Source: Haloarcula taiwanensis (GTDB lineage Archaea > Halobacteriota > Halobacteria > Halobacteriales > Haloarculaceae). Taken from it: a stretch of DNA of 64,000 nt. The notes under the pieces were generated by a model that was not told the DNA's origin, ran no database searches, and saw nothing but the letters and a program-made list of their open reading frames with translations. The number at the start of each line of letters is the position of its first letter. The first letter of the stretch is position 1. Made by a program: the position numbers and the translations under genes. Positions 1 to 64,000 of this stretch are shown here, piece after piece. The stretch covers positions 2,604,001-2,668,000 of the forward strand of contig CP019154.1 of assembly GCA_002844335.1 (NCBI GenBank), written 5' to 3'.

Positions 1-656
1 AGCTCGTCGAGCTTCTCTTCGAGGACATCCTGTTCCTGACGGCTCTCCTCAATATCCCGGCTGCTGTTGTCTATCTCCTCCTCGCGCTCGGCCAGTTTCT
101 CGCGTTTCTCTTCGATCTGCTCGCGGAGTTCGGTCCGGCGCTGTTCGAGGTCCGGAAGGTCGCGCTGGCGGGATTCAACCGTGGCGAGTTCGTCGTTGAT
201 ATCGCCTTTCTCCGCTTCCAGCTGTTCGACTTCCGAGCGGATCGCGTCGATGTCGACCGGCCGCATGATGATTTCGCGGAGATCGTCGCCGCGAGCCACC
301 GACCGACGTGCCTCGTTGGTTTCGAGGAGGAACGCGAACAGGTCGGCGACCGATGGATCGTCAAGGTAACTCTCACCGTCAAACTGGACAGCGTCCCCCG
401 CTCGCGTGAGCGTCCGTTCGTACACTTCATCGCCGTACGTGAGGGCAACGCTCCCCTCGTCGGCGTCGCCTTTCAGTGTGGCCTGCGTACTTCCCATCGC
501 CGCCATAATAGACTGTAGAAACGATGTCCGGTTTGTGGCATTCTTCCCCGTCAGGACAGTCACGCCCGGTGGTATATCGACTGCTGTCTCATCGATCCCA
601 CCGATATTGGTGACATCAAAATGGGCGACACTAGATCCCTGTTTTGATTCTGGCAT
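1..656 (-). CDS. Archaea-specific SMC-related protein (3' part beyond window)
   Basis: Only the first ~218 residues are in the window; the gene runs off the left edge. The start is the ATG at 656. Residues ~35-45 hold an ATP-binding loop of the unusual form TGKNATNRTSF, placed after a short beta-rich head as in SMC/Rad50 ATPases. From about residue 135 the protein becomes a charged coiled coil rich in E, R, K and Q. Head plus coiled coil and this loop match the haloarchaeal SMC-related (Sph3-like) family, which in Haloferax is encoded beside the rod-determining factor RdfA; such a partner would lie left of the window. The upstream sequence has a TATA-like TTTTTATAG about 25 bp before the ATG, suggesting a leaderless transcript. 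The family is inferred from the motif; the function (chromosome organisation or cell shape) is not visible here. Confidence 0.75.
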   Translation of the reverse strand, partial: MPESKQGSSVAHFDVTNIGGIDETAVDIPPGVTVLTGKNATNRTSFLQSIMAAMGSTQATLKGDADEGSVALTYGDEVYERTLTRAGDAVQFDGESYLDDPSVADLFAFLLETNEARRSVARGDDLREIIMRPVDIDAIRSEVEQLEAEKGDINDELATVESRQRDLPDLEQRRTELREQIEEKREKLAEREEEIDNSSRDIEESRQEQDVLEEKLDE

Positions 657-922
657 TGCTCTGCCGTAGTTGGAGCGGCTATAAAAATAATTTCATTGCC
701 GAAAACCATTTTAGCCATTGGTGTCTCCGACGATGGGTTACTACGGAAGACTCGGCACGATGGGATACACCAGACCGTCGATACGCCGACAGCGATTCCG
801 GAATAACATCTGTACCAATATTATTCCGGTACAGCGTTATCGCCGAGGAAGTTCGGATCGTTCTCGAATATCTTCTGTTTTGTTATGATCTGTAACTTAT
901 ATCGCTTGTTTTTGTTTTCGAC
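657..922. promoter_or_regulatory. Divergent intergenic promoter region
   Basis: This 266-bp gap separates the leftward SMC-like gene from the rightward small gene at 923. It is AT-richer than the flanking genes. On the minus strand an AT-rich TATA-like element lies around 679-690. On the plus strand AACTTATATC around 895-905 is placed suitably for a transcript starting at or just before 923. No convincing gene is seen in between. Confidence 0.4.
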
Positions 923-1309
923 ATGCCAATCTATAAGTCGATGTGTTTGGAATCAAGTCCTGTGACCCGCTACGAAACGCTACTTGAGGTCGAACTGGAC
1001 GAGTGGGACAGTGGGTACGGTGTCTTGCAGATTGTCGATCCGGATGACAGCGACACCGCCGAGTTGCGGTTCTGCTACTTCAATGAAAACGGGAAATTCA
1101 CGAACCGACCGCTAACGCTACGCCCCGACGAAGAGACGCTAGACCGGACCACGCGAATGGTAGAGAATCTCGGCTACGTCGCCCGGACGTTCGACCCGGC
1201 AGAAATCCGTGAACTCGTGGATACGCTCGGCGAAGAGCGAGTTATCGAACTCGCACAGCTCGTCGACACACTCGGTGAAGCACGGCTGGCGGAGATACTC
1301 GGAGAGTAA
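923..1309 (+). CDS. Conserved haloarchaeal-type hypothetical protein
   Basis: A 128-residue acidic soluble protein that I do not recognise. The first ~80 residues look like a small beta-rich domain (VELDEWDSGYGVLQIVD, then LRFCYFNENG). The C-terminal ~45 residues form a helical stretch with a repeated pattern, LVDTLGEERVIELAQ followed by LVDTLGEARLAEILGE, i.e. two related ~15-residue segments. A second in-frame ATG lies seven codons in (MCLESS). The stop is 2 bp from the first crcB start, so the gene is probably co-transcribed with the two fluoride-channel genes. That neighbourhood is the only functional hint. Confidence 0.65.
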   Translation: MPIYKSMCLESSPVTRYETLLEVELDEWDSGYGVLQIVDPDDSDTAELRFCYFNENGKFTNRPLTLRPDEETLDRTTRMVENLGYVARTFDPAEIRELVDTLGEERVIELAQLVDTLGEARLAEILGE

Positions 1310-1311
1310 AA

Positions 1312-1695
1312 ATGGCGGATACCAACCCGCTAGTAACGGTCGAAACTATCGTCCTCGTAGGCCTCGGGGGGTTCGCCGGTTCGAACCTTCGGTACTTCGT
1401 CGGCCTCTTTTTTCCGGGATTGCAGGGGACGCTGCTGGTCAACGTCTGTGGCAGTTTCGCGCTCGGTGTGCTCGTGTACGAGGGACTGCAGGTCGGTGCA
1501 CTGGCCAGCGAGACGAAACTGGCCGCTTCGACCGGCTTCATCTCATCGTTCACCACCTACAGCACGTTCGCGGTAGAGACAGTATTGACGCCTGAGTGGG
1601 CTGTTGCGAACGTCGTTGGGAGCTACGCGTTGGGGTTTACCGGCGTCCTTGTCGGCCGTGAAACCGTCCGGCTGTTCACCGGAGGCGAGCGCTGA
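1312..1695 (+). CDS. crcB: CrcB/Fluc fluoride channel subunit 1
   Basis: A 127-residue protein with four hydrophobic helices, the usual CrcB/Fluc size. Family marks are visible: GGFAGSNLRYF near the N-terminus, LLVNVCGSF with the conserved Asn, and the FTTYSTF signature with the phenylalanines that line the fluoride path. CrcB proteins export toxic fluoride passively across the cytoplasmic membrane as antiparallel dimers. The gene overlaps the next crcB by one base (TGATG), implying translational coupling and a heterodimeric channel, a common arrangement when two crcB genes are paired. No fluoride riboswitch is recognisable upstream; the gene follows the preceding ORF by 2 bp. Confidence 0.93.
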   Translation: MADTNPLVTVETIVLVGLGGFAGSNLRYFVGLFFPGLQGTLLVNVCGSFALGVLVYEGLQVGALASETKLAASTGFISSFTTYSTFAVETVLTPEWAVANVVGSYALGFTGVLVGRETVRLFTGGER

Positions 1696-2054
1696 TGGTC
1701 GCTATCGAATCGGCGCATCTGGTCGGGGCCGGTGGGGCACTCGGGGCACTCTGTCGCCACTATCTGTCGGGAGCGGTCCAGCGAGAACCGGTCCCGCTCG
1801 GGACGCTCACAGTGAACGCAGTCGGAAGCTTCGTTTTGGGACTGGTCACGTTCGCTGGTGTGACCGGTGACGCGGCGTTGCTTGTCGGTGTCGGTGCGTG
1901 CGGATCGTTCACGACGTTTTCCTCGTTTTCGGTAGAGACAGTCCGACTGTGGGAGGACGGCTACGTAGGGCTGGCTGTGGGCAACGCTGTCGGGAACCTC
2001 GTCTGTGCGCTGGCTGGAATCGGACTGGCCTGGGGCCTCGTGCGGGCCGTGTGA
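1695..2054 (+). CDS. crcB: CrcB/Fluc fluoride channel subunit 2
   Basis: A 119-residue, four-helix membrane protein homologous to its upstream neighbour. Visible motifs are GAGGALGALCRHYL, LTVNAVGSF and FTTFSSFSVET. The start overlaps the previous stop by one base. The pair probably assembles as a dual-topology-like heterodimer in which each subunit contributes phenylalanine and asparagine residues to the two fluoride pores. It ends 12 bp before the convergent HerA-like gene. Confidence 0.93.
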   Translation: MVAIESAHLVGAGGALGALCRHYLSGAVQREPVPLGTLTVNAVGSFVLGLVTFAGVTGDAALLVGVGACGSFTTFSSFSVETVRLWEDGYVGLAVGNAVGNLVCALAGIGLAWGLVRAV

Positions 2055-2066
2055 CTCATAGAGTCG

Positions 2067-3131
2067 TCATTTTTCAGAACGTGCCACAGAGCAGTCCTGC
2101 TCTCTGTCTGCGCCGAGGTCACTTGCCCGCGGGGTCTCGCCGCCGTGGGGCGTCCGCCGTTCGCGGACAGTCACGTGATGGACGGATTCGGTGCCGTCGT
2201 CAACAACGAGCGCGTCACCGGTCGTCTCCGGAAGCCGGGCCGCGAAATCGCCGTCGAGATACGTCGGCTGGGCGGCCTGTAGTGCGTCGATGTCAGCCGT
2301 ACTCGTCAGTCGGTGTGCGACGAGCAGATCAGTCTGAGAGACGATTGTCGCCGGGACCGCGCTGGGTCGCTGTGTCGCCAGCACACAACTCACACCGGGC
2401 TGGCGGCCTCGCGTGACGAGACGGCGAAGCGGACGCCGGGCAACGCCGTCAGTAAACGCGTGGGCTTCGTCGACCAATAGCCACGGCAGTCGGCACGTCT
2501 GCTCGGCCACCCGAACGTCGTACAGCGAAGTCGCGACAGCAGCGAGGACCGTGCTGGCTGGTCGAGAGGCCAGTCCCGACAGATCGAACACTGTCAGGCT
2601 ATCGCTGCACAGCGTTTCTGTCTCGATACCCGCAGCATCGAAGATATCCCATGACGCGGCGAGCGCGAGATGGTTCGCTGCCGCGCGAGCGGTACTCGCC
2701 GCCGCATCCGCATCGGCTACCCACGAGCGCATCCCGTCGAGTGTCACACACTCGCTCGCCGCTCGCCACACAAGCGCGCCTGCACCTCGTTCCGGGTCGA
2801 GGCCGAGCACCGTACACCACTGGCGCGGGTCAAGCGCGTTCGCGCAAACGCTGGGATGTATGACCGTCGCAGACACATCCGCAGTTCCGAGCGGCGTGAA
2901 CGCCCCCATCGGGTCGATGACGACCGGGGCGACCCCCTCAGCGGCAATCAGTCCCTCGGCGAAGACGCCGAGCGTGTACGTCTTCCCCGACCCACGTTTG
3001 CCAACGACGAGACCGACGTGTGGCCGGTCGACATCGAGATTGACTGGAGCACTGCTGCTTCCATCGCGGGCCCGATAGTGGCCCAGCCGCGTCGTTGCCC
3101 CCGTCGCTTCCCCGCGCCCGAGAACGACCAT
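2067..3131 (-). CDS. HerA-like (FtsK-HerA superfamily) ATPase
   Basis: A 354-residue protein with a P-loop VVGKRGSGKT at residues ~43-51, a Walker B LLVDEAH at ~218-224 and a downstream ATQRPSAVP motif at ~252-260. This order is that of HerA/DUF87-type hexameric translocases. The N-terminal ~35 residues form a short beta-rich lead-in, smaller than the HAS-barrel of classical HerA. No nurA nuclease gene is adjacent, so a role in end resection with NurA is not supported by context; haloarchaea carry several such orphan ATPases. The C-terminal ~30 residues are charged and low in structure. It is divergently transcribed from the gene at 3207, 75 bp away, with TATA-like stretches between. Confidence 0.8.
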   Translation of the reverse strand: MVVLGRGEATGATTRLGHYRARDGSSSAPVNLDVDRPHVGLVVGKRGSGKTYTLGVFAEGLIAAEGVAPVVIDPMGAFTPLGTADVSATVIHPSVCANALDPRQWCTVLGLDPERGAGALVWRAASECVTLDGMRSWVADADAAASTARAAANHLALAASWDIFDAAGIETETLCSDSLTVFDLSGLASRPASTVLAAVATSLYDVRVAEQTCRLPWLLVDEAHAFTDGVARRPLRRLVTRGRQPGVSCVLATQRPSAVPATIVSQTDLLVAHRLTSTADIDALQAAQPTYLDGDFAARLPETTGDALVVDDGTESVHHVTVRERRTPHGGETPRASDLGADREQDCSVARSEK

Positions 3132-3206
3132 GCCGGCGGTTGACCCCTTCCGGTATTTGAACGTTCGTCCAAGGGTTCAAATACGAGTTCGGAACCACGC
3201 CTGTCC

Positions 3207-3653
3207 ATGTCAGATTCGCTGTGGCGCGACGAACGTGCTATCGAGGGACTGCCGATTCGCCTCGTTATCGCGCTGGTGGTCGGCGTCGCCTGCCTCTCCG
3301 TGATGATGAGTACTATTTCGGGAATCGAGACGCTACAAGTGACGGAGATCGACGTTGAGCCACACCCGGAAGTGGCGAATCCGGGGTCACAGGACATCGT
3401 TGTCACTGTCGTCGACTCGAAAGGGTCACCGGTCTCCGGCGCAACGGTCGTCGCGAAAAGCGGGACGGCGACACTCTCGTCAGTCAAGACCGGCGAAACA
3501 GGTAGTGCAGGGAACGCGACCCTCTCGCTGTCGCCGTCGCTCGGGCCGAATCAACAGGACGGCACAGTCACGTTCGAGGTGAAACCGCCGGCGGGCAGCA
3601 GCTACGAGGACGCCCGCTCGAACACCGACCTGCTCGTCGTCAGGTCGCCCTAG
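3207..3653 (+). CDS. Membrane-anchored protein with Ig-like (carboxypeptidase-regulatory-like) domain
   Basis: A 148-residue protein with one transmembrane helix near the N-terminus (LPIRLVIALVVGVACLSVMM) followed by an extracytoplasmic beta domain. The domain contains VVTVVDSKGSPVSGATVVA, typical of bacterial Ig-like or carboxypeptidase-regulatory-like folds. The N-terminus RDERAIEGLPIRLVIALVVG resembles haloarchaeal pilin-like anchors, but no clear prepilin cleavage motif is seen. Function is unknown; attachment or scaffolding at the cell surface is only inference. Its 3' end overlaps the convergent methyltransferase-like gene by 4 bp. Confidence 0.65.
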   Translation: MSDSLWRDERAIEGLPIRLVIALVVGVACLSVMMSTISGIETLQVTEIDVEPHPEVANPGSQDIVVTVVDSKGSPVSGATVVAKSGTATLSSVKTGETGSAGNATLSLSPSLGPNQQDGTVTFEVKPPAGSSYEDARSNTDLLVVRSP

Positions 3654-4381
3654 CCGTCCCAGTCTATCCACTCCTGCTCCCAGCCAGCGCGGGACTGGGC
3701 CGCCCGGCGGGCGTGCTCGCGGTCCTCGCGGTGAGTCCGGTTGCGCTCGACGGTGTCGGCCTGCTCGCCCTCGACGAGCATTGGCTGGAAGGCGACGGTG
3801 CCGTGTCGCTCGACCGACCCGTCAGCGTCGACGACGGCCAGCGACTGCTCGCCGGTTCCCAGCGGCATCACCAGCCGCCCGTCGTCGGTCAGTTGCCGGA
3901 GGAGCGCCCTGGGCGGGTCGATTGCGGCGGCTTCCAGCAGGATTCGGTCGTAGGGCGCGTACTCGGGCAGTCCGTCGGCCCCATCGCGGCGGTCGACGAG
4001 GACGGCGTCGTAGCCCGCCTGGGCCAGGTTCTGGCGCGCTTCGGCGACGAGCCGCCGCGTGATGTCTATCGCCTGTACGTTGGCCGCGCCGACGTGTTCT
4101 GCCAGCACCGCGGCCGTGTAGCCGACGCCGGCACCGACCACGAGCACGTCGTCGTCTTCTTCGGGCGACAGGGCTTCGAGCACTCGGCCGGCGGTGCTGG
4201 GCGAGAGCACGCGCGTGCCAAGGCGTTCGAACGGGCGGTCGGAGTAAGCCTGTTGCTCGCCGACGAAGGCCTCGCGGGGGACGGCGCGCATCGCTGTCGA
4301 CAGCCACGCGCTCCGGACGACACCCTTACTGTCGTGTTGCAGGCTGTCGACCATGTCGTCCCGCAGTACCGCCGGATCCAT
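3650..4381 (-). CDS. Protein-L-isoaspartate O-methyltransferase-like protein (paralogue)
   Basis: I chose the ATG at 4381 (MDPAVLRDDMVDSL), giving 243 residues; an upstream in-frame extension to 4468 lacks family character. The SAM-binding motif I is VLVVGAGVGYTAAVLA, and AMRAVPREAFV matches the N-terminal signature of PIMT enzymes. PIMT repairs isoaspartyl residues in aged proteins using S-adenosylmethionine. The canonical substrate-loop GSGQTIS of the neighbour at 4443 is replaced here by LGTRVLSPSTAGRV, so substrate or activity may have diverged. It lies 61 bp downstream of the canonical pcm on the same strand, suggesting an old tandem duplication. Confidence 0.8.
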   Translation of the reverse strand: MDPAVLRDDMVDSLQHDSKGVVRSAWLSTAMRAVPREAFVGEQQAYSDRPFERLGTRVLSPSTAGRVLEALSPEEDDDVLVVGAGVGYTAAVLAEHVGAANVQAIDITRRLVAEARQNLAQAGYDAVLVDRRDGADGLPEYAPYDRILLEAAAIDPPRALLRQLTDDGRLVMPLGTGEQSLAVVDADGSVERHGTVAFQPMLVEGEQADTVERNRTHREDREHARRAAQSRAGWEQEWIDWDG

Positions 4382-4442
4382 ATCACTATATTCGGCCAGA
4401 GCTATATCAATGGCGCGACAACGGCCACGTCTGTCGAAACCG

Positions 4443-5066
4443 CTACTGGAGCGGGACGAATCGAACACCGCCGTGGTCGGCCCTATTAAGCGTGCCGTCA
4501 GCCTGTTTCTCCGCCCGGATAAGGCGCTGTTGTCCGTCGCCGAGCGGGGCCAGGAGGACGCCGCCGTCGCGGGTCTGGTCGACGAGCGGACCGGGGAACT
4601 CCGGCGCGGCGCAGGTCAGGTACGTTCGGTCGTAGGGCGCGTGTTCGGACCACCCCTGCTTGCCGTCGCCGGCGCGAACGGAGACGTCTCCGTAACCGGT
4701 CACTTCGAGTGTATCACAGGCCTCGTCAGCCAGCGATGCGTGGTACTCCACACTGTAGACGTTCTCGGGACCGACTAGTTCGGCGGTCACCGCGGCGTGG
4801 TAACCACATCCCGTACCAATCTCCAGTACCTGATCCCCGGGAGATAGGTCGAGTAACTCGGCCATGATTGCGACCATGTGCGGCGCAGAAATCGTCTGGC
4901 CCGACCCAATCGGGAGCGGGCGGTCGGTGTAGGCGTCGTGTCGCCTGTCGGTCGGGACAAACCGGTGGCGGGGGACCGACGCTATCGCCGCGAGGACGGT
5001 CTCGTCGGAGACACGCGAGCGCAGGCGGTCGGCCAGCCGCGACCGCTGCCGGTCCCAGTCGGCCAT
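4443..5066 (-). CDS. pcm: Protein-L-isoaspartate O-methyltransferase
   Basis: The start at 5066 (MADWDRQR) gives 207 residues, the usual PIMT length. The signature GSGQTISAPHMVA is intact, SAM-binding motif I is VLEIGTGCGYHAAVTA, and AIASVPRHRFVP is the conserved N-terminal segment. The enzyme methylates L-isoaspartyl residues so that they can revert to aspartate, in the cytoplasm. It follows the zinc-finger gene at 5068 by a single base, so the three minus-strand genes from 5721 down to 3650 are probably one operon. Confidence 0.93.
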   Translation of the reverse strand: MADWDRQRSRLADRLRSRVSDETVLAAIASVPRHRFVPTDRRHDAYTDRPLPIGSGQTISAPHMVAIMAELLDLSPGDQVLEIGTGCGYHAAVTAELVGPENVYSVEYHASLADEACDTLEVTGYGDVSVRAGDGKQGWSEHAPYDRTYLTCAAPEFPGPLVDQTRDGGVLLAPLGDGQQRLIRAEKQADGTLNRADHGGVRFVPLQ

Positions 5067-5067
5067 C

Positions 5068-5721
5068 CTACCACGCCGACCACGCCGTGGTCGACTCGTC
5101 TCTGACGTACAGCCGGTTGATGTCCTTCGCGATACCCATGTCGCCGTCGTGGTCCATGTTCTCGTGGTCGTAGCCGTGGGCGTCGTCGCGGACGTGAATC
5201 CCCTCAACGGTGAACTCCTCCTCGCCGAACTCCTCGGTTTCGCCGACCACGAACTCGTAGTCGCCGGGGACGTGGAGCTTGAAGCTCTCGGTCTCGTCGT
5301 GCGTGCCGTCTTTCGGGTGCATCGTGACGTTGACCGAGACGTTGCCGACGGCCCGCGACCAGATGGTTTCGACGTCCTCGGCGGCCGCCTCGTCTTCGCG
5401 GCCGTCCGCGGTCTCTAAACTGGTAATGCGGGCGGTCACGACGGCCTCTTCGGTCTCCAGTAAGAACTCCTCGCCGACGGACAGCTCTTCTTCGGCCGGC
5501 ACGTCGACCTCTGCGGTGAAGGAGTCGCCGTCCTGTGAGACGACAACGCTTCGCTCTAGTGTCTCCTCCTCTGGCAGTTGCTCCTTGTGGACGTGGTCAC
5601 AGTCCGTACAGCGGACCGTCACGTGGCCGCCCGGCTTCAGCACCTCGTGAACCGTTTCCAGGTCCGGCGAACAGGCCGGACACGGGAGGGCGATGCGGTC
5701 GCCCGGTGTAGCGTCTGTCAT
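5068..5721 (-). CDS. HVO_0476-type zinc-finger protein
   Basis: A 217-residue, strongly acidic protein. The N-terminus has a zinc ribbon, LPCPACSPD ... VRCTDCDH (two CxxC knuckles about 28 residues apart). Beta-rich sequence follows, ending in a histidine/aspartate-rich segment (HGYDHENMDHDGD). The architecture matches the haloarchaeal family I remember as HVO_0476; its biochemical role is not established as far as I know. It is the first gene of the putative pcm operon and is separated from pcm by 1 bp, which suggests a shared role in protein quality control, but that is inference. Confidence 0.75.
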   Translation of the reverse strand: MTDATPGDRIALPCPACSPDLETVHEVLKPGGHVTVRCTDCDHVHKEQLPEEETLERSVVVSQDGDSFTAEVDVPAEEELSVGEEFLLETEEAVVTARITSLETADGREDEAAAEDVETIWSRAVGNVSVNVTMHPKDGTHDETESFKLHVPGDYEFVVGETEEFGEEEFTVEGIHVRDDAHGYDHENMDHDGDMGIAKDINRLYVRDESTTAWSAW

Positions 5722-5831
5722 ATGCAGGCGTTGACTGCGCTCCCGTAAATGGTCGTCGCCACGGCGCTGCTCGTGGTTCTGTCTCGCATAGTCACGCTGC
5801 CTTTCTTGAGCCGCCGGATCAAACGACAGGT

Positions 5832-6248
5832 ATGGCGCGCCGACAGAGCCGTGCCGACATCGTAAGCGGTGCCATCATCGCCCTGACAGCCATGGCCGGT
5901 GTGGCGGTCTGGTCTCGCCTCCCCGCCGAAGTCGCGATTCACTTCTCCGCGTCGGGCACGCCCGATAACTACGTCTCGAAGCCGGTCGGTGTCGTTCTCA
6001 TGCCGGCGCTGATGCTCGGAACCCTCATTGTGTTGAAAGGGGCGTTCCGCTACGACCCGCCGGACGTGCCGCAAGTAGCGGCCACGGTCACCGTCGCAAC
6101 GATGGCGTTCATGGGGGCGATACACGGACTCGTGCTCGCTTGGAACCTCGGCTACCAAGTCCCGTTCGACCTCGTCCTCGTCGGATCTCTCGTCTGGGCG
6201 GTGCTCATCGTCGGATATGCTGTGAAGATGGAATACGAACACGAGTAG
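5832..6248 (+). CDS. DUF1648-type integral membrane protein
   Basis: A 138-residue protein with four predicted membrane helices. The first helix is followed by LPAEVAIHFSASGTPDNYVSKP, the hallmark of DUF1648 proteins related to SdpI, in which a conserved 'P..I..H....G.pd.y..k' loop lies outside the membrane. In bacteria SdpI relatives give immunity to a peptide toxin; in haloarchaea the role is unknown. It stands alone between two minus-strand genes, with a 110-bp upstream gap. Confidence 0.75.
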   Translation: MARRQSRADIVSGAIIALTAMAGVAVWSRLPAEVAIHFSASGTPDNYVSKPVGVVLMPALMLGTLIVLKGAFRYDPPDVPQVAATVTVATMAFMGAIHGLVLAWNLGYQVPFDLVLVGSLVWAVLIVGYAVKMEYEHE

Positions 6249-6434
6249 GAGAAACCATCAGCGGTCGGCATGGGCGACCCACGCTTCCATTCCTGTCTGT
6301 CGTGACTCCGTTCTGGCCCCGGGTCGGTCACTCTACACGAGGAAATGTCACTGCCACATCTGCCTCGCGGTTCATTTTACTCACCGCTCGGCTCCGGGAG
6401 GTCTACGACCTCCCCGTGTTCGCGGCGTTGCCGC

Positions 6435-7388
6435 TCACTTTACCCGAGGAAGTTCCACTTCCTCTCCATCCGCATACACGGTCGGCTCCGTCAGAATTCC
6501 GTCCAGATGGATCGGCGCGTGCACGTCGCCACCCATTGCGTGGTCGTCGCCGATAGCGATGTGGACAGTGCCGCCGGCCTTCTCGTCTAGAAGAACAGAG
6601 CCGACGAGTTCGGTCACAGCGACGTTCGTGCCGATACCCAGCTCTGCGAGATTGTACGCGTCTTGGCCGACTTCCTCGGCAGCGTCCTCGACCTGTGCGC
6701 GGATATCGGGGTCGTCGATGTCCGTGACGTAGCCGTCCTCAACCTCGAAGGTGAGACGCTTCCCGTCGAGTTTGCCGTGGGGGCGCATCGTCCCGTCGAC
6801 GACGAATGTGCCGTCGGCCGTCTCAGGGGCGAGGAACACCTCGCCAGCGGGGAGGTTCGACATCTCGCCGGCCTCGTGGACAATGCCGGTGTCCATGTGC
6901 CACTCGCGCGCACCGATGCCGAACGTGATATCGGTCCCTTGGAGTGACGTGACGCGAATTTCCTCAGCGTCTTCGACCTGCGCCAGCACGTCCTCGCAGT
7001 GCTGTTCGATACGGTGGTAATCGGCGTCTAACCCCATGAGGAACACGCCCTCACTAATCCCGGGCAGGGTCGCGACGCGGGCACCGGCCTCGTTGGCGTC
7101 GGTTCGGGCTTCTGTGTGGCTCAGGCTCTTCGTCGTGGGCGCGAGTACGACATCAGCGGTCTTCATCGCGCCGGCGACCGGCGCGGGCGGCTCTGCGCCG
7201 TGTTGCTCACCCGGCGGATAGCGAACGAAAACGGAGTCGTCAGTAATCTCTGTGGCGACGCGATACAGCGCTTCGCCGATTGAGTTCCGCTGGTCATCAG
7301 TGACGACCGCACACGATTCGTCAGGCTGGAGGTTCAGACACTGTTTGACGGCAGTCTCGGCGGGCGCGCGAAGCGACGAGTTGTCCAT
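6435..7388 (-). CDS. Aminopeptidase (M29/thermophilic-aminopeptidase-like)
   Basis: A 317-residue protein beginning with a ~100-residue domain that carries the VVLAPTTKSLSHTEAR segment. The later part has GEVFLAPETADGTFVVDG, the family's metal-binding Glu region, followed by ELGIGTN and GTVHIAIGDDHAMGGDVHAP. These match M29-like leucyl aminopeptidases found in archaea. The products cleave N-terminal residues from peptides in the cytoplasm with two metal ions. Monocistronic by context: 192 bp separate its start from the divergent GAPDH gene. The exact substrate cannot be read from sequence. Confidence 0.85.
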   Translation of the reverse strand: MDNSSLRAPAETAVKQCLNLQPDESCAVVTDDQRNSIGEALYRVATEITDDSVFVRYPPGEQHGAEPPAPVAGAMKTADVVLAPTTKSLSHTEARTDANEAGARVATLPGISEGVFLMGLDADYHRIEQHCEDVLAQVEDAEEIRVTSLQGTDITFGIGAREWHMDTGIVHEAGEMSNLPAGEVFLAPETADGTFVVDGTMRPHGKLDGKRLTFEVEDGYVTDIDDPDIRAQVEDAAEEVGQDAYNLAELGIGTNVAVTELVGSVLLDEKAGGTVHIAIGDDHAMGGDVHAPIHLDGILTEPTVYADGEEVELPRVK

Positions 7389-7534
7389 ACAACTAAGTGC
7401 GTACTCCGCCTGAATAACTCTTGATAGACTGCCGGCGTACGCCGCCGAAACACACTACAGCTCAGTGTTTTCTGATAATTTGTGTTAAAAGCTCACAATG
7501 TCCAGAGGTACAACTATCTGAGTTAATTTCTCCG

Positions 7535-7570
7535 TATATTAATCACAAAGAATATACTCTCCCCGGAGGA
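7535..7570 (+). promoter_or_regulatory. Promoter and ribosome-binding site of gap
   Basis: A TATA-like TATATTAAT lies around 7536-7543 and a clear Shine-Dalgarno GGAGGA at 7565-7570, eleven bases before the ATG at 7581. Most genes in this window look leaderless, so a leadered mRNA with a strong SD here is notable. Confidence 0.55.
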
Positions 7571-7580
7571 AAGGACGTGT

Positions 7581-8645
7581 ATGCTCCACGTGGGCATCAA
7601 CGGCTTCGGCACCATCGGGAAACGCGTCGCTGACGCGGTGCGTGTCCAGCCAGATATGACAGTTGCGGGCGTCGCAAAGCGCTCGCCGAACTTCGAGGCA
7701 ACTATCGCAGACGACCGCGGCTACGACCTCTACGCCGCGGACGGCCGCGAACCGTTCGAGGACGCCGACCTCGCGACGGCCGGGACGGTCCATGACCTCA
7801 TCGAGACGAGCGACGTGGTCGTCGACACCACGCCAAGTGGCGTCGGCGCGGCTAACGCGTCGCTGTATACCGAGCACGACACGCCAGCCATCTTCCAAGG
7901 TGGGGAAGACGCTGCTGTGGCAGATGTGAGCTTCAATGCTCGCGCCAACTACGAAAATGCGGTCGGGGCTGACACGGCCCGCGTTGTCTCCTGTAATACA
8001 ACAGGCCTGTCACGCCTCCTCGCACCGCTCAAGGAATCATACGGCGTTGAAAAATCACGTGTGACACTGGTCCGGCGTGGTGCTGACCCGGGCCAGACCG
8101 GTCGCGGCCCGATCAACGACACACTTCCCGACCCCGTCGAAATCCCCTCCCACCACGGTCCTGACGTCCAGACGATTTTTCCCGACCTCGACATCGACAC
8201 GATGGGAATGAAGGTCCCGACGACGCAGATGCATACCCACAGCGTCAATGTCACGCTGGAAAGCGAGCCAACGACGGAAGAAGTCACGTCCCTCCTCGCC
8301 GACGAGTCGCGCCTGTTCCTTATCCCTGAGACGCTTGGTATCGACGGTGCGGGGAAGCTCAAGGAGTACACTCGCGACGCCGGTCGTCCGCGCGGTGACG
8401 TATGGGAGAACTGTATCTGGGCCGAATCCATCACGGTCGAAGGACGGGACCTCTACCTGTTCCAGGCCATCCACCAGGAAGCCGACGTGGTGCCCGAGAA
8501 TATCGACGCCGTCCGCGCACTCTCCGAGCGGACCGCAAGCGCCGAAAAGAGCATCCGACGCACCGACGAAGCTCTCGGCGTCGGTCGCGGCCTCGTCGAA
8601 CACGACGGCAGCCCACAGCGCGTCGACAGTCACGCCGACGACTGA
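7581..8645 (+). CDS. gap: Type II glyceraldehyde-3-phosphate dehydrogenase
   Basis: A 354-residue protein with the Rossmann motif [16 protein letters not shown] at the N-terminus and the catalytic cysteine in [11 protein letters not shown] (Cys138), both in the form specific to archaeal (type II) GAPDH. The enzyme interconverts glyceraldehyde 3-phosphate and 1,3-bisphosphoglycerate with NAD(P) and in haloarchaea is chiefly gluconeogenic. The C-terminal ~15 residues are an acidic tail slightly longer than usual. The ATG is supported by the Shine-Dalgarno sequence upstream. It ends 3 bp before the convergent phosphoesterase gene. Confidence 0.95.
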
Positions 8646-8648
8646 TTC

Positions 8649-9140
8649 TCACCCCAGTTCGTGGAATTCGACCTCGCCGGTCACCGTCGAGAGCGTCGCA
8701 ACCGAGAACGGCTCAGGGGCCGGCGGAATCGAGATGCCGCCGGGATTGATTCGTTCCGTCCCCCCGCGCTCCTCGTGGCCGCGTTCGTGGGTGTGCCCGT
8801 GGAGCACGTAGTCGTAGGTGCCACACTCGACCAGCGCGTCGACGATCTCGCCGCTGGTGCCGTGGTACATCGCGATGTCGTGGCCGTCGACGGTCACCTC
8901 GCCCATCTCGCCGAAGTACGTGCCGAAGTCCGCGACGGTGGACTGGACCGCCCACTCGCCGTCGTTGTTGCCGCGGACGGCGTAGAACGACCAGTTGCGG
9001 TCGAACGGCGTCACCGAGAACGGAGCGACGAAGTCGCCACAGTGAACGACCGTCTCACAGCCCGCATCAACGAATGTCTCGACTGCGGCTTCGACCTGCG
9101 ACACGTTGTCGTGTGTGTCCGAGACGATGCCGATTAGCAT
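8649..9140 (-). CDS. YfcE/MJ0936-type metallophosphoesterase
   Basis: The start at 9140 (MLIGIVSDTHDN) gives 163 residues. All metallophosphoesterase motifs are present: SDTHD, VVHCGDF, VRGNNDGEW, MYHGTS and LHGHTHERGH with NPGGIS. Members are cytoplasmic dimetal (Mn/Ni) phosphodiesterases whose physiological substrate is usually unknown. An upstream in-frame extension exists but lacks family similarity. Divergent from the small membrane-protein gene at 9251. Confidence 0.92.
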   Translation of the reverse strand: MLIGIVSDTHDNVSQVEAAVETFVDAGCETVVHCGDFVAPFSVTPFDRNWSFYAVRGNNDGEWAVQSTVADFGTYFGEMGEVTVDGHDIAMYHGTSGEIVDALVECGTYDYVLHGHTHERGHEERGGTERINPGGISIPPAPEPFSVATLSTVTGEVEFHELG

Positions 9141-9250
9141 ACCAGCGACGTTTAGCCGGCAGCGACTTGAACGTATGTCCCACGAACTGGTGTGGCCGCG
9201 GGCGTCACGCAGGCGCGGTGCTTTTGTTCGGGCACCGTCTACAGCGACCG

Positions 9251-9502
9251 ATGGCACGGGGGCTCATCGGGACAATCGAGCTGATGGTCGCGGTCGTACT
9301 CGCCGCGCGGGTCACCCTCCTCGGCGTCGACAACATCGCCCGCGGCCAGACGACAATCGGTGCAGTCTTTCTCGGGTTAGCCGCCGCCTTACTGGTCATC
9401 GAGTGGGTCGCCCCCTCCCCGACGGACATCCCCGGCGCAATCGTCGGACGGGCGCGCAGCGCGCTCCCCGGCGGGAACTCGCCAGACCGTGACGACGATT
9501 AG
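9251..9502 (+). CDS. Small haloarchaeal membrane protein
   Basis: An 83-residue protein with two hydrophobic helices ([17 protein letters not shown] and [15 protein letters not shown]) and an acidic tail. The ATG at 9251 was preferred because sequence before it is not protein-like. It overlaps the convergent RNA-ligase-partner gene by 4 bp. I do not know a function; small two-helix proteins of this kind are common and conserved among haloarchaea. Confidence 0.65.
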
Positions 9503-10173
9503 GTCTCGTCGCGCCAGCGGTCCGGGTCGTCGGCCGCGAGGTACTCCCTGAGAAGCGACGGGAAGTTCCGCCCCTTGAGATACCGTAGTCCGAAGTCCTC
9601 CGCCCAGTTGATGATGCCCTGGTCCTCCGTGACGACGCCGGCGTCCAGTTCCTGTGCGAGTATCAGGAGGTCGAAGTCCTCGCGGGAATCGAGCACGCCC
9701 TGCCGGAGCGTGTCCCGGTACTCGTCGCGCAGGTCCGAGATGACTTTGTCCACCTCCGTCATGTGGTCGTGTTCCTCGACCGTTTCGGCCCGCGACTCCT
9801 CGGCTTTCCGGACGGCCTTCTCGGAGACGCGCAGACCGCGGTCCACCCGCTCGGACATCTCGTCGATGAACTCGTAGACGTGGGCCGCCGGAATCCGTAC
9901 CTCGTGGTGGGCCGGGGACTTCGTAATGACCCACGTGTCCAGTTTCGTCAGCACCTCGTCGCTGATGGCCCGGTCTTCGAGCATCGTCGTCAGTTCCGCC
10001 TGTATCGACGGCGGCATGTAACAGGAGATGTTGTGGACCAGTTTCGCCTCCGAGATGAGGTCGAGCAGTTCCAGGCAGGCCGCCTCCAGATCCTCGTCGC
10101 CGCTCCTGATTTCCGGGGTGAGAAACAGCGACGTGTCGAGGACGAACCGTTGTTTGAGCGGGCGGTCGACCAT
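9499..10173 (-). CDS. RNA ligase partner protein (PIN-like)
   Basis: The start at 10173 ([17 protein letters not shown]) gives 224 residues. The N-terminal [12 protein letters not shown] and the later [22 protein letters not shown] with conserved acidic residues fit a PIN-domain nuclease fold. This family is known as the partner of the archaeal Rnl3-type RNA ligase and is almost always encoded beside it. Here the two genes are divergent, sharing a 98-bp intergenic promoter region. A role in RNA processing before or after ligation is inferred from that link; no activity is proven by sequence. Confidence 0.88.
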
Positions 10174-10271
10174 ACCGGCGCTACGGTAGCCGGTAACTAA
10201 TGCCCTCTGGCGAGTCCCGCCGGGCGGGACGCGCCAGCAGAATTTTGGTGTCATGTCAACAACCCTCACGT

Positions 10272-11384
10272 ATGTCGAGAGACTGGGGGTCGCTGTTCGA
10301 CGTCGACGCCGACCCCGCGGACCTGCTGGAACACTTCGACACCGAGTGGTTCCGCGGCCAGCGGTACCGACACCTCAGCGACGAGCGCCACGGCATCGAG
10401 CGCGGGACGGCGCTCGTCGACGACGTGGTCGTCCGGGGCTACCCGTCGATGCCGCGCGCGCTCGTCCTCGAACCGGCGGTTCGGGAGACCTTCGAGGGAC
10501 CCGTCGCCATCGAGGAGAAACTCAACGGCTACAACGTCAGGGTCGCCCGAATCGACGGGGACCTACTCGCGTTCACCCGGAGCGGGTTCGTCTGTCCCTA
10601 CACCACGCGGAAGGTCGAGGCGCTGCTCGACGCCGAGGCGTTCTTCGACGACCACCCCGAGCACATGCTGTGTGGCGAACTCGTCGGGCCGGAGAACCCC
10701 TACACCGACCACGAGTACAGCGAGGTCGAGGAGGTCGGGTTCTACGTGTTTGGGATCCGCCACCGCGAGAGCGGGACGCCGATGGGCGTCGAACGGCGCC
10801 TCGACCGGTGTGAGACCTACGGCCTCGAAAGCGTCGACCACTACGGGACCTACACCCCGGCAGCGGCCGTCGACGTCGCCCGCGAACGGATCGATGATCT
10901 GAACGCTCGCGACCGGGAAGGCGTTGTCTTGAAATCGACGGACGGGAAGACGGCGCTGAAGTACACGACGAGCGCGATCCATCGGGCCGATCTTGAACAC
11001 GCGTTCGAACTACCATTCGACTACGGGCGAGACTTCGTTTTCACCCGCGTCATACGGGAGGCTTTCCAGGCCGTCGAGCGCGGCGAGTCGCCGGCAACGA
11101 TTCGCGAGCGGGCACAGGAGTTGGGTGAAGCCATTCTTCAGCCTGCAGTCGAAACAATACGGGCGGTAGACAGAGGTGACCCGGTCGGCGAAACACACAC
11201 CGTTCGTGGCGACCCGAAAACCATCGCCGACCTGCTGTCGTACTTCCGCGATCAGGGCCTGGAACTCCATATCGAGCGTGACGAGACGGATGGCAACCAG
11301 CGGGTTGTCACGTTTACCAAGGTCGCCCAGTCGACGCGTGACAAGACGCGATACTACCTAGAGGGTGGGACCATCGACGAGTGA
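10272..11384 (+). CDS. ATP-dependent RNA ligase (Rnl3 family)
   Basis: The ATG at 10272 ([10 protein letters not shown]) gives 370 residues, the typical length. The nucleotidyltransferase lysine is Lys83 in [11 protein letters not shown], a family variant of the KxDG motif, followed by [14 protein letters not shown] and EGVVLKS with ALKYTTS as motifs III, IV and V. The C-terminal ~110 residues are the helical dimerisation region of the Pab1020/MthRnl type. The enzyme adenylates and joins or circularises RNA. The partner gene is divergent next door. The true RNA substrate in haloarchaea is not known to me. Confidence 0.92.
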
Positions 11385-11398
11385 GAAGAGTGACCGCT

Positions 11399-13240
11399 TC
11401 AGTCGGCCGCGATGGTCTCACTGGCGTCGTCAAGCAGTTGCTCGATGGAGCGGTCGCTTGGCTCGTTTTCCAGCAAGACGTCGATAGGGAGCGTCGGCGC
11501 GCCGTCGACGAGGTTCTCGAGTAGCACGAGTCGCTCGCGAGCGCGGGACATCCCGACGTAGAACACACGCCGTTCGTTGTCGGTCAGCGTCGGCACGGGA
11601 CTGGTGTGTTTCGTGAACTCATCCATACCGGGTACCTCGATACCCTGCTGGTCGACCGTGGCGGCCATCTGCTCGACGACTTTCTCCGTGAGGTCCGTCG
11701 CGACGAACACGTGATCGGCCTCGCGACCTTTCGCGGAGTGGATGGTGCCCACGCGGACGCGGTCGGCGTCCATCCCGGTGTAGTCTCCGCTGAAGTACGC
11801 GTCGACGGTCCGCTCCTGGAAGTTTGTCACTTTCCGGAGCATATCGCCCGCCGAGGCCGCGTCGGGGAGGAACGGAACGTGCTCATGGACCACGTCGGGT
11901 TCGATCTCGATGTCGGCGATGTCCTGGTCCTCGTGGGCCTCGTCTATCTCTTCGAGCGCGTCGAAGAGGTCGTCGCGCTCGCCGGTGCCGAACGCGGAGT
12001 CGACGAGCATGTCGGCGAGGCGGCGGGCCTCAAGCACCGTCAGCGGCTCGTCGGCCTCGACGGCTTCGAGCCCGTTGACGTACTGGGTGAGCCGGTCGGT
12101 CCACATCCGCTGGTCGGTGAGACAGGAGAAGGGGATTCCGTTGTCGATGAACTCGTCGATGAACTGGAACATCTGGTAGCGGGCCCGGAACAGGACCATC
12201 ACCGTCTCGTCGGACTGCTCGATGGTCCGGGTGACGTTCCGCGAGAGGTCGAACATCGAGGGGTTCTGGACCGCTTCGACGCGACCGCCCTCCTTGCGCG
12301 GATTGAGGTCTTTCTCCTGGCGCTTCTCGATGTGGCGGACCTCGCGGTTGACGACGTTGAGGATGCGCGAGGGGAGCCGGTAGGAGTTGGGCAGCACCTC
12401 GTCTTGGGTGACGACTTCCTCAAGCAGGAGGTCTGGGTCAGCGCCCTGCCAGGCGTAGACGACCTGGTCGTCGTCGCCGGCGATGAGCACCCGCTCCATG
12501 TGTGGTTTCCACTCGTCGTACACGTCATACTGCAGCGTCGTGATGTCCTGAAACTCGTCGATAATGAGGTACTCGACGTTGGGGAGCAGCGAGCGCTGGG
12601 CGACCCGTTCGAGCATATCGGCGAAGCCGGTCAGGTCGTTCTCGCCCTTGTAGGTGCGCCAGCCGCGAATGGCGCTGGGGACATCGACGCGGTCGTCGTC
12701 GGTCGGCCAGGTCGGCGTGTACTTGTTGCCGGTCTGGGCGTTGTCGTCGATTTCCGGCGGGAGCCGGACCTCCTCGTCGTCCCACTTGAAGGGGACGTCG
12801 TACCAGTCGGCCACGTCGCGACGGGTCCGCTGGAGCCACTGACTGGTCGCAATAATCTTGTTCCCGAGGGTGGTCGAGCGGGCCGACCGACGCCGAGACC
12901 CCTCGTACTCATCCTCGTAGTCGATACCGAACTCCTCGCAGAAGGCCTCCTTGTCGTCTTCGCCGACGACGTCGCCACGGGAGAGGTTCAGCAGTTCGTA
13001 CGCCTTCGCGTGCATCGTACAGACGTTCCCGCGGAGAGCACGAGGAGACAGGCCGAGTCGGTCCGCGAGTCGCTCACGGATCTCGGCGGCCGCCGCACGC
13101 GTGTACGAGACAACCAGTACATCACGGAAGTCTACGTCGTCGTCTTCCAGCAGTTCGTCCACGCGGTCGAGCAGCGCCGTCGTCTTCCCGCTACCGGGCC
13201 CACCGAACAGGCGGACAACCTCGGTGGTCGAATCAGTCAT
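11399..13240 (-). CDS. UvrD/Rep-type superfamily 1A DNA helicase
   Basis: The start at 13240 (MTDSTTEVVRLFGG) gives 613 residues. Motifs in order: FGGPGSGKT (I), VVSYTRAAAAEIRERL (Ia), YLIIDEFQDITTLQ (II), IAGDDDQVVYAWQGAD (III), VGTIHSAKGREADHV (V) and VFYVGMSRARERLVLL (VI). It lacks the long 2B insertion and RecB-like nuclease domain of large family members. Such 3'-5' helicases act in DNA repair or replication restart. It stands alone on the minus strand, 14 bp from the convergent ligase gene. Confidence 0.92.
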   Translation of the reverse strand: MTDSTTEVVRLFGGPGSGKTTALLDRVDELLEDDDVDFRDVLVVSYTRAAAAEIRERLADRLGLSPRALRGNVCTMHAKAYELLNLSRGDVVGEDDKEAFCEEFGIDYEDEYEGSRRRSARSTTLGNKIIATSQWLQRTRRDVADWYDVPFKWDDEEVRLPPEIDDNAQTGNKYTPTWPTDDDRVDVPSAIRGWRTYKGENDLTGFADMLERVAQRSLLPNVEYLIIDEFQDITTLQYDVYDEWKPHMERVLIAGDDDQVVYAWQGADPDLLLEEVVTQDEVLPNSYRLPSRILNVVNREVRHIEKRQEKDLNPRKEGGRVEAVQNPSMFDLSRNVTRTIEQSDETVMVLFRARYQMFQFIDEFIDNGIPFSCLTDQRMWTDRLTQYVNGLEAVEADEPLTVLEARRLADMLVDSAFGTGERDDLFDALEEIDEAHEDQDIADIEIEPDVVHEHVPFLPDAASAGDMLRKVTNFQERTVDAYFSGDYTGMDADRVRVGTIHSAKGREADHVFVATDLTEKVVEQMAATVDQQGIEVPGMDEFTKHTSPVPTLTDNERRVFYVGMSRARERLVLLENLVDGAPTLPIDVLLENEPSDRSIEQLLDDASETIAAD

Positions 13241-13321
13241 TGAACATGTAGTGGAACCGCGGCCAAATAAACAACGTGCTTTACCGGGACGACAACTGAC
13301 CGGTGCACCCAAACGGATTTC

Positions 13322-13621
13322 TCACCGGTACAGCGACACGTACAGCATCGCGAACCCGATGATGAACGGGATCGTCTCTGCCATCTGGAAGAACACGCGA
13401 ACGATGGCACCGGTCTCGCCGGCGCTCAGTTGTGTGATAACGCTGGAGATGGCGACACCCATACTGATGAACGCAAACCCGACAAACGCGTACTGGAGGC
13501 GTTCCGACGGCCGCTTCCGGTAGGCCTGGAAGCTAATCAGCGTGATACCGAGTGTCAGCCCGAACACCACCATCCGCATCAGGATGAGCGCGCTACGTGC
13601 GATAGTCACGCCGGTCGTCAT
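13322..13621 (-). CDS. Small three-helix membrane protein
   Basis: A 99-residue protein with three hydrophobic helices: LILMRMVVFGLTLGITLISF, YAFVGFAFISMGVAISSVI and VFFQMAETIPFIIGFAMLYV. It sits 28 bp downstream of a winged-helix regulator on the same strand, an arrangement I recall as common in haloarchaea. Membrane sensor plus regulator is a possible reading but not demonstrated. Function unknown. Confidence 0.7.
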   Translation of the reverse strand: MTTGVTIARSALILMRMVVFGLTLGITLISFQAYRKRPSERLQYAFVGFAFISMGVAISSVITQLSAGETGAIVRVFFQMAETIPFIIGFAMLYVSLYR

Positions 13622-13649
13622 GTGGTCACCCGTCCACTGGTCGGCACGC

Positions 13650-14000
13650 TCATTCCGGGTTCAGCTCGTCCCAGAGCTGACTAAACCGGTCCGGGAGGTT
13701 CTCTTCCCGATAGATGCGTACTTTATACTCCTCGTCTTCGAGCGAGATGACCGTCGACTCGAAGTTGGACTCGTACACCTTGTAGTGATTCCCGTCCTCG
13801 GCGACGAGCGTCCGGTCGGTGACGAGGTCGTACTCGTCGAGCAGTTCGATACGTCGATACACCGTTGGCAATGAGAGGTCACACTCCTCCGCGAGTTCCT
13901 TCGCCGACTGCGGTTCTCGGCTGATTGCGGCGAGTACACGGCGTGCGTGCTGGTCGCCGATCGTATCGAGAATCTCCTCGATGCTCTGTTCCTCAGCCAC
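13650..14000 (-). CDS. Winged helix-turn-helix transcriptional regulator
   Basis: A 116-residue protein. Residues ~5-65 form an ArsR-like winged helix: EILDTIGDQHARRVLAAI, then SAKELAEECDLSLPTVYRRI as the helix-turn-helix with YRRI in the recognition helix, and a beta wing. The remainder is a beta-rich segment (VISLEDEEYKVRIYRE). It is likely a DNA-binding regulator of its operon partner at 13322 and perhaps itself; the upstream region contains an AT-rich TATATAAGCG around 14021-14030. Confidence 0.85.
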   Translation of the reverse strand: MAEEQSIEEILDTIGDQHARRVLAAISREPQSAKELAEECDLSLPTVYRRIELLDEYDLVTDRTLVAEDGNHYKVYESNFESTVISLEDEEYKVRIYREENLPDRFSQLWDELNPE

Positions 14001-14132
14001 TACACCAAGATTCGCGTCATATTATATAAGCGTTTTCGAGCACTGTGGTGATTTCACGCTCAGAAAACACTGCCCCGTTTATATTATGATAGCCCCTGTA
14101 GCACTCACTGCGGATTGCGTTCAGGTGAGACG

Positions 14133-14630
14133 ATGTCCGGAGACAACCTCCGTCGCGTGACGACGGGCAAGATGCAGGGCCAGAGCGCCGATGAGCGAGT
14201 GACCCCTCTCGGCGATACAGAGCGCCCGGAATCGCATGACCCACCCAGTCGTGACGCCATCACGGAGTCGTTGTTGGACCCGGTCATTGACGACGTCGTC
14301 AACGGCGAAACCGCGGTTGATGACGGAATCGTCACACAGAGTCTGGAAGAGATTCTACTGGCGATGATCGCAGTCGCCGATGGTGGCACCCACGGGACCG
14401 GACTGATGGAGGAACTGGACGCCCAGTTCGGTGCCGAACTGAGTCCGGGGACAGTGTACCCCCGGCTGCACGAGTTAGAAGCGGATGGCACGCTCCAGAT
14501 GCACGAACTCGTCCAGACGAAACAGTACGGAATCGCGGACGATGCGGCTGCGAAAGAGCAGATCGCGACGTCTGCGTACCAACATCTCGCGCTCGGGCTG
14601 TTCCTCCATGCGGCGCTTGATTCGCTGTAA
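14133..14630 (+). CDS. PadR-like helix-turn-helix protein
   Basis: The ATG at 14133 (MSGDNLRRV) gives 165 residues; an alternative start six codons upstream exists. Residues ~70-140 contain ILLAMIAVADGGTHGTGLME, then LSPGTVYPRLHELEADGTL, the PadR winged-helix pattern in which a ligand-independent wing follows 'pgTvYprL..Le..G'. The ~60-residue N-terminus is polar and probably disordered. No target is obvious; neighbours are unrelated. Regulation by phenolic compounds, as in classical PadR, should not be assumed. Confidence 0.75.
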   Translation: MSGDNLRRVTTGKMQGQSADERVTPLGDTERPESHDPPSRDAITESLLDPVIDDVVNGETAVDDGIVTQSLEEILLAMIAVADGGTHGTGLMEELDAQFGAELSPGTVYPRLHELEADGTLQMHELVQTKQYGIADDAAAKEQIATSAYQHLALGLFLHAALDSL

Positions 14631-14640
14631 CCACCACAGG

Positions 14641-14726
14641 CCGGTCAGTCCGCCGACACACGACCCCCCAATTGTCGGTTCTGAACCGGTCGGCCCGCCG
14701 GCACACGACCCCCCCAACCGTCGGCT
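14641..14726. repeat. Two-copy tandem direct repeat after the PadR-like gene
   Basis: Two ~40-bp units, 14641-14680 and 14686-14726, repeat with a 45-bp period. Both read CCGGTC.G.CCGCCG, then CACACGACCCCCC and GTCGG, differing at a few positions. They lie just after the stop of the PadR-like gene in a 274-bp gap that holds no gene I can support. Confidence 0.6.
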
Positions 14727-14904
14727 GGCCACGCAAAGACTCCCCATTTCCTTCTACACTGTAGCGCAGTTCCGACTGTCTGTACCGGTGCTGTCCCGAC
14801 AAGCGACGGCGTGAGGTGCGACTCGACAGAGAGCAAACTGCCGGTTTTGCCGGTCGCTACTGCCGCTGCTGGATGAAGGTGGAAGACCGAAAAACGGAGT
14901 ATCC

Positions 14905-15084
14905 TTACCGTACCGGTGTCCAGCCACACACCGAGCACTGTGCCGCTGTCGACTCGTGAAGACCGCCGCAATCAGGGCACTGCTTCTTGTTATAGCTCTC
15001 TTCCCAACCACTCTGGTCCACGTCGTGGCCACGCTGGGAGAGGAACTCGTCGAACATATCGTCACTACTCGGTGCGGACGCCAT
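14905..15084 (-). CDS. Small zinc-finger protein (HVO_0416-like)
   Basis: The start at 15084 (MASAPSSDDMFDEF) gives 59 residues. The C-terminal half is a zinc ribbon with CPDCGGLHE and CSVCGWTP, two CxxC knuckles 15 residues apart; the N-terminal half is a short acidic helix. It matches the tiny haloarchaeal zinc-finger family I know as HVO_0416. Upstream an AT-rich region (ATACTGATGTGTTATACC) includes TATA-like sequence. Regulatory roles are reported for some such micro-proteins in haloarchaea; for this one I infer nothing more. Confidence 0.72.
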   Translation of the reverse strand: MASAPSSDDMFDEFLSQRGHDVDQSGWEESYNKKQCPDCGGLHESTAAQCSVCGWTPVR

Positions 15085-15281
15085 ACATGATATGGTATAA
15101 CACATCAGTATATAGGTTTAATGGTATTGTGAACCATTGCCACAATTAGCTGCGCGCCACACAGCATGCACTGGTCGGTCACAGCGAGCCGTGTCACTCA
15201 AGAGCCGTCCAAACGGCAGACAACATCAGATGAGCAGTCGTTCAGACGGTGTGCTGGCCCGGTTGTCTCCGGTACCACTCG

Positions 15282-15854
15282 TTAGCTGTCGGTCCCGGCC
15301 GGGTGGGTGTAATCAACAGTGAGACGAGTGCTTGCGATAAGCGCGTTCGCGATGGTCTCTGACGCTTCTTCCTGTTCGGTTCCGCCCTCGATAGAGAGTT
15401 CCTCACCGAGTGCGTACACCTGAAACCGGTGTTCGTAGGGCTGTCCGGCCGGCGGGCACGGCGGTTCATATCCCGGCTCGTTTGGGGGCTGTGTTCCCTG
15501 TCGAGCGCCGCCGAGCGTATCGAGGGTCGGCTCGCGCGGGAGCCCGGCCGGAATCCGCTCGGTCTCGGGTGGGACGTTCCACAGCGTCCAGAACACTGGC
15601 TGGCTGAACACGCCGCCGTCGTACTCAGCCGTGACCGCCAGCGCCGCCGTCGGCTCCGGGACACGCTCTATGACAAATGGAGGCGAAACGCCCTCGCCGT
15701 CACAGGTGAATCGGGGCGGAAGCGTGTCCCCGGAACTGAACGCGGGGCTCGACACTTCGAAGGCCGGTGTTGTGTCGTCCGACTGCTCGGTACAGCCTGC
15801 GCTCCAGACCAGTGCAGACGCCCCGAGCGTCTGGACGAAGCGGCGACGGCGCAT
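15282..15854 (-). CDS. YbhB/YbcL (PEBP)-family lipoprotein
   Basis: A 190-residue protein starting MRRRRFVQTLG, a Tat-type twin-arginine leader running into the lipobox-like SAGC at ~19-22, so it is probably an exported lipoprotein. The mature part has the phosphatidylethanolamine-binding-protein fold: LPPRFTCDGEGVSPPF, then VFWTLWNVPP, a GYEPPCPPAG loop and YEHRFQVYAL. Bacterial YbhB/YbcL and Raf-kinase-inhibitor-like proteins share this. The physiological ligand is unknown. It is divergent from the nitric oxide reductase gene, 175 bp away. Confidence 0.88.
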   Translation of the reverse strand: MRRRRFVQTLGASALVWSAGCTEQSDDTTPAFEVSSPAFSSGDTLPPRFTCDGEGVSPPFVIERVPEPTAALAVTAEYDGGVFSQPVFWTLWNVPPETERIPAGLPREPTLDTLGGARQGTQPPNEPGYEPPCPPAGQPYEHRFQVYALGEELSIEGGTEQEEASETIANALIASTRLTVDYTHPAGTDS

Positions 15855-15949
15855 ACCAGAGTGAGAGTGGCAGGTAGTAATCTGCCTTGTGATACCCCGC
15901 TACGTCCCACGTCGAATCCGGGGACAGAACACCACTGGTCCCTGTCAGG

Positions 15950-16007
15950 GCGAACATGTTCTCCCCCGTCGCCAGCGACTGGGAACGTCTTACCCCCTTC
16001 TTATTTT
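15950..16007 (+). promoter_or_regulatory. Palindrome plus TATA element upstream of norB
   Basis: A perfect 10-bp palindrome GAACATGTTC lies at 15952-15961, extended to CGAACATGTTC on the left. A TATA-like TTATTTT at 16001-16007 is centred 26 bp before the norB ATG, implying a leaderless transcript. The palindrome is ~48 bp upstream of the TATA element, a position suited to an activator. Its half-sites CGAAC and GTTC resemble the reported haloarchaeal NarO site (CGAAC-N4-GTTCG), but the spacer here is two rather than four, so the regulator is uncertain. Confidence 0.4.
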
Positions 16008-16029
16008 GGGGTACTGGAGTTCCAACCAC

Positions 16030-18312
16030 ATGGAGCTCAAACGCAAAACAATCGCGAAGGTAATCGCCGCCGCGTTCGTCTTCAACCTCGTCGTCATGGG
16101 GGCCGGCGCGTGGATCGCGTACCAGGAAGCGCCGCCAATCCCTGAGGAAGTCGTCGGACCCGACGGCGAGACCGTTCTCACGGGTGCGGACATCCGGGAG
16201 GGCAAGAAGACGTTCCAGAAGAACGGACTGATGAACCACGGGTCGATTCTCGGGAACGGCGCGTACTACGGCGCGGACTACACCGCCGACGCGCTGGAGT
16301 TGAAAACCCAGCACATGCGGACCTATTACGCCGAGGAACGCTACGGGACCGAGTACGACTCGCTGTCGACGGCTGAACAGGCTGCCGTCGACGATGACGT
16401 CAAACAGGACCTCAGCGGGGAGTACGACGGCGGGAACATCGAGTACTCCGCCGCAGAACTGTACGCCCACCAGCAGGTCCGTCAGGAGTACGTCGAGCGG
16501 TATCACGAGGGGAGCCACGAGCGGGGCGTCCCCGAGGAGATGATTGACTCTGAAGCCGATGCCCGGCAGTTCGCCGACTTCGCCATGTGGACGGCGTGGT
16601 TCTCCCACACCGACCGTCCGGGCGGCGAACACTCCTACACGAACGACTGGCCGTACGAGCCCGCCGCCGGGAACGATGCGACCGGCGCGGCGATGACTTG
16701 GAGCGTCATCGCGATGGTCCTCCTCGTCGGTGCTGCCGGTGGCGGAATCTGGCTCTACAACGCCGTCAGCCTCCCTGAGCCGTCCGCCGGAGACCTCTCG
16801 GTGCCCGAGCCGGGCGACGTGAGCATTTTCCCCAGCCAGCGGGCCGCCCTGCGGTTCATCCCGGTCGCCGCCGGGCTGTTCCTCGCGCAGGTGTTACTCG
16901 GTGGGTTGCTTGCGCACTTCTACATCGAACGGGCCGGCTTCTTCGGCATCGAGGAAATCTTCGGCGTCCACATCCTCCAGCTACTGCCCTTCGCTATGGC
17001 GAAGACATGGCACATAGACCTGGGCATCCTCTGGATAGCCGCGACCTGGCTCGGCGCGGGCCTGTTCCTCCCGCCGCTGCTGACCGGCCACGAACCCAAA
17101 CGCCAGTCGACCTACATCGACGCGTTGCTCGTCGCGATTGTCGTCGTCACCGTCGGCGGCCTCGGCGGCATCTGGCTCGGCTCGCACGGTTACTTCGGCG
17201 ACCTCTGGTGGCTCGTCGGCAACGAAGGGCTAGAGTACCTCGAAGTCGGGAAGGTCTGGCAGGTCGGGCTGCTCGTCGGCTTCGGTCTGTGGGCCGTCCT
17301 CTCGATTCGCGGTCTGAAGCCGCTGCTGGACCGCGAGCCAGTGTTCGGCCTCGCACATATGATCCTGTACGCTGGCGGCTCCATCGCACTGCTGTTTACC
17401 GCCGGGTTCTTTTTCACTCCGGAGACCAACATCGCCGTCACGGAGTTCTGGCGCTGGTGGGTCGTCCACATGTGGGTCGAAGGAGCCTTCGAGTTCTTCA
17501 TCGTCGCCATCATTGGCCTGACGCTAGTGTCGATGAACCTGCTCAGCCGCCGTAGCGCCGAGAAGGCAGTCATGCTTCAGGCCTTGCTGGTGATGAGTAC
17601 GGGCGTTATCGGCGTCTCCCACCACTACTGGTGGGTCGGCATGCCCGACATGTGGGTCCCCATCGGGAGCGTGTTCTCGACACTTGAACTGCTCCCGCTC
17701 GTGTTCATCCTCTACGAGGCGCTGGGCCAGTACCGGGCGATGTCCGAGACCGGCGGGTTCCCCTACAAACTCCCGTTCATGTTCATCATCGCCAGCGGGG
17801 TCTGGAACTTCGTCGGGGCCGGCGTGCTCGGCTTCTTCATCAACCTCCCGCTCATCAACTACTACGAGCACGGCACCTACCTCACCGTTGGCCACGCCCA
17901 CGCCGCGATGTTCGGGGCCTTCGGCTTCCTCGCGCTGGGGATGGTCACCTACATGCTCCAGCTCGCCATCAAACCCGGTCGCTGGGACGGGTCCTGGCTC
18001 CGGGCGGCGTTCTGGTGCTGGAACGTCGGTCTGGCGCTGATGGTGTTCGTCTCTGTTCTGCCCGTTGGCTTCCTCCAGCTGGAGGCGGCGTTCACCGGCA
18101 GCTATGCCGCAGCCCGGAGCGTAGCGTTCTACAACCAGCCGCTCGTCCAGACGCTGTTCTGGGCGCGACTCCCCGGTGACACGCTCATCATTCTGGGGAC
18201 AGCCATCTACGCGGCCGACCTGATCCGCAAGCGATTCGTCCTCCGGGCATCCGAGGACGACCCCACAGTCGAGGACATGGCCGTCGCCGAGGGTGTGATG
18301 AGCGACGACTGA
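16030..18312 (+). CDS. norB: Nitric oxide reductase, quinol-type large subunit
   Basis: The ATG at 16030 (MELKRKTIAKVI) gives 760 residues with ~14 membrane helices. The N-terminal periplasmic-type extension (~35-240) has GKKTFQKNGLMNHGS but no CxxCH haem-c motif, as in quinol-oxidising qNOR. Metal-ligand histidines are visible in FGVHILQLLPF, VHMWVEGAFEFF, SHHYWWVGMP and GHAHAAMFGAFGF. The enzyme reduces two NO to N2O at a haem b3/FeB centre in the membrane, as part of denitrification or NO detoxification. No other denitrification gene is adjacent. Confidence 0.95.
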   Translation: MELKRKTIAKVIAAAFVFNLVVMGAGAWIAYQEAPPIPEEVVGPDGETVLTGADIREGKKTFQKNGLMNHGSILGNGAYYGADYTADALELKTQHMRTYYAEERYGTEYDSLSTAEQAAVDDDVKQDLSGEYDGGNIEYSAAELYAHQQVRQEYVERYHEGSHERGVPEEMIDSEADARQFADFAMWTAWFSHTDRPGGEHSYTNDWPYEPAAGNDATGAAMTWSVIAMVLLVGAAGGGIWLYNAVSLPEPSAGDLSVPEPGDVSIFPSQRAALRFIPVAAGLFLAQVLLGGLLAHFYIERAGFFGIEEIFGVHILQLLPFAMAKTWHIDLGILWIAATWLGAGLFLPPLLTGHEPKRQSTYIDALLVAIVVVTVGGLGGIWLGSHGYFGDLWWLVGNEGLEYLEVGKVWQVGLLVGFGLWAVLSIRGLKPLLDREPVFGLAHMILYAGGSIALLFTAGFFFTPETNIAVTEFWRWWVVHMWVEGAFEFFIVAIIGLTLVSMNLLSRRSAEKAVMLQALLVMSTGVIGVSHHYWWVGMPDMWVPIGSVFSTLELLPLVFILYEALGQYRAMSETGGFPYKLPFMFIIASGVWNFVGAGVLGFFINLPLINYYEHGTYLTVGHAHAAMFGAFGFLALGMVTYMLQLAIKPGRWDGSWLRAAFWCWNVGLALMVFVSVLPVGFLQLEAAFTGSYAAARSVAFYNQPLVQTLFWARLPGDTLIILGTAIYAADLIRKRFVLRASEDDPTVEDMAVAEGVMSDD

Positions 18313-18396
18313 ACCACTGTCGGATTTCGGCTGTGCGTCGTCACAACCGAAACACGACTTGGCGGACAGAACCGAGAAGAAAGTGAAACGCCGGAT

Positions 18397-20157
18397 CTAG
18401 ACGGGGAACTGCGTCGCGGTTCCGGCGACAATAACCCACGTCACGAGGACGGCGTTGATCGTCGCGCCGACCCAGACCCGACCCGTCTTCCTGAAGAAGT
18501 AGGTGCTAACGAAGGATACGATGCTGAGCAGGGCGACGAACTGTAGCGCCAGAATTGTCAGCAACGGGTGGCCAAGCGGCAGTGGCCGGCCGGACAGCAG
18601 CGGGACGTACTGAACCGCCAACAACACGACGAACCCGCCGACGACGATGAGCCAGTTCGTCGCCATTGCACGGCGGAGCGACCGGGACTCACCCTCGGGA
18701 CGGAGCTGACCGTGCAAGAGTGCGCCGAGGACGACGAAGAAGGCAAACAGTGGCAGGAGATACGAGAAGCTGATCCGGAACTGCGCCGGGGAGAGGAGTT
18801 TGATGGCAAACACCCAGATGCGGAAGTCCGTCTGGAACAGGAACGCCACGACGGCTTCCAGCAGGTACAGCACGGCGACGGTAGCGACGCCGGCTAGGAC
18901 CGAGACGCCGACCGTCCGCGCGCCGTCGCCCGTATCAAGCCCGTAGTTCGCCAGCGAAACCGACGGGTCGTCAGCGTTGGTCGTGTAATGCCACACCGCG
19001 AACAGGACCGCCGTGATGACCGCGTTCCCCAGTGCCCAGACGATCACGCCGTTGTTGATCTGCTGTGGGAACAGCCAACTGAGCCCGATTATCGCCGGTG
19101 CGGCGTCCTGTAGCGGGAAGTACGTCACAATCGGAATGGTGGCGGCAAGTAGCGACGCCGCGTAGCGTTTCGCGCCGGTCATCCCCTTCCCTTCAGGGTA
19201 CTCGCGCCGGAGTCTGTCGGTCGATGCCCGTTCGACGAGCAGACCACCAGCCGGGAACAGTGACAGCACACCACCGATGAGGGCGATAAAGGTGCCCAGC
19301 GACTTCCAGTACCAGACCTGATTGCTCGGATCCATCTCGTCCTCGCCCTCAAGTGTTAGCTGGAGCCACTCGATGGACGCGCCGATGGCTGCGGTCGAGA
19401 AGTGGTCGCCGGGATGAGTCGTTGCCGGCGTGTATAGCCGCCGTGCAGTGCCGTCATCAACGCTCCCGTAGGTGCGACTCTCCGTGACAGCGCTGTCCGT
19501 CCCAAACACCGTCTGGAGTTTGTCGCTCTGCTCAACGTCGGACGCACTCGCCGTCCCCCACATCAGCGGGGAGAACTCGTCGTACTCACTGAACACGACG
19601 GCGAGGTTCCGTGGGAACGAATCAGTGCCTTCAGGAGCGCGGTTCGATCCAGTCGATGACCCCTCGATAACCATCGACTCGTACCCGTCTGGGTGGGCCG
19701 CGGCCGCCGTGACGACGGTCCAGCCGCCCATCGAATGCCCTTCGAGGCCGATGTTTTCGTTGTCGACGTAGTCCAGCGACCGGAGGTATTCGAGGCTATC
19801 AGGGCCACCGTACCCGTTCTTGAACGCCGGTGGGTCAGAGTAGCCGTGACCGGTCTGGTCGATAGCGAGGACAACGAAACCCCGTCGTGCGTACTCGATA
19901 GCGAACGGGGACTGGGTCTCTTTCGAGTTGATGTACCCGTGGACGGCTAACACCCCTGGTTGCGGGGACGCGCTGCTGGCTTCCTCAGGGATGTACAGCG
20001 TTCCGCTCATCATCGTTCCGTTGGTCCCAGAGAACCGCACGTCGCGGACCTCCACGGACCCGCCGTCGGTCTGTACTGTCCACGCGAGGCCGCTGCCGCC
20101 GAATATCAGGAGCAACGACACTGCAGCTACGATCCACAGCTGTCTGTTATTGTTCAT
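18397..20157 (-). CDS. Alpha/beta hydrolase fused to a multi-helix membrane domain
   Basis: A 586-residue protein. An N-terminal membrane helix or signal (LWIVAAVSLLLIFGGSGLAW) leads into an alpha/beta hydrolase domain (~35-280) with PGVLAVHGYINS, the nucleophile elbow GLEGHSMGGW (Ser in GHSMGG) and a late His near TTHPGDHFS. After residue ~295 about eight hydrophobic helices follow. The hydrolase domain would face outside, anchored by the C-terminal membrane part. The substrate is unknown; esterase or peptidase activity is plausible. The upstream 250 bp to 20406 contains nothing else I can support. Confidence 0.8.
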   Translation of the reverse strand: MNNNRQLWIVAAVSLLLIFGGSGLAWTVQTDGGSVEVRDVRFSGTNGTMMSGTLYIPEEASSASPQPGVLAVHGYINSKETQSPFAIEYARRGFVVLAIDQTGHGYSDPPAFKNGYGGPDSLEYLRSLDYVDNENIGLEGHSMGGWTVVTAAAAHPDGYESMVIEGSSTGSNRAPEGTDSFPRNLAVVFSEYDEFSPLMWGTASASDVEQSDKLQTVFGTDSAVTESRTYGSVDDGTARRLYTPATTHPGDHFSTAAIGASIEWLQLTLEGEDEMDPSNQVWYWKSLGTFIALIGGVLSLFPAGGLLVERASTDRLRREYPEGKGMTGAKRYAASLLAATIPIVTYFPLQDAAPAIIGLSWLFPQQINNGVIVWALGNAVITAVLFAVWHYTTNADDPSVSLANYGLDTGDGARTVGVSVLAGVATVAVLYLLEAVVAFLFQTDFRIWVFAIKLLSPAQFRISFSYLLPLFAFFVVLGALLHGQLRPEGESRSLRRAMATNWLIVVGGFVVLLAVQYVPLLSGRPLPLGHPLLTILALQFVALLSIVSFVSTYFFRKTGRVWVGATINAVLVTWVIVAGTATQFPV

Positions 20158-20406
20158 TATAATTCCACGGGAACAGGTGAGACACTCAGGGAATTAAAGT
20201 TACTGTAAACTCCGGACTGACGGTAAAGAATTGAGAGAGCAGCTGGAAATAGGACGCTAGCCCGTTGAAAAGGGGAGAAGCTCTCTATATCACGTATCGT
20301 ACCGTCATTCATTACCGTCTATTGGGAGTTGCTGATAAACCGGCTTTCTATGCAACGAGAGCAACAGATAGCCGCTCTCACTCCGGTACCCACCCCACCG
20401 ACGAGG

Positions 20407-20778
20407 TTACGCGCTGCCGAGTTCGTCAGTCCAGAGGTGGTCGATGTCGGCTTCGATGTCGGCCGTATCGAGCGCCTCGACACCGGACAGGTACTCGCGG
20501 GCGTCAGTGAGGTGTTGCTTGACGGCGACCACATCATCAACCGACTTCGCGGCATAGAGCGACACCCGCGCCCGGTTAATCTCCAGTCGCTCCCCGAGCG
20601 CCTGCGTCACTGGGATGTCGTGCTCGTCGCCGAGCTGTGCCATTCGGTCTAGCACACTTGTCGGGACTTCCAGTTGCGCCGCAATGTCTCGTGACGGCAG
20701 GTCGACCGTCACGTCGGTCGTCTCACACTTACTCTCCCCCCACGGCGCGATAACGTACTCCTGTCCCTCTGTGGACAT
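20407..20778 (-). CDS. Haloarchaeal hypothetical protein
   Basis: The start at 20778 (MSTEGQEYVIAPWG) gives 123 residues. It is acidic, mostly helical after residue 40 (SVLDRMAQLGDEHDIPVTQA and VVAVKQHLTDAREYLSGVEA), and has no membrane helix or metal motif. I do not recognise the family. It is flanked by unrelated genes on the same strand and has a GC-rich codon pattern like its neighbours, so it is probably a genuine host gene. Confidence 0.6.
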   Translation of the reverse strand: MSTEGQEYVIAPWGESKCETTDVTVDLPSRDIAAQLEVPTSVLDRMAQLGDEHDIPVTQALGERLEINRARVSLYAAKSVDDVVAVKQHLTDAREYLSGVEALDTADIEADIDHLWTDELGSA

Positions 20779-20860
20779 ATAACACGAGACACCCCGGGCA
20801 CGCATATTTACTCGCAGGCTAACAGATAGAATGAAGCGGATACCAGTCGTCTCGTCTGCG

Positions 20861-21850
20861 TTAGTCGCCGGCTTCGGCGGCCGCTGGCTGGGGAATCGTC
20901 ACGTCTGTGAGCCCCGCCTCAATTTCCTCGCGTCGGTCCTCGAACTTCCCGGGCAGCACCAGCCGGCCACCAAGGTCGTCGAGTGGCTCGTCGCTGTCGT
21001 AGCCGGGGTCGCTGGTGGCGAGTTCGATCAGGATGCCGCCGAACTCACGAAAGTACACCGACCGGAACCAGTGGCGGTCTATCTGCGACGTGGGGCGCAG
21101 CCCCGCCCCGCGGACGGCCTCGCGCATCGACTGCTGGTCCTCGTCGGTCGGCGTCTGGAAGGCGACGTGGTGGACCGTGCCGTGGCCCTGCCGCCCGCCC
21201 TCGATGGTCGGCAACACGTCGACGTACGTCCCAACGGTCCCCGGCGCGGCGAATCGAGTCCGTTCGTCGCCGGGCGTGTCGCCCTGTGCCTGCTCGGTAC
21301 CGACTTCTTCGAGGCCCATCGTCCGGAGCAGCTCCTCCGTAGGTTCGGGGTCAGCCAGCCACAGCGTCACAGAGTGGAAGCCACGGATGGCGGCGTCTTC
21401 GGGGACGAACGCCGTCCACGGCTCGGTCGGGTCGTCGTCAGGAATCTCGACTTCGACCAGTTCGACCGGCAGTCCGTCCGGATCGCGGAACGGGAGGACA
21501 GTCTCACCGAACCGCTCGACGCGGTCGTCGTAGTCGACACCGTACTCCTCGAAGCGGTCCTCCCAGTAGTCGAGGCTGCCCTCCGGCACGCGGAACGCTG
21601 TGCGTGAGACCTGTCCGGAGCCGACTTTGCCCTGTGCGTGGTTTTCCCACGGGAAGAAGGTCATGCTCGTCCCTGGGTTCCCCTCGGCGTCGGCAAAGAA
21701 GAAGTGGTACGTGCTGGGATCGTCCTGATTGATCGAGCGCTTGACGAGCCGGAGACCGAGTGTTTCGACCCAGAAGTTCATGTTTTGCTGTGGGTCGCTC
21801 GCGATACACGTGACGTGGTGGATACCCGGTGTCGGGGTGACGTTAGTCAT
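20861..21850 (-). CDS. Ring-cleaving dioxygenase-like protein (two VOC domains)
   Basis: A 329-residue protein with two vicinal-oxygen-chelate domains, residues ~8-150 and ~155-300. IHHVTCIASDPQQNMNFW and later FHSVTLWLADPEPTEELL open the modules; GTVHHVAFQTPTDEDQQ and GILIELATSDPGY carry the metal-ligand His and Glu positions. This is the MhqO/glyoxalase-like hydroquinone ring-cleaving dioxygenase type, with Fe(II) or Mn(II) at the active site. Bacterial members counter quinone stress; the haloarchaeal substrate is unknown. Divergent from coaD. Confidence 0.85.
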   Translation of the reverse strand: MTNVTPTPGIHHVTCIASDPQQNMNFWVETLGLRLVKRSINQDDPSTYHFFFADAEGNPGTSMTFFPWENHAQGKVGSGQVSRTAFRVPEGSLDYWEDRFEEYGVDYDDRVERFGETVLPFRDPDGLPVELVEVEIPDDDPTEPWTAFVPEDAAIRGFHSVTLWLADPEPTEELLRTMGLEEVGTEQAQGDTPGDERTRFAAPGTVGTYVDVLPTIEGGRQGHGTVHHVAFQTPTDEDQQSMREAVRGAGLRPTSQIDRHWFRSVYFREFGGILIELATSDPGYDSDEPLDDLGGRLVLPGKFEDRREEIEAGLTDVTIPQPAAAEAGD

Positions 21851-21955
21851 TGGTATCGATACGTGCCGAAACTACTTCAATGACTGCTGACGCGAGTGTT
21901 ACCGGGTTACTGTCGGTAGAGACCGTTGGGACTGAGGAGTTATGCGACGGACAGC

Positions 21956-21966
21956 AATTATATATG
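21956..21966 (+). promoter_or_regulatory. TATA element of coaD
   Basis: AATTATATATG is centred ~27 bp before the ATG at 21988, consistent with a leaderless transcript and supporting that start over more distal in-frame codons. Confidence 0.5.
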
Positions 21967-21987
21967 ACGCTGGTGGGACATTCGCGT

Positions 21988-22512
21988 ATGGCAGACGCGG
22001 ACCGGACAGCGATTCTCGGCGGGACCTTCACACCAATTCACAACGGCCACCGGGCGCTCCTGCATAAGGCGTTTCAGACCGCAAGTCACGACGGGAGCGG
22101 CGATGGTCACGTCATCGTTGGTCTGACCAGCCCTGAACTGGCCACAGAGACGCGTAGTGACCCGACACACGTCGAACAGTTGGGTGCGTACGATGACCGT
22201 CGAAGCGCGCTCGCGTCCGAGCTGGACCAGTTGGGTGAGCCGTATACCGCCACGTATGAGATTGTCCGGTTAGACGACACGCAGGGACCGGCCGCGACAC
22301 GGGCGGACGTGGATGCGCTCGTCGCCTCGCCGGAGGCGAAGGCACAGCGCCGCGCCTACGAACTCAACCAACAGCGGCGAGACGCGGGGCTCCACCCGCT
22401 GGAAATCCACACGCCGCCGTTCGTCGTCGCCGAAGACGGCACGCGAATCAGCAGCACCCGGATCCGGAACGGCGAAATCGACGTGCACGGCCGCCTGCTC
22501 GCCTCGGAATGA
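21988..22512 (+). CDS. coaD: Archaeal phosphopantetheine adenylyltransferase
   Basis: The start at 21988 (MADADRTAILGG) gives 174 residues and is supported by the TATA element. The nucleotidyltransferase motif GGTFTPIHNGH and the ISSTRIRNGEID motif are intact. The fold and the longer middle region (YELNQQRRDAG ... LEIHTPPFVVAEDG) are those of the archaeal/eukaryal-type enzyme. It transfers AMP from ATP to 4'-phosphopantetheine, the penultimate step in coenzyme A synthesis. It is followed by 38 bp and the convergent ECF transporter genes. Confidence 0.93.
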   Translation: MADADRTAILGGTFTPIHNGHRALLHKAFQTASHDGSGDGHVIVGLTSPELATETRSDPTHVEQLGAYDDRRSALASELDQLGEPYTATYEIVRLDDTQGPAATRADVDALVASPEAKAQRRAYELNQQRRDAGLHPLEIHTPPFVVAEDGTRISSTRIRNGEIDVHGRLLASE

Positions 22513-22550
22513 CAGCGGCCGGGTAGAGGTCCGTCCCCGGACCCGGACTA

Positions 22551-23363
22551 TCACTCCACGGTATCCGGACCGTCCGTGTCCAGCCGTTCGGCAGCCCCGT
22601 CGACGGTCAGCGGCACGTTCTCTGTTCGGCCCTCGAACAGTCTGACGACCTGTGGCGGACGCAGGTCACAGTCCCGAAGTAGCCCGGTGTCGGTCAGGAT
22701 CTGTCTGGTCGTCCCCCTCGCGGCAACCGCGCCGGTATCGTCGAGCAACAGAACCCGGTCCGCGACGTGCGGGACGAGTTCGGTGTCCGGCGTCGAGACG
22801 ACGAGCGTGACGCCATCGGCCGCGAGTTCGTCGAGCAGGTCGAGAATCGTTCTCCGGTTCGCGGCGTCGACGTTGCTCACCGGCTCATCGAGCAACAGCA
22901 CGTCCGGCTCGACGGTGAGCGCGCTTGCAAGAGCGGCGCGGCGCTGTTCACCCCCGCTAAGTCGGAACGGCGGCTTCGACAGGAGGCCATCGAGGGCAAG
23001 CCGGTCCGCGACTCGCCGGACGCGGCGGTCGACTTCCGCACGGTCGCAGTCGAGCTGTGCCGGCCCGTAGGCGAGGTCCTCCCGGACGGTCGGATTGAAC
23101 AGGTAATCGGCAGGATTCTGCGTGAGGACACTGAGGCGACTGCGGACAGTGTCGGCGTCGGTCGTCTCCCCGAAGTACCGCACCTGCCCGCCGTCAGGGT
23201 CGACCAGACCGCCCAGCAGTTCCAGCAGCGTCGACTTGCCAGCCCCGTTCGGACCGAGCAGTGCCACACGCTCGCCGCGCTCGATGGATGCGTCGACGCC
23301 GTCGACGGCCAGCGTTCCGTCAGGGTAGGCGTAGCAGAGGTCGGTGGCTTCGATAGCAGTCAC
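22551..23363 (-). CDS. cbiO: ECF transporter ATPase for nickel/cobalt
   Basis: I chose the GTG at 23363 (MTAIEATDLCYAYPDG), which overlaps the cbiQ stop by 4 bp (GTGA); upstream in-frame sequence is cbiQ in another frame. The product is 270 residues with LLGPNGAGKST (Walker A), SVLTQNPADYLF (Q loop), LSGGEQRRAALA (signature) and DVLLLDEPVSNVD (Walker B). It powers metal uptake through CbiM/CbiQ. It is the last gene of the four-gene operon divergent from nikR. Confidence 0.92.
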   Translation of the reverse strand: MTAIEATDLCYAYPDGTLAVDGVDASIERGERVALLGPNGAGKSTLLELLGGLVDPDGGQVRYFGETTDADTVRSRLSVLTQNPADYLFNPTVREDLAYGPAQLDCDRAEVDRRVRRVADRLALDGLLSKPPFRLSGGEQRRAALASALTVEPDVLLLDEPVSNVDAANRRTILDLLDELAADGVTLVVSTPDTELVPHVADRVLLLDDTGAVAARGTTRQILTDTGLLRDCDLRPPQVVRLFEGRTENVPLTVDGAAERLDTDGPDTVE

Positions 23364-24154
23364 GCGACAACCACCACCGCGACAGCGAGTGCAACGATCA
23401 AACCGAAGGTGAGGTCGGCCCGCCCGAGCGGTTTCCGGGGCTGTGCCGGCGTCGGGCCAGTGCCGCCGCGGGCGCGGGCGGCCCGCTGGACCCGCTCGCC
23501 GCGTTCCAGGCTCCGGACGAGAAACGAGCCCACGAAGTGCCCCGAATCGCGCCAGTTCCGGCGGAGGCTCGGCTCGGCGATGGTTCGGCTCCGTCGAGCC
23601 CGAACCATGCGTTCGAGTTCGGCAAAAAAGAGGAGGAGATAGCGATACGTGATTCCGAGCAGCGAAACGACAATCGACGGGACCCGAAGCCGGCGAAACG
23701 CCGCCAGCAGGTCGGCGAAGCGAGTCGTCAACAGCAGCACGGACAGAAAGCCGACACACGCAGTTACGCGGACGGCGAACGTGAGCACATAGTCGACGCC
23801 AGCGGCCGAGAGGGGAAGCGACCCCAGCGAGGGGCCATGCATCAAGAACGCTTGCGGGGCGACGACAACGAACGCGAACACCGGTGGACCGGTCAGACGA
23901 CCCAGAAAAGTACGGATAGGTACCCGAGAAATGGCCGCAAGTGCTGTGGCGAGGAGCGCGAGCGCGCTGACGACTGCCAGCGCCTGCTGTGTCACGGTAA
24001 GCGCGACGAGCGTCGCAATACCGACGAGCTTGACAGTCGGCGTAACGGCCTGGAGGAACCCGTCTCGATCCGGCAGGTCCTCAGCAAGCAGGAACCACTG
24101 GGCGCTGGCCGCAATCGCTGTGACCGTCCGGTCGAGCAGGTCCCTGCCGGACAT
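23360..24154 (-). CDS. cbiQ: ECF transporter transmembrane coupling protein
   Basis: A 264-residue protein with about six hydrophobic helices. The cytoplasmic coupling segment includes ELERMVRARRSRTIAE and a later RAARARGGT, resembling the two 'A-R-G' coupling helices that contact the ATPase. CbiQ links substrate-binding CbiM to CbiO. Its stop overlaps cbiO; the start lies 3 bp after the PDGLE gene. Confidence 0.9.
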   Translation of the reverse strand: MSGRDLLDRTVTAIAASAQWFLLAEDLPDRDGFLQAVTPTVKLVGIATLVALTVTQQALAVVSALALLATALAAISRVPIRTFLGRLTGPPVFAFVVVAPQAFLMHGPSLGSLPLSAAGVDYVLTFAVRVTACVGFLSVLLLTTRFADLLAAFRRLRVPSIVVSLLGITYRYLLLFFAELERMVRARRSRTIAEPSLRRNWRDSGHFVGSFLVRSLERGERVQRAARARGGTGPTPAQPRKPLGRADLTFGLIVALAVAVVVVA

Positions 24155-24157
24155 GCG

Positions 24158-24472
24158 CTATTGCCGTCCGTCGACGTCCGTTCCGAGTACGCGTCCGATA
24201 GCGGCACCGAGGAGGAGCGTCAGCGCGGTCCCGACGACAGCCGATACGAACGTCCCAGTCGCGCCGCCGAGGCCGGGGACGCCGTAGTCCGGAAACAGCG
24301 CCGTCCCGACGGCGGTGGCGTGTTCTGTCGCGCCGGTCGCCTCGGCGGCATTTTCCAGCGGTTCGGCGTAGCCAACCTGGCCAGCCGCCCACCCAAACAC
24401 CGGCGCGAGCAGGGTCAGGACCAGTAGCGCGGCGAGCGCACGGGGTAGCCAGTCGGGGTAGTCCGGTACCAT
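24158..24472 (-). CDS. PDGLE-domain (CbiN-like) ECF transporter component
   Basis: A 104-residue protein with two membrane helices (ALAALLVLTLLAPVFGWAAG and FVSAVVGTALTLLLGAAIGR) enclosing an extracytoplasmic loop. Its PLENAAEATG stretch is a degenerate form of the 'PDGLE..A' signature of CbiN/NikN-type subunits. The ATG at 24472 overlaps the cbiM stop by one base (TGATG); a GTG one codon upstream is the alternative. It probably helps load metal into CbiM. Confidence 0.85.
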   Translation of the reverse strand: MVPDYPDWLPRALAALLVLTLLAPVFGWAAGQVGYAEPLENAAEATGATEHATAVGTALFPDYGVPGLGGATGTFVSAVVGTALTLLLGAAIGRVLGTDVDGRQ

Positions 24473-25110
24473 CACGCGCTCACCTCCGGTGCGGCGTTGG
24501 GCCGGAGGTCAGGGCGAGCGCGAGCGAGGTACCGGTACACCGAGGCGGTGATGGCACCCTCAATCAGCCCCAGCACGAGATGCCCGACGCCCATTATCGA
24601 CAGTGTCGTCAGCAACTGGTACTGGAACGCCGAGGAGAGGCCAAGCTGGAGGGCGGCGGTCAGCGCGCCGGCCGTAATTCCCAGCCACCCCGCGACGAAG
24701 GCAGCGCGAAATTCACCGTACGGGACGAGCAGACGATAGATGGCATAGCCGACGTACACCTCGACGATAGCCATGTTGAACACGTTCGCGCCGAGCACCA
24801 CGATGCCGCCGTCGCCGAAGACGAGCGCCTGAATCGTGACGACAGTCGCGACACAGAGTGCGCCCAGATGCGGACCGAGGAGAATCGCCGCGAACGCGCC
24901 CCCGACAAAGTGGGCGCTGGTACCGCCCGGAATCGGCCAGTCGAGCATCTGTGCGGCGAAAATGCTCGCCGCGACGACGCCGAGCAACGGTGCACGAGTG
25001 TCAGGTATCTCACCGTTGACGCGCTTTGCAGCGACGCTCAGAACGACGACCGCAAGCGCACCGAACAGCAGTGCAAGCGGCAGATCGATATATCCGTCAG
25101 GAATATGCAT
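24472..25110 (-). CDS. cbiM: Nickel/cobalt-binding ECF permease
   Basis: The start at 25110 gives MHIPDGYIDLP. In CbiM/NikM the N-terminal Met-His is itself part of the metal site, so this ATG, not one three codons upstream, must be right. The 212-residue product has seven hydrophobic helices, with GGTSAHFVGGAFAAILLGPH carrying further ligand histidines. It takes up Ni2+ or Co2+. NikR next door points to nickel. The promoter overlaps the candidate NikR operator. Confidence 0.93.
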   Translation of the reverse strand: MHIPDGYIDLPLALLFGALAVVVLSVAAKRVNGEIPDTRAPLLGVVAASIFAAQMLDWPIPGGTSAHFVGGAFAAILLGPHLGALCVATVVTIQALVFGDGGIVVLGANVFNMAIVEVYVGYAIYRLLVPYGEFRAAFVAGWLGITAGALTAALQLGLSSAFQYQLLTTLSIMGVGHLVLGLIEGAITASVYRYLARARPDLRPNAAPEVSA

Positions 25111-25134
25111 GCTACCCAAGTCTGGTTCCGGCCC

Positions 25135-25187
25135 GGTAATAATACTTTTTCATCGGGCAGTATTACTGCCGGCGGGTGAGTATTACC
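25135..25187. promoter_or_regulatory. Candidate NikR operator between cbiM and nikR
   Basis: Within the 120-bp divergent gap three related elements occur: GGTAATAATACT at 25135-25146, CAGTATTACTG at 25158-25168 (an odd perfect palindrome, CAGTA-T-TACTG) and GAGTATTACC at 25178-25187. The outer two are inverted relative to each other (GGTAATA versus TATTACC). The left element coincides with the TATA region for cbiM, 25-36 bp before its ATG. Position and symmetry suit repression by nickel-loaded NikR, which is inference; the consensus differs from the bacterial GTATGA sites. Confidence 0.5.
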
Positions 25188-25230
25188 GAAGCCCGGATAC
25201 CCATATGCGGGCCCGTCCCTATCGGCACAC

Positions 25231-25641
25231 ATGAGTGAGGATCTCGACCGGATCAGCCTGACACTTCCATCGTCGATGGTCGAACGACTCGACGGCATCG
25301 TCGACGAGTGGGAATACGCGAGCCGGTCGGAGGCGATACGCGACTCGCTACGTGACTTCTTTGCGACCTACGAATGGGAATCCGGTGATGAACAACACCA
25401 CCACGGAACCATTGTCATCGTCCACGACCACCACGTCTCGGGCATCGCTGACGAACTCCAGACCGTCCAACACGAGATGGCCGACATCATCACCTCCGTG
25501 CAGCACATCCATCTCTCCCACGACACCTGTATGGAAACGCTAGTCGTCGAGGGCGCGGGCGACACAATCACGGAGTTAGCCAACCGACTCCGGGCGATTG
25601 GCGGCGTCCAGCAGGTCAAGGTCGTGGTTGTTGATGAGTGA
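25231..25641 (+). CDS. nikR: Nickel-responsive regulator
   Basis: A 136-residue protein. Residues ~5-45 form a ribbon-helix-helix (DRISLTLPSSMVERLDGIV then SRSEAIRDSLRDF). The C-terminal ACT-like domain has the high-affinity Ni site in exactly the NikR spacing: His81, His92, His94 and Cys100 (HIHLSHDTC). Nickel-bound NikR tetramers repress uptake genes. It is divergent from the cbiM operon and 120 bp from it. An extra histidine run EQHHHGTIVIVHDHH at ~55-68 is consistent with additional metal contacts. Confidence 0.94.
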   Translation: MSEDLDRISLTLPSSMVERLDGIVDEWEYASRSEAIRDSLRDFFATYEWESGDEQHHHGTIVIVHDHHVSGIADELQTVQHEMADIITSVQHIHLSHDTCMETLVVEGAGDTITELANRLRAIGGVQQVKVVVVDE

Positions 25642-25731
25642 GCAGCGAACCGCGAGCGAGAGCGGTCCCGGAGCGATAGCACCATTCGATTCAGCAGAGC
25701 TCTCTTATACGCGACTTCGAGACAACAGAGA

Positions 25732-25806
25732 TGGGCCCTGCCGGATTTGAACCAGCGCTCAATCGGTTATGAGCCGATCGCTTTAACCAGACTAAGCTAA
25801 GGGCCC
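25732..25806 (-). tRNA. tRNA with CAU anticodon, probably tRNA-Ile2
   Basis: A 75-nt cloverleaf: acceptor GGGCCCT/AGGGCCC, D stem GCTT/AAGC, anticodon stem ATCGG/CCGAT with loop CTCATAA, T arm GCTGG-TTCAAAT-CCGGC, discriminator A, no encoded CCA. The CAU anticodon could be Met or Ile2. There is no intron at the anticodon, whereas haloarchaeal elongator tRNA-Met genes characterised to date often have one, and the acceptor is not that of the initiator. I therefore favour Ile2, read as AUA after agmatidine modification of C34. Confidence 0.85.
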
Positions 25807-25987
25807 CTCAGAATGGTGTTGATGAGTCCGCATCTTTAGCCTGTCGGGTTGGAGTAGCGGGGTTCGGAGACGCACGCAGGCCGATACAGAGACAGTCATG
25901 CATCGCTTGGGCGTTCACCGTCTAGCAACCCGAAAAGCCGACGGCAGCAGCCGTCCGGCGCTTGTCAGTTAGTGAGTGAAAGAACGA

Positions 25988-26060
25988 CGCCACCGCCAGG
26001 GCTCGAACCTGGGACAACCTGGGTAACAACCAGGTGCTCTACCAACTGAGCTACGGCGGC
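25988..26060 (-). tRNA. tRNA-Asn (GUU)
   Basis: A 73-nt cloverleaf: acceptor GCCGCCG/CGGTGGC with one G-T pair, D stem GCTC/GAGC, anticodon stem CCTGG/CCAGG with loop TTGTTAC (anticodon GTT), T arm CCAGG-TTCGAGC-CCTGG, discriminator G, no CCA. It is transcribed away from the CCA-adding enzyme gene 96 bp further on. Confidence 0.95.
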
Positions 26061-26155
26061 GCGAACGCATTCAGTCATTGCCAGAGTTGGTAATTAGGGC
26101 TTTCGTTTCCGACCGGCATCGACACGCTTTCACGCACTTGTGCGTAATCGGCGGT

Positions 26156-27556
26156 ATGAGCGAGGAGTTCGACGCCGTCGTCGAGGACGTGCGAGCGCGG
26201 GTCTCGCCGACCGACGACGAACGAGCGCAGTTACAGCGGGTCGCCGACGCGGTGATAGCCGACGCCGAGGCGGCGGTCGCCGACTTGCCGGTCGATGCCG
26301 AAGTCATTCAGGTCGGGTCGACGGCCCGCGGAACGTGGACCGCCGGCGACCGGGACGTAGACGTATTCGTCTGCTTCCCGGCGTCGCTCGACCGCGAGCA
26401 GCTAGAGGAGTACGGACTGACGGTCGGGCACGCGGTGCTACCCGAGGGCCGCGAGGAGTACGCCGAACACCCCTACGTCGTCGGCGAACGCGAGGGATAC
26501 GCGATCGACCTGGTGCCCTGTTATGCGGTCGCGGACGCCACCGAAATCCAGTCCGCGGTGGACCGGACGCCGTTTCACACCAGATATCTGCAAGAGCGTC
26601 TGGACGACGACAGCGCGGGCGAGGTGCGGGTGGCAAAGCAGTTCCTGAAAGGCATCGGGGTCTACGGGAGCGACCTCCGGACGCGCGGGTTCTCGGGCTA
26701 CCTGACGGAGCTGCTGGTGCTCGAGTTCGGCGGCTTCCGAGGGTTCGTCGAGGCAGTCGCGGACTGGCACCCGCCGGTTCGGCTCGACCCCGAGAGCCAC
26801 GGGACCGAGGCGTTCGACGACCCGCTGGTGGTCATCGACCCGACGGACCCGGACCGCAACGTCGCGGCGGTGCTGTCGGCCGCGAACGTTGCCACACTCC
26901 AGCACTACGCCCGGGACCTCCTCGCCGAGCCGCGGGCGTCGCTGTTCACCGAGACCGAGCCGGACCCGTTCACAGCAGCAGACATCAAGGCCGTGGTGTC
27001 ACAGCGGGCGACGACGCCAGTCGCACTTCGCTTCGCGGCCCCAGATGTCGTCGACGACCAACTCTGGCCACAGCTCCGGAAGTCTCTCGACGGGCTCTGC
27101 AGCGAACTCGACCGACGCGGGTTCGAGGTCCTGCGGTCAGCCGCGTTCGTCGAGGGCGACAGCGGTGAGGAGGGAGCGCCGGACGGCGAGCGCCGGGAAC
27201 GGGACGCCGTCTTGCTGCTCGAATTCGCCGTCGCCCAGCGGCCGGCTGTCGAGCGCCACGAGGGGCCGCCGGTGCACGTCCGCGAGCACGCGAGCGGGTT
27301 CTTCGAGAAGTACGACGGCGACGACGAGGTCGCCGGGCCCTTCATCGACGGCAGCCGCTACGTCGTCGAGCGACCCCGGGCGTTCACTACAGCTACTGGG
27401 TTCCTGTCGAGCGATGCAGTCTACGACGTTGGGCTGGGGCCGCGGATCGAGTCAGCACTTGAGAATGGGTACGACGTACTGGTCGGCTCAGACATCGCAA
27501 CGCTTGCCGACGGCTTTGGCGTCGATTTGTCGACCTACTTCGCACCGAAGCCCTGA
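26156..27556 (+). CDS. cca: CCA-adding tRNA nucleotidyltransferase (class I)
   Basis: The ATG at 26156 (MSEEFDAVVEDV) gives 466 residues. The catalytic signature VGSTARGTWTAGDRDVDVF (GS...R then DxD) is that of archaeal class I enzymes. Downstream FLKGIGVYGSDLRTRGFSGY and the body/tail domains follow the family order. It adds or repairs the 3' CCA end without a nucleic acid template, which matches the absence of encoded CCA in all five tRNA genes of this window. Its 3' end overlaps the convergent deacetylase gene by 22 bp. Confidence 0.95.
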   Translation: MSEEFDAVVEDVRARVSPTDDERAQLQRVADAVIADAEAAVADLPVDAEVIQVGSTARGTWTAGDRDVDVFVCFPASLDREQLEEYGLTVGHAVLPEGREEYAEHPYVVGEREGYAIDLVPCYAVADATEIQSAVDRTPFHTRYLQERLDDDSAGEVRVAKQFLKGIGVYGSDLRTRGFSGYLTELLVLEFGGFRGFVEAVADWHPPVRLDPESHGTEAFDDPLVVIDPTDPDRNVAAVLSAANVATLQHYARDLLAEPRASLFTETEPDPFTAADIKAVVSQRATTPVALRFAAPDVVDDQLWPQLRKSLDGLCSELDRRGFEVLRSAAFVEGDSGEEGAPDGERRERDAVLLLEFAVAQRPAVERHEGPPVHVREHASGFFEKYDGDDEVAGPFIDGSRYVVERPRAFTTATGFLSSDAVYDVGLGPRIESALENGYDVLVGSDIATLADGFGVDLSTYFAPKP

Positions 27557-28542
27557 TCGGCGAGGTCATCGAGAACATCGCGGGCGTCGTCGCTGACATC
27601 GTCGTCCGGTTCCATCGGCTGGTAGCCATCAAAGACCTCGTGAACGGTCGTGACCGAGTCCGAGAGCGTATCAAGGCCGTAGCCGCCCTCAAGGATGATT
27701 CCCAGCGCGGCGTCACAGGCGTCTGTGAGTGAGCGCATCCGGTCGGTCATCGCGCCGTACCCCTCCGTAGAGACACGCATCCGTGAGATGGGGTCGTGTT
27801 CGTGTGCGTCGAAGCCGGCGCTAATGAGCAACAGATCGGGGTCGTAGTCCTCGATTGCCGGCGCGATGCACTCGTCGATAGCGGCGAGGTAGTCGGCGGT
27901 GTCAGCACCGGGCTTGTACTTTACGTTGAGGTTCGTGCCGTCAGCGTCGCCTGTGCCGGTCTCCGAGATGTCGCCGGTTCCGGGGTAGAGCCCATCCTCG
28001 TGTATCGAGGCGTAGAACACGTCAGAACGGTCGTAGAAGATGTCCTGTGTGCCGTTCCCGTGGTGGACATCCCAGTCGAAGATAGCGACGCGGTCGGCGC
28101 TGGCTTCGAGGGCGGCCTGTGCAGCGACGGCCGCGTTGTTGATGAAACAAAAGCCCATGGCGTCGTCGCCGACAGCGTGATGGCCAGGCGGTCGGCCGAG
28201 GGAGAACGGCGTGTTACGACCGGAGTTACCGTCGAGCGCAGCTTCCGCCGCCCAGACGGCGAGGCCGGCCGAGGCAAGCGCGGCGTCCCACGTCTCCTCA
28301 ACCGCGACGGTGTCGGCGTCCCAGTTCCCGCCGCCGTCGTCACAGAACTCGCGGAACTCCGCGATGTAATCACTGTCGTGGACCGTCCGTACGAGGTCGA
28401 TGTCGGCGTCATCGGCGGCGACGTACTCGACACCGTGATTCTCCTTGAGCGCGCGCCGTATCGCTCGAAGTCTGTCGGGACTCTCCGGATGTCGCGGGCC
28501 GGTGTCGTGGTCCAGACAGACCTCGCGGTAACCGAAGTTCAT
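27535..28542 (-). CDS. Histone deacetylase-fold protein (class II/acetoin-utilization type)
   Basis: A 335-residue protein with the zinc-hydrolase motifs of the family: LGRPPGHHAVGDDAMGFCF (tandem active-site histidines), IFDWDVHHGNGT (Asp/His zinc ligands), ISAGFDAHEHDP and EGGYGL. Members remove acetyl groups from lysines or from small amines. It starts one base after the histone stop, so the histone is encoded immediately upstream in the same direction. That makes acetyl-lysine removal from DNA-bound proteins a tempting but unproven role. Confidence 0.92.
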   Translation of the reverse strand: MNFGYREVCLDHDTGPRHPESPDRLRAIRRALKENHGVEYVAADDADIDLVRTVHDSDYIAEFREFCDDGGGNWDADTVAVEETWDAALASAGLAVWAAEAALDGNSGRNTPFSLGRPPGHHAVGDDAMGFCFINNAAVAAQAALEASADRVAIFDWDVHHGNGTQDIFYDRSDVFYASIHEDGLYPGTGDISETGTGDADGTNLNVKYKPGADTADYLAAIDECIAPAIEDYDPDLLLISAGFDAHEHDPISRMRVSTEGYGAMTDRMRSLTDACDAALGIILEGGYGLDTLSDSVTTVHEVFDGYQPMEPDDDVSDDARDVLDDLADQGFGAK

Positions 28543-28980
28543 TCAGTAGTACTGTTCGAGTTCGAAGTACGTTTCGACGTCAGCTGCCTTGATCGTCCGG
28601 CGATCAGCGTGACGAGCCAACGTGGCGGCCGCGGCAGCCGTTTCGTCGGCGTACGTTTCGAGGATGGATGCGAGCGCGACGCGAGCGTCCATGGCGACGC
28701 GGTAGTCGTCAGCAATGTCGAGCCGAGCGATGCGGTCGACCGGCGCGACAGGGAGTTCGAGACCGTCCTTCTCCGGAACCTGTTCGATACCGAAGTCGGA
28801 CGGCATCAGCGTCTTTCGACCGTCCGTGGTGGCCTCCGTGGCTGCCGTGACGGCCAACGAGGCGCCGTGCTCCTGTATTCGACGAGCCAGTTCCTCCGCA
28901 GCGTCGGCACTCACCCGGAGCCCGTCCGCGTTCCGCCGAATGACCGCGTCCACCGGTGCGAACGGTAGCTCGACACTCAT
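28543..28980 (-). CDS. Doublet archaeal histone
   Basis: The start at 28980 (MSVELPFAPVDAVIRR) gives 145 residues, two fused histone folds. Fold 1 is ~4-65 (APVDAVIRRNADGLRVSADA ... MPSDF). Fold 2 is ~75-140 (APVDRIARLDIADDYRVAMD ... TIKAADVETYF). Duplicated histones of this kind are typical of Halobacteria. They are acidic, and in Halobacterium and Haloferax the protein is reported to act more like a transcription regulator than as bulk packaging. Nested between the ssDNA-binding-protein gene (55 bp upstream) and the deacetylase gene. Confidence 0.95.
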   Translation of the reverse strand: MSVELPFAPVDAVIRRNADGLRVSADAAEELARRIQEHGASLAVTAATEATTDGRKTLMPSDFGIEQVPEKDGLELPVAPVDRIARLDIADDYRVAMDARVALASILETYADETAAAAATLARHADRRTIKAADVETYFELEQYY

Positions 28981-29035
28981 ACCCAAACCCGGGAGTGTTG
29001 CGGTCTTAAGAGTTTCCGTAGCGTCGCTCGCCGAC

Positions 29036-30499
29036 TCAGAACACGTCCTCAGCGTGGAGGCGGCCATCGCGGAGTTCGCCACGGACGGTTATCTCCTGCC
29101 CTAACTGCACGCGCTCGCCGGTTTCGACGCTCATCGTCTGCTCGCCGTCGTCGAGCACGACCGGGTCGCCGGTCTGGACGACGGTGCCGGTGAACTCCAC
29201 CTGCTGGCCAGCGCTCTGTGCGCCGCCGTCCGGCGACGTGTCGCCGGAGTCGGCGCTGACAGCGGCCGCCTCGTCACTGCTGCTGGCGTCAGCATCGTCC
29301 GCTTCCTCGCCGAAAGTTGACAGACCGGCGTGTTCGGCGTCGGTCGTTTCGACGCTGGCTCCCCCGCCTGCGCCACCCGTCGCCAAGTCCGCACCGTCGT
29401 CGAGCACGACAATCGTCGAGTTCCAGCTCGCCGACGCTTCCTTGTCGTCCTGCCAGCCGTCCTGAATCTCGACATCGGCTGCGAGAACCTCGTCGCCCGG
29501 CGCGATGTCCTTGTCCGCCTTGTCGCCCCACAGCGCCACGCGGATGTCACCTGTCGCATCCTGAATGCGGACGTTCCGGACCTGCCCCTCGCTGCCGTCG
29601 TCGCGGTCGAACGTCCGCTTGGGGTCGGCCGAGCGGACGACGCCAGCGATGTCAACCGTCTCCTCAAGTTCGACCTCCGCTATCGGGTCGGCGTCGGGCT
29701 CGAAGGTCACGTCGTCGTCCACTTCGTCGACGGCCCCCTGGTCGCCGACGTGGAGTTCGAGTGAGCCGTCCCGCTCCCGGACGTAGCCGTCGACGACTTC
29801 GACAGCCGCGCCAGCATCGAGTTCCTCGGCACGGTCAGCGCGATCGTCCCACAGCGTCACTCGGATGCGCCCCGTCTCGTCACCGAGAGTGAGGTTCGAG
29901 ACGCGGCCCTCGCTGCCGTCGTCGCGGTCAAAGGTCCGTATCGTGTCGGTATCGAGCACAAGCCCGCGCAGCGTCACGTCGGACTGCCCCATGGTCAGCG
30001 CGTCGATAGACGAGCCAGCGCCCGGTTCCACGTCGATTGTGGCGTCCTCGTCCGGCTCTGCCTTGTCGACGGACACCTCCAGCCCGTTGTAGCCGTCCTT
30101 CGGCCGACCCTTCACCCGGAGTACGTCGCCGACCTCCAGCTTTCCCTCGTCGATATCGACGGCCTGGCCGTCCCAGAAGGCGAGCCTGACGCTGCCGCTC
30201 TCGTCGGCGGCCTCAACGTTGATGACCCGGCCGTCTTCGTCCTCGTCGTCGCGTTCGAAGGTCTTCAGGTCGCCGATAGCCATCACCTTGGCGAGGAATT
30301 TGACCTCGTCCATTCCGGGTTCGATATCGGCGATGGCGTTGACCTCGTTCTCGTTAAGCTCGTGGGCCAACAGCATCGCGGCCGTCTCCTCGTCGGCGAG
30401 CCCGCCCATCTGCTCGACCTTCTCCTCGACGGCCTCGCGGAACTCCTCCTCGGGGACGTCCGTCTCTAAGTCCTCGTAAATGTCCTCTATCGCACCCAT
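29036..30499 (-). CDS. Multi-OB-fold single-stranded DNA-binding protein (RPA-like)
   Basis: A 487-residue acidic protein with three clear OB folds at ~65-150, ~170-265 and ~280-375. Each carries the same signature: FERDDEDEDGRVINVEAAD, TFDRDDGSEGRVSNLTLGD and TFDRDDGSEGQVRNVRIQD. A Ser/Asp/Ala-rich linker and a short C-terminal OB-like region (VEFTGTVVQTGDPVVLDDG) follow. It is the haloarchaeal RPA (Rpa2-like) that coats ssDNA in replication and repair. Its first three codons, ATGGGTGCG, are the left 9-bp repeat of the adjacent integrative element, so its promoter now lies inside that element. Confidence 0.92.
   Translation of the reverse strand: MGAIEDIYEDLETDVPEEEFREAVEEKVEQMGGLADEETAAMLLAHELNENEVNAIADIEPGMDEVKFLAKVMAIGDLKTFERDDEDEDGRVINVEAADESGSVRLAFWDGQAVDIDEGKLEVGDVLRVKGRPKDGYNGLEVSVDKAEPDEDATIDVEPGAGSSIDALTMGQSDVTLRGLVLDTDTIRTFDRDDGSEGRVSNLTLGDETGRIRVTLWDDRADRAEELDAGAAVEVVDGYVRERDGSLELHVGDQGAVDEVDDDVTFEPDADPIAEVELEETVDIAGVVRSADPKRTFDRDDGSEGQVRNVRIQDATGDIRVALWGDKADKDIAPGDEVLAADVEIQDGWQDDKEASASWNSTIVVLDDGADLATGGAGGGASVETTDAEHAGLSTFGEEADDADASSSDEAAAVSADSGDTSPDGGAQSAGQQVEFTGTVVQTGDPVVLDDGEQTMSVETGERVQLGQEITVRGELRDGRLHAEDVF
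30491..30499. repeat. Left 9-bp direct repeat (attL candidate)
   Basis: CGCACCCAT; on the minus strand it reads ATGGGTGCG, the start codon and next two codons of the ssDNA-binding-protein gene. Confidence 0.5.
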
Positions 30500-30513
30500 T
30501 GTTACATCTCCAT

Positions 30514-30545
30514 GTCGGTCAATTCAAAACACGACCGACTAATAC
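30514..30545 (+). promoter_or_regulatory. Inverted repeat over the recombinase promoter
   Basis: GTCGGTC at 30514-30520 and GACCGAC at 30533-30539 form a perfect 7-bp inverted repeat with a 12-bp spacer. The right arm runs into GACTAATAC, a possible TATA-like region just before the recombinase ATG at 30554. The location suits an operator for autoregulation, or a recombinase arm site. The same interval must contain the leftward promoter of the ssDNA-binding-protein gene. Confidence 0.4.
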
Positions 30546-30553
30546 ACGAACCA

Positions 30554-31861
30554 ATGTCTGACCTACCCGACCGTGATTCTCCCAAGAACCTGTTGCGACA
30601 GGCAAGGGAGAGTCTCAAAACTGCTCGTGATGAGGGACGCATTAGTGAAGATGAGTTTGGCGTCATTGCTGAAATAGTCAACGCATATGATGAGAACAGA
30701 CCATCTACCCCACCTCCTAAAGGAAAATCGCACAACGAAGGAACCACTCTCAAAGCATGGTGTAACCGACTACGGTTGGTGGCAGAACGACTTGAAGTGG
30801 ACTTGACGGAAGCAACAGAAGATGACATCAACCAGTTATGGGACGATATTCTGAGTGGAAACCACCCTGATGTAAAGGACAGTGGATTGTCACCAAACAC
30901 TGTGACCGCAAGGCAGTCTACAGTACGTCGATTCTATGAATTTCACGACGAGTTGGGCGTTGACCCAGAACAACTGTCCGTGATTGCACCTGAAAAGAAC
31001 AACGTCGATGAACGAGATGTCTACACGGGTGAGGAGATTGATGCAATGAGAGAGTGTATCAACCACCCAAGGGACCGTTGTTTATTCGACCTCCTTGTCT
31101 ACACTGGGCAACGACTACGTGCTGTCCAAACACTCCGTGTCAAAGACATTGATTTGGACGATGGGACATTCTATCTGAATAATGATGCTGGTGGACTGAA
31201 AGGGGCTGGTGGGAAACGACCGCTCCTTGGTGCAGAAGCAAGTGTCCGTGAATGGTTGGACTATCACCCAAACCCTGAACCAGACGCATACATCATTACC
31301 CAACGTCCCGACTATCGTGCTGATGCTGATGGAAGTAGCCCGTTGACACAGAAGTCAATACGACGATTACTCGATAGGATTGTAGATGATGCAGGAATCG
31401 ACAAACCGTCAAATCCGCATAATTTCAGACATTCGTTTGTCACTATTGCAAAGCGGAACTATGGTATGGATGATTCAACCATCAAGGGACTCATTGGACA
31501 CAGACTGGAATCCCGAGTCATGGAGGAAGTGTATTCACACCTGAAGGATGATGACCATGTTCGTGCTGCACAGGAAGCAACGGGAATCCGTGAACCTGAT
31601 GAAGAGAGTCCTTTGTCACCCGACTTCTGCCCTACATGTGACGAGCCGCTGCCTGATAGAGCAAAGGCCTGCTCTCGATGTGGGACGATGTTCACACCCG
31701 ACGCCAAGAGTGCGAAGCAACAGATGGACCAAGACCTTCATGAATCGAAGGGTGAAGCAAATGCAACAGACGATGAGCTTGGTCAGCAAGCCATTGAGCA
31801 CCTGAAAGACGAGATTAAACAGAATCCCGAGCTTATGAATGCACTCCTTGATGAGTTGTAA
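30554..31861 (+). CDS. Tyrosine recombinase/integrase with C-terminal zinc ribbon
   Basis: The ATG at 30554 (MSDLPDRDSPKNLL) gives 435 residues. A SAM-like core-binding domain (~60-150) precedes the catalytic domain. Its residues are visible: Arg in VYTGQRLRAVQTLRVKDIDL, HNFRHSFVTIAKR (HxxR), GHRLESRVMEEVYSHL (His and the nucleophile Tyr). After the catalytic core, CPTCDEPLPDRAKACSRCG is a CxxC-x12-CxxC zinc ribbon, a feature seen in haloarchaeal plasmid and provirus integrases. It lies beside the left end of the island and is presumably its integrase. Confidence 0.92.
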   Translation: MSDLPDRDSPKNLLRQARESLKTARDEGRISEDEFGVIAEIVNAYDENRPSTPPPKGKSHNEGTTLKAWCNRLRLVAERLEVDLTEATEDDINQLWDDILSGNHPDVKDSGLSPNTVTARQSTVRRFYEFHDELGVDPEQLSVIAPEKNNVDERDVYTGEEIDAMRECINHPRDRCLFDLLVYTGQRLRAVQTLRVKDIDLDDGTFYLNNDAGGLKGAGGKRPLLGAEASVREWLDYHPNPEPDAYIITQRPDYRADADGSSPLTQKSIRRLLDRIVDDAGIDKPSNPHNFRHSFVTIAKRNYGMDDSTIKGLIGHRLESRVMEEVYSHLKDDDHVRAAQEATGIREPDEESPLSPDFCPTCDEPLPDRAKACSRCGTMFTPDAKSAKQQMDQDLHESKGEANATDDELGQQAIEHLKDEIKQNPELMNALLDEL

Positions 31862-31911
31862 ATAATGACAAACTGATATAAACATACGGGAGTGAGTCTG
31901 CACTCAGAGAT

Positions 31912-32805
31912 ATGACAGACGACGTTACGGAACTCACCGAAGAGAACATTGAACAACTCTTTCCTGAAATTCAACAGTACAGGGAGACAGTAGGCGACGA
32001 AGGTATTGAGCGTATGTTAGATTTGTTGGGCGATTTTTCTGAAGAATTACAGCACAACTGGGAGAGGATTAGTAAAAGGAAGCATAACCCATCACGCAAG
32101 GGTGATGCGTTCGAAAACACATTGAAAGGATTTCTTGAGTCATATTTCACTTCTGCTTTCGACATACGGATAGGCTGCTCAGTTGTTGATTCAGAACTTC
32201 GTTGCTTCAACGAATTTGATTACAGACAGAACGAGTTTGATGTTGTGTCATCGTTTCGGACAGCAGTTCCGAATATAGTCTTCAGTGAAGATAACATGTA
32301 CTGGGTACCGTATGACGGTGTTGCTTTTATTTGTGAAGTGAAATCGAAATTGACGAAGGACAAATTAGAAGGAGACCTTTCAAAGTTGGACATTTTACGG
32401 AAAATTAGAGGGAACCCATCTGATAGATTCCCTGATAATATATCTGGAACGAATATGATGGTGCCACATCAGCTACATTGTTTGATATATGATAAGAATG
32501 AGATTAATCAACAGACACAGAAAGAATTGTTGTATGAATACCCGAATTCTTGGGATTTGCTTCTAATTGTTAATGAAGACAAATTACTAATGAATTCTAC
32601 TTTGCCATACGCCCACAAATTATTCAATAATGAAGGCCAAGAAGGTGAATTCCAGTGGTGCCACATCGACAACGGTCTGTTGTGGTTGATTGTAACCTTA
32701 TCAGTATCAATCCCTCAACCGCCTGTTGTATACACAATAAATCCACTTGTAAAAATGGCCTCATTCATGGGTGCTTCAACGGGTGGTGGACACTACAAAC
32801 ACTAA
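31912..32805 (+). CDS. DUF6602-type protein, PD-(D/E)XK nuclease-like
   Basis: A 297-residue protein, AT-rich in codon use. After a helical N-terminus, RKGDAFENTLKGFLESYF opens the conserved domain. RQNEFDVVSSF supplies the Asp, and DGVAFICEVKSKLTKDKLEG the ExK, giving a credible restriction-nuclease-like core. This pattern matches the DUF6602 family, often found in variable regions. A TATA-like GATATAAACATA at 31874-31885 places transcription at or just before the ATG at 31912. A role in defence or element maintenance is inference from the fold and location. Confidence 0.72.
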   Translation: MTDDVTELTEENIEQLFPEIQQYRETVGDEGIERMLDLLGDFSEELQHNWERISKRKHNPSRKGDAFENTLKGFLESYFTSAFDIRIGCSVVDSELRCFNEFDYRQNEFDVVSSFRTAVPNIVFSEDNMYWVPYDGVAFICEVKSKLTKDKLEGDLSKLDILRKIRGNPSDRFPDNISGTNMMVPHQLHCLIYDKNEINQQTQKELLYEYPNSWDLLLIVNEDKLLMNSTLPYAHKLFNNEGQEGEFQWCHIDNGLLWLIVTLSVSIPQPPVVYTINPLVKMASFMGASTGGGHYKH

Positions 32806-32888
32806 TTTGGGATGCATAAATCCGATATTCAGGTATCTGAGATAAACTGTTAGAACTGTATCCAACGTATCTCAAAGGGGCATCGTCG

Positions 32889-33092
32889 TTAATCCGCAGA
32901 CATCGGTTGGTTAACCGAGTCTGTGGACGACAGCCCACTGTCACGACGTTCAAGGACTATTTTGGCAATCCATGAGCAAGGATAACCTTGGTCAATGATG
33001 TGCCGTAGTTCCTTATCTGTCAGTGTGCCATCGGTCAATGTGTTATGTCCTTTGGTCATAAGGAATCGACCCGTATCGGGTCGTTGTGTCAT
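32889..33092 (-). CDS. Small hypothetical protein of the island
   Basis: A possible 67-residue protein, MTQRPDTGRFLMTKG..., polar with a central helix (DKELRHIIDQGYPCSWIAKI). The start at 33092 has AT-rich TTTAAATATG about 40 bp upstream. Codons 4-9 contain the palindrome CGACCCGTATCGGGTCG (33067-33083). No family recognised. It is supported mainly by an uninterrupted, protein-like composition in an AT-rich region; the rest of 32806-33519 has no other convincing intact gene. Confidence 0.4.
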   Translation of the reverse strand: MTQRPDTGRFLMTKGHNTLTDGTLTDKELRHIIDQGYPCSWIAKIVLERRDSGLSSTDSVNQPMSAD

Positions 33093-33255
33093 ACACTTTG
33101 ACCAACGGCGTTAGAAAAGAAGTATATCACATATTTAAACCCTCTACATCAGGAGAAATTGGTGGGACTAATTAATCCTACAATTTCCACACATTATCGA
33201 GTTAATATTGTATATAGACGATACTCATTAGACGCGTGAGTGGTTTGAATAATTT

Positions 33256-33474
33256 TTGAGTGGTATTTGTTCATCTTCACACTCAAACCGTCTGTGTAGC
33301 CGCTCATGGACTCTGAGAAAAGTGGAATCACAGCAGTACGAAGATAATTTAGTTTTGATTTACTATTATACTAATATCTATATTAATGCATTTAAGTTCA
33401 TTGAGAATAAAGGTGGATTGGGAGCAAAGACTCCCGCCGTGGATGCGGCAAACAGGACGGTTGATGATGATTGA
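33256..33474 (+). pseudogene. Possible transposase C-terminal remnant
   Basis: The open frame ends YYYTNIYINAFKF, then GGLGAKTPAVDAANRTVDDD. The pattern of aromatic residues followed ~12 residues later by 'G.G.KTPA..A' recalls the 'YNF.RPH..L.G.TPA..AG' end of DDE transposases, but the RPH is missing and there is no transposase body upstream. If real, it is a decayed fragment of an insertion sequence. Evidence is weak. Confidence 0.3.
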
Positions 33475-33519
33475 GTCGGTGGTTGAATCCAGATTGTTGC
33501 TCCACGCTTTCGATATACT

Positions 33520-33672
33520 ATGACTGATTACACGACCATTTCTGTCAGCAAAACGACGAAGAAAGAAATTGACCGTGCAGGGCTTGAGTTGCTTGGACTT
33601 GATGCCAGCAAGGTAGCCTACAACGTGATTCTCTCGAAAATGGCGGCTGAAATCAACGAGGGGGACAACTGA
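33520..33672 (+). CDS. Small ribbon-helix-helix-like protein
   Basis: A 50-residue product, MTDYTTISVSKTTKKEI... ending AAEINEGDN. A leading beta strand (TTISVSK), a helix (KKEIDRAGLELLG) and a second helix (SKVAYNVILSKMAAEI) match the Arc/MetJ/VapB ribbon-helix-helix layout in order and length. Its stop overlaps the start of the next gene by one base (TGATG), so the two are translationally coupled. It may be a small repressor of the island or an antitoxin-like partner. The family call is by eye only. Confidence 0.55.
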   Translation: MTDYTTISVSKTTKKEIDRAGLELLGLDASKVAYNVILSKMAAEINEGDN

Positions 33673-34286
33673 TGCCTCATTACAGTGATGCTCAAACGGG
33701 TGGTGAACTGAGAGAGACTACGTCAGGAGATTATCGGGTGAGGGCAGGGACACCGTTGTTTTTCGATACCGCAGATACTTGTGTTCCATTCAAGCCGTCT
33801 GAGCACGACCGTGTTGACGCCGTCGCACTGATGGAACAATCCCATCCATCGTACTCTCGGCATGTTGAGAGCAACATTCAGGAAGATATTGTGTTCACTG
33901 TAGATGATGGTGAGCGTTCCATCAAGCCGCTCCGTGGTGGGTACAACAGTGCTCAGAAGTCGGTTTTTTCCAATGACGTTGATTTTCCCTCTGTTCCTGT
34001 TGCAGGACTGAATGATGGTGACACAATCGAACTACGGAGTGTCACCGAACAGTGTGATGCCTACAACGGGGAATTTCCGCCCCAGTTCTTTTCACGGAAA
34101 ACGTCTGTCTCACTCGTTGAAGACATTTATTCAGTTGATGGTGTTCGTCTTGCTCCCACTGATGATGTAGATGAGAACAAGCCATCTTACGAGCTTGGTA
34201 CGACTGCCCAGTTGGGGGCAACGTTCCGTAACATGTCTTCCAAGAGAGGGTACAGTGAAACGATTTCCGTAACGGTTGACCAATAA
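33672..34286 (+). CDS. Unrecognised island protein, probably frameshifted at its 3' end
   Basis: A 204-residue protein that I do not recognise. It is rich in beta-strand-like segments (DYRVRAGTPLFFDTADT, DIVFTVDDGERSIKPLRGG, GDTIELRSVTEQC), has no membrane helix or signal, and looks like a beta-sandwich or structural protein. The stop at 34284-34286 is followed directly, in the -1 frame, by an open stretch to 34428 encoding DSEFSAKYTEDGWVVDSSSN and ending GRVTIEVIPRN, which reads as a natural continuation of the last beta domain. Either a recent indel or a programmed -1 shift around 34280-34290 is possible. Confidence 0.6.
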   Translation: MPHYSDAQTGGELRETTSGDYRVRAGTPLFFDTADTCVPFKPSEHDRVDAVALMEQSHPSYSRHVESNIQEDIVFTVDDGERSIKPLRGGYNSAQKSVFSNDVDFPSVPVAGLNDGDTIELRSVTEQCDAYNGEFPPQFFSRKTSVSLVEDIYSVDGVRLAPTDDVDENKPSYELGTTAQLGATFRNMSSKRGYSETISVTVDQ

Positions 34287-34697
34287 CTGATTCGGAATTT
34301 AGTGCTAAGTACACCGAAGATGGGTGGGTTGTAGATTCATCTTCAAACGACATTGACGCAGAGGTTTCATACGTTGTTGATGTCAGTGGAAAGGGGCGTG
34401 TAACCATCGAGGTGATTCCACGAAATTAGGCCCCCCTTCGATGTCCACAAAGAGGTAATATACTCATGTCTATTCTAAGCGTTCTCACAGCCGTTGTGTG
34501 AGTATTTGTGATATATCGAGTGTAGTGGGACGTGTTACCCTTCAAACTCCTTCAGTGGACATATATGAGTTATTTGAATTAAGGTTCAACTTCTGTTGAT
34601 TCAACGCCGTGTGTGAATGATTGTCAACTCATTTTGCCTCGCGTGCGCAAAGAATCCGACTGTATTGTTAACAAAGTGTTAGCATAGAGTGGATGTT

Positions 34698-34791
34698 GGG
34701 AAAACCACTCCGCTGTATTTCTAAAACAGACAGCCTCAAACAACGACTGCGGCTGTCTGTTTTAGAAAGTACAGCATCCGTGGTTTTCCCC
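34698..34791. repeat. Long imperfect hairpin (~40-nt arms, 15-nt loop)
   Basis: Left arm 34698-34735 and right arm 34751-34791 are inverted copies. The inner 18 bp (34718-34735 with 34751-34768) are perfect. A one-base bulge (34769) is followed by six more pairs, a short mismatched patch, and then a perfect outer stem GGGAAAACCAC (34698-34708 with 34780-34790). The loop is 34736-34750. It lies in a ~480-bp stretch (34429-34909) with no gene I can support. It could be a structured RNA, a bidirectional terminator between converging transcripts, a replication element or a miniature mobile repeat. Confidence 0.8.
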
Positions 34792-34909
34792 CACTGTGTT
34801 CGGAGAACAGTGTTAGAAAGAAGTGGTAGAAAGTAGTGTTAACAGCAGGTGGGATTGGTTGTTTGAATTACCTTTTCTCATCGGCAGTTAAGATGGTGGA
34901 GTGAAGGAA

Positions 34910-35188
34910 TCAATACTCGGCTGTGAGGGCAACAGACTGTTCCCTATCGGCTTTCGAAAATTGGGAGAAGTATTGAACCAACATCTTCTGCTTAGTGCCC
35001 TCACTGCCGTCTGCTCCATGATGAACGCCGTTACAGTGCGAATAGAGTGAGTGAATGGATGGACCGCTAAAGTTGCATCCATCGACTGGGCAACCGAGTA
35101 CATCAACGGTCTGCTCGAACAGGATGGTGCTATCATCTTGTCCGTCAACAGTAGGTCCACCAGCCAGCGTTTGTTGTGTTGCCGCCAT
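34910..35188 (-). CDS. C2H2-type zinc-finger protein
   Basis: A 92-residue protein starting MAATQQTLAGGPTVDG. Residues ~33-56 hold CPVDGCNFSGPS ... HCNGVHH, a C-x4-C-x12-H-x4-H finger, the spacing used by haloarchaeal viral and plasmid C2H2 proteins. The rest is polar with a C-terminal helix. AT-rich sequence just upstream of 35188 (AATATAATGG) is promoter-like. Probably a DNA-binding regulator of the element; target unknown. Confidence 0.65.
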   Translation of the reverse strand: MAATQQTLAGGPTVDGQDDSTILFEQTVDVLGCPVDGCNFSGPSIHSLYSHCNGVHHGADGSEGTKQKMLVQYFSQFSKADREQSVALTAEY

Positions 35189-36137
35189 TATATTCGTAAG
35201 TTGTACTACTAACTAATAATACTGTCGGAAGATACATTATCCCAAAATCTCATGAAAATTTTAAATCAGAGAATGGGGGTATCGACGTTTCCCATTCATA
35301 GACTTTCGACGGGGTATTCTCACCGTCTGACCCCATGCTTTCAGGTTGACAGGCACCATTGCAGGCACTTACTGCTCTGATGGTTTGGTGTAAATAGAGA
35401 GATTGGGTGGCCCTCCCGTGGTGTGGAAAATACGCCTTTGGAACCTATGATTGAACGGCGTTGCTCACATGCCACTCCGTCAGAATAACAATAATTTTCG
35501 CACACGCCCGTCACACATCGTCTACTGTACAAAGCTCCACGAGAAATAACAATACTGAATAACAGTCTCATTGAGTACCCTACTTTAGTATCCACCATTC
35601 GTGTTCTCACTGCGGCTGTTGTCCCAATTCATCTATACACACAGCATCCCAATGCTGTCAGTGGTTCGTGTCGTGTTGCTACTCGATTCAGTACGACGCA
35701 GCGGTTTAGCGTCGTACTGTGAGACGTAGCGACCGACCGAACCCACCATACTCTCCCGTTGCACCACACTCAGTGTATCCACCCGTGACGCCGTCTTGGA
35801 TACGCATCAGTAGTGCCACGGCCAGCCCGTCGATGGTGGGAGAATAAACGGTCCGTAGTACCATCCGCCCAAACACAAAGGTTTAGACGTGAGTGTAGTA
35901 CTACAATCGACCCGTTTTCTCCAGATTACATATACTCAAATATTGAATTAACTATTCATATCATATTGGGTATGGTTATCGGCGAAGATTCACCGATTCT
36001 TCCACCCCTATATTGGTCGTACCAACGCAGTAGATACACCGTGAACGTTGACACCGTCAATATATCAACATAAAGAAACTTGCCACACATTCATGAGGAG
36101 TCAATATTTTGTGTATCGATGTTCTTTTTCGGTCAAG
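35189..36137. other. Non-coding ~950-bp region with clustered inverted repeats
   Basis: No convincing gene is seen. Several perfect inverted repeats crowd 35640-35840: ACAGCAT/ATGCTGT (35641-35658, 4-nt loop), CAGTACGACGC/GCGTCGTACTG (35689-35719, 9-nt loop), GTATCCA/TGGATAC (35775-35803) and CCCACCAT/ATGGTGGG (35742-35749 with 35833-35840). GGTTTAG recurs at 35703 and near 35880. The centre of this stretch is less AT-rich than its edges. The density suggests a functional DNA or RNA structure, such as a replication origin or a regulatory RNA of the element; no replication gene is adjacent. Confidence 0.5.
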
Positions 36138-36761
36138 ATGTCTAATAGTTCGAATTACATTTCACCGAATAAAGACAAGTCATCATACCATTGTCCTCGA
36201 TGTGGTGTTTATTCGGAACAAAACCACTTTGCACTAAGATGTTCAAACTCGACTAATCGAATTTTGAATGGGACTGCAACGAAATGCACACACTGTAGAG
36301 ATTACCACCTCTGGATAGGTGATGAACTTGCTGTGCCTTTAGCATCAATTGCTCCACCACCTGCTGAGAATATGCCTGATGATGTGAAGGAGGACTATGA
36401 AGAGGCTCGCCAAGTTGTAAACCATTCATCAAAGGCGGCAGCAGCACTACTCAGACGTTCGATAGAATCACTAATTGATGAACTATTAGATGATGCATCA
36501 GGCCACCTATACAGTGATATTGAGACTCTCGCTGATGAAGAAATAATAGACGACCGTATTCGGAAAGCGTTTGATGCTATCCGTGTCAATGGAAACGAAT
36601 ACACTCACGCAGGGCGGATTTATGCGCAAGACAATCAAGAAAAAGCATTGCGTATGTTTGAGCTAATCAATGTCATTGTTCGGACGACAATCTCTGATGA
36701 CCGAATTATACAGGAAATGTATCGAGACCTACCAGAGAACAAAAAGCGGGAAAATAACTGA
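36138..36761 (+). CDS. DUF4145-domain protein with N-terminal zinc ribbon
   Basis: The ATG at 36138 (MSNSSNYISPNKD) gives 207 residues. CPRCGVYSE and CTHCRDYHLW form an N-terminal zinc ribbon. The helical C-terminal domain has VNHSSKAAAALLRRSIESLI, then DRIRKAFDAIRVNGNEYTHA and ALRMFELINVIVRTTI, the classic DUF4145 pattern. These domains are frequent in restriction-modification and other defence loci and in mobile elements, where their role is not well defined. It is the last gene before the right boundary of the island. Confidence 0.85.
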   Translation: MSNSSNYISPNKDKSSYHCPRCGVYSEQNHFALRCSNSTNRILNGTATKCTHCRDYHLWIGDELAVPLASIAPPPAENMPDDVKEDYEEARQVVNHSSKAAAALLRRSIESLIDELLDDASGHLYSDIETLADEEIIDDRIRKAFDAIRVNGNEYTHAGRIYAQDNQEKALRMFELINVIVRTTISDDRIIQEMYRDLPENKKRENN

Positions 36762-36822
36762 TTCAATAGTTGTACTCGAACAGAGGGTGAATAAGAATTG
36801 ATGGACATGCAAAGTACTAAAC

Positions 36823-36831
36823 CGCACCCAT
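36823..36831. repeat. Right 9-bp direct repeat (attR candidate)
   Basis: CGCACCCAT again. It is followed by CTATCTATGGG, so CCCAT-ctatct-ATGGG (36827-36842) forms an inverted repeat with a 6-nt centre, the size of a tyrosine-recombinase core. GC-rich host-like sequence begins directly after it. Confidence 0.5.
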
Positions 36832-37015
36832 CTATCTATGGGACGCTGGGCTGGGGCGCGCTTAAGCGTTGTCGTTGGGCGAGCGAGCGGCCGCTGTCGG
36901 TCGATTTCGGTGGTCGTCCGTCCATTGTTCGATGGTGGTCATGGGATAGGATATAAACCCTTGTCGGCTGACTCGACAGCAGCTGCCACCGCAGTGACAG
37001 CAACACGAGTCGCCG

Positions 37016-37486
37016 TTAGCGTGTTGCTGTTGTTACAGTACTCTGGCCGTCGCCAGTGTCGTGAGAAACGACCACTGTGCCGGGGAGGCCGTTCGCAAAC
37101 GTCACCGTAGCCCGGTAGTCAATTTCCATAATAGCTTGGGTACACATATCGCCAGCGTCTGTCATCTCTGTCGGTCCAACGCCGATACTCAGTTCATTCG
37201 AGCCGGAATCATACGTAGCATCTGTCAGGTCGGCCGTTTTGCACCCGTCAGCGCCCCAGATAGTGCCTTCGACGACGACCCGGTCCCCGTCGAAAGTCAC
37301 TGTTGCCGAACTCACCTGTGACCCAGACTGTCGGCTAGTAACGCTGAATGTCGTTTCGTTCACACTCGGAGGATCACTCGGACTCTCTGTGAGTGTTTCC
37401 CCGCTTCCGGGAGCATCGCCAGAGCAGCCGGCAAGCGCTATCGAGCAGTTGAGCCCGCCGTATCGCAGGAGGGTGCGCCGTTTCAT
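37016..37486 (-). CDS. Secreted lipoprotein of unknown function
   Basis: The start at 37486 (MKRRTLLRYGG) gives 156 residues. A twin-arginine-like leader ends in a lipobox ALAGC, so the mature protein is probably lipid-anchored outside the cell. The mature part is beta-rich: SQVSSATVTFDGDRVVVEGT, then two cysteines (DGCKTADL, GDMCTQAI) that could form a disulphide. I do not recognise the family. The 254 bp before it (36762-37015) contain the island boundary and no supported gene. Confidence 0.65.
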   Translation of the reverse strand: MKRRTLLRYGGLNCSIALAGCSGDAPGSGETLTESPSDPPSVNETTFSVTSRQSGSQVSSATVTFDGDRVVVEGTIWGADGCKTADLTDATYDSGSNELSIGVGPTEMTDAGDMCTQAIMEIDYRATVTFANGLPGTVVVSHDTGDGQSTVTTATR

Positions 37487-37621
37487 ACCTGCCATAATGT
37501 ATCCCGAATGAAAGGTCTTCCCGGTCGCTCAAACCAGCGTTGTAGCGACGTGTGTCGACACGTCGCGTGACGGCACACGAATCGTCACCCTTTTTAGGTG
37601 CACCACCCTCTCTGGATATGA

Positions 37622-37694
37622 GTCCGGATAGGGTAGTGGACTATCCTCTTGGCTTGCGGAGCCAGGGACCGGAGTTCAAATCTCCGTCCGGACG
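37622..37694 (+). tRNA. tRNA-Arg (GCG)
   Basis: A 73-nt cloverleaf: acceptor GTCCGGA/TCCGGAC, a three-pair D stem GGG/CCT, anticodon stem TTGGC/GCCAG with loop TTGCGGA (anticodon GCG), T arm CGGAG-TTCAAAT-CTCCG, discriminator G, no encoded CCA. A T-rich GTTTTTG follows and may terminate transcription. Partial copies of its 3' end lie downstream at 37803 and 37878. Confidence 0.92.
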
Positions 37695-37893
37695 TTTTTG
37701 CCGACATCCAACGGCGAGCGACAGCAGTCACAGGTGTCGGCGAAACTCTACGCGGAGATCTGAGCAGACGAGGAACGCGCAGCGAAGCGAGCATTTCTCG
37801 GCGAGTTCAAATCTCCGTCCGGACGTTCACTGCGTTCACGACCGGACGTGCTCCACGCTCGCGGTGCTCGCGTGGAACTCCGTCCGGACGTTT
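37671..37893 (+). repeat. Repeated copies of the tRNA-Arg 3' end
   Basis: The last part of the tRNA plus two following bases (37672-37696) is repeated perfectly over 25 nt at 37803-37827. A 16-nt part (37682-37697) recurs at 37878-37893 as CTCCGTCCGGACGTTT. Spacing is ~131 and ~75 bp. Between the copies are low-complexity GCGAAGCGAGC-like sequences. Such arrays of tRNA 3' ends look like attachment-site scars of successive integrations. The stretch 37695-38033 contains no gene I can support. Confidence 0.75.
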
Positions 37894-38033
37894 CTCTACA
37901 GTACAACACCGCGGGCGTAGCGAGCGGTCAGTGCTGCGGGCCGTTTCTGCCGACACCAGAACCCGAAGCCACAGCGTCCCGCTCTGGTCGAAACGCCGAT
38001 GTGGTTTTCCGGCCACGAGGCGAACACACCCCT

Positions 38034-38651
38034 GTGCGCGACCATCTCCGTGCCGGCATTGCAGTGTACAACGAAGGGCGCTACCACGCCGCACACGATG
38101 CGTGGGAGGAGTACTGGCTGGACCTCGGTTCGGGCGACGATGAACGCTTCCTGCACGGTCTCATCCAGTTCACCGCGGTCGTCCACCACGCCAGCGAGGA
38201 GAACTGGTCAGGCGCGCGCGGGCTGGCCGAGAGCGCGGCGGAGTACCTCAACGGCCTGCCCGACCCGTACCGCGGTGTAGCGCTGGCGGACGTGCGGACC
38301 TTCCTCGACGAGGCGGCGGCTGGCCCCCACCACGCGGCGGCGGACCCGCCGACATTGACACACGACGGCGAAGCGATTGGCTACGACGCGCTGGATTTCG
38401 GCGCGACGGCCATCGCCGCCGAGGTGCTTGCGGAAGCGGGCCGGTACGATGAGGCGGTCATCGACGCCGCTGTCGACCGTGCGCGGAGCGAACTCGACAG
38501 CGACGGCGGCTCGCAGTTTACCGGAATGCTGTTCTCGTTCGTGCGCGAGCGCGACCAGCGGCCCGTCGTCTACCAGCGGCTCCGGGACCACGTCGAACTA
38601 GAACAGCAGAAAGACGACGACGTGCGTGGGCTGTTCGACGGCTCGGGATAG
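38034..38651 (+). CDS. DUF309-family protein
   Basis: The GTG at 38034 (read as MRDHLRAGIAVYNEG) gives 205 residues and places AVYNEGRYHAAHDAWEEYWL at the N-terminus, where DUF309 proteins carry their conserved 'n.g.yfeaHe.wE..W' helix. FLHGLIQFTAVVHHA follows. This helical domain is found in bacteria and archaea without a firmly known function. The C-terminal ~110 residues extend beyond the core domain, ending in a charged helix. The open frame continues upstream into the tRNA-repeat region but is not protein-like there. Confidence 0.78.
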   Translation: MRDHLRAGIAVYNEGRYHAAHDAWEEYWLDLGSGDDERFLHGLIQFTAVVHHASEENWSGARGLAESAAEYLNGLPDPYRGVALADVRTFLDEAAAGPHHAAADPPTLTHDGEAIGYDALDFGATAIAAEVLAEAGRYDEAVIDAAVDRARSELDSDGGSQFTGMLFSFVRERDQRPVVYQRLRDHVELEQQKDDDVRGLFDGSG

Positions 38652-38677
38652 CGTGCGACCGGGGCGGTAGGAGATGC

Positions 38678-39451
38678 CTACGGCTCCGGTTCGGCGACGC
38701 GTTCCTCGCCGTCGAAGTGCGCGGAGTTGTCCTGCGGGTCGTATCCGAGGGCTTCCTTGGCGCGCTCGATGGAGTAGTACTTCCGGTCGTTGTCGGAGAT
38801 GCCGTAGACGATCTCGTACTCGTAGTCAGCCTGAAGCGCGCAGTCGTGGATGTGGGCACAATCCCGGTAGGAAAGCCACATTGCCTGGCCACGCTCGTAG
38901 TCGATGGGCGGGTGGCCGCGCGTGAGGTTACCGATGCGGATGTTGCAGACGGAGAGGCCGTACTGGTCGTGGTAGTAGCGGCCCAGCACCTCGCCGGTGG
39001 CTTTCGAGACGCCGTAGAGGTTTCCGGGGCGGGGGAGTTCCGTCCCGTCGAGGCGGTACTGGTCGTCCGGGCGATACATCTCTGGCGTGCGCTCATCCGT
39101 TTCGAAGGAGCCGACGGCGTGGTTCGAGGATGCGAAGACGAACTTCTCGACGCCTTCATCGACAGCGGCCTCGTACATCTTCTGGGTGCCGTCGATGTTG
39201 TTTTCGAGGACGGAGTCCCAGGGGGCTTCTGGCCGGGGGTCGCCGGCCAGATGGATGACAGCGCCGACGCCGTCCATCGCCGCGGCCACGTCGCCCTCGC
39301 TGGACACGTCCCCGACGAGGTACTCGTGGTCGGGCTCCTCGGCGGGTGGGCTGTGGAACATGAGTTTCCACTCGTAGGCGTCCTCGAGTCCCTCGAGGAT
39401 GGCCGCCCCGACAGCGCCGCCAGCGCCGGTGAGCAGAACCGGGTCGTCCAT
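38678..39451 (-). CDS. azf: NAD-dependent glucose-6-phosphate dehydrogenase, Azf type (extended SDR)
   Basis: The start at 39451 (MDDPVLLTGAGGAVG) gives 257 residues. LLTGAGGAVGAAI is the Rossmann motif, FASSNHAVG the Ser strand and YGVSKATGE the catalytic YxxxK. The protein closely resembles, from memory, Haloferax Azf ('archaeal zwischenferment'), recognisable by HLAGDPRPEAPWDSVLENN and YERGQAMWLSYRDCAHIHD. Azf oxidises glucose 6-phosphate with NAD+ in the haloarchaeal oxidative pentose phosphate pathway and is unrelated to classical Zwf. If wrong, it is another sugar-nucleotide-type SDR. Confidence 0.78.
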   Translation of the reverse strand: MDDPVLLTGAGGAVGAAILEGLEDAYEWKLMFHSPPAEEPDHEYLVGDVSSEGDVAAAMDGVGAVIHLAGDPRPEAPWDSVLENNIDGTQKMYEAAVDEGVEKFVFASSNHAVGSFETDERTPEMYRPDDQYRLDGTELPRPGNLYGVSKATGEVLGRYYHDQYGLSVCNIRIGNLTRGHPPIDYERGQAMWLSYRDCAHIHDCALQADYEYEIVYGISDNDRKYYSIERAKEALGYDPQDNSAHFDGEERVAEPEP

Positions 39452-39525
39452 TCGTATGAGACGATACGTCGCACGCAATAGGTAGCTTGCGGTTCGCTTT
39501 TGTGTCGCCCAGCCGGACCGATTGT

Positions 39526-39873
39526 ATGGAACCCACAGCTCCGCAAGAGGCGTGTTTCGAAGCGGGCGTCAAGTTCGGGTCGTTGTATCACCAGTTCGCA
39601 GGGACACCAATCAGCCCGGATAGCGCCGACTCGCTCGCAGCGGCAATGGAAGAGGCCATCGAGAACCAGCCGTTCTGTGAGACAGTTACCGTCAGCGTTC
39701 GCACGGGGGCACTCGAAGACGCTATCGCCGAGGGGGGTGCGGACTACACGGAACTCACCGGGCGGTTCATCGACGTCGAGATGCGCATCGAATACGAGGG
39801 GGTCACAGTCGAGACCAGCATGGCGATGGAGGACGGGTACCCGCTGATGCAGGTCGACGCAGTGCAAGAGTAA
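39526..39873 (+). CDS. mptD: Archaeal dihydroneopterin aldolase
   Basis: The ATG at 39526 (MEPTAPQEACFEAGV) gives 115 residues. CFEAGVKFGSLYHQFAGTP at the N-terminus and DGYPLMQVD at the C-terminus are the family signature. MptD cleaves 7,8-dihydroneopterin to hydroxymethyl-dihydropterin in archaeal pterin/folate biosynthesis. The gene stands alone, divergent from azf with a 74-bp gap. Confidence 0.88.
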   Translation: MEPTAPQEACFEAGVKFGSLYHQFAGTPISPDSADSLAAAMEEAIENQPFCETVTVSVRTGALEDAIAEGGADYTELTGRFIDVEMRIEYEGVTVETSMAMEDGYPLMQVDAVQE

Positions 39874-39947
39874 AATAGCCAGCGAGCGGCCAGAATGCCT
39901 GACACAGCCCCGAAAATTTTACCAGAGGGGAGTGTGAGACTTCCGAT

Positions 39948-41054
39948 ATGGCCCTCCACGCAGTCGACGATATCGACGACGCAATCGACGCGACGAAGTC
40001 GTTTCTGTTCCCGTTCGAGAAATGGACGTGGCTCCGAATGGCGTTCGTCGTGTTCTTCATCGGTGGCGGCGGTGTCGGGCTGAACAACGTCCAGTCGTTC
40101 AGCAACTTCGGTGATTTCGGTGGGAACGGCGGGCCAAGCGGCCCCAGCGGCCCAGGAGGCGGGTTTCAGCTGACCGCGCCGCTTGAAGCTGTGCTGTCCC
40201 TGCCGGGGGACCTCACGAGACAGGTCTCCGAACCCGGCGTCCCGTCCGGCGCGCCGGACGAGCTACTCGCCGGGGCCGGACTTCTCGTGTTCGCCATTAT
40301 CGGCCTGTTCATCCTGCTGGGGCTCGCATACGGTATCCTGAGTAACTTCATGGAGTTCGTGTTGACGCAGGCGCTTATCGACCGCGAGATACACGTCCGC
40401 CAGCATTTCAGCGAACACGTCGGGGACGGCATACGGCTGCTCCTGTTTCGGCTGGTCCTCGGGATTATCTGGCTCGGCATCGCCCTCGTGATCGGTGCGG
40501 CCGGGTTCTTCCTGGTGCTCGGTGGTGATGCCGCAAACGTCGGGGCGTCGAGCGTCCTCGCGCTGTCGGGACTGTTCATCGCCGTGTTCGCAGTACTGGC
40601 CATAACCTACGGTATCGTCTTCGGATTCACCACGGTGTTTGTCGTTCCGCTGATGACGGCAGACAACGACGGCGTTCTCTCCGGGTGGTCGCGGCTCTGG
40701 GGGTCAATAAAGAGCCACCCGAAGCAGTACCTCGCTTACCTGTTTTTCTCCATCGTCCTTCAGATCGGTGTCGGTATCGTCAGCGCGATTCTCGGTATTA
40801 TCGCACTCATCGTCGTCGCGATTCCTGTCGGACTCGTCGCGTTCGGGCTGTATCTCGCCGTTCAGGGAACTATCGGAGTCGTTTTGGCCGGCGGTATTGG
40901 CCTGCTGGGCGGGCTGGTTTTCATCGTCCTCAGTGCGCTCATTCAGGTCCCGCTGACGACGTTCCTCCGGTACTACGCGATGCTTGTGCTGGGTGACATC
41001 GACGCCGACATGGACCCGATGCCCGAGGTGCGCTCGGACATCCGGGCCGAGTAG
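39948..41054 (+). CDS. Multi-helix membrane protein (haloarchaeal DUF7544-like)
   Basis: A 368-residue protein. A short soluble N-terminus (HAVDDIDDAIDATKSFLFPF) is followed by a first helix, a Gly/Pro/Ser-rich extracellular loop (GGNGGPSGPSGPGGGF), and then about six further helices with conserved DREIHVRQHFSEHVGDGIRL between them. I associate this layout with a haloarchaeal membrane family of unknown function. No transport or catalytic motif is recognised. Monocistronic by context. Confidence 0.7.
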   Translation: MALHAVDDIDDAIDATKSFLFPFEKWTWLRMAFVVFFIGGGGVGLNNVQSFSNFGDFGGNGGPSGPSGPGGGFQLTAPLEAVLSLPGDLTRQVSEPGVPSGAPDELLAGAGLLVFAIIGLFILLGLAYGILSNFMEFVLTQALIDREIHVRQHFSEHVGDGIRLLLFRLVLGIIWLGIALVIGAAGFFLVLGGDAANVGASSVLALSGLFIAVFAVLAITYGIVFGFTTVFVVPLMTADNDGVLSGWSRLWGSIKSHPKQYLAYLFFSIVLQIGVGIVSAILGIIALIVVAIPVGLVAFGLYLAVQGTIGVVLAGGIGLLGGLVFIVLSALIQVPLTTFLRYYAMLVLGDIDADMDPMPEVRSDIRAE

Positions 41055-41159
41055 CCACAATGCCTTTTCGGTTTCAGGACTGACCAGACGGCCACGTCTT
41101 GCGGTTTCACTTTCACTTTCAGGCGGGCTTTTAACCCATCACCACACCAATCGTTCTGT

Positions 41160-41600
41160 ATGAGTCAGTCAAGTCTGGACGACGACGAACTGTTCGGCGA
41201 GGCGGCCAATGAAATGCGCACGGATGTTGAGGAGTCACTGGCGAAGGCCCGGGACGCGCTCCCAGAGGCCGATTCTGTCTGGGACGTGGAGGCCGACAAC
41301 ACGCTCGGTGTGCTGAACTCGCTCAAAACGGCACTCGACGTGGGCGATGCCGAGGACCATCTCCGCGACGCGAAGAAGTGGTACACGATGGGCGAACGCG
41401 CAGACGCCTTCGAGGACGCCGATGACTTTGCGGAGGAGATTGAGACTATCGCAGACCTCATCGACGACGTCGACGACGCTCGCGAGCAGGTCGGCGACCT
41501 CACAGCGACGATTCCACAGCTTCGCAGCACGCTCGAAGAGTTCGAGGGCGACGACGGGGCGGATACAGAGGCGGACGCCGACGCAGAAGCGGAAGCCTGA
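41160..41600 (+). CDS. DUF5790-family acidic protein
   Basis: A 146-residue, very acidic, all-helical protein: LDDDELFGEAANEMRTDVEE at the N-terminus and a coiled-coil-like middle (EEIETIADLIDDVDDAREQV). The last ~20 residues are an Asp/Ala/Glu repeat tail. It matches the haloarchaeal DUF5790 family. Function unknown; no catalytic residues stand out. Confidence 0.75.
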   Translation: MSQSSLDDDELFGEAANEMRTDVEESLAKARDALPEADSVWDVEADNTLGVLNSLKTALDVGDAEDHLRDAKKWYTMGERADAFEDADDFAEEIETIADLIDDVDDAREQVGDLTATIPQLRSTLEEFEGDDGADTEADADAEAEA

Positions 41601-41767
41601 GTTCGGGAGTCACATTCCGGCGTATGCTCGCTACGTTCTCGCCGGTAGCCAGCGCGCTACTCGCGTCGTCCAGCGACTTTTGACCGACTACCATCACGTC
41701 GTGATCGGGCCCGATACGGCGGGAGTCGCGACGCCGTTCTCTCGCTGGAACACAGCAGCGAGGCGAC

Positions 41768-42292
41768 TCAGACGATGGAGTCCGGGCGGGTCGAGAAGTA
41801 GTTGAACACCGCGCCGAGGCCGATACCGTAGACCACGTGCGCGACCAGCGTCAGCACCGCATACAGCACCAGCGTGAGTCCGGACTGGCCGGTGTAGAAG
41901 GCGAGGACAAACCCAGTCCACATGGCCCCGCCGAAGAACGCGCCGCTGACGTGGTCGGACTGGCCCGGGAGGTACGCCTTCAGCGAGGCAAACAGCAGCG
42001 GCCACGGGAACATGCCGCCGCCGAGGAAAATGAAGAACCCGAACAGGACTTCCGGCACGTAGCCGGTCAAACCCACGAGTTCGGTGAGGATGGCAAAGTC
42101 GTCGAGGTTGAACGCGCCCAGTGACTGGGCGATGAGGAAGACGACCGTCATCATCGCTGTCCCGACTAGTCCACCAGCGGCCCCGACGACGCCGTCGGCG
42201 ATAATCCCGGCGAGACTGTCAAACTCCTCGGCCTCAGTGAGACCGTCGTCGTTGATCGGCGGGTCCTCGACGCCAGATGACGTATCTTCCAT
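41768..42292 (-). CDS. DUF6789-type membrane protein next to cytochrome oxidase
   Basis: The start at 42292 (MEDTSSGVEDPP) gives 174 residues. An acidic ~35-residue N-terminus leads into about five helices (GGLVGTAMMTVVFLIAQSL through VAHVVYGIGLGAVFNYF). The HVVYGIGLG ending is characteristic. It is divergent from coxB with 108 bp between the starts, and I recall this family beside haloarchaeal terminal oxidase genes, so an accessory role in oxidase assembly is possible. Confidence 0.72.
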   Translation of the reverse strand: MEDTSSGVEDPPINDDGLTEAEEFDSLAGIIADGVVGAAGGLVGTAMMTVVFLIAQSLGAFNLDDFAILTELVGLTGYVPEVLFGFFIFLGGGMFPWPLLFASLKAYLPGQSDHVSGAFFGGAMWTGFVLAFYTGQSGLTLVLYAVLTLVAHVVYGIGLGAVFNYFSTRPDSIV

Positions 42293-42399
42293 GGTGTGGT
42301 GTAACATGCCAGTGGGTAAAAAGGTTCTCGCACACGTCGAAGGTGGAGAGTATATGTCAACTATCTGTCCCCAATACCTATTACAGGGTGGGAAGAATC

Positions 42400-43218
42400 A
42401 TGAAGATAATGCCGGGACCCATGATAACACTTGTCGCGATTGTGTTTCCCTTGCACGGTGGCGACGTCAGGGCACCAAGCGCAGTGTTCGACCAGATATT
42501 CGAGGTGTTCCTGCTACTGGGGACGGCTGTCGGGGTGGTCGTCGTGGCTTATACCATGTACCACGCGCTCAAGTACCGCGACGACGGAAGCGGAACGGAC
42601 CCGTACGCCGACAAGGTCGAGCGGCCCGAGATGGGTGAGCTTCCGACCGGGGGTTCGGGCGGTCGGAAGGTGTTTTACTCCTTTAGCATCAGCGCCATCA
42701 TCGTCGTCTCGCTCATCGCCTGGACGTACTCGCAGCTGCTGTACATCGAGCAGGGTCCCGACCCGGCCCAGGAGGAGGCGCTGGAAATCGACGTGGAGGG
42801 GTACCGCTTCGGCTGGGACTTCATCTACCCGAACGGGCACACGGCGAACACGCTCTACGTGCCACAGGACCGGGTGGTCAGGTTACGGGTGACCTCGACG
42901 GACGTGTTCCACAACTTCGGGATACCGGCGGTGCGGGTCAAGACCGACGCCGTGCCGGGCCAGTACACCTCGGCCTGGTTCACGGCCAACGAGACGGGGA
43001 CCTACACCGCCAAGTGCTACGAACTGTGTGGCAGCGGCCACTCGCTGATGACGGCGGAGGTGGTCGTGATGCCCCAGGACGAGTACGGGGACTGGTATAA
43101 CGGGACTGCCGGACAGAGCGGGGGCCAGGCGGCGAACGGGACGACTGAGTCGGCAAGCCTCGGAACGCCGACCGCGGGCACTGCGCCCGACGCGACCGCG
43201 GGGGGTGTCGGCGCGTGA
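42400..43218 (+). CDS. coxB: Cytochrome c oxidase subunit II
   Basis: The ATG at 42400 (MKIMPGPMITLVAIVF) gives 272 residues, with a GGTGGGA-like ribosome-binding site just upstream. A signal-like first helix and two membrane helices precede the cupredoxin domain. The CuA ligands are visible: STDVFHNFGIP supplies the first His and CYELCGSGHSLM the two Cys, Glu, His and Met. The C-terminus is a Gly/Ala/Thr-rich tail. CuA passes electrons to subunit I. Its stop overlaps the coxA-coxC start by 4 bp (GTGA). Confidence 0.94.
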   Translation: MKIMPGPMITLVAIVFPLHGGDVRAPSAVFDQIFEVFLLLGTAVGVVVVAYTMYHALKYRDDGSGTDPYADKVERPEMGELPTGGSGGRKVFYSFSISAIIVVSLIAWTYSQLLYIEQGPDPAQEEALEIDVEGYRFGWDFIYPNGHTANTLYVPQDRVVRLRVTSTDVFHNFGIPAVRVKTDAVPGQYTSAWFTANETGTYTAKCYELCGSGHSLMTAEVVVMPQDEYGDWYNGTAGQSGGQAANGTTESASLGTPTAGTAPDATAGGVGA

Positions 43219-45779
43219 GCCACGACCACGGCCTCCCGCCCAAGTCGTCGGTAAGCCGGTGGTTCCTCACGACCAACCACAAGGACATCGGCGTCCTGTA
43301 TCTCATCACCGCGCTGTTCTTCCTCGTCTTCGGCGGGGTGTTGGCCCTGCTGTTCCGCCTCGAACTGATTTCCTCCGGCGCTGACCTGCTCGGGTCGATA
43401 GGGTACAACCAGGCCGTCTCGACCCACGGCCTGCTGATGGTGTTCTGGTTCATCTCGCCCTTTGCCTTCGGGTTCGCCAACTACCTCGTCCCGCTGCAAA
43501 TCGGTGCGGACGACCTCGCCTTCCCACGCCTGAACGCCCTGTCGTACTGGCTGTACCTGTTCTCGGGTATCCTGATGGGCGTCTCCTTCTTCCAGGGGAC
43601 CACCTTCGCCGGCGGCTGGACGATGTACGCCCCGCTGAACACGCCGGCCTACATCCCCGGCGAGGGGCTGGGCGCGACTTCGGTCGTGCTCGCGCTCATC
43701 ATGTTCACTGCCGCCGTGACGCTGGGGTCGGTGAACTTCCTGACGACGATGTACCGCATGCGCGCCGAGGGCCTGCGGATGCGGGACATCCCCATCTTCT
43801 CGCTGTCTATCAACCTCACCGTCTGGATGATGCTCTTTGCCTTCGCGGCGCTGCTGGCCGCGCTGATGATTCTCGCCTCCGACCACATCCTCGGGACGAC
43901 CTACTTCCAGTACTCCATCGACGGGACGACGATGGCGACCGACGCGGACAACCCCGGCGCGTCGCTTTTGTGGGCGCACCTGTTCTGGTTCTTCGGCCAT
44001 CCGGAGGTGTACATCGTCTTCTTCCCCGCGCTGGGCGTGATGGCTGAGTGCTTCCAGACCTTCACAGGCCGACGACTCGTCGGCCGGAAGTGGTTCATCA
44101 TCTCGATGGTGCTGGTGGCGATCCAGAGTTTCGTCGTCTGGATGCACCACATGTTCCTGACCGGCATCAACCTCCCCATCAAGACCATCTTCATGGCGAC
44201 CACCATCGGCATCTCCCTGCCGTTCGACCTGATGGTGTTCTCGCTCATCTACACGATGGCGAAGGGGCGGGTCCGGTTCACGACACCGTTCCTGTTCTCG
44301 CTGGGCGCGCTCATCCTGTTCATCATCGGTGGTATCACGGGCGTCTTCCTCGGGGCTATCGTGCTGGACTACCAGTTCCGCGGGACCTACTGGGTCGTCG
44401 CGCACTTCCACTACGTGATGGTCGCGGGCGCGACCGCCCTCTTTGGCGGCCTGTACTACTGGTACCCGAAGATAACCGGGAAGATGTACAACGAGCGCCT
44501 GGGGAAGATACAGTTCGGCGTCTACTTCCTCGGGTTCAATCTGCTGTACTTCCCGATGTTCATCGCCTGGGAGACTCCGCGGCGGGTGTTCGTCTACCCC
44601 GAGGGCCTGCAGATATGGCACTCGATGGCGACCGTCGGCGGGTTCGTGCTGGGCGCGAGCTTCCTCCTCATGTTCTACAACCTCTTCGTGAGTCTCTGGC
44701 GCGGGGAGGACGCCGGCCCGAACCCCTGGGAGTACGCCACCTCCGCCGAGTGGGCGGTGTCGTCGCCGCCGCCGCTGGAGAACTTCCCGGGCGTCCCCAG
44801 CTACGCCACCGGGAAACTGGAGTTCCTCGACGACGAGACGGTGGCCGAGCGGACCGAGAGTGCGCCCGGGGCTGCGGCCCACGGCCACGCGGCGACCGAC
44901 GGCGGGACCGCCACGGACGGCGGGGCCGTGACGGCCAGAGCCGCGGCGACGGCCACCGCGATGGAGCCGGCCCACGAGACCGCCGGCGAGGAACACGCCA
45001 GCCACGCGAGCTTCTGGCCGTTCCTCGTCAGCCTCGGCGGGTTCGTCACGTTCCTCGGCCTCTCGGGCGTGCGGACGGGGAGCATGGTGTACCTGTCGAT
45101 GGCAGCTATCGGCGGCCTCGTGACGTTTGGCTCGCTCGTCGGGATGACCCGCGAGCCGTTCCACGCGCCGGAGATGGCCATCGCCGAACGGTGGCCCTTC
45201 TCGTCAGTCGAGAAGATGAAGCTCGGGATGTGGACGTTCCTGGCGAGCGACATCGTCCTCTTCGGGGCCTTTATCGGCTCCTACGCCTTCGTCCGGGTCG
45301 CCTACGGCTGGACGGCCTGGCACCACGACCTCATCCCCGCCGAGCACGTGACGATGCCCGGCCTCATCAACACGTACCTGTTGCTCACGTCGAGTTTCCT
45401 CGTCGTGCTGGCGATGGTCGCCGCCGAGCGGGAGAGCAAGCGCGGGACCGTCGCCGCCCTCGTCGGGACGTTCGCGCTGGGCGTCGGCTTCCTCATCAAC
45501 AAGGGGCTGGAGTGGCAGCACCTGTTCCACATCCACAGCGAAGCGTTCCCGAACGGGTGGACCCTCTCGACGAACATCGCGTCGTCGACGTTCTATCTGA
45601 CGACTGGACTGCACGGAGCCCACGTCACAATCGGGCTCATCATCTGTGCGTACATGGTCGTCAGGGCCTGGAACGGGGCCTACCAGGGCGACGACAGGGC
45701 CATCGAGTACTTCGGGCTGTACTGGCACTTCGTCGACATCGTCTGGCTGTTCCTGTTCCCGCTGTTTTACATCCTATAA
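43215..45779 (+). CDS. Fused cytochrome c oxidase subunits I and III
   Basis: A GTG start at 43215 gives 854 residues. The first ~500 are subunit I: FLTTNHKDIGVLYL, QAVSTHGLLMVFWF (haem a His), HLFWFFGHPEVYI (CuB His and the cross-linked Tyr), WMHHMFLTG (CuB His pair) and VAHFHYVMV. A low-complexity Ala/Thr/Asp/Gly linker (~550-590) leads to two helices and then subunit III from ~655 (KLGMWTFLASDIVLFGAFIG, HLFHIHSEAF, GLHGAHVTIGL). The complex reduces O2 to water and pumps protons. The fusion fixes subunit stoichiometry. Confidence 0.94.
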   Translation: MSHDHGLPPKSSVSRWFLTTNHKDIGVLYLITALFFLVFGGVLALLFRLELISSGADLLGSIGYNQAVSTHGLLMVFWFISPFAFGFANYLVPLQIGADDLAFPRLNALSYWLYLFSGILMGVSFFQGTTFAGGWTMYAPLNTPAYIPGEGLGATSVVLALIMFTAAVTLGSVNFLTTMYRMRAEGLRMRDIPIFSLSINLTVWMMLFAFAALLAALMILASDHILGTTYFQYSIDGTTMATDADNPGASLLWAHLFWFFGHPEVYIVFFPALGVMAECFQTFTGRRLVGRKWFIISMVLVAIQSFVVWMHHMFLTGINLPIKTIFMATTIGISLPFDLMVFSLIYTMAKGRVRFTTPFLFSLGALILFIIGGITGVFLGAIVLDYQFRGTYWVVAHFHYVMVAGATALFGGLYYWYPKITGKMYNERLGKIQFGVYFLGFNLLYFPMFIAWETPRRVFVYPEGLQIWHSMATVGGFVLGASFLLMFYNLFVSLWRGEDAGPNPWEYATSAEWAVSSPPPLENFPGVPSYATGKLEFLDDETVAERTESAPGAAAHGHAATDGGTATDGGAVTARAAATATAMEPAHETAGEEHASHASFWPFLVSLGGFVTFLGLSGVRTGSMVYLSMAAIGGLVTFGSLVGMTREPFHAPEMAIAERWPFSSVEKMKLGMWTFLASDIVLFGAFIGSYAFVRVAYGWTAWHHDLIPAEHVTMPGLINTYLLLTSSFLVVLAMVAAERESKRGTVAALVGTFALGVGFLINKGLEWQHLFHIHSEAFPNGWTLSTNIASSTFYLTTGLHGAHVTIGLIICAYMVVRAWNGAYQGDDRAIEYFGLYWHFVDIVWLFLFPLFYIL

Positions 45780-45781
45780 CC

Positions 45782-46048
45782 ATGGACTGGAAAGGCTACA
45801 CCGTCATATACGTCGTACTGTTCGCCTTCGCGACCGCGCAGGCTGTCGTTGAGTTCGCCGGCCTCGTCGACAGCGCCTATTGGGTCGCCTTCGCGCTCAT
45901 CATGGTACTGTCGGTCGTCAAGGCCGTCGGCGTCGCCGCGTACTACCAGCACCTGCGCTGGGAACCTCGGGCCGTCACGTACCTCGTCCTCGGCGGCACC
46001 GTCGCTGCGCTCGCGTTGACCGGTGCAGCGGCGTACTCGATACTGTGA
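45782..46048 (+). CDS. Cytochrome oxidase subunit IV-like small protein
   Basis: An 88-residue protein with three hydrophobic helices, the pattern of CyoD/COX4-type subunits: TVIYVVLFAFATAQAVVEF, VAFALIMVLSVVKAVGVAAYY and TYLVLGGTVAALALTGAAAY. It begins two bases after the coxA-coxC stop, clearly in the same operon. Likely an assembly or stability subunit of the terminal oxidase. Confidence 0.82.
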   Translation: MDWKGYTVIYVVLFAFATAQAVVEFAGLVDSAYWVAFALIMVLSVVKAVGVAAYYQHLRWEPRAVTYLVLGGTVAALALTGAAAYSIL

Positions 46049-46053
46049 AGGGG

Positions 46054-46494
46054 TCAGGCCAGTAGCTGGAAGCTGACCGCGATGAGGAAGAGGACGCCCG
46101 CGACCGTCGCAGACTCGGCGACCGCCAGCGAGCGGGGGTGCCCACGGCGCGTCGCCGAGAGGTACACGCCGAACAGCAGGTATCCACAGAGGCCCGCACC
46201 CCCGACGATAGCGACCGCCAGCCCCGCTATCGACTGGACCTCGACGGGGCCGGAGATAGAGGCGACGACACCGACGAGAAGGCCGACGACCAGCACCGCG
46301 AACGCGCCTACCCAGGCCATCGGCTGGTCGGCATACGTCTCGAAGCGGTCTTCGCGCTCGCCCGCTGTGGACCGGGCGCTCGTCGACGCTCCCGGACTGT
46401 ACTGGTACCAGCGGCGTCCCCGGACCATCCATGCGACCACCGCCACCACGAACGCGCCCATTAGTCCCATGCTAGCGAGGTACGTGGTTGACAT
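46054..46494 (-). CDS. Membrane protein convergent to the oxidase operon
   Basis: A 146-residue protein with four helices; the first (LMGAFVVAVVAWMVRG) and the rest are separated by a polar loop (YQYSPGASTSARSTAGERED). No known motif is recognised. It ends 5 bp from the oxidase operon. Just before its start the sequence is very AT-rich (46497-46525), probably its promoter. An oxidase-related role is only positional inference. Confidence 0.65.
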   Translation of the reverse strand: MSTTYLASMGLMGAFVVAVVAWMVRGRRWYQYSPGASTSARSTAGEREDRFETYADQPMAWVGAFAVLVVGLLVGVVASISGPVEVQSIAGLAVAIVGGAGLCGYLLFGVYLSATRRGHPRSLAVAESATVAGVLFLIAVSFQLLA

Positions 46495-46632
46495 GTGATA
46501 ATATTACAATATGACACGTAATAATCGTTTGCGTTCGGCCGGGTAGAAATCGGCGTCTTTGCTATTGAATTGTTGAACCAGCGAGGCGTCTCTCACCGAA
46601 AGCCTATACGCATCTGAAAACGACTGCGACCT

Positions 46633-47064
46633 GTGCAATCCGCCCCGTTCGCCGTTGAACAGTCTTTAATCGGCGCTGCTCTGGCGCTTACGACCGTCAT
46701 CTACGTTGGAAATCTCATCGCACTGGGCTACTGGGCCCGTGCAGAGGCCAGCGCACGTAACGGCTCAACTCTCTGGACGTTCCTGTTCCTGTATACGGGT
46801 TTTGGGCTGGTCTACTACGTTTGGGTCCGCTACGTCCGACACGACTGGGAGTCGCGCTCGGAGCCAGCCGACCGGCGCGAACGGATAGTTACTGCTTACT
46901 CGCTTGCTGTTCTCCTCGCATTCATCGTCGGGGCGTTCGTCACGCCGCCAGATCCGATGACGCAAACCCTGACTCTCCCGCCGCTGTTTGCAGTCTCGTT
47001 CGTCGTCTCGTATCTGTTTGTCACGCGAGGGTCAGTCGACGGTCGCGGCAGAACTACTGTCTGA
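46633..47064 (+). CDS. Four-helix membrane protein of unknown function
   Basis: A GTG start at 46633 gives 143 residues with four helices, including LIGAALALTTVIYVGNLIAL, FLFLYTGFGLVYYVWVRYV and FAVSFVVSYLFVT. A basic loop with RYVRHDWESRSEP follows helix two. No family recognised; codon use is host-like. Confidence 0.6.
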   Translation: MQSAPFAVEQSLIGAALALTTVIYVGNLIALGYWARAEASARNGSTLWTFLFLYTGFGLVYYVWVRYVRHDWESRSEPADRRERIVTAYSLAVLLAFIVGAFVTPPDPMTQTLTLPPLFAVSFVVSYLFVTRGSVDGRGRTTV

Positions 47065-47228
47065 GCTGTGGGAGCGTGCTGTCGTCTGTGAGTGTGGGTC
47101 AGCTAGCACCGCCAAGTACCGACAGGACAGAGTGACAGAAGAGAACTCTGATTCCTCGGGGCATTGATTTCCGGCGACCAGCTGTCGGCCGCGCCACATC
47201 TGAAGAATAAGATGTCAGCAGAGCCAAA

Positions 47229-47309
47229 CGGCTCGAACATAGCGTCCTCCCCCTTCAGTCATCAGCTAATGCCGACCACTGACGGCTCGGACAAGGAGTC
47301 CTCGCCGGT

Positions 47310-47321
<12 letters not shown>
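47229..47321. repeat. Partial duplication at the 3' end of the ABC exporter gene
   Basis: Two related ~38-bp segments, 47229-47266 and 47283-47321, repeat with a 54-bp period. Both contain CGGCTCG.ACA, GTCCTC and TTCAGTC.TC.GC. The right copy includes the exporter stop codon, so the left copy looks like a small tandem duplication of the gene end. Confidence 0.5.
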
Positions 47322-49229
<1,908 letters not shown>

Positions 49230-49268
49230 TATCGAATTCAGGGGCCGAACCCGCAAAAGGTCGTCGGG

Positions 49269-49841
49269 CTACGTGGCTTCGGGCGGCAGGTCGACCCGGT
49301 CGCCGACCTCGACGCCGGTTCGGTTTGTCCACCCGCGGTTCACTTCGAGGACGTACTTCCCATAGCCCGGATACTCCGCGCTGTACTGTTCGCCCTCCGG
49401 CGGGAGCGGCGCGTGGTGGATCGTTGTGATAGTGCCGTTAGCGTCGATGAAGATGATATCGAGCGGGAACGACATGTTCCGCATGACGTAGGTGTGTGTC
49501 CCCTCGGACTCGTGGACGAACAGCATTCCCTCGTCCGGTCCGAGTGACTCGGTCTCGCTCAGTCCGACATAGCGCTGATTGAACGTCTGTGCGATGCGAA
49601 CCTCGACCGTGCCCAGTGGTTCCCCAGCGTTGTCTTCACGTACCGCGACGGTCGTCTCCGGCGTCGAAGCGTCCGTCCCGGTCGGTGTCGTCGCCGTCGT
49701 CGCTCCCTCTCGAACCGTCACTGTCCCCTCCTCGTACTCGCCAGTTCCCAGCACCTCGACCCAGAGCCCGGTCTGGAGGACCACGGCGGCGGCGACGAGA
49801 AGCCCGACGGCTCCCAGGACAACCACGGCAGGGCGCTGCAT
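49269..49841 (-). CDS. DUF192-family exported protein
   Basis: The start at 49841 (MQRPAVVVLGAVG) gives 190 residues: an N-terminal membrane anchor (VVVLGAVGLLVAAAVVLQTG), a Thr-rich linker, and a DUF192 domain with VEVRIAQTFNQRYVGL, DEGMLFVHES, MSFPLDIIFID and KYVLEVNRGW. The small DUF192 fold is widespread, is usually outside the membrane, and has no firm function. It precedes the ABC exporter by 39 bp and may share its transcript. Confidence 0.88.
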   Translation of the reverse strand: MQRPAVVVLGAVGLLVAAAVVLQTGLWVEVLGTGEYEEGTVTVREGATTATTPTGTDASTPETTVAVREDNAGEPLGTVEVRIAQTFNQRYVGLSETESLGPDEGMLFVHESEGTHTYVMRNMSFPLDIIFIDANGTITTIHHAPLPPEGEQYSAEYPGYGKYVLEVNRGWTNRTGVEVGDRVDLPPEAT

Positions 49842-49938
49842 ACTCCGTGTGAGGGACAGGCCGTGGGTAATACTGTCGGTGCCCACTGTCGACTGAGAGA
49901 GAAAGCGTTATTCCTGCCGATGGAAAACGGTGGAGTAC

Positions 49939-50012
49939 GGGTCCGTGGTCTAGTTGGTTATGACGTGGCCTTTACAAGGCCGAGGCCGGTGGTTCGAATC
50001 CGCCCGGACCCA
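49939..50012 (+). tRNA. tRNA-Val (UAC)
   Basis: A 74-nt cloverleaf: acceptor GGGTCCG/CGGACCC, D stem GTCT/TGAC with a G-T pair, anticodon stem TGGCC/GGCCG with loop TTTACAA (anticodon TAC), T arm GGTGG-TTCGAAT-CCGCC, discriminator A, no encoded CCA. Copies of its 3' end follow downstream. Confidence 0.94.
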
Positions 50013-50341
50013 CTTCTGACACCGACTGCGGCGAGTGTAACGAGGAGCCAGCGGTGTCTGTGTGGGGGATAGTGATTCGAACCCTGGAAGACGAACGCAG
50101 TGAGTCTTCCTTCGGTTCGGATCCGCCCGGACCCACTGAACCTCTCGCTGCGCTCATTGACGAGCGCCGCGTGTGTGATGCGGCTGGACGGTTCGAATCA
50201 GGGAACGAAGCAGCGCGGAGTGACCGTGGTTCGAATCCGCCCGGACCCATCCTGCGACGAACGGACGTGAGGAGCGGACGGTCTCAGTGGATTCGATTCC
50301 TGCCAGTCGCGCGCAACGCAGTGAGTCTTCCGTCGGTTCGA
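49988..50341 (+). repeat. Repeated copies of the tRNA-Val 3' end
   Basis: The tRNA 3' end (from ~49990 to 50013) recurs at 50114-50136 with one change and at 50226-50249 with none over 20+ nt; each copy ends ATCCGCCCGGACCCA. Spacing is ~124 and ~112 bp. A second repeat, AACGCAGTGAGTCTTCC followed by TCGGTTCG, occurs at 50094-50119 and again at 50316-50340, the latter leading into a different T-arm-like sequence, TTCGACTCCACC. No gene is supported between 50013 and 50600. Confidence 0.8.
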
Positions 50342-50600
50342 CTCCACCGAGAGGGCACTACTCTCCCGAGCCCTCGTTCGCTTCGCTCACGAGGACGCCC
50401 CGGAACAACTGGGTTCCTTGGGGCATTCAATTCCAAGCTCAGTTGTGGTAGAGCCAGCTACGCCTCGCCGCTTTCGGCCTCAGTTTGAACTCCAGCGGGG
50501 CAAGCGCCCACGCGCAGCCGCCAACTCCCAATATCAGGCCCTCTATCTCGATTGATAGTCGCCCGTAACCCATATATCCGGAGTAGTGGTAGTGCGTGGC

Positions 50601-50720
50601 ATGATAGACGGCTCGACGTGTCCGGCCTGTAGCGGGCACGTCTCAACGACCAATGGTACTGAGTACGAATGTGACGACTGTGGCGAGACGTTCGACAGCG
50701 CGGACCTGTTTCTCCCGTAA
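50601..50720 (+). CDS. Tiny zinc-ribbon protein (39 residues)
   Basis: An ATG at 50601 opens a 39-residue product with CPACSGHV at residues ~7-14 and CDDCGETF ~18 residues later, ending ADLFLP. Two CxxC knuckles in so short a protein indicate a zinc ribbon. Haloarchaea encode many such zinc micro-proteins. No neighbour suggests its role. Confidence 0.65.
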   Translation: MIDGSTCPACSGHVSTTNGTEYECDDCGETFDSADLFLP

Positions 50721-50808
50721 TCGGCGGCCGAACCACTCGTCGATACCACATAATCTGCGCCCGCTTTCGAAATGCTTTTTTCTACCCTCGTCATCGCTTG
50801 GAGTGCAC

Positions 50809-50882
50809 GCCGCCTTAGCTCAGACTGGGAGAGCACTCGACTGAAGATCGAGCTGTCCCCGGTTCAAATCCGGGAGGCGGCA
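50809..50882 (+). tRNA. tRNA-Phe (GAA)
   Basis: A 74-nt cloverleaf: acceptor GCCGCCT/AGGCGGC, D stem GCTC/GAGC, anticodon stem CTCGA/TCGAG with loop CTGAAGA (anticodon GAA), T arm CCCGG-TTCAAAT-CCGGG, discriminator A, no CCA, followed by a T run that may terminate transcription. No downstream copies of its 3' end are seen. Confidence 0.95.
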
Positions 50883-51016
50883 TTTTTCCACGAACTAAGT
50901 GAGCAGTAACGACCCTCTCAAGCGGATTTGGACGAGGTGATCAAGTAGCGACTACCGCGCTGCCCTATTGACTTGACTCAGCCGCCGGAACAGGTACGTT
51001 CGTGGCGACGAGTAGC

Positions 51017-51586
51017 ATGGGTATGACAGAAAAGTCAGCACACGAGCAGATGGAGCGCCACGCGACCCTGACCGACGAACTCACCGCCCTCAGCGCGGAA
51101 CGGGGTGCCGTCGCGGCGTCAGTACAGGAGCGGCTTGCTGACGCGGTTTCGGAGGCGATAGCAAAAGCGGGGACGAATGTCGGGAGCCTTGGGCAGTCCA
51201 GAGATGGCAGGCGCTTCCGGTTCGAGGCGCGCCTCGACCGGGCGGCGCTGGTGGCGGCGGTGACGGAAGCGCTGCCGGACGGGTTCGTCGTCTCCCACGT
51301 CAACGAAGATGGGACACTGAGTGTGGACTGGACCGGTGACAGCATCACACCGTCGAAGCGGGAACACGGGGCCATCCTGAAGGCGATCATCGCAGAGGAG
51401 ACAGAGACAGACAGTGACGGCTTCATCGAGTCCGTGCCCACCCGTGACCGGGTGCTGGCACGGGCGGTGGAACTGGGCGTCGACGAAGGGGACGCGGCAG
51501 ACCGCCTCAGTCGGCTGGCGACGCTGGACGTAGTAGATATCACTGACGAAGGGGTATACCCCGACGAGAACTTCTCACGGTATTAG
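51017..51586 (+). CDS. Haloarchaeal hypothetical protein
   Basis: The ATG at 51017 gives 189 residues; another ATG two codons later is equally possible. The N-terminal ~65 residues are a helical, coiled-coil-like segment (MERHATLTDELTALSAERGA). A middle alpha/beta part (RRFRFEARLDRAALVAAVTE) and a C-terminal helical part that could be a winged helix (TRDRVLARAVELGVDEGDAA) follow. I do not recognise the family. Confidence 0.62.
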   Translation: MGMTEKSAHEQMERHATLTDELTALSAERGAVAASVQERLADAVSEAIAKAGTNVGSLGQSRDGRRFRFEARLDRAALVAAVTEALPDGFVVSHVNEDGTLSVDWTGDSITPSKREHGAILKAIIAEETETDSDGFIESVPTRDRVLARAVELGVDEGDAADRLSRLATLDVVDITDEGVYPDENFSRY

Positions 51587-51689
51587 CGGCAGGGGCGGAT
51601 GTCGGCTGACAGCAGGCTCAAAAGGAGACGGAGACTGTGCCGCCGTGACCGACGTTTATTACTTGATCCGGCCAGTGGTGTCAGACGAA

Positions 51690-51935
51690 ATGGCAGTACT
51701 ATCGACAGAAGACGAAGGGAAGTTTCTCATGGACGCACAGGGAGAACAGATCGGCATCGTAACCCAGGTTGACCCGAAGGAGCAGGTCGCGTATGTCGAA
51801 CCGGACCCGGACCTCACCGAGGCTTGGGTGCAGGGACTCGGGTTCGGTGACGCCGACGAGGACGACATCGAGATCGCTGCTGACGCCATCGGAACGGTAA
51901 CTGACAGCGAACTTCGTGTGACGGTCGATCTGTAG
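51690..51935 (+). CDS. Small beta-barrel protein (PRC-barrel/DUF5749-like)
   Basis: The ATG at 51690 (MAVLSTEDEGKFLMD) gives 81 residues. A TATA-like TTTATTACTT around 51655-51665 lies ~30 bp upstream, favouring this leaderless start over in-frame codons further up. The protein is acidic with alternating strands: GEQIGIVTQVDPKEQVAYVE, then IGTVTDSELRVTVDL. It resembles small haloarchaeal beta-barrel proteins of unknown function. Confidence 0.68.
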   Translation: MAVLSTEDEGKFLMDAQGEQIGIVTQVDPKEQVAYVEPDPDLTEAWVQGLGFGDADEDDIEIAADAIGTVTDSELRVTVDL

Positions 51936-52065
51936 TCACGCGACGGATCCGGGGCGCTCGCCCACCACATGACAAATTGACAATCGCTGGCTCAGGATAA
52001 CAGGTTACTAAAGATGATATCACTGCCCGTTCAGTTACTATCGACAGAGAATTGTTGAAAAAGGC

Positions 52066-52563
52066 CTATTCGATTTCGATTCGGTTCGAATCGTCGGCGT
52101 CAGCCGCGCGTGGCAGCGTTATTTCGAGAACGCCGTTGTGGTAGGTGGCGGTGATCGCATCGTCTGAGACCGGCTGTGGAACGGCGACTCGCTCGGCGAC
52201 TCGTCGGCTGTGTCGGCGAGCGCCGGCGCTGGTCTCTTCAGCAACCGTGCTCTCACCCTGGATTGTGAGGACGCCGTCGTCGAAACGAACGGCGAGGTCG
52301 TCCCGCTCGAAGCCCGGGAGGTCGACCATCACGGCGTATCCGTCGTCGGTCTCGTCGACGTGGAGGTTCGTGTCGATGCCGTGTCGGCGGTGGTCGTCCG
52401 AGTGTGTGCTAACCGGTCGGTCAGTGCGGTACTCGGGACTGTTGTCCGTTCGGCGTCCCGAATCGGCCCCTGTCCACCGGCCGAAACTGTCGTCCATCAT
52501 CTCCCGTTGTGTCTGTGCAAAGAGTCGGAGCATTGTCTCGAAGGGGTCGTCTTTGTGTGTCAT
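52066..52563 (-). CDS. Hsp20/alpha-crystallin small heat-shock protein
   Basis: The start at 52563 (MTHKDDPFETMLRLF) gives 165 residues and is supported by a TATA element 23-32 bp upstream. The N-terminal ~70 residues are polar with a short amphipathic helix. The alpha-crystallin domain (~75-160) has DDGYAVMVDLPGFERDDLAV, then DDGVLTIQGE and the signature YHNGVLEITLP. Small heat-shock proteins hold unfolding proteins in solution. Confidence 0.93.
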   Translation of the reverse strand: MTHKDDPFETMLRLFAQTQREMMDDSFGRWTGADSGRRTDNSPEYRTDRPVSTHSDDHRRHGIDTNLHVDETDDGYAVMVDLPGFERDDLAVRFDDGVLTIQGESTVAEETSAGARRHSRRVAERVAVPQPVSDDAITATYHNGVLEITLPRAADADDSNRIEIE

Positions 52564-52596
52564 AATCACATTATATACGCTCGTGATTATATTAAC
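52562..52596 (-). promoter_or_regulatory. Promoter and inverted repeat upstream of hsp20
   Basis: ATAATCAC (52562-52569) and GTGATTAT (52583-52590) are a perfect 8-bp inverted repeat with a 13-bp spacer. The right arm overlaps the minus-strand TATA-like TTAATATAAT (52586-52595), and the left arm overlaps the start codon. A protein bound here would block TATA-binding protein or transcription start, so the element is a candidate heat-shock operator. Confidence 0.5.
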
Positions 52597-52783
52597 AATT
52601 GCGTAACACATGCTATCACGGAAATATAGAAGCGCCGTAACGGATCGGCACTCGACCGGGTCGGGTGTGCGTGAGAGGGGGCCGTAGCGGAACTGTTTTG
52701 ACAGGCGTACAGCTAGAACAGCCAGAGCAAACCGCCGAGTACCCGGTCCGTCGGTGGCCGGGCGGCTGGATACGAAACAAACC

Positions 52784-55700
52784 ATGGCAACCGATTCCGG
52801 CACCCGGATGGACCCTTCGGCCGACGAGGTATCGAACTACGACTATCAGAACGACACCGTCGCCCGGTCCGGTCTCGTAGACGACCTGCAGACGCGTATC
52901 GACGGCGAGGTCCGGTTCGATGAGTACTCGCGGCAGTTGTACGCGACCGACGCCAGCCTCTACGAGGTACTGCCCATCGGCGTCGTCTACCCGCGCTCGA
53001 CCGAGGACGTAGCCGCGGTCATGTCCTACTGTGCCCAGCGAGAGATTCCGGTTCTTCCCCGGGGCGGCGGGACGAGCCTCGCCGGCCAGACCGTCAACGA
53101 GGCCGTCGTGCTGGATTTCTCGCGGTACATGAACGAACTCGTCGAGACGCGGCCGGACGACCGGCGGGCGCGAGCGCAGCCGGGCATCAAGCTCGGCGAT
53201 CTGAACGGGGAACTGGCCGACCACGGGCTGAAGTTCGCTCCAGACCCCGCATGGGGCGACAAGAGCGTGCTCGGGGGCGCTATCGGCAACAACTCCACCG
53301 GCGCGCACTCCCTGCAGTACGGCAAGACCGACGCCTACATCGAGGAGTGCGAGGTCGTCCTCGCGGACGGCACTGTCACGACTTTCGGCAAAATTAGCCG
53401 CGAAGAACTCCGCGACCGGGCGGACCCAGACGGCGACCTCGAAGCCCGGATTTACGCCGAAATAGAGCGGATACTCGCCGAGGAGGGCGAGGAAATCGAG
53501 AGCCACTACCCGGACCTGAAGCGCAACGTCTCGGGGTACAACCTCGACTGGGTCCTCGAAGACGCCGAGGACGGGACCGTCAACGTCGCCTCGCTGCTGG
53601 CCGGCAGCGAGGGCACGCTTGCCATCGTCACCGAGGCCGAGGTGTCCCTGGAGCCGATTCCCGAGACCAAGTCGATGGCCTTGCTCGCCTACGAGGGACT
53701 CATCGAGGCCATGGAAGACGTTTCGGACATCCTCGAACACGACCCGGCGGCCGTCGAGGTACTCGACGACGTGCTCATCGATCTGGCCCGCGACACCGCC
53801 GAGTTCGAGGACGTGGTCGGCATGTTGCCCGACGGGACCCGGGCGGTCCTCATCGTGGAGTTCTACGCCGACGACGAGGAGAGCGGCCGCCGGAAGGTCG
53901 CCGACCTGCTCGCGGACCGGACCGAGGGCGTCGCCCCCGACGCCGACCCGACGGCGGGCCGGACCGTCGTCGACGCGCCGGTGCGGGCCTTCGACGCCAT
54001 GGAGGCCCACGAAGAGGCCAAACGCGAGAAATTCTGGAAGATGCGCAAGTCCGGCCTCCCCATCCTGCTCTCGCGGACGACCGACGAGAAACACGGCTCG
54101 TTCATCGAGGACACCGCCATCCCGCCCGAGAACCTCCCCGAGTACGTCGCCGACTTCCAGGAGATTCTGGAGGCCCACGACACCTTCGCCTCCTTCTACG
54201 CCCACGCCGGGCCCGGCGTGCTCCACATCCGCCCGCTCATCAACACCAAGACAGTCGAGGGCGTCGAGACGATGGAGTCCATCGCCGACGCGGTGACGGA
54301 CCTCGTCGTGAAATACGGCGGGAGCGTCTCGGGCGAGCACGGCGACGGCCGCGCCCGCACGCAGTGGAACAAGAAGCTCTACGGCCCGGACCTCTGGGAG
54401 ACGTTCCAGGAGCTCAAGTCCGCGTTCGACCCCGACTGGCTGCTCAACCCCGGCCAGGTCGTCGGCGTCGACGACGCCGCTGTCGAGTCCGGCGCAAAGC
54501 CCGAGCGGGCGCGCACGGTCGAGATGACCGAGCACCTCCGATTCGACCCGGCCTACGAGTTCGAGACCGGGTTCGACCCCGCGCTGGAGTGGGACGACGA
54601 CAACGGGATGCAGGGGATGGTGGAGCTCTGTCACGGCTGTGGCGGCTGTCGCGGGCCACAGGAGACCACCGGGGGCGTGATGTGCCCGACCTACCGCGCC
54701 GCCGAGGAGGAGATTACCGCGACGCGGGGCCGGGCGAACATGCTCCGGCAGGCGATGAGCGGCGACCTCCCGGACGATCCCACCGACGAGGAATTCATGC
54801 ACGAGGTGCTCGACCTCTGTATCGGCTGCAAGGGGTGTGCGAAGGACTGCCCGAGCGAGGTCGACATGGCGAAGCTCAAAGCCGAGGTGACCCACGCCCA
54901 CCACCAGAAACACGGCTCCAGCCTGCGGGACAAGGTGTTCGCCAACATCGATGCGCTTGCCGGACTCGGAAGCGCGTTCGCGCCGCTGTCGAACCTCGCG
55001 ACGAAGGTGCCGGGCGCTCGCACTGTCCTCGAAAAGGCGGTCGGCATCGCCCCCGAGCGGACGCTTCCAAGCTTCCAGCGCAGGACGCTACAGGACTGGT
55101 TCGACGACCGCGGCCCGCAGGTCCCGGCCGGCGATGCCGAGCGGCAAGCCTTGCTGTTCCCTGACACGTACACGAACTACAGCCACCCCGAGGTCGGGAA
55201 AGCCGCCGTTCGCGTGCTCGAAGCCGCGGGCGTCCACGTCCAGTTGGCTGACCGAACCGACAGCGGCCGGCCGGCCCACTCGAAGGGGTTTCTGGACCAG
55301 TCCCGAGCCACTGCGCGGGACAACGTCGACGCGCTCGTTCCCGCAGTCGAGGAGGGTTGGGACGTGGTGCTGGTGGAACCGAGCGACGCCGTGATGTTCC
55401 AGTCGGACTATTTAGACCTGCTCTCGGGGGAGGACGTGGAGGTGCTCGCCGAAAACGCGTACGGCGTCTGTGAGTACCTCGACACCTTCCGGCTGGACGA
55501 GGGGGCCGACTGGGACGCTGGGCGCGAGACGCTGACCTACCACGGCCACTGCCACCAGAAGGCGACGAAGAAGGACCACCACGCCGTCGGCGTGCTCCGG
55601 CGGGCCGGCTACGACGTGGACCCGCTGGATTCTGGCTGTTGTGGCATGGCCGGCTCCTTCGGCTACGAGACCGAGCACTTCTCGATGAGCAAAGCTATCG

Positions 55701-55849
55701 GCTCGATACTGTTCGACCAGATAGGCGACAGCTGCGGTGACACCGTGGTCGCGCCCGGCGCGTCCTGTCGCACGCAACTGGACGACTGGGCAGAAAGTGA
55801 CGGGGAGCCGCCGCATCCAGTCGAGAAGCTCGACGCAGCCCTAGCCTGA
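52784..55849 (+). CDS. FAD-linked oxidase fused to Fe-S/CCG domains (D-lactate/glycolate-type dehydrogenase)
   Basis: The ATG at 52784 gives 1021 residues; another ATG eight codons later is possible. Residues ~60-260 are the FAD-binding fold (VLPRGGGTSLAGQTV, GGAIGNNSTGAHSL). ~290-560 form the GlcD-like cap, with the GEHGDGRAR motif at ~525. CHGCGGCRGPQ and CIGCKGCAKDCPSEVD are a ferredoxin-like pair of cluster sites, and the C-terminus has CCG-type motifs, GHCHQKA and SGCCGMAGSFG. Such fusions oxidise D-lactate, glycolate or D-2-hydroxyglutarate. The substrate is not determinable here. Confidence 0.9.
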   Translation: MATDSGTRMDPSADEVSNYDYQNDTVARSGLVDDLQTRIDGEVRFDEYSRQLYATDASLYEVLPIGVVYPRSTEDVAAVMSYCAQREIPVLPRGGGTSLAGQTVNEAVVLDFSRYMNELVETRPDDRRARAQPGIKLGDLNGELADHGLKFAPDPAWGDKSVLGGAIGNNSTGAHSLQYGKTDAYIEECEVVLADGTVTTFGKISREELRDRADPDGDLEARIYAEIERILAEEGEEIESHYPDLKRNVSGYNLDWVLEDAEDGTVNVASLLAGSEGTLAIVTEAEVSLEPIPETKSMALLAYEGLIEAMEDVSDILEHDPAAVEVLDDVLIDLARDTAEFEDVVGMLPDGTRAVLIVEFYADDEESGRRKVADLLADRTEGVAPDADPTAGRTVVDAPVRAFDAMEAHEEAKREKFWKMRKSGLPILLSRTTDEKHGSFIEDTAIPPENLPEYVADFQEILEAHDTFASFYAHAGPGVLHIRPLINTKTVEGVETMESIADAVTDLVVKYGGSVSGEHGDGRARTQWNKKLYGPDLWETFQELKSAFDPDWLLNPGQVVGVDDAAVESGAKPERARTVEMTEHLRFDPAYEFETGFDPALEWDDDNGMQGMVELCHGCGGCRGPQETTGGVMCPTYRAAEEEITATRGRANMLRQAMSGDLPDDPTDEEFMHEVLDLCIGCKGCAKDCPSEVDMAKLKAEVTHAHHQKHGSSLRDKVFANIDALAGLGSAFAPLSNLATKVPGARTVLEKAVGIAPERTLPSFQRRTLQDWFDDRGPQVPAGDAERQALLFPDTYTNYSHPEVGKAAVRVLEAAGVHVQLADRTDSGRPAHSKGFLDQSRATARDNVDALVPAVEEGWDVVLVEPSDAVMFQSDYLDLLSGEDVEVLAENAYGVCEYLDTFRLDEGADWDAGRETLTYHGHCHQKATKKDHHAVGVLRRAGYDVDPLDSGCCGMAGSFGYETEHFSMSKAIGSILFDQIGDSCGDTVVAPGASCRTQLDDWAESDGEPPHPVEKLDAALA

Positions 55850-56365
55850 CGATTCCTCGGGCTGGCGCACCGCCTGAACGATGCCGACCGTCTGGCCGAC
55901 CAGCGCAAGTCCGATGCCGGCGAGCAACGCGGTTTCCGCCGGCGGGAACAGCGCGCCAGCGTACACTGCCGCGCCGAGAACACTCAGCACTGCGCCGGCC
56001 GTGTACGCCCGCTGGCCTGCCGGAACGTGCTTCCCAGTGTAGTAGAGGCCGACGCCCGGAACAGCCATCCACCCCAGTAGTGTCGTCGTCAGGAACGGAA
56101 CCCGGAGCGGAGAGTAGAGGAAACCGACGATGCCGCCGACGGTGAGCAGGAGTCCAACGAGCAGAATATCGCGCCAGATACGGAGGACGCCAGTTACCAT
56201 CTCGTCCCACGAAAGAACGGCGAACGCAGCGATGAGGACGGCGGCGACGACGTGAAACGCCAGCACTGTCCGCTCAGTGACCGCGTCGAGATGCGCAAGT
56301 CCCACGAGCAGCCACGCGAGCGGGATGAGTACGGTCGGACCCTGTGCGCGCAAGCGAGGGAACAT
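55841..56365 (-). CDS. Membrane protein of unknown function
   Basis: The start at 56365 (MFPRLRAQGPTVLIPL) gives 174 residues with about five to six helices and short loops. No motif recognised. It overlaps the convergent oxidoreductase by 9 bp and lies 52 bp downstream of the sensor kinase on the same strand, so co-transcription with the kinase is possible. Confidence 0.65.
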   Translation of the reverse strand: MFPRLRAQGPTVLIPLAWLLVGLAHLDAVTERTVLAFHVVAAVLIAAFAVLSWDEMVTGVLRIWRDILLVGLLLTVGGIVGFLYSPLRVPFLTTTLLGWMAVPGVGLYYTGKHVPAGQRAYTAGAVLSVLGAAVYAGALFPPAETALLAGIGLALVGQTVGIVQAVRQPEESSG

Positions 56366-56417
56366 ACCCCCCACTGTGCCCCCCACAATCAAGAAACGTC
56401 GGTCGTGCGGTACTGTG

Positions 56418-57614
56418 TCACGCTCGCGGGAGTTCGACAACGAAGTGCGCGCCGTCGAGGTCGGTGTCGGCGAAGTCCGTGTCGAATTCGCTGGCGGAGT
56501 CGGCGAGGTAGATGTCGCCGCCGAAGCTGGTAACGAGCGTCTCGACGAGATGGAGCCCACCGCCGTGCGTGTCGCCCGCTCGCGGGTCGAAGATGTTGTC
56601 ACGCCGGTCGTCGGGAATCCCCGGGCCGTCGTCGACCACGTGAATCTCGACGACATCGCCAGTTTCGCGGATCGCGACGAACACCGACGGGTGATCGCGC
56701 TCGTCTCCAGTCGACTGGCCGGCCTCCGCTCGCGGTGCCTCGCTCTGTAGCGCTGCCCCGTCCGTCGCGGTCCCCTCGGCGGAGAGTTCGGCCGCTGGCG
56801 TCCCGTGTTCGATAGCGTTCTCTATGAGATTCCGGAGAACCGGGCGGGCGGCCTCGTTTGTGCGTGCCATCGCGCTGCCCGATGCTTGAAACTCGATAGC
56901 GATGGGATGTGTTTGCTCGATTCGCTGTATCACCGCCTCGGCGATTCCGACAACGTCAGTCGGTTCGAAGGTCGGGTCGGGACCGAGGGTCTCGACGACA
57001 GCCCCGGCGTTGTCGACCAGGCTGTCGAGTTCGGTTACCTGTTCACGAATCGCGTCCGCTGCCGTTTGAATCGTCTCCGAGTCGGCGTTGCGCCGGATGA
57101 TTGTCCCCCGGCCGTCAATAACGACCAGTCCGTTCGCGATATCGTGCCGGAGCAGGTCGTTGACGAACGACAGCGTGTTCGCGGTTCGGGTCGCACGGCT
57201 GGCATCCTGACGGGCCCGGACCGCGAGCGTGCCCGCGATGAGTCCCGTGACAGCGCCAGTCTCCATCGACAACAGGGTGACGAACACCGGTTCGGCGATC
57301 GTTCGGCCCTCCATCATACGGATAAACACGCTCAAACCGATGACCGTCCCGACTGCGAGACTGCCAGCGACGCTCCAGACGAAAACGGTCCAGATCTGCT
57401 CACCCGGTGTCGACGACGAGACGAGGCGATAGCTGCCATACACCAGCACCAGCGGCAGTAGTCCGTCAAGGCCCAGTGCAAGCACGGGGCCACCGACCTG
57501 TCCGATGCGCTGTGTCTCGATACCGAGGTGCCAGACGACGGCCACACCTGTAAAAGCGAGACCGAAGCCAGCGAGCAGCCACGGCGCAAGGCGGGCCCGG
57601 ACACCGCGGTACAT
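56418..57614 (-). CDS. Membrane-bound histidine kinase
   Basis: The ATG at 57614 (MYRGVRARLAPWLLAG) gives 398 residues; an ATG 11 codons upstream at 57647 is the alternative. About six membrane helices (1-155) form the sensor. The H box is FVNDLLRHDIANGLVVI, the N box VLRNLIENAIEHG, and the ATP lid has VVDDGPGIP and HGGGLHLVETLVTSFGG. A low-complexity insert separates N and G1 boxes. No response regulator is adjacent, as is common in haloarchaea. The signal is unknown. Confidence 0.9.
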   Translation of the reverse strand: MYRGVRARLAPWLLAGFGLAFTGVAVVWHLGIETQRIGQVGGPVLALGLDGLLPLVLVYGSYRLVSSSTPGEQIWTVFVWSVAGSLAVGTVIGLSVFIRMMEGRTIAEPVFVTLLSMETGAVTGLIAGTLAVRARQDASRATRTANTLSFVNDLLRHDIANGLVVIDGRGTIIRRNADSETIQTAADAIREQVTELDSLVDNAGAVVETLGPDPTFEPTDVVGIAEAVIQRIEQTHPIAIEFQASGSAMARTNEAARPVLRNLIENAIEHGTPAAELSAEGTATDGAALQSEAPRAEAGQSTGDERDHPSVFVAIRETGDVVEIHVVDDGPGIPDDRRDNIFDPRAGDTHGGGLHLVETLVTSFGGDIYLADSASEFDTDFADTDLDGAHFVVELPRA

Positions 57615-57647
57615 AGTTACGACTTGTGCTCGAATGGCTAATTCCAT

Positions 57648-57837
57648 TCGATTAGTGAAATGATAGGACCGAGCGCGACGCCGAAGCGTCGACAGCCAGC
57701 CGGGAGATCAGCCGACGCGTGTGGTGTGCCAGTATTACACACTCCCTAATCGCCAGACTGCGGGCGGTTTTCTCTGTTTCCTACCAGAGTATCGTACCGA
57801 CACTGTTATCCGTGGTGCTGGCATCTCTATGGTTGCA
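57648..57837 (+). promoter_or_regulatory. Upstream region of the cold-shock genes
   Basis: A 190-bp gap between the divergent kinase and the first cold-shock gene. GTATTACAC around 57731-57740 is TATA-like and would give a leader of ~70 nt or more, unlike most genes here. A long structured leader is typical of cold-shock mRNAs; no specific fold was established by eye. Confidence 0.3.
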
Positions 57838-58032
57838 ATGGCGAAAGGAACGGTTGATTTCTTCAACGACACTGGCGGTTACGGTTTCATCGATACTGAG
57901 GACGCGGACGAGGACGTCTTCTTCCACATGGAAGACATCGGCGGCCCGGACCTCGAGGAAGGACAGGAGCTCGAATTCGACATCGAGCAGGCGGACAAGG
58001 GTCCGCGCGCCAACAACGTCACGAGGCTCTAA
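57838..58032 (+). CDS. cspA: Cold-shock domain protein, copy 1
   Basis: The ATG at 57838 (MAKGTVDFFNDTGGYG) gives 64 residues; an ATG three codons upstream is possible. RNP-like motifs GYGFIDTE and DVFFHMED carry the aromatic residues that bind single-stranded nucleic acid. These are small acidic haloarchaeal CspA proteins, RNA chaperones. Followed after 2 bp by a near-identical paralogue. Confidence 0.94.
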   Translation: MAKGTVDFFNDTGGYGFIDTEDADEDVFFHMEDIGGPDLEEGQELEFDIEQADKGPRANNVTRL

Positions 58033-58034
58033 CG

Positions 58035-58229
58035 ATGGCGACAGGCACTGTCGACTTCTTCAACGACACTGGTGGCTACGGCTTCATCGAGACCGACGAT
58101 GCGGACGAAGACGTCTTCTTCCACATGGAAGACGTCGGCGGCCCTGACCTCGAAGAGGGGCAGGAAGTCGAGTTCGACATCGAGCAGGCGGACAAGGGTC
58201 CGCGTGCGACCAACCTCACGCGACTGTAA
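58035..58229 (+). CDS. cspA: Cold-shock domain protein, copy 2
   Basis: A 64-residue paralogue of the preceding gene, starting MATGTVDFFNDTGGYG and differing from it at only a handful of positions (for example GFIETDD for GFIDTED). Tandem arrangement with a 2-bp gap indicates recent duplication and co-expression. Confidence 0.94.
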   Translation: MATGTVDFFNDTGGYGFIETDDADEDVFFHMEDVGGPDLEEGQEVEFDIEQADKGPRATNLTRL

Positions 58230-58354
58230 GACCGGTTCTGTCTGCAGTCTAGCACTATAATCACTTGTCAGCGGTCGCGGTGTACGCACGCACGGCAGTG
58301 TCGCTGGCACGCACACAACTCACGGCGAGCAACGGCACTCGGCGAGACACGCCA

Positions 58355-59095
58355 CTACGTGAGCAGTGGCGACGCCGCCCGATAGACGGTCTCCATCGGC
58401 AGCCCCGCCGCGTCCCGCGGCGGTTCGGGCGGGAGCGTGTACAGTTCTCCGTCATCCGGGACGGCTGTGTACGCGAGGACGACAGCGTCCAGCACGTCGT
58501 CGATAGCCACTGCCGTGCCACCAGTCGCTTCGGCGGCCTTCTGGACCGTCGGGGCAGCGTCGCGGTCGTAATGGGCGAGAATCCGCATCCGCTCTGCGTA
58601 TCCCCCGGCGGTGCGCTTCGAGTAACTGAGCGGCTCGCCGGCGAACGCCCGGAAACAGACCTCTGGGTGAGACTCTCGGATAGCGGCGGCGGCCTCGGGC
58701 AGTTCCTGCAGGAGTTCATCGACCCGGGCGAGGCTGTCGCTGCGTTCGAACGCCCGCTCGGAGAGGTCGTTCCCGGTCTTGCGCTTGTGGACGCGATTGG
58801 CCGTCGAGTAGCGCTGTTTTCGCGTCGCTTCCCGTACCGGCGGTGTGTGGATGGTCGAGCTGCGCGCACCGAGAACGGACCGAGCGAGTTCGTCACACCG
58901 GCGGTCCGGCTCGCCGGATTCGACAAGTCCGATTGGGACGCCGACCAGAATCCGGCGGGCGCGCTCGTCGTAGGCTGACCAGCACGCACCGATACTGTCG
59001 AACACCGACGCGTGGTCGAAGCCGTCGCCAGTGAACGCGACAGCAACCCAGGACTCGTCGCTCCGATCAACGCCGACGTACAGCGGTTCCGCCAT
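58355..59095 (-). CDS. DUF429-family protein
   Basis: The start at 59095 (MAEPLYVGVDRSDESW) gives 246 residues. YVGVDRSDESWVAV is an actin/RNase-H-like first strand, with conserved Asp; RRILVGVPIGLVESG and SHPEVCFRAFAGEPLSYSKR follow the DUF429 pattern, and the late AIDDVLDAVVLAY carries two more acidic residues. A nuclease-like RNase H fold is suspected for the family; activity is unproven. Confidence 0.82.
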   Translation of the reverse strand: MAEPLYVGVDRSDESWVAVAFTGDGFDHASVFDSIGACWSAYDERARRILVGVPIGLVESGEPDRRCDELARSVLGARSSTIHTPPVREATRKQRYSTANRVHKRKTGNDLSERAFERSDSLARVDELLQELPEAAAAIRESHPEVCFRAFAGEPLSYSKRTAGGYAERMRILAHYDRDAAPTVQKAAEATGGTAVAIDDVLDAVVLAYTAVPDDGELYTLPPEPPRDAAGLPMETVYRAASPLLT

Positions 59096-59203
59096 TGTGG
59101 ATACTCGTTCCGACGGGCGCAAAAGTGTATCCCGAGGTGTTTCTTGCCCAACCGGTCACGCACCTAAGCTATCGGTCGACGTGCTGACGGCCCCGAGAAC
59201 GGG

Positions 59204-59389
59204 TCACGTCTGCCCGAATTTCGTGAGGTCTTTGAGTGGTACCAGGCGGTGTTCCAGCGCCGGTTTCGTGTAGCCAGCCGACTCCTCGGAGACGCCGCTT
59301 GTGAACACCAGCACCTTCTGCTGGAGGACATGCGGCACGCCGTCAGTGTCTCTGATGATGTCGACCGACCGCCACGCTTCGTCTTCCAT
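59204..59389 (-). CDS. Small haloarchaeal hypothetical protein
   Basis: A 61-residue protein beginning MEDEAWRSVDIIRDTDG and ending LVPLKDLTKFGQT. It looks like a compact alpha/beta domain of one helix and several strands. The ATG is well placed and the codon pattern host-like. It follows the broken zinc-ribbon gene on the same strand. Family not recognised. Confidence 0.55.
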   Translation of the reverse strand: MEDEAWRSVDIIRDTDGVPHVLQQKVLVFTSGVSEESAGYTKPALEHRLVPLKDLTKFGQT

Positions 59390-59430
59390 GTGTCTGACTC
59401 ACACGCCGCTGCCACGTGTCTCTTTCCCCG

Positions 59431-59582
59431 CTACGAGTCCGGCCCGACGAATATCGTCCGGAGCCGCGCACCGCAGTCCGGACAGTATGCCAGCGCTCGG
59501 TATCGAGGTCGCCGAACGTCTCCCGGCGAATCGCGTCCCCGACGCTGACCGACCGGCCGCAGGTATCACACTTCTCCGCCAT
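59431..59582 (-). pseudogene. Zinc-ribbon gene broken by a single-base frameshift
   Basis: From the ATG at 59582 the frame reads MAEKCDTCGRSVSVGD and continues sensibly to GDLDTERW, then loses protein character. One base shift later, near 59486-59491, another frame gives YCPDCGARLRTIFVGPDS and a stop at 59431. Joined, these make a ~50-residue double-CxxC zinc ribbon, so one base seems to be missing. A sequencing error or a recent inactivating deletion are both possible. Confidence 0.7.
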
Positions 59583-59656
59583 ACGGATCGGTGGCGGGCC
59601 AGAATCAAAACCCGCTCGCCCACAGGCATTTAGCCGGCGCGGGCGTGGGGCCGGCC

Positions 59657-60364
59657 ATGGACGGTGTCGTACTCGCCGCCGGCGAGGGAACGCGGATGCG
59701 ACCGCTCACCGCCGACAAGCCGAAGGGACTGGTCGAGGTGGCCGGACAGCCGCTGCTGACCCACTGTTTCGAGACGCTGCTGTCGGTCGGCGTCAACCGC
59801 CTGGTCGTCGTCGTCGGCTACCGCGGCGACGACATCGTCGCCCGCTACGGCGACCAGTACCGGGACACGCCGATAGCGTACGTCCGACAGGAGGAACGGC
59901 TGGGGCTGGCCCACGCGCTCGAACAGGCCCGGACCGCCGTCGACGGGACCTTCGTCGTGTTGAACGGCGACAACGTCTGCCGGGCGAACGTCGGCGACGC
60001 GCTCGCCCGCCACCGCGAGAGCGACGCCAGCGCCACGCTACTGGTCGAGGACGTGTCCCGGGCCGAGGCTAGGTCGACCGGCGTCGTCACAACGGACGGG
60101 GAAGGACGGGTGACTGGCCTCGTCGAGAAGCCGGCGGACCCGCCGTCAACGCTAGTCGCGCGGGGCTTTTTCGTGTTCGAACCGGCTATCGGCCACGCCT
60201 GCGCGCTGATACGTCCCTCCGAGCGGGGTGAGTACGAACTCCCCGACGCAATCGACCTGTTGCTGAGTGCCGGCCACCGCGTCGAGGCGGTCGAACTGGA
60301 GGGGTGGTGTCACAACGTCAACGAACCAGCCGACGTGGACACGGTTGAGGAACAGCTCGGCTGA
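59657..60364 (+). CDS. Sugar-phosphate nucleotidyltransferase
   Basis: The start at 59657 gives 235 residues opening MDGVVLAAGEGTRMRPLT, the nucleotide-binding loop with the PKG of DKPKGLVEVAGQPL. GTFVVLNGDN carries the metal-binding Asp, and GVVTTDGEGRVTGLVEKP the sugar-site Glu and Lys. It lacks the C-terminal left-handed beta-helix of bifunctional GlmU types. It makes an NDP-sugar, perhaps for glycans of the S-layer; the sugar is not determinable. Confidence 0.88.
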   Translation: MDGVVLAAGEGTRMRPLTADKPKGLVEVAGQPLLTHCFETLLSVGVNRLVVVVGYRGDDIVARYGDQYRDTPIAYVRQEERLGLAHALEQARTAVDGTFVVLNGDNVCRANVGDALARHRESDASATLLVEDVSRAEARSTGVVTTDGEGRVTGLVEKPADPPSTLVARGFFVFEPAIGHACALIRPSERGEYELPDAIDLLLSAGHRVEAVELEGWCHNVNEPADVDTVEEQLG

Positions 60365-60444
60365 CGGCGTCGACCGTTGCCAAGCGAAGCAGCGCGCGGA
60401 CGCGGCGACGGAACATCGAAGGAGCGTCACCCCAATACAGGGGT

Positions 60445-61059
60445 ATGACAGCCGTTCGGTCGCTGGCGCTCGTCGCACTTGCCGCGGTCGTAGCACTGGC
60501 GGGCTGCGGTGCGTTTTTCGGTGGTGGCGACTCGACGGAGTCGAAAGCGACGATAACGCCCGCCAACGTGCCAACAGAGGACGCGAAAGCGGCAGAACCG
60601 GCGGCGGGCGGGCGGGAGTACTGGGGCAACGTCTCCGTCGACACCAACAGATCGGCCGTGACACAGCCGCGGGTCCTCGAACTGCGGCCGAACTGCGAGC
60701 GACCGCCTGGGCTGGTCGTCCACATCCAGGTCCTCGCGTTGCAGAACAACGACCCGGCGACGAGCGAGGGTATCAACACGACCTGGCAGTTCGCCGCGCC
60801 ATCGAACCGGGACCTGACGGGACCGTACTCGAACTTCGTCCGAACGATCCAGAGCGGGTTTGAGCCGCTCCTGAACGCGACGGGCGTGCGGTACGGGCCG
60901 CTCGACCGCGACGGCGACACCGCGTCACAGCCGGTAACGGTCGTGAATGCGAACGGAACGACGACGAGCTACCGCTGGACGGTCGAAAAGCAGACCGAAG
61001 CGCCCTACGAGGGCTGCTGGATGACGACTGGGGTGGCCGCTACCCCTCCATCCCGCTGA
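60445..61059 (+). CDS. DUF4864-like lipoprotein
   Basis: A 204-residue protein with a lipoprotein leader ending VALAGCGAFFGG. The mature domain has HIQVLALQNNDPATSEG, then TTWQFAAPSNRDLTGPYSNF and SGFEPLLNATGV, matching the DUF4864 pattern. Secreted and lipid-anchored; function unknown. Its last 20 bp overlap the convergent permease gene. Confidence 0.75.
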   Translation: MTAVRSLALVALAAVVALAGCGAFFGGGDSTESKATITPANVPTEDAKAAEPAAGGREYWGNVSVDTNRSAVTQPRVLELRPNCERPPGLVVHIQVLALQNNDPATSEGINTTWQFAAPSNRDLTGPYSNFVRTIQSGFEPLLNATGVRYGPLDRDGDTASQPVTVVNANGTTTSYRWTVEKQTEAPYEGCWMTTGVAATPPSR

Positions 61060-62119
61060 AGGAGAGGCCGCCCTCGATGTAACGCTGGGCGAACAGGTAC
61101 GCGAGCATAATCGGCGAGGCGAAGGTGAGCGCGAACGCGGAGAAGCGCGCCCACGGGATGGAGTACTCGTCGACCATCGCGTACAGACCGACCGGCAGGG
61201 TGTAGTTCTCCGTCCCCAGTAGCGTCTGGGCGACGACGAACTCCGTCCAGCCGGTGAGGAAGACGAAGATGAACACCGTCGCCAGCCCGGCAGTCGACAT
61301 CGGGATAATGACTTCCGTCACCACGCGCCACGGCGGCGCGCCGTCGACGACGGCGGCCTCCTCGTAGGAGACCGGGATGCCGTCCATGTAGGTCTTCAGC
61401 AGCCAGGTGTTGAACGGCACGGCGGTCGCCGCGTAGTACACCGCAAGCGCCAGTTTGCTGTCGTTGATGCCGAACTGAACGTACAGCGCATACATCCCGA
61501 TGAGCAGGGCGACACCGAGACCGCCACCGACCTGTGTCATCAGGACATAGAGGAACAGAATCTTCCGTCGGAAGAGGAACTCACGGCGGGAGAGCGCATA
61601 GGCCGCTGGAATGATGAGCGACATCGCGATCAGCACGGTGGGAATCGCCACCATGAGGCTGTTCCAGAGGAAGTGCTTGAAATCCGACGGGCGATCGACG
61701 CCGTAGTCGGACGCGTCAAGCAGTTCGATCCCCGGCGTCTGGAACACGAAGGCGAGGTCGGTGAACGGAATGGCCGCTGAGATCGAGTACGACGGCACGA
61801 TGAGGTCGCCGATAACCCAGATGAACGGTTTGACCGTAGGGTTAGACGGAACCAGCGAGAAGCTCTCAGACGTGTACAGCGAGCTTCCGGAGCCGGAGAG
61901 GGCCGCCATCAGAATCCAGTAGATCGGGAAGAGGAGCGCCAGCACGACCAGCGTCGCGCCGATGGTCGAGAGGATGACCTTCAGAACTGCCGAAGCGGGC
62001 AGTTCACCGCGACGGACGGCCTGCACGGTGTAGGACCACTTTCGAACTGTTCGGGCGGGCATCGTGGCGAGCGTCTTGACATCGTCGCTGAGCTTCCGGG
62101 CGATTGCACCGAGCAACAT
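61040..62119 (-). CDS. Sugar ABC transporter permease (MalG type)
   Basis: The ATG at 62119 (MLLGAIARKLSDDV) overlaps the upstream permease stop by one base and gives 359 residues, longer than bacterial MalG because of a ~50-residue N-terminal extension and an extracellular insert after helix one. The coupling EAA loop is SYEEAAVVDGAPPWRVVTEV. With the gene at 62119-63081 it forms the membrane channel. No ATPase gene is visible; it may lie beyond the window. Confidence 0.92.
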   Translation of the reverse strand: MLLGAIARKLSDDVKTLATMPARTVRKWSYTVQAVRRGELPASAVLKVILSTIGATLVVLALLFPIYWILMAALSGSGSSLYTSESFSLVPSNPTVKPFIWVIGDLIVPSYSISAAIPFTDLAFVFQTPGIELLDASDYGVDRPSDFKHFLWNSLMVAIPTVLIAMSLIIPAAYALSRREFLFRRKILFLYVLMTQVGGGLGVALLIGMYALYVQFGINDSKLALAVYYAATAVPFNTWLLKTYMDGIPVSYEEAAVVDGAPPWRVVTEVIIPMSTAGLATVFIFVFLTGWTEFVVAQTLLGTENYTLPVGLYAMVDEYSIPWARFSAFALTFASPIMLAYLFAQRYIEGGLSFSGMEG

Positions 62120-63081
62120 CAGTCGTTCACCCCGTCTGCGAGTTTGCCTTTCTTCACGTTGAGCCACATGAACGCGCCGATGAAGGCGAGCGCGATGATG
62201 CTGATTGCCGCGCCGCGGCCGTACTGCTGGAACGACAGCGCCTCGCGGTACCCGTAGACGACGATGAGTTCGTTCGCCCGTGCCGGGCCGCCCTGATTAA
62301 ACACGAACGGGATGAGGAACTGCTGGAACGACGCCGCCGACGTGAGAATCGACGCGAACAGGACGGGCCGCTTAATCGACGGCAGGGTGATGTGGGCAAA
62401 GCGTGCGAGAAACCCCGCGCCGTCGACGACGGCCGCCTCGTGGAGTTCCTCGGGTACGTCCTGGAGCGCGCTGACGGTGATGATGACCATGAACGGGTAC
62501 GCCAGCCACGCCTCCGTGACGTTGTACGCGACGAAGGCGGTCCAGCGGCCCGAGAGCCACGCGACCGAACTCGCCCCGAACGCGGTCAGTAGCTGATTCA
62601 TCAGTCCGAACTCGGCGGAGCTGAAGATGCCGCGCCACACCGTGATGGTGAAAATCGGCGGCAGCCCCATCGGGAAGATGATAAGCGAGCGCAGGACGCG
62701 CTTGCCGCGGACGAGGTCACTGGTCACGATAAGCGCGATAGCGAGGCTCGCCCCGATCTTGAGCGTGACGCTCGTGGCGACGAACAGCCAGGTGACGCCG
62801 AAGGAGTTCCAGAACTGGCCGTCGGTCAGCACGTCGGCGTAGTTCTCTAGCCCGACGAACAGCGCGTCGCCGAACGTGAGCACGGCGACGACGCCCTCGC
62901 CGGCGAACAGGTTGGCCGGCTCTGCGTTCGTAAAGGAGATCCCCAGCAGGTAGAGGACCGGGAACAGCATGAACGCCGAGAAGACAAACAGCCCCGGAAG
63001 TACTAGCAGTAACGACGCGTCGTCCCGCGTCAGAAACGGGACCGATTCGATCCGGTCCGCCGCTCGTGAAACGGTACTCAT
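62119..63081 (-). CDS. Sugar ABC transporter permease (MalF type)
   Basis: A 320-residue protein with six helices, starting MSTVSRAADRIES. The EAA loop is EELHEAAVVDGAGFLARFAH. It forms a heterodimer with the MalG-type permease encoded next. The start lies 9 bp after the stop of the binding-protein gene, giving the order binding protein, MalF, MalG. Confidence 0.92.
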   Translation of the reverse strand: MSTVSRAADRIESVPFLTRDDASLLLVLPGLFVFSAFMLFPVLYLLGISFTNAEPANLFAGEGVVAVLTFGDALFVGLENYADVLTDGQFWNSFGVTWLFVATSVTLKIGASLAIALIVTSDLVRGKRVLRSLIIFPMGLPPIFTITVWRGIFSSAEFGLMNQLLTAFGASSVAWLSGRWTAFVAYNVTEAWLAYPFMVIITVSALQDVPEELHEAAVVDGAGFLARFAHITLPSIKRPVLFASILTSAASFQQFLIPFVFNQGGPARANELIVVYGYREALSFQQYGRGAAISIIALAFIGAFMWLNVKKGKLADGVND

Positions 63082-63090
63082 GGGCAGTTC

Positions 63091-64000
63091 TTACTCCCAG
63101 TTGCTGCGGATTTCTTCGGCGGCGGTCGTCAGTGCGTCCTCGGCGCTCGCGTCGCCGTTGAACGCTTCGATGAGGGCGTTCTCGAGCGGCGACCACACCT
63201 TGTTCATGCGCGGGTCGGTCGGCATCGGGACGCCCTGACTGACGGTCTGGGAGTACGTCTGGACGTGGTCAGGAAGATCGTCACTGCCGACGAGGCTGTC
63301 GAGCACCGGAATCGCGCCCTGTTCTTGAGCGAGGCGCGTGGCGTGGTCCTCGTTGGTAGCGAACCACTCGACGAAGTTCCGGGCGGCCGTGGCATCGGCT
63401 CCGCCCTCGCTCATTGCGTCCGCGAAGTACCACATCGAGATACCGGTGTACGGCGTCACCTCGCCGCCGTCGATCTCTGGGAACGTCGCCACTTCGTAGT
63501 TCACGTCGCTCTGGTTCAGCGTCGCCAGGTACCACGGCCCGTTGACTGCGAAGGCGGCGTTGCCCTCCGAGAACGTCGCGGCCTGCGGTTCGTAGTTCGG
63601 GTCGTCGGGCATGTACGGACGGAGGGTATCGAGAGCGAACTGAAGCCCCTCGATAGCTTCGTCGGCATCCAGCCCGAGCGCCGGGTCCTGCTCCGGGTCG
63701 AAGTAGTAGCCGCCGAAGGCCTGGATCCACCCGCTCGTGAAGTACGGGTCGAACGGCGCGGCGAGCCCGTACTGGCTGCTGCTCGGGTCGTGGTACTCCT
63801 CCATTGCCGCTACCATGTCGTCAATAGTTTCAGGTGGTTCAGCGACGATATCGGTGTTGTAGATGAGCGTTACCGTCTCCGCCGAGTGCGGGAGGCCGAC
63901 GACGGCGTCGTCGAACTGGACGGCAGAGGCTGCGGCGTCGGTGAACTGGTCGAGACTCACGGAGAGTTCGTCGGACTGGTCGACGACGAACTCCCGCTGG
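63091..64000 (-). CDS. Sugar ABC transporter substrate-binding protein (5' part beyond window)
   Basis: At least 302 residues are present, ending TTAAEEIRSNWE; the start, signal and lipobox lie beyond the right edge. SMWYFADAMSEGG, FVEWFATNEDHATRLAQEQG and VPMPTDPRMNKVWSPLENAL match MalE-type extracellular solute-binding proteins of family 1. It would capture a sugar or oligosaccharide outside the cell and deliver it to the two permeases encoded next. The preferred sugar is not evident. Confidence 0.9.
   Translation of the reverse strand, partial: QREFVVDQSDELSVSLDQFTDAAASAVQFDDAVVGLPHSAETVTLIYNTDIVAEPPETIDDMVAAMEEYHDPSSSQYGLAAPFDPYFTSGWIQAFGGYYFDPEQDPALGLDADEAIEGLQFALDTLRPYMPDDPNYEPQAATFSEGNAAFAVNGPWYLATLNQSDVNYEVATFPEIDGGEVTPYTGISMWYFADAMSEGGADATAARNFVEWFATNEDHATRLAQEQGAIPVLDSLVGSDDLPDHVQTYSQTVSQGVPMPTDPRMNKVWSPLENALIEAFNGDASAEDALTTAAEEIRSNWE

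Follow-up and report, generated by a model that had tools for sequence, protein, structure and literature searches.

How can a mobile element settle on the start codon of a replication gene and leave that gene in service? The question is raised by a 64-kb stretch of a 3.72-Mb haloarchaeal chromosome (hereafter the window), in which a 487-aa RPA-like protein is encoded on the minus strand at 29036..30499. The protein gives a full-length equivalog match to NCBIfam NF005551 (single-stranded DNA binding protein, 1.5e-243) and contains several OB folds according to Pfam; its coding sequence is intact, and each of the 32 Haloarcula genomes has an orthologue. A histone gene follows it in the window, a neighbourhood that we take to be that of RPA2 in Haloferax volcanii as well. 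From its architecture and the adjoining histone gene, rather than from a tree, the gene is likely the RPA2 orthologue. A preliminary description of the locus had called it an essential-type replication gene; the label is apt, since the gene is of RPA2 type by NF005551 and RPA2 (HVO_0519) is the sole essential RPA among the three of Haloferax volcanii (PMC7776575).

The same description had placed an integrase-bearing element exactly at the start codon of this gene, bounded by two composition switches with a 9-mer at each, and had predicted the junction at which relatives lacking the element would be joined. Between ~30.5 and 36.8 kb the G+C content is 0.40-0.48, against about 0.65-0.66 in the host DNA on either side. 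The window has exactly two copies of the 9-mer CGCACCCAT, one at 30491..30499 (attL) and one at 36823..36831 (attR), with 6,323 bp between them (30500..36822). The left copy coincides with codons 1-3 of the RPA gene, read on the minus strand, so that the coding sequence is preserved and the DNA upstream of it is exchanged. By itself the repeat is weak evidence for an insertion, because 0.53 copies are expected by chance in the window and two or more copies arose in 9 of 100 shuffles. The empty-site test, in which the region 30300-36950 was searched in the 32 genomes of the genus, is decisive. In 30 of them the query splits into 30300-30499 and 36823-36950 with nothing between, the right-flank match beginning at 36823 or, in genomes with divergent first codons, a few bases further on, and the two pieces overlap by exactly 9 bases wherever the 9-mer is conserved. 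The flanks are joined there through one copy of CGCACCCAT, and the predicted junction CTCTAT-CGCACCCAT-CTATCTATGGG (that is, CTCTATCGCACCCATCTATCTATGGG) stands verbatim in many of them. Only the window genome and Haloarcula pellucida have no empty site. These comparisons confirm that a mobile island is inserted at the first codon of RPA2, with the same core at both ends and a single copy in the empty site, as is characteristic of integrative elements. A reading of the region as ancestral DNA lost from most of the genus could appeal to the related integrase that a distant Haloarcula species carries at this site; it is nevertheless hardly credible, given one clean junction through the 9-mer in 30 relatives, the shift in composition, the integrase and the direct repeats that coincide with the ends, and it would require many identical losses.

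One element of the original proposal did not survive. The palindrome CCCAT-ctatct-ATGGG at the right end had been suggested as the recombinase core, but its spacer ctatct is host sequence kept in the element-free relatives and is missing at the left junction, so the crossover must fall within the shared CGCACCCAT. The attP site predicted for a circular form was not found in viral contigs. The recombinase announced for the left end is a tyrosine integrase with a C-terminal zinc ribbon, encoded at 30554..31861 on the plus strand (Phage_integrase, PF00589, 1.3e-18; phrog_1, 5e-31). The motifs TGQRLR, HNFRHS, GHRLES and EVYSHL are all present and the integrase is intact, adjoining one end of the element as integrative elements require. 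An alternative int start at 30512 is disfavoured; it would leave only 12 bp to the RPA2 ATG, and the homology of relatives begins near 30554.

What the insertion has displaced can be seen at the far end. The 20-mer GCGCTTAAGCGTTGTCGTTG (36858..36877) occurs with at most one mismatch and in one copy per genome in 31 of the 32 Haloarcula genomes, always at this locus, and is missing only in H. pellucida. It contains at 36861-36866 the CTTAAG already remarked upon in the host-like DNA near the right core copy, which in empty sites occupies -30 to -35 relative to the ATG. The assignment of CTTAAG as a TATA element is supported by a second CTTAAG at 29005-29010, which lies at -25 to -30 relative to the ATG (28980) of the histone gene next door. 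In the window GCGCTTAAGCGTTGTCGTTG is unchanged and now lies 6.3 kb from its gene. RPA2 has thus been cut off from its native promoter with its reading frame kept, as happens with islands that supply a promoter.

The candidate for a replacement is the 54-bp divergent spacer between the RPA2 ATG (30499, minus strand) and the int ATG (30554, plus strand), which occupies 30500..30553 and is proposed to be the core promoter of both genes. In the middle of the spacer, about 25-31 nt away from either ATG, lies an A/T box, CAATTCAAAA (30522-30531), with hexamers starting at -30 to -25 relative to RPA2 and at -30 to -28 relative to int. The H. pellucida spacer is also 54 bp long and identical at 44 of 54 positions, with TATTTA at -32 (RPA2) and TAAATA at -28 (int); one A/T box is kept at both occupied sites, about 25-32 nt from either start codon. 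TTWT has been proposed as the haloarchaeal TATA motif and 72% of the protein-coding transcripts of Haloferax volcanii are leaderless (PMC4983044), so that the distance of the box suits a transcription start at the ATG. Taken alone the A/T-box test is weak, because a hexamer of this type occurs at that distance in 34% of random element segments (vs 6% of host segments). The same frequency, counted at -33 to -28, lends some colour to the idea that there is no dedicated promoter at all and that transcription into RPA2 begins fortuitously in the A/T-rich DNA of the element or arises antisense to int, the insertion being a tolerated accident. We consider this improbable: the box is kept in both occupied species, a box also stands at promoter distance in an independent element at rpoF (see below), and an essential gene needs regular expression.

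The second occupied species bears directly on this point. H. pellucida JCM 17820 (G016, L063) carries a 79-80% identical integrase at the same RPA2 start codon, so that related integrases reuse one site, as integrative elements do. Its element is reduced to the integrase, with host-like upstream DNA returning ~30-50 bp past the int stop codon; neither the right core nor CTTAAG is present at the locus, and a search of the whole genome found no copy of GCGCTTAAGCGTTGTCGTTG. This is a new observation: an integrase at the same start codon with all else, the native promoter block included, gone. RPA2 and int are both intact there, and with the native block lost RPA2 must be transcribed from the integrase end. 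The preliminary description had held that the element now drives RPA2 expression in the window; the loss in H. pellucida strengthens that view, which we infer for the window from sequence. The 13 genomes whose RPA2 is nearest to that of the window (94-96% identity) are all empty and the H. pellucida RPA2 is only 83% identical, which favours two separate insertions at one site rather than shared descent. The window insertion looks fresh: its two core copies are intact, as is the promoter that it displaced, so that excision would bring back the native arrangement.

The same intactness could be taken to mean that the inserted element silences RPA2 and that the protein is made only by cells after excision, as with SpyCIM1, whose insertion at the 5' end blocks mutL and whose excision restores it, as outlined in PMC4689407. 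Both cores are indeed present and the native promoter block is unaltered at attR. In H. pellucida, however, attR and the native promoter are absent and excision could bring no rescue, yet RPA2 and int are intact; moreover, the likely RPA2 orthologue is essential in H. volcanii and the spacer holds A/T boxes at promoter distance. Regulation by excision is accordingly rated as unlikely.

The account that we prefer, and regard as very probable, is that of a site-specific island at RPA2 codons 1-3 whose integrase end has taken over the gene. The tyrosine integrase would recombine a site on the element with CGCACCCAT, the first three codons of RPA2, leaving the protein unchanged and putting 6.3 kb of DNA between the gene and its native promoter. 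The integrase end would bring a substitute core promoter in the form of the 54-bp spacer, its single A/T box lying at leaderless-promoter distance from both ATGs, and RPA2 would henceforth be driven by the element, which has a probably antiviral cargo in its middle. After loss of the native promoter, which H. pellucida exemplifies, RPA2 would depend on the integrase end, and this end could no longer be shed.

The cargo is small. Next to int lies a DUF6602 protein gene (31912..32805, plus strand; PF20247, 5.5e-14) whose product resembles PD-(D/E)xK nucleases (FDVV...CEVKS; PADLOC PD_DExK 1e-11, NucC 3.3e-6), and at the far end a DUF4145 protein gene (36048..36761, plus strand; PF13643, 1.6e-16) whose product matches the PADLOC model of the anti-phage protein PD-T7-4 over nearly its full length (residues 36-234 on model positions 3-201 of 211, 1.9e-57). 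DUF4145 has been placed in the HEPN superfamily, many members of which are RNases of conflict systems (PMC3710099). It is proposed that the DUF4145/PD-T7-4 protein, together with the DUF6602 nuclease, probably defends the cell against viruses. Between the two lie a 50-aa ORF (33520..33672, plus strand) that is ribbon-helix-helix-like by eye and a weak candidate for a regulator, family searches having given no match; a 204-aa orphan ORF (33672..34286, plus strand) with no relative in the 391 other genomes of the order, in viral contigs or in plasmids, whose AlphaFold model (pLDDT 31.6) is worthless as a structural clue; and a 92-aa ORF on the minus strand (34910..35188) that resembles C2H2-type zinc fingers (weak Pfam match, 0.0012). 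About 1.7 kb of the element is non-coding, including a large palindrome with a perfect stem (34698..34790; fold -57 kcal/mol, z -9.5) and a block at 35590..35900 that is common to another integrated island in one relative (77% over 200 bp, 2.4e-29). An Rfam search of the non-coding part returned nothing above threshold except a neighbouring tRNA.

Among PHROGs the element matches only the integrase and a DUF4145 family, no capsid, portal, terminase or viral replication gene being recognised, and no DNA match to it was found in phages or plasmids. A provirus reading was rejected on these grounds, and a small island made up of integrase and cargo is the best reading of the element. It may move at the present day; it may instead be a passive or stranded island, since no replication, transfer or excisionase gene was recognised in it.

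Whether the choice of RPA2 is peculiar to these two species can be judged from the relatives of the integrase, which occur in 51 of the 392 genomes of the order (E < 1e-45). Only those of the window and H. pellucida sit at RPA2, and the same result was obtained in the 146 genomes of the family. In the tree, the target gene follows the integrase lineage across host families. With the names of the targets read by eye from the encoded sequence, two integrases lie in a TYW1-like gene, another 5' part of which stands at the opposite end, six at the 5' part of a DUF309 gene, two in a glutathione-transferase-like gene and two (G138 and G035) in the 3' end of sdhB. The last pair had been assigned to the 5' end of sdhA, an assignment that was dropped when empty sites showed that the core belongs to the gene upstream, at its 3' end; we read that gene as sdhB.

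A genome of another genus (G319) provides a parallel. Here the integrase is in the first codons of rpoF and related genomes are empty; the sequence is GACGCGATGACGATCTTCAAG in the relatives vs CCAATGAGCATATTCAAGACGAA in the occupied gene, and the native rpoF start remains at the far end as a 7-codon stub. This 3.9-kb element supplies its own ATG with TAAAT at -28, and it parts rpoF from a gene whose stop codon is only 4 nt upstream in the relatives. The true core lies at codons 1-7; a 14-bp repeat, GTACTCCTCGTCGA, considered as the att site proved to be a chance match.

Start-codon targeting thus arose in at least two lineages of the integrase family, with other lineages cutting elsewhere in genes. 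Targets such as rpoF, TYW1, DUF309 and sdhB point to a family directed at protein-coding genes, which island finders based on tRNA genes would miss. More speculatively, and with rather less than even confidence, we envisage a haloarchaeal integrase family specialised on protein-coding genes, some lineages of which would aim at the start codons of genes that are both essential and leaderless (RPA2, rpoF). In the lineage at RPA2, a single TATA-like box working in both directions would serve int as well as the essential host gene, integration would take control of a replication gene, and decay of the native promoter would make the integrase end indispensable, so that promoter capture would lead to the keeping of a defence island.

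If the preferred account holds, an archaeal mobile element has, with the precision of one codon, put its own promoter in place of that of an essential replication gene. The genus offers a natural before-and-after series for it: 30 genomes are empty, one holds the full insertion and still has the native promoter at the far end, and one species has lost that promoter. Most haloarchaeal mRNAs being leaderless, the start codon is a compact target that permits a clean exchange of promoter and gene, which would explain why such insertions are survived.

The insertion into a start codon had been called unusual. It is so, but it is not unprecedented: there are bacterial cases at prfC (SXT), dusA and mutL (SpyCI), and an archaeal one in a tRNA gene (pTN3). 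A literature search, with subscription papers mostly outside its coverage, found no earlier archaeal case of a protein-coding gene occupied at its start codon. The nearest known systems are the bacterial SXT/R391 ICEs at prfC and the dusA-specific islands such as IMEVchUSA3, in which the island supplies a new promoter and expression of dusA from the island has been measured (PMC8409611). Like them, the window element carries a tyrosine integrase and has entered a protein-coding gene at its 5' end. Those elements, however, are bacterial, large and mobilisable and also replace N-terminal codons, whereas the window element joins its target, an RPA replication gene, at the start codon and shows no transfer genes. 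The SpyCI islands of Streptococcus likewise lie in the 5' end of a DNA-maintenance gene; mutL is parted from its promoter, and one variant rescues it through an island promoter (PMC3430984). Unlike the window element as judged from its sequence, SpyCI are prophage-derived and their growth-controlled excision has been shown, and mutL is not an essential replication gene. Among archaea, the pTN3-like elements of Thermococcales cut a tRNA gene in its 5' half, and the promoter of the integrase thereafter drives the tRNA gene (PMC8371274). They share with the window element the cut at the 5' side of the target and, as proposed here, expression from the element side, but their target is a tRNA gene and their suicidal integrase is split on insertion, in contrast to the protein gene and whole integrase of the window. 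Integrated elements of thaumarchaea, finally, also integrate at short att sites within protein-coding genes, as verified by comparison with empty sites; all 14 lie in 3'-distal parts of their genes with the host promoter kept (PMC6563490), whereas the element described here sits at the start codon.

Relatives of the tyrosine integrase of the main element lie in other protein-coding genes, which were named by eye from the encoded sequence. One of them belongs to a 3.9-kb element situated within the first codons of rpoF in genome G319 (L106, 7475-11447), where the element provides a new start codon for the gene and the native start codon remains as a short stub; the same site is empty in ten relatives. 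A DUF309 gene is the integrase site in G369 (L110, ~4.2-6.2 kb) and at other DUF309 loci, and the far end of the element there carries an inverted part-copy of the gene with 86% identity. In G141 and G056 (L101 and L115) the integrase interrupts a TYW1-like gene, a divergent replacement 5' part of which is found at the other end of the insertion.

The histone gene adjoining RPA2 has a CTTAAG at -25 to -30 (window 29005-29010), an element that the native promoter of RPA2 also contains.

Within the main element lies a 204-aa orphan ORF (window 33672-34286), for which searches of viral contigs, plasmids and 391 other genomes of the order yielded no relative. A near-perfect palindrome at window 34698-34790 (fold -57 kcal/mol, z -9.5) matches no Rfam family; it may represent an origin, a bidirectional terminator or an RNA. 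The non-coding block of ~200-300 bp at window 35590-35900, possibly an origin, packaging signal or structured RNA, shows 77% identity to a block (L096, ~10.3-10.7 kb; G020:C1:298399-298600) in a relative's island, which adjoins a tRNA, encodes a tyrosine recombinase and a large possible replication protein, and is otherwise unlike the main element.
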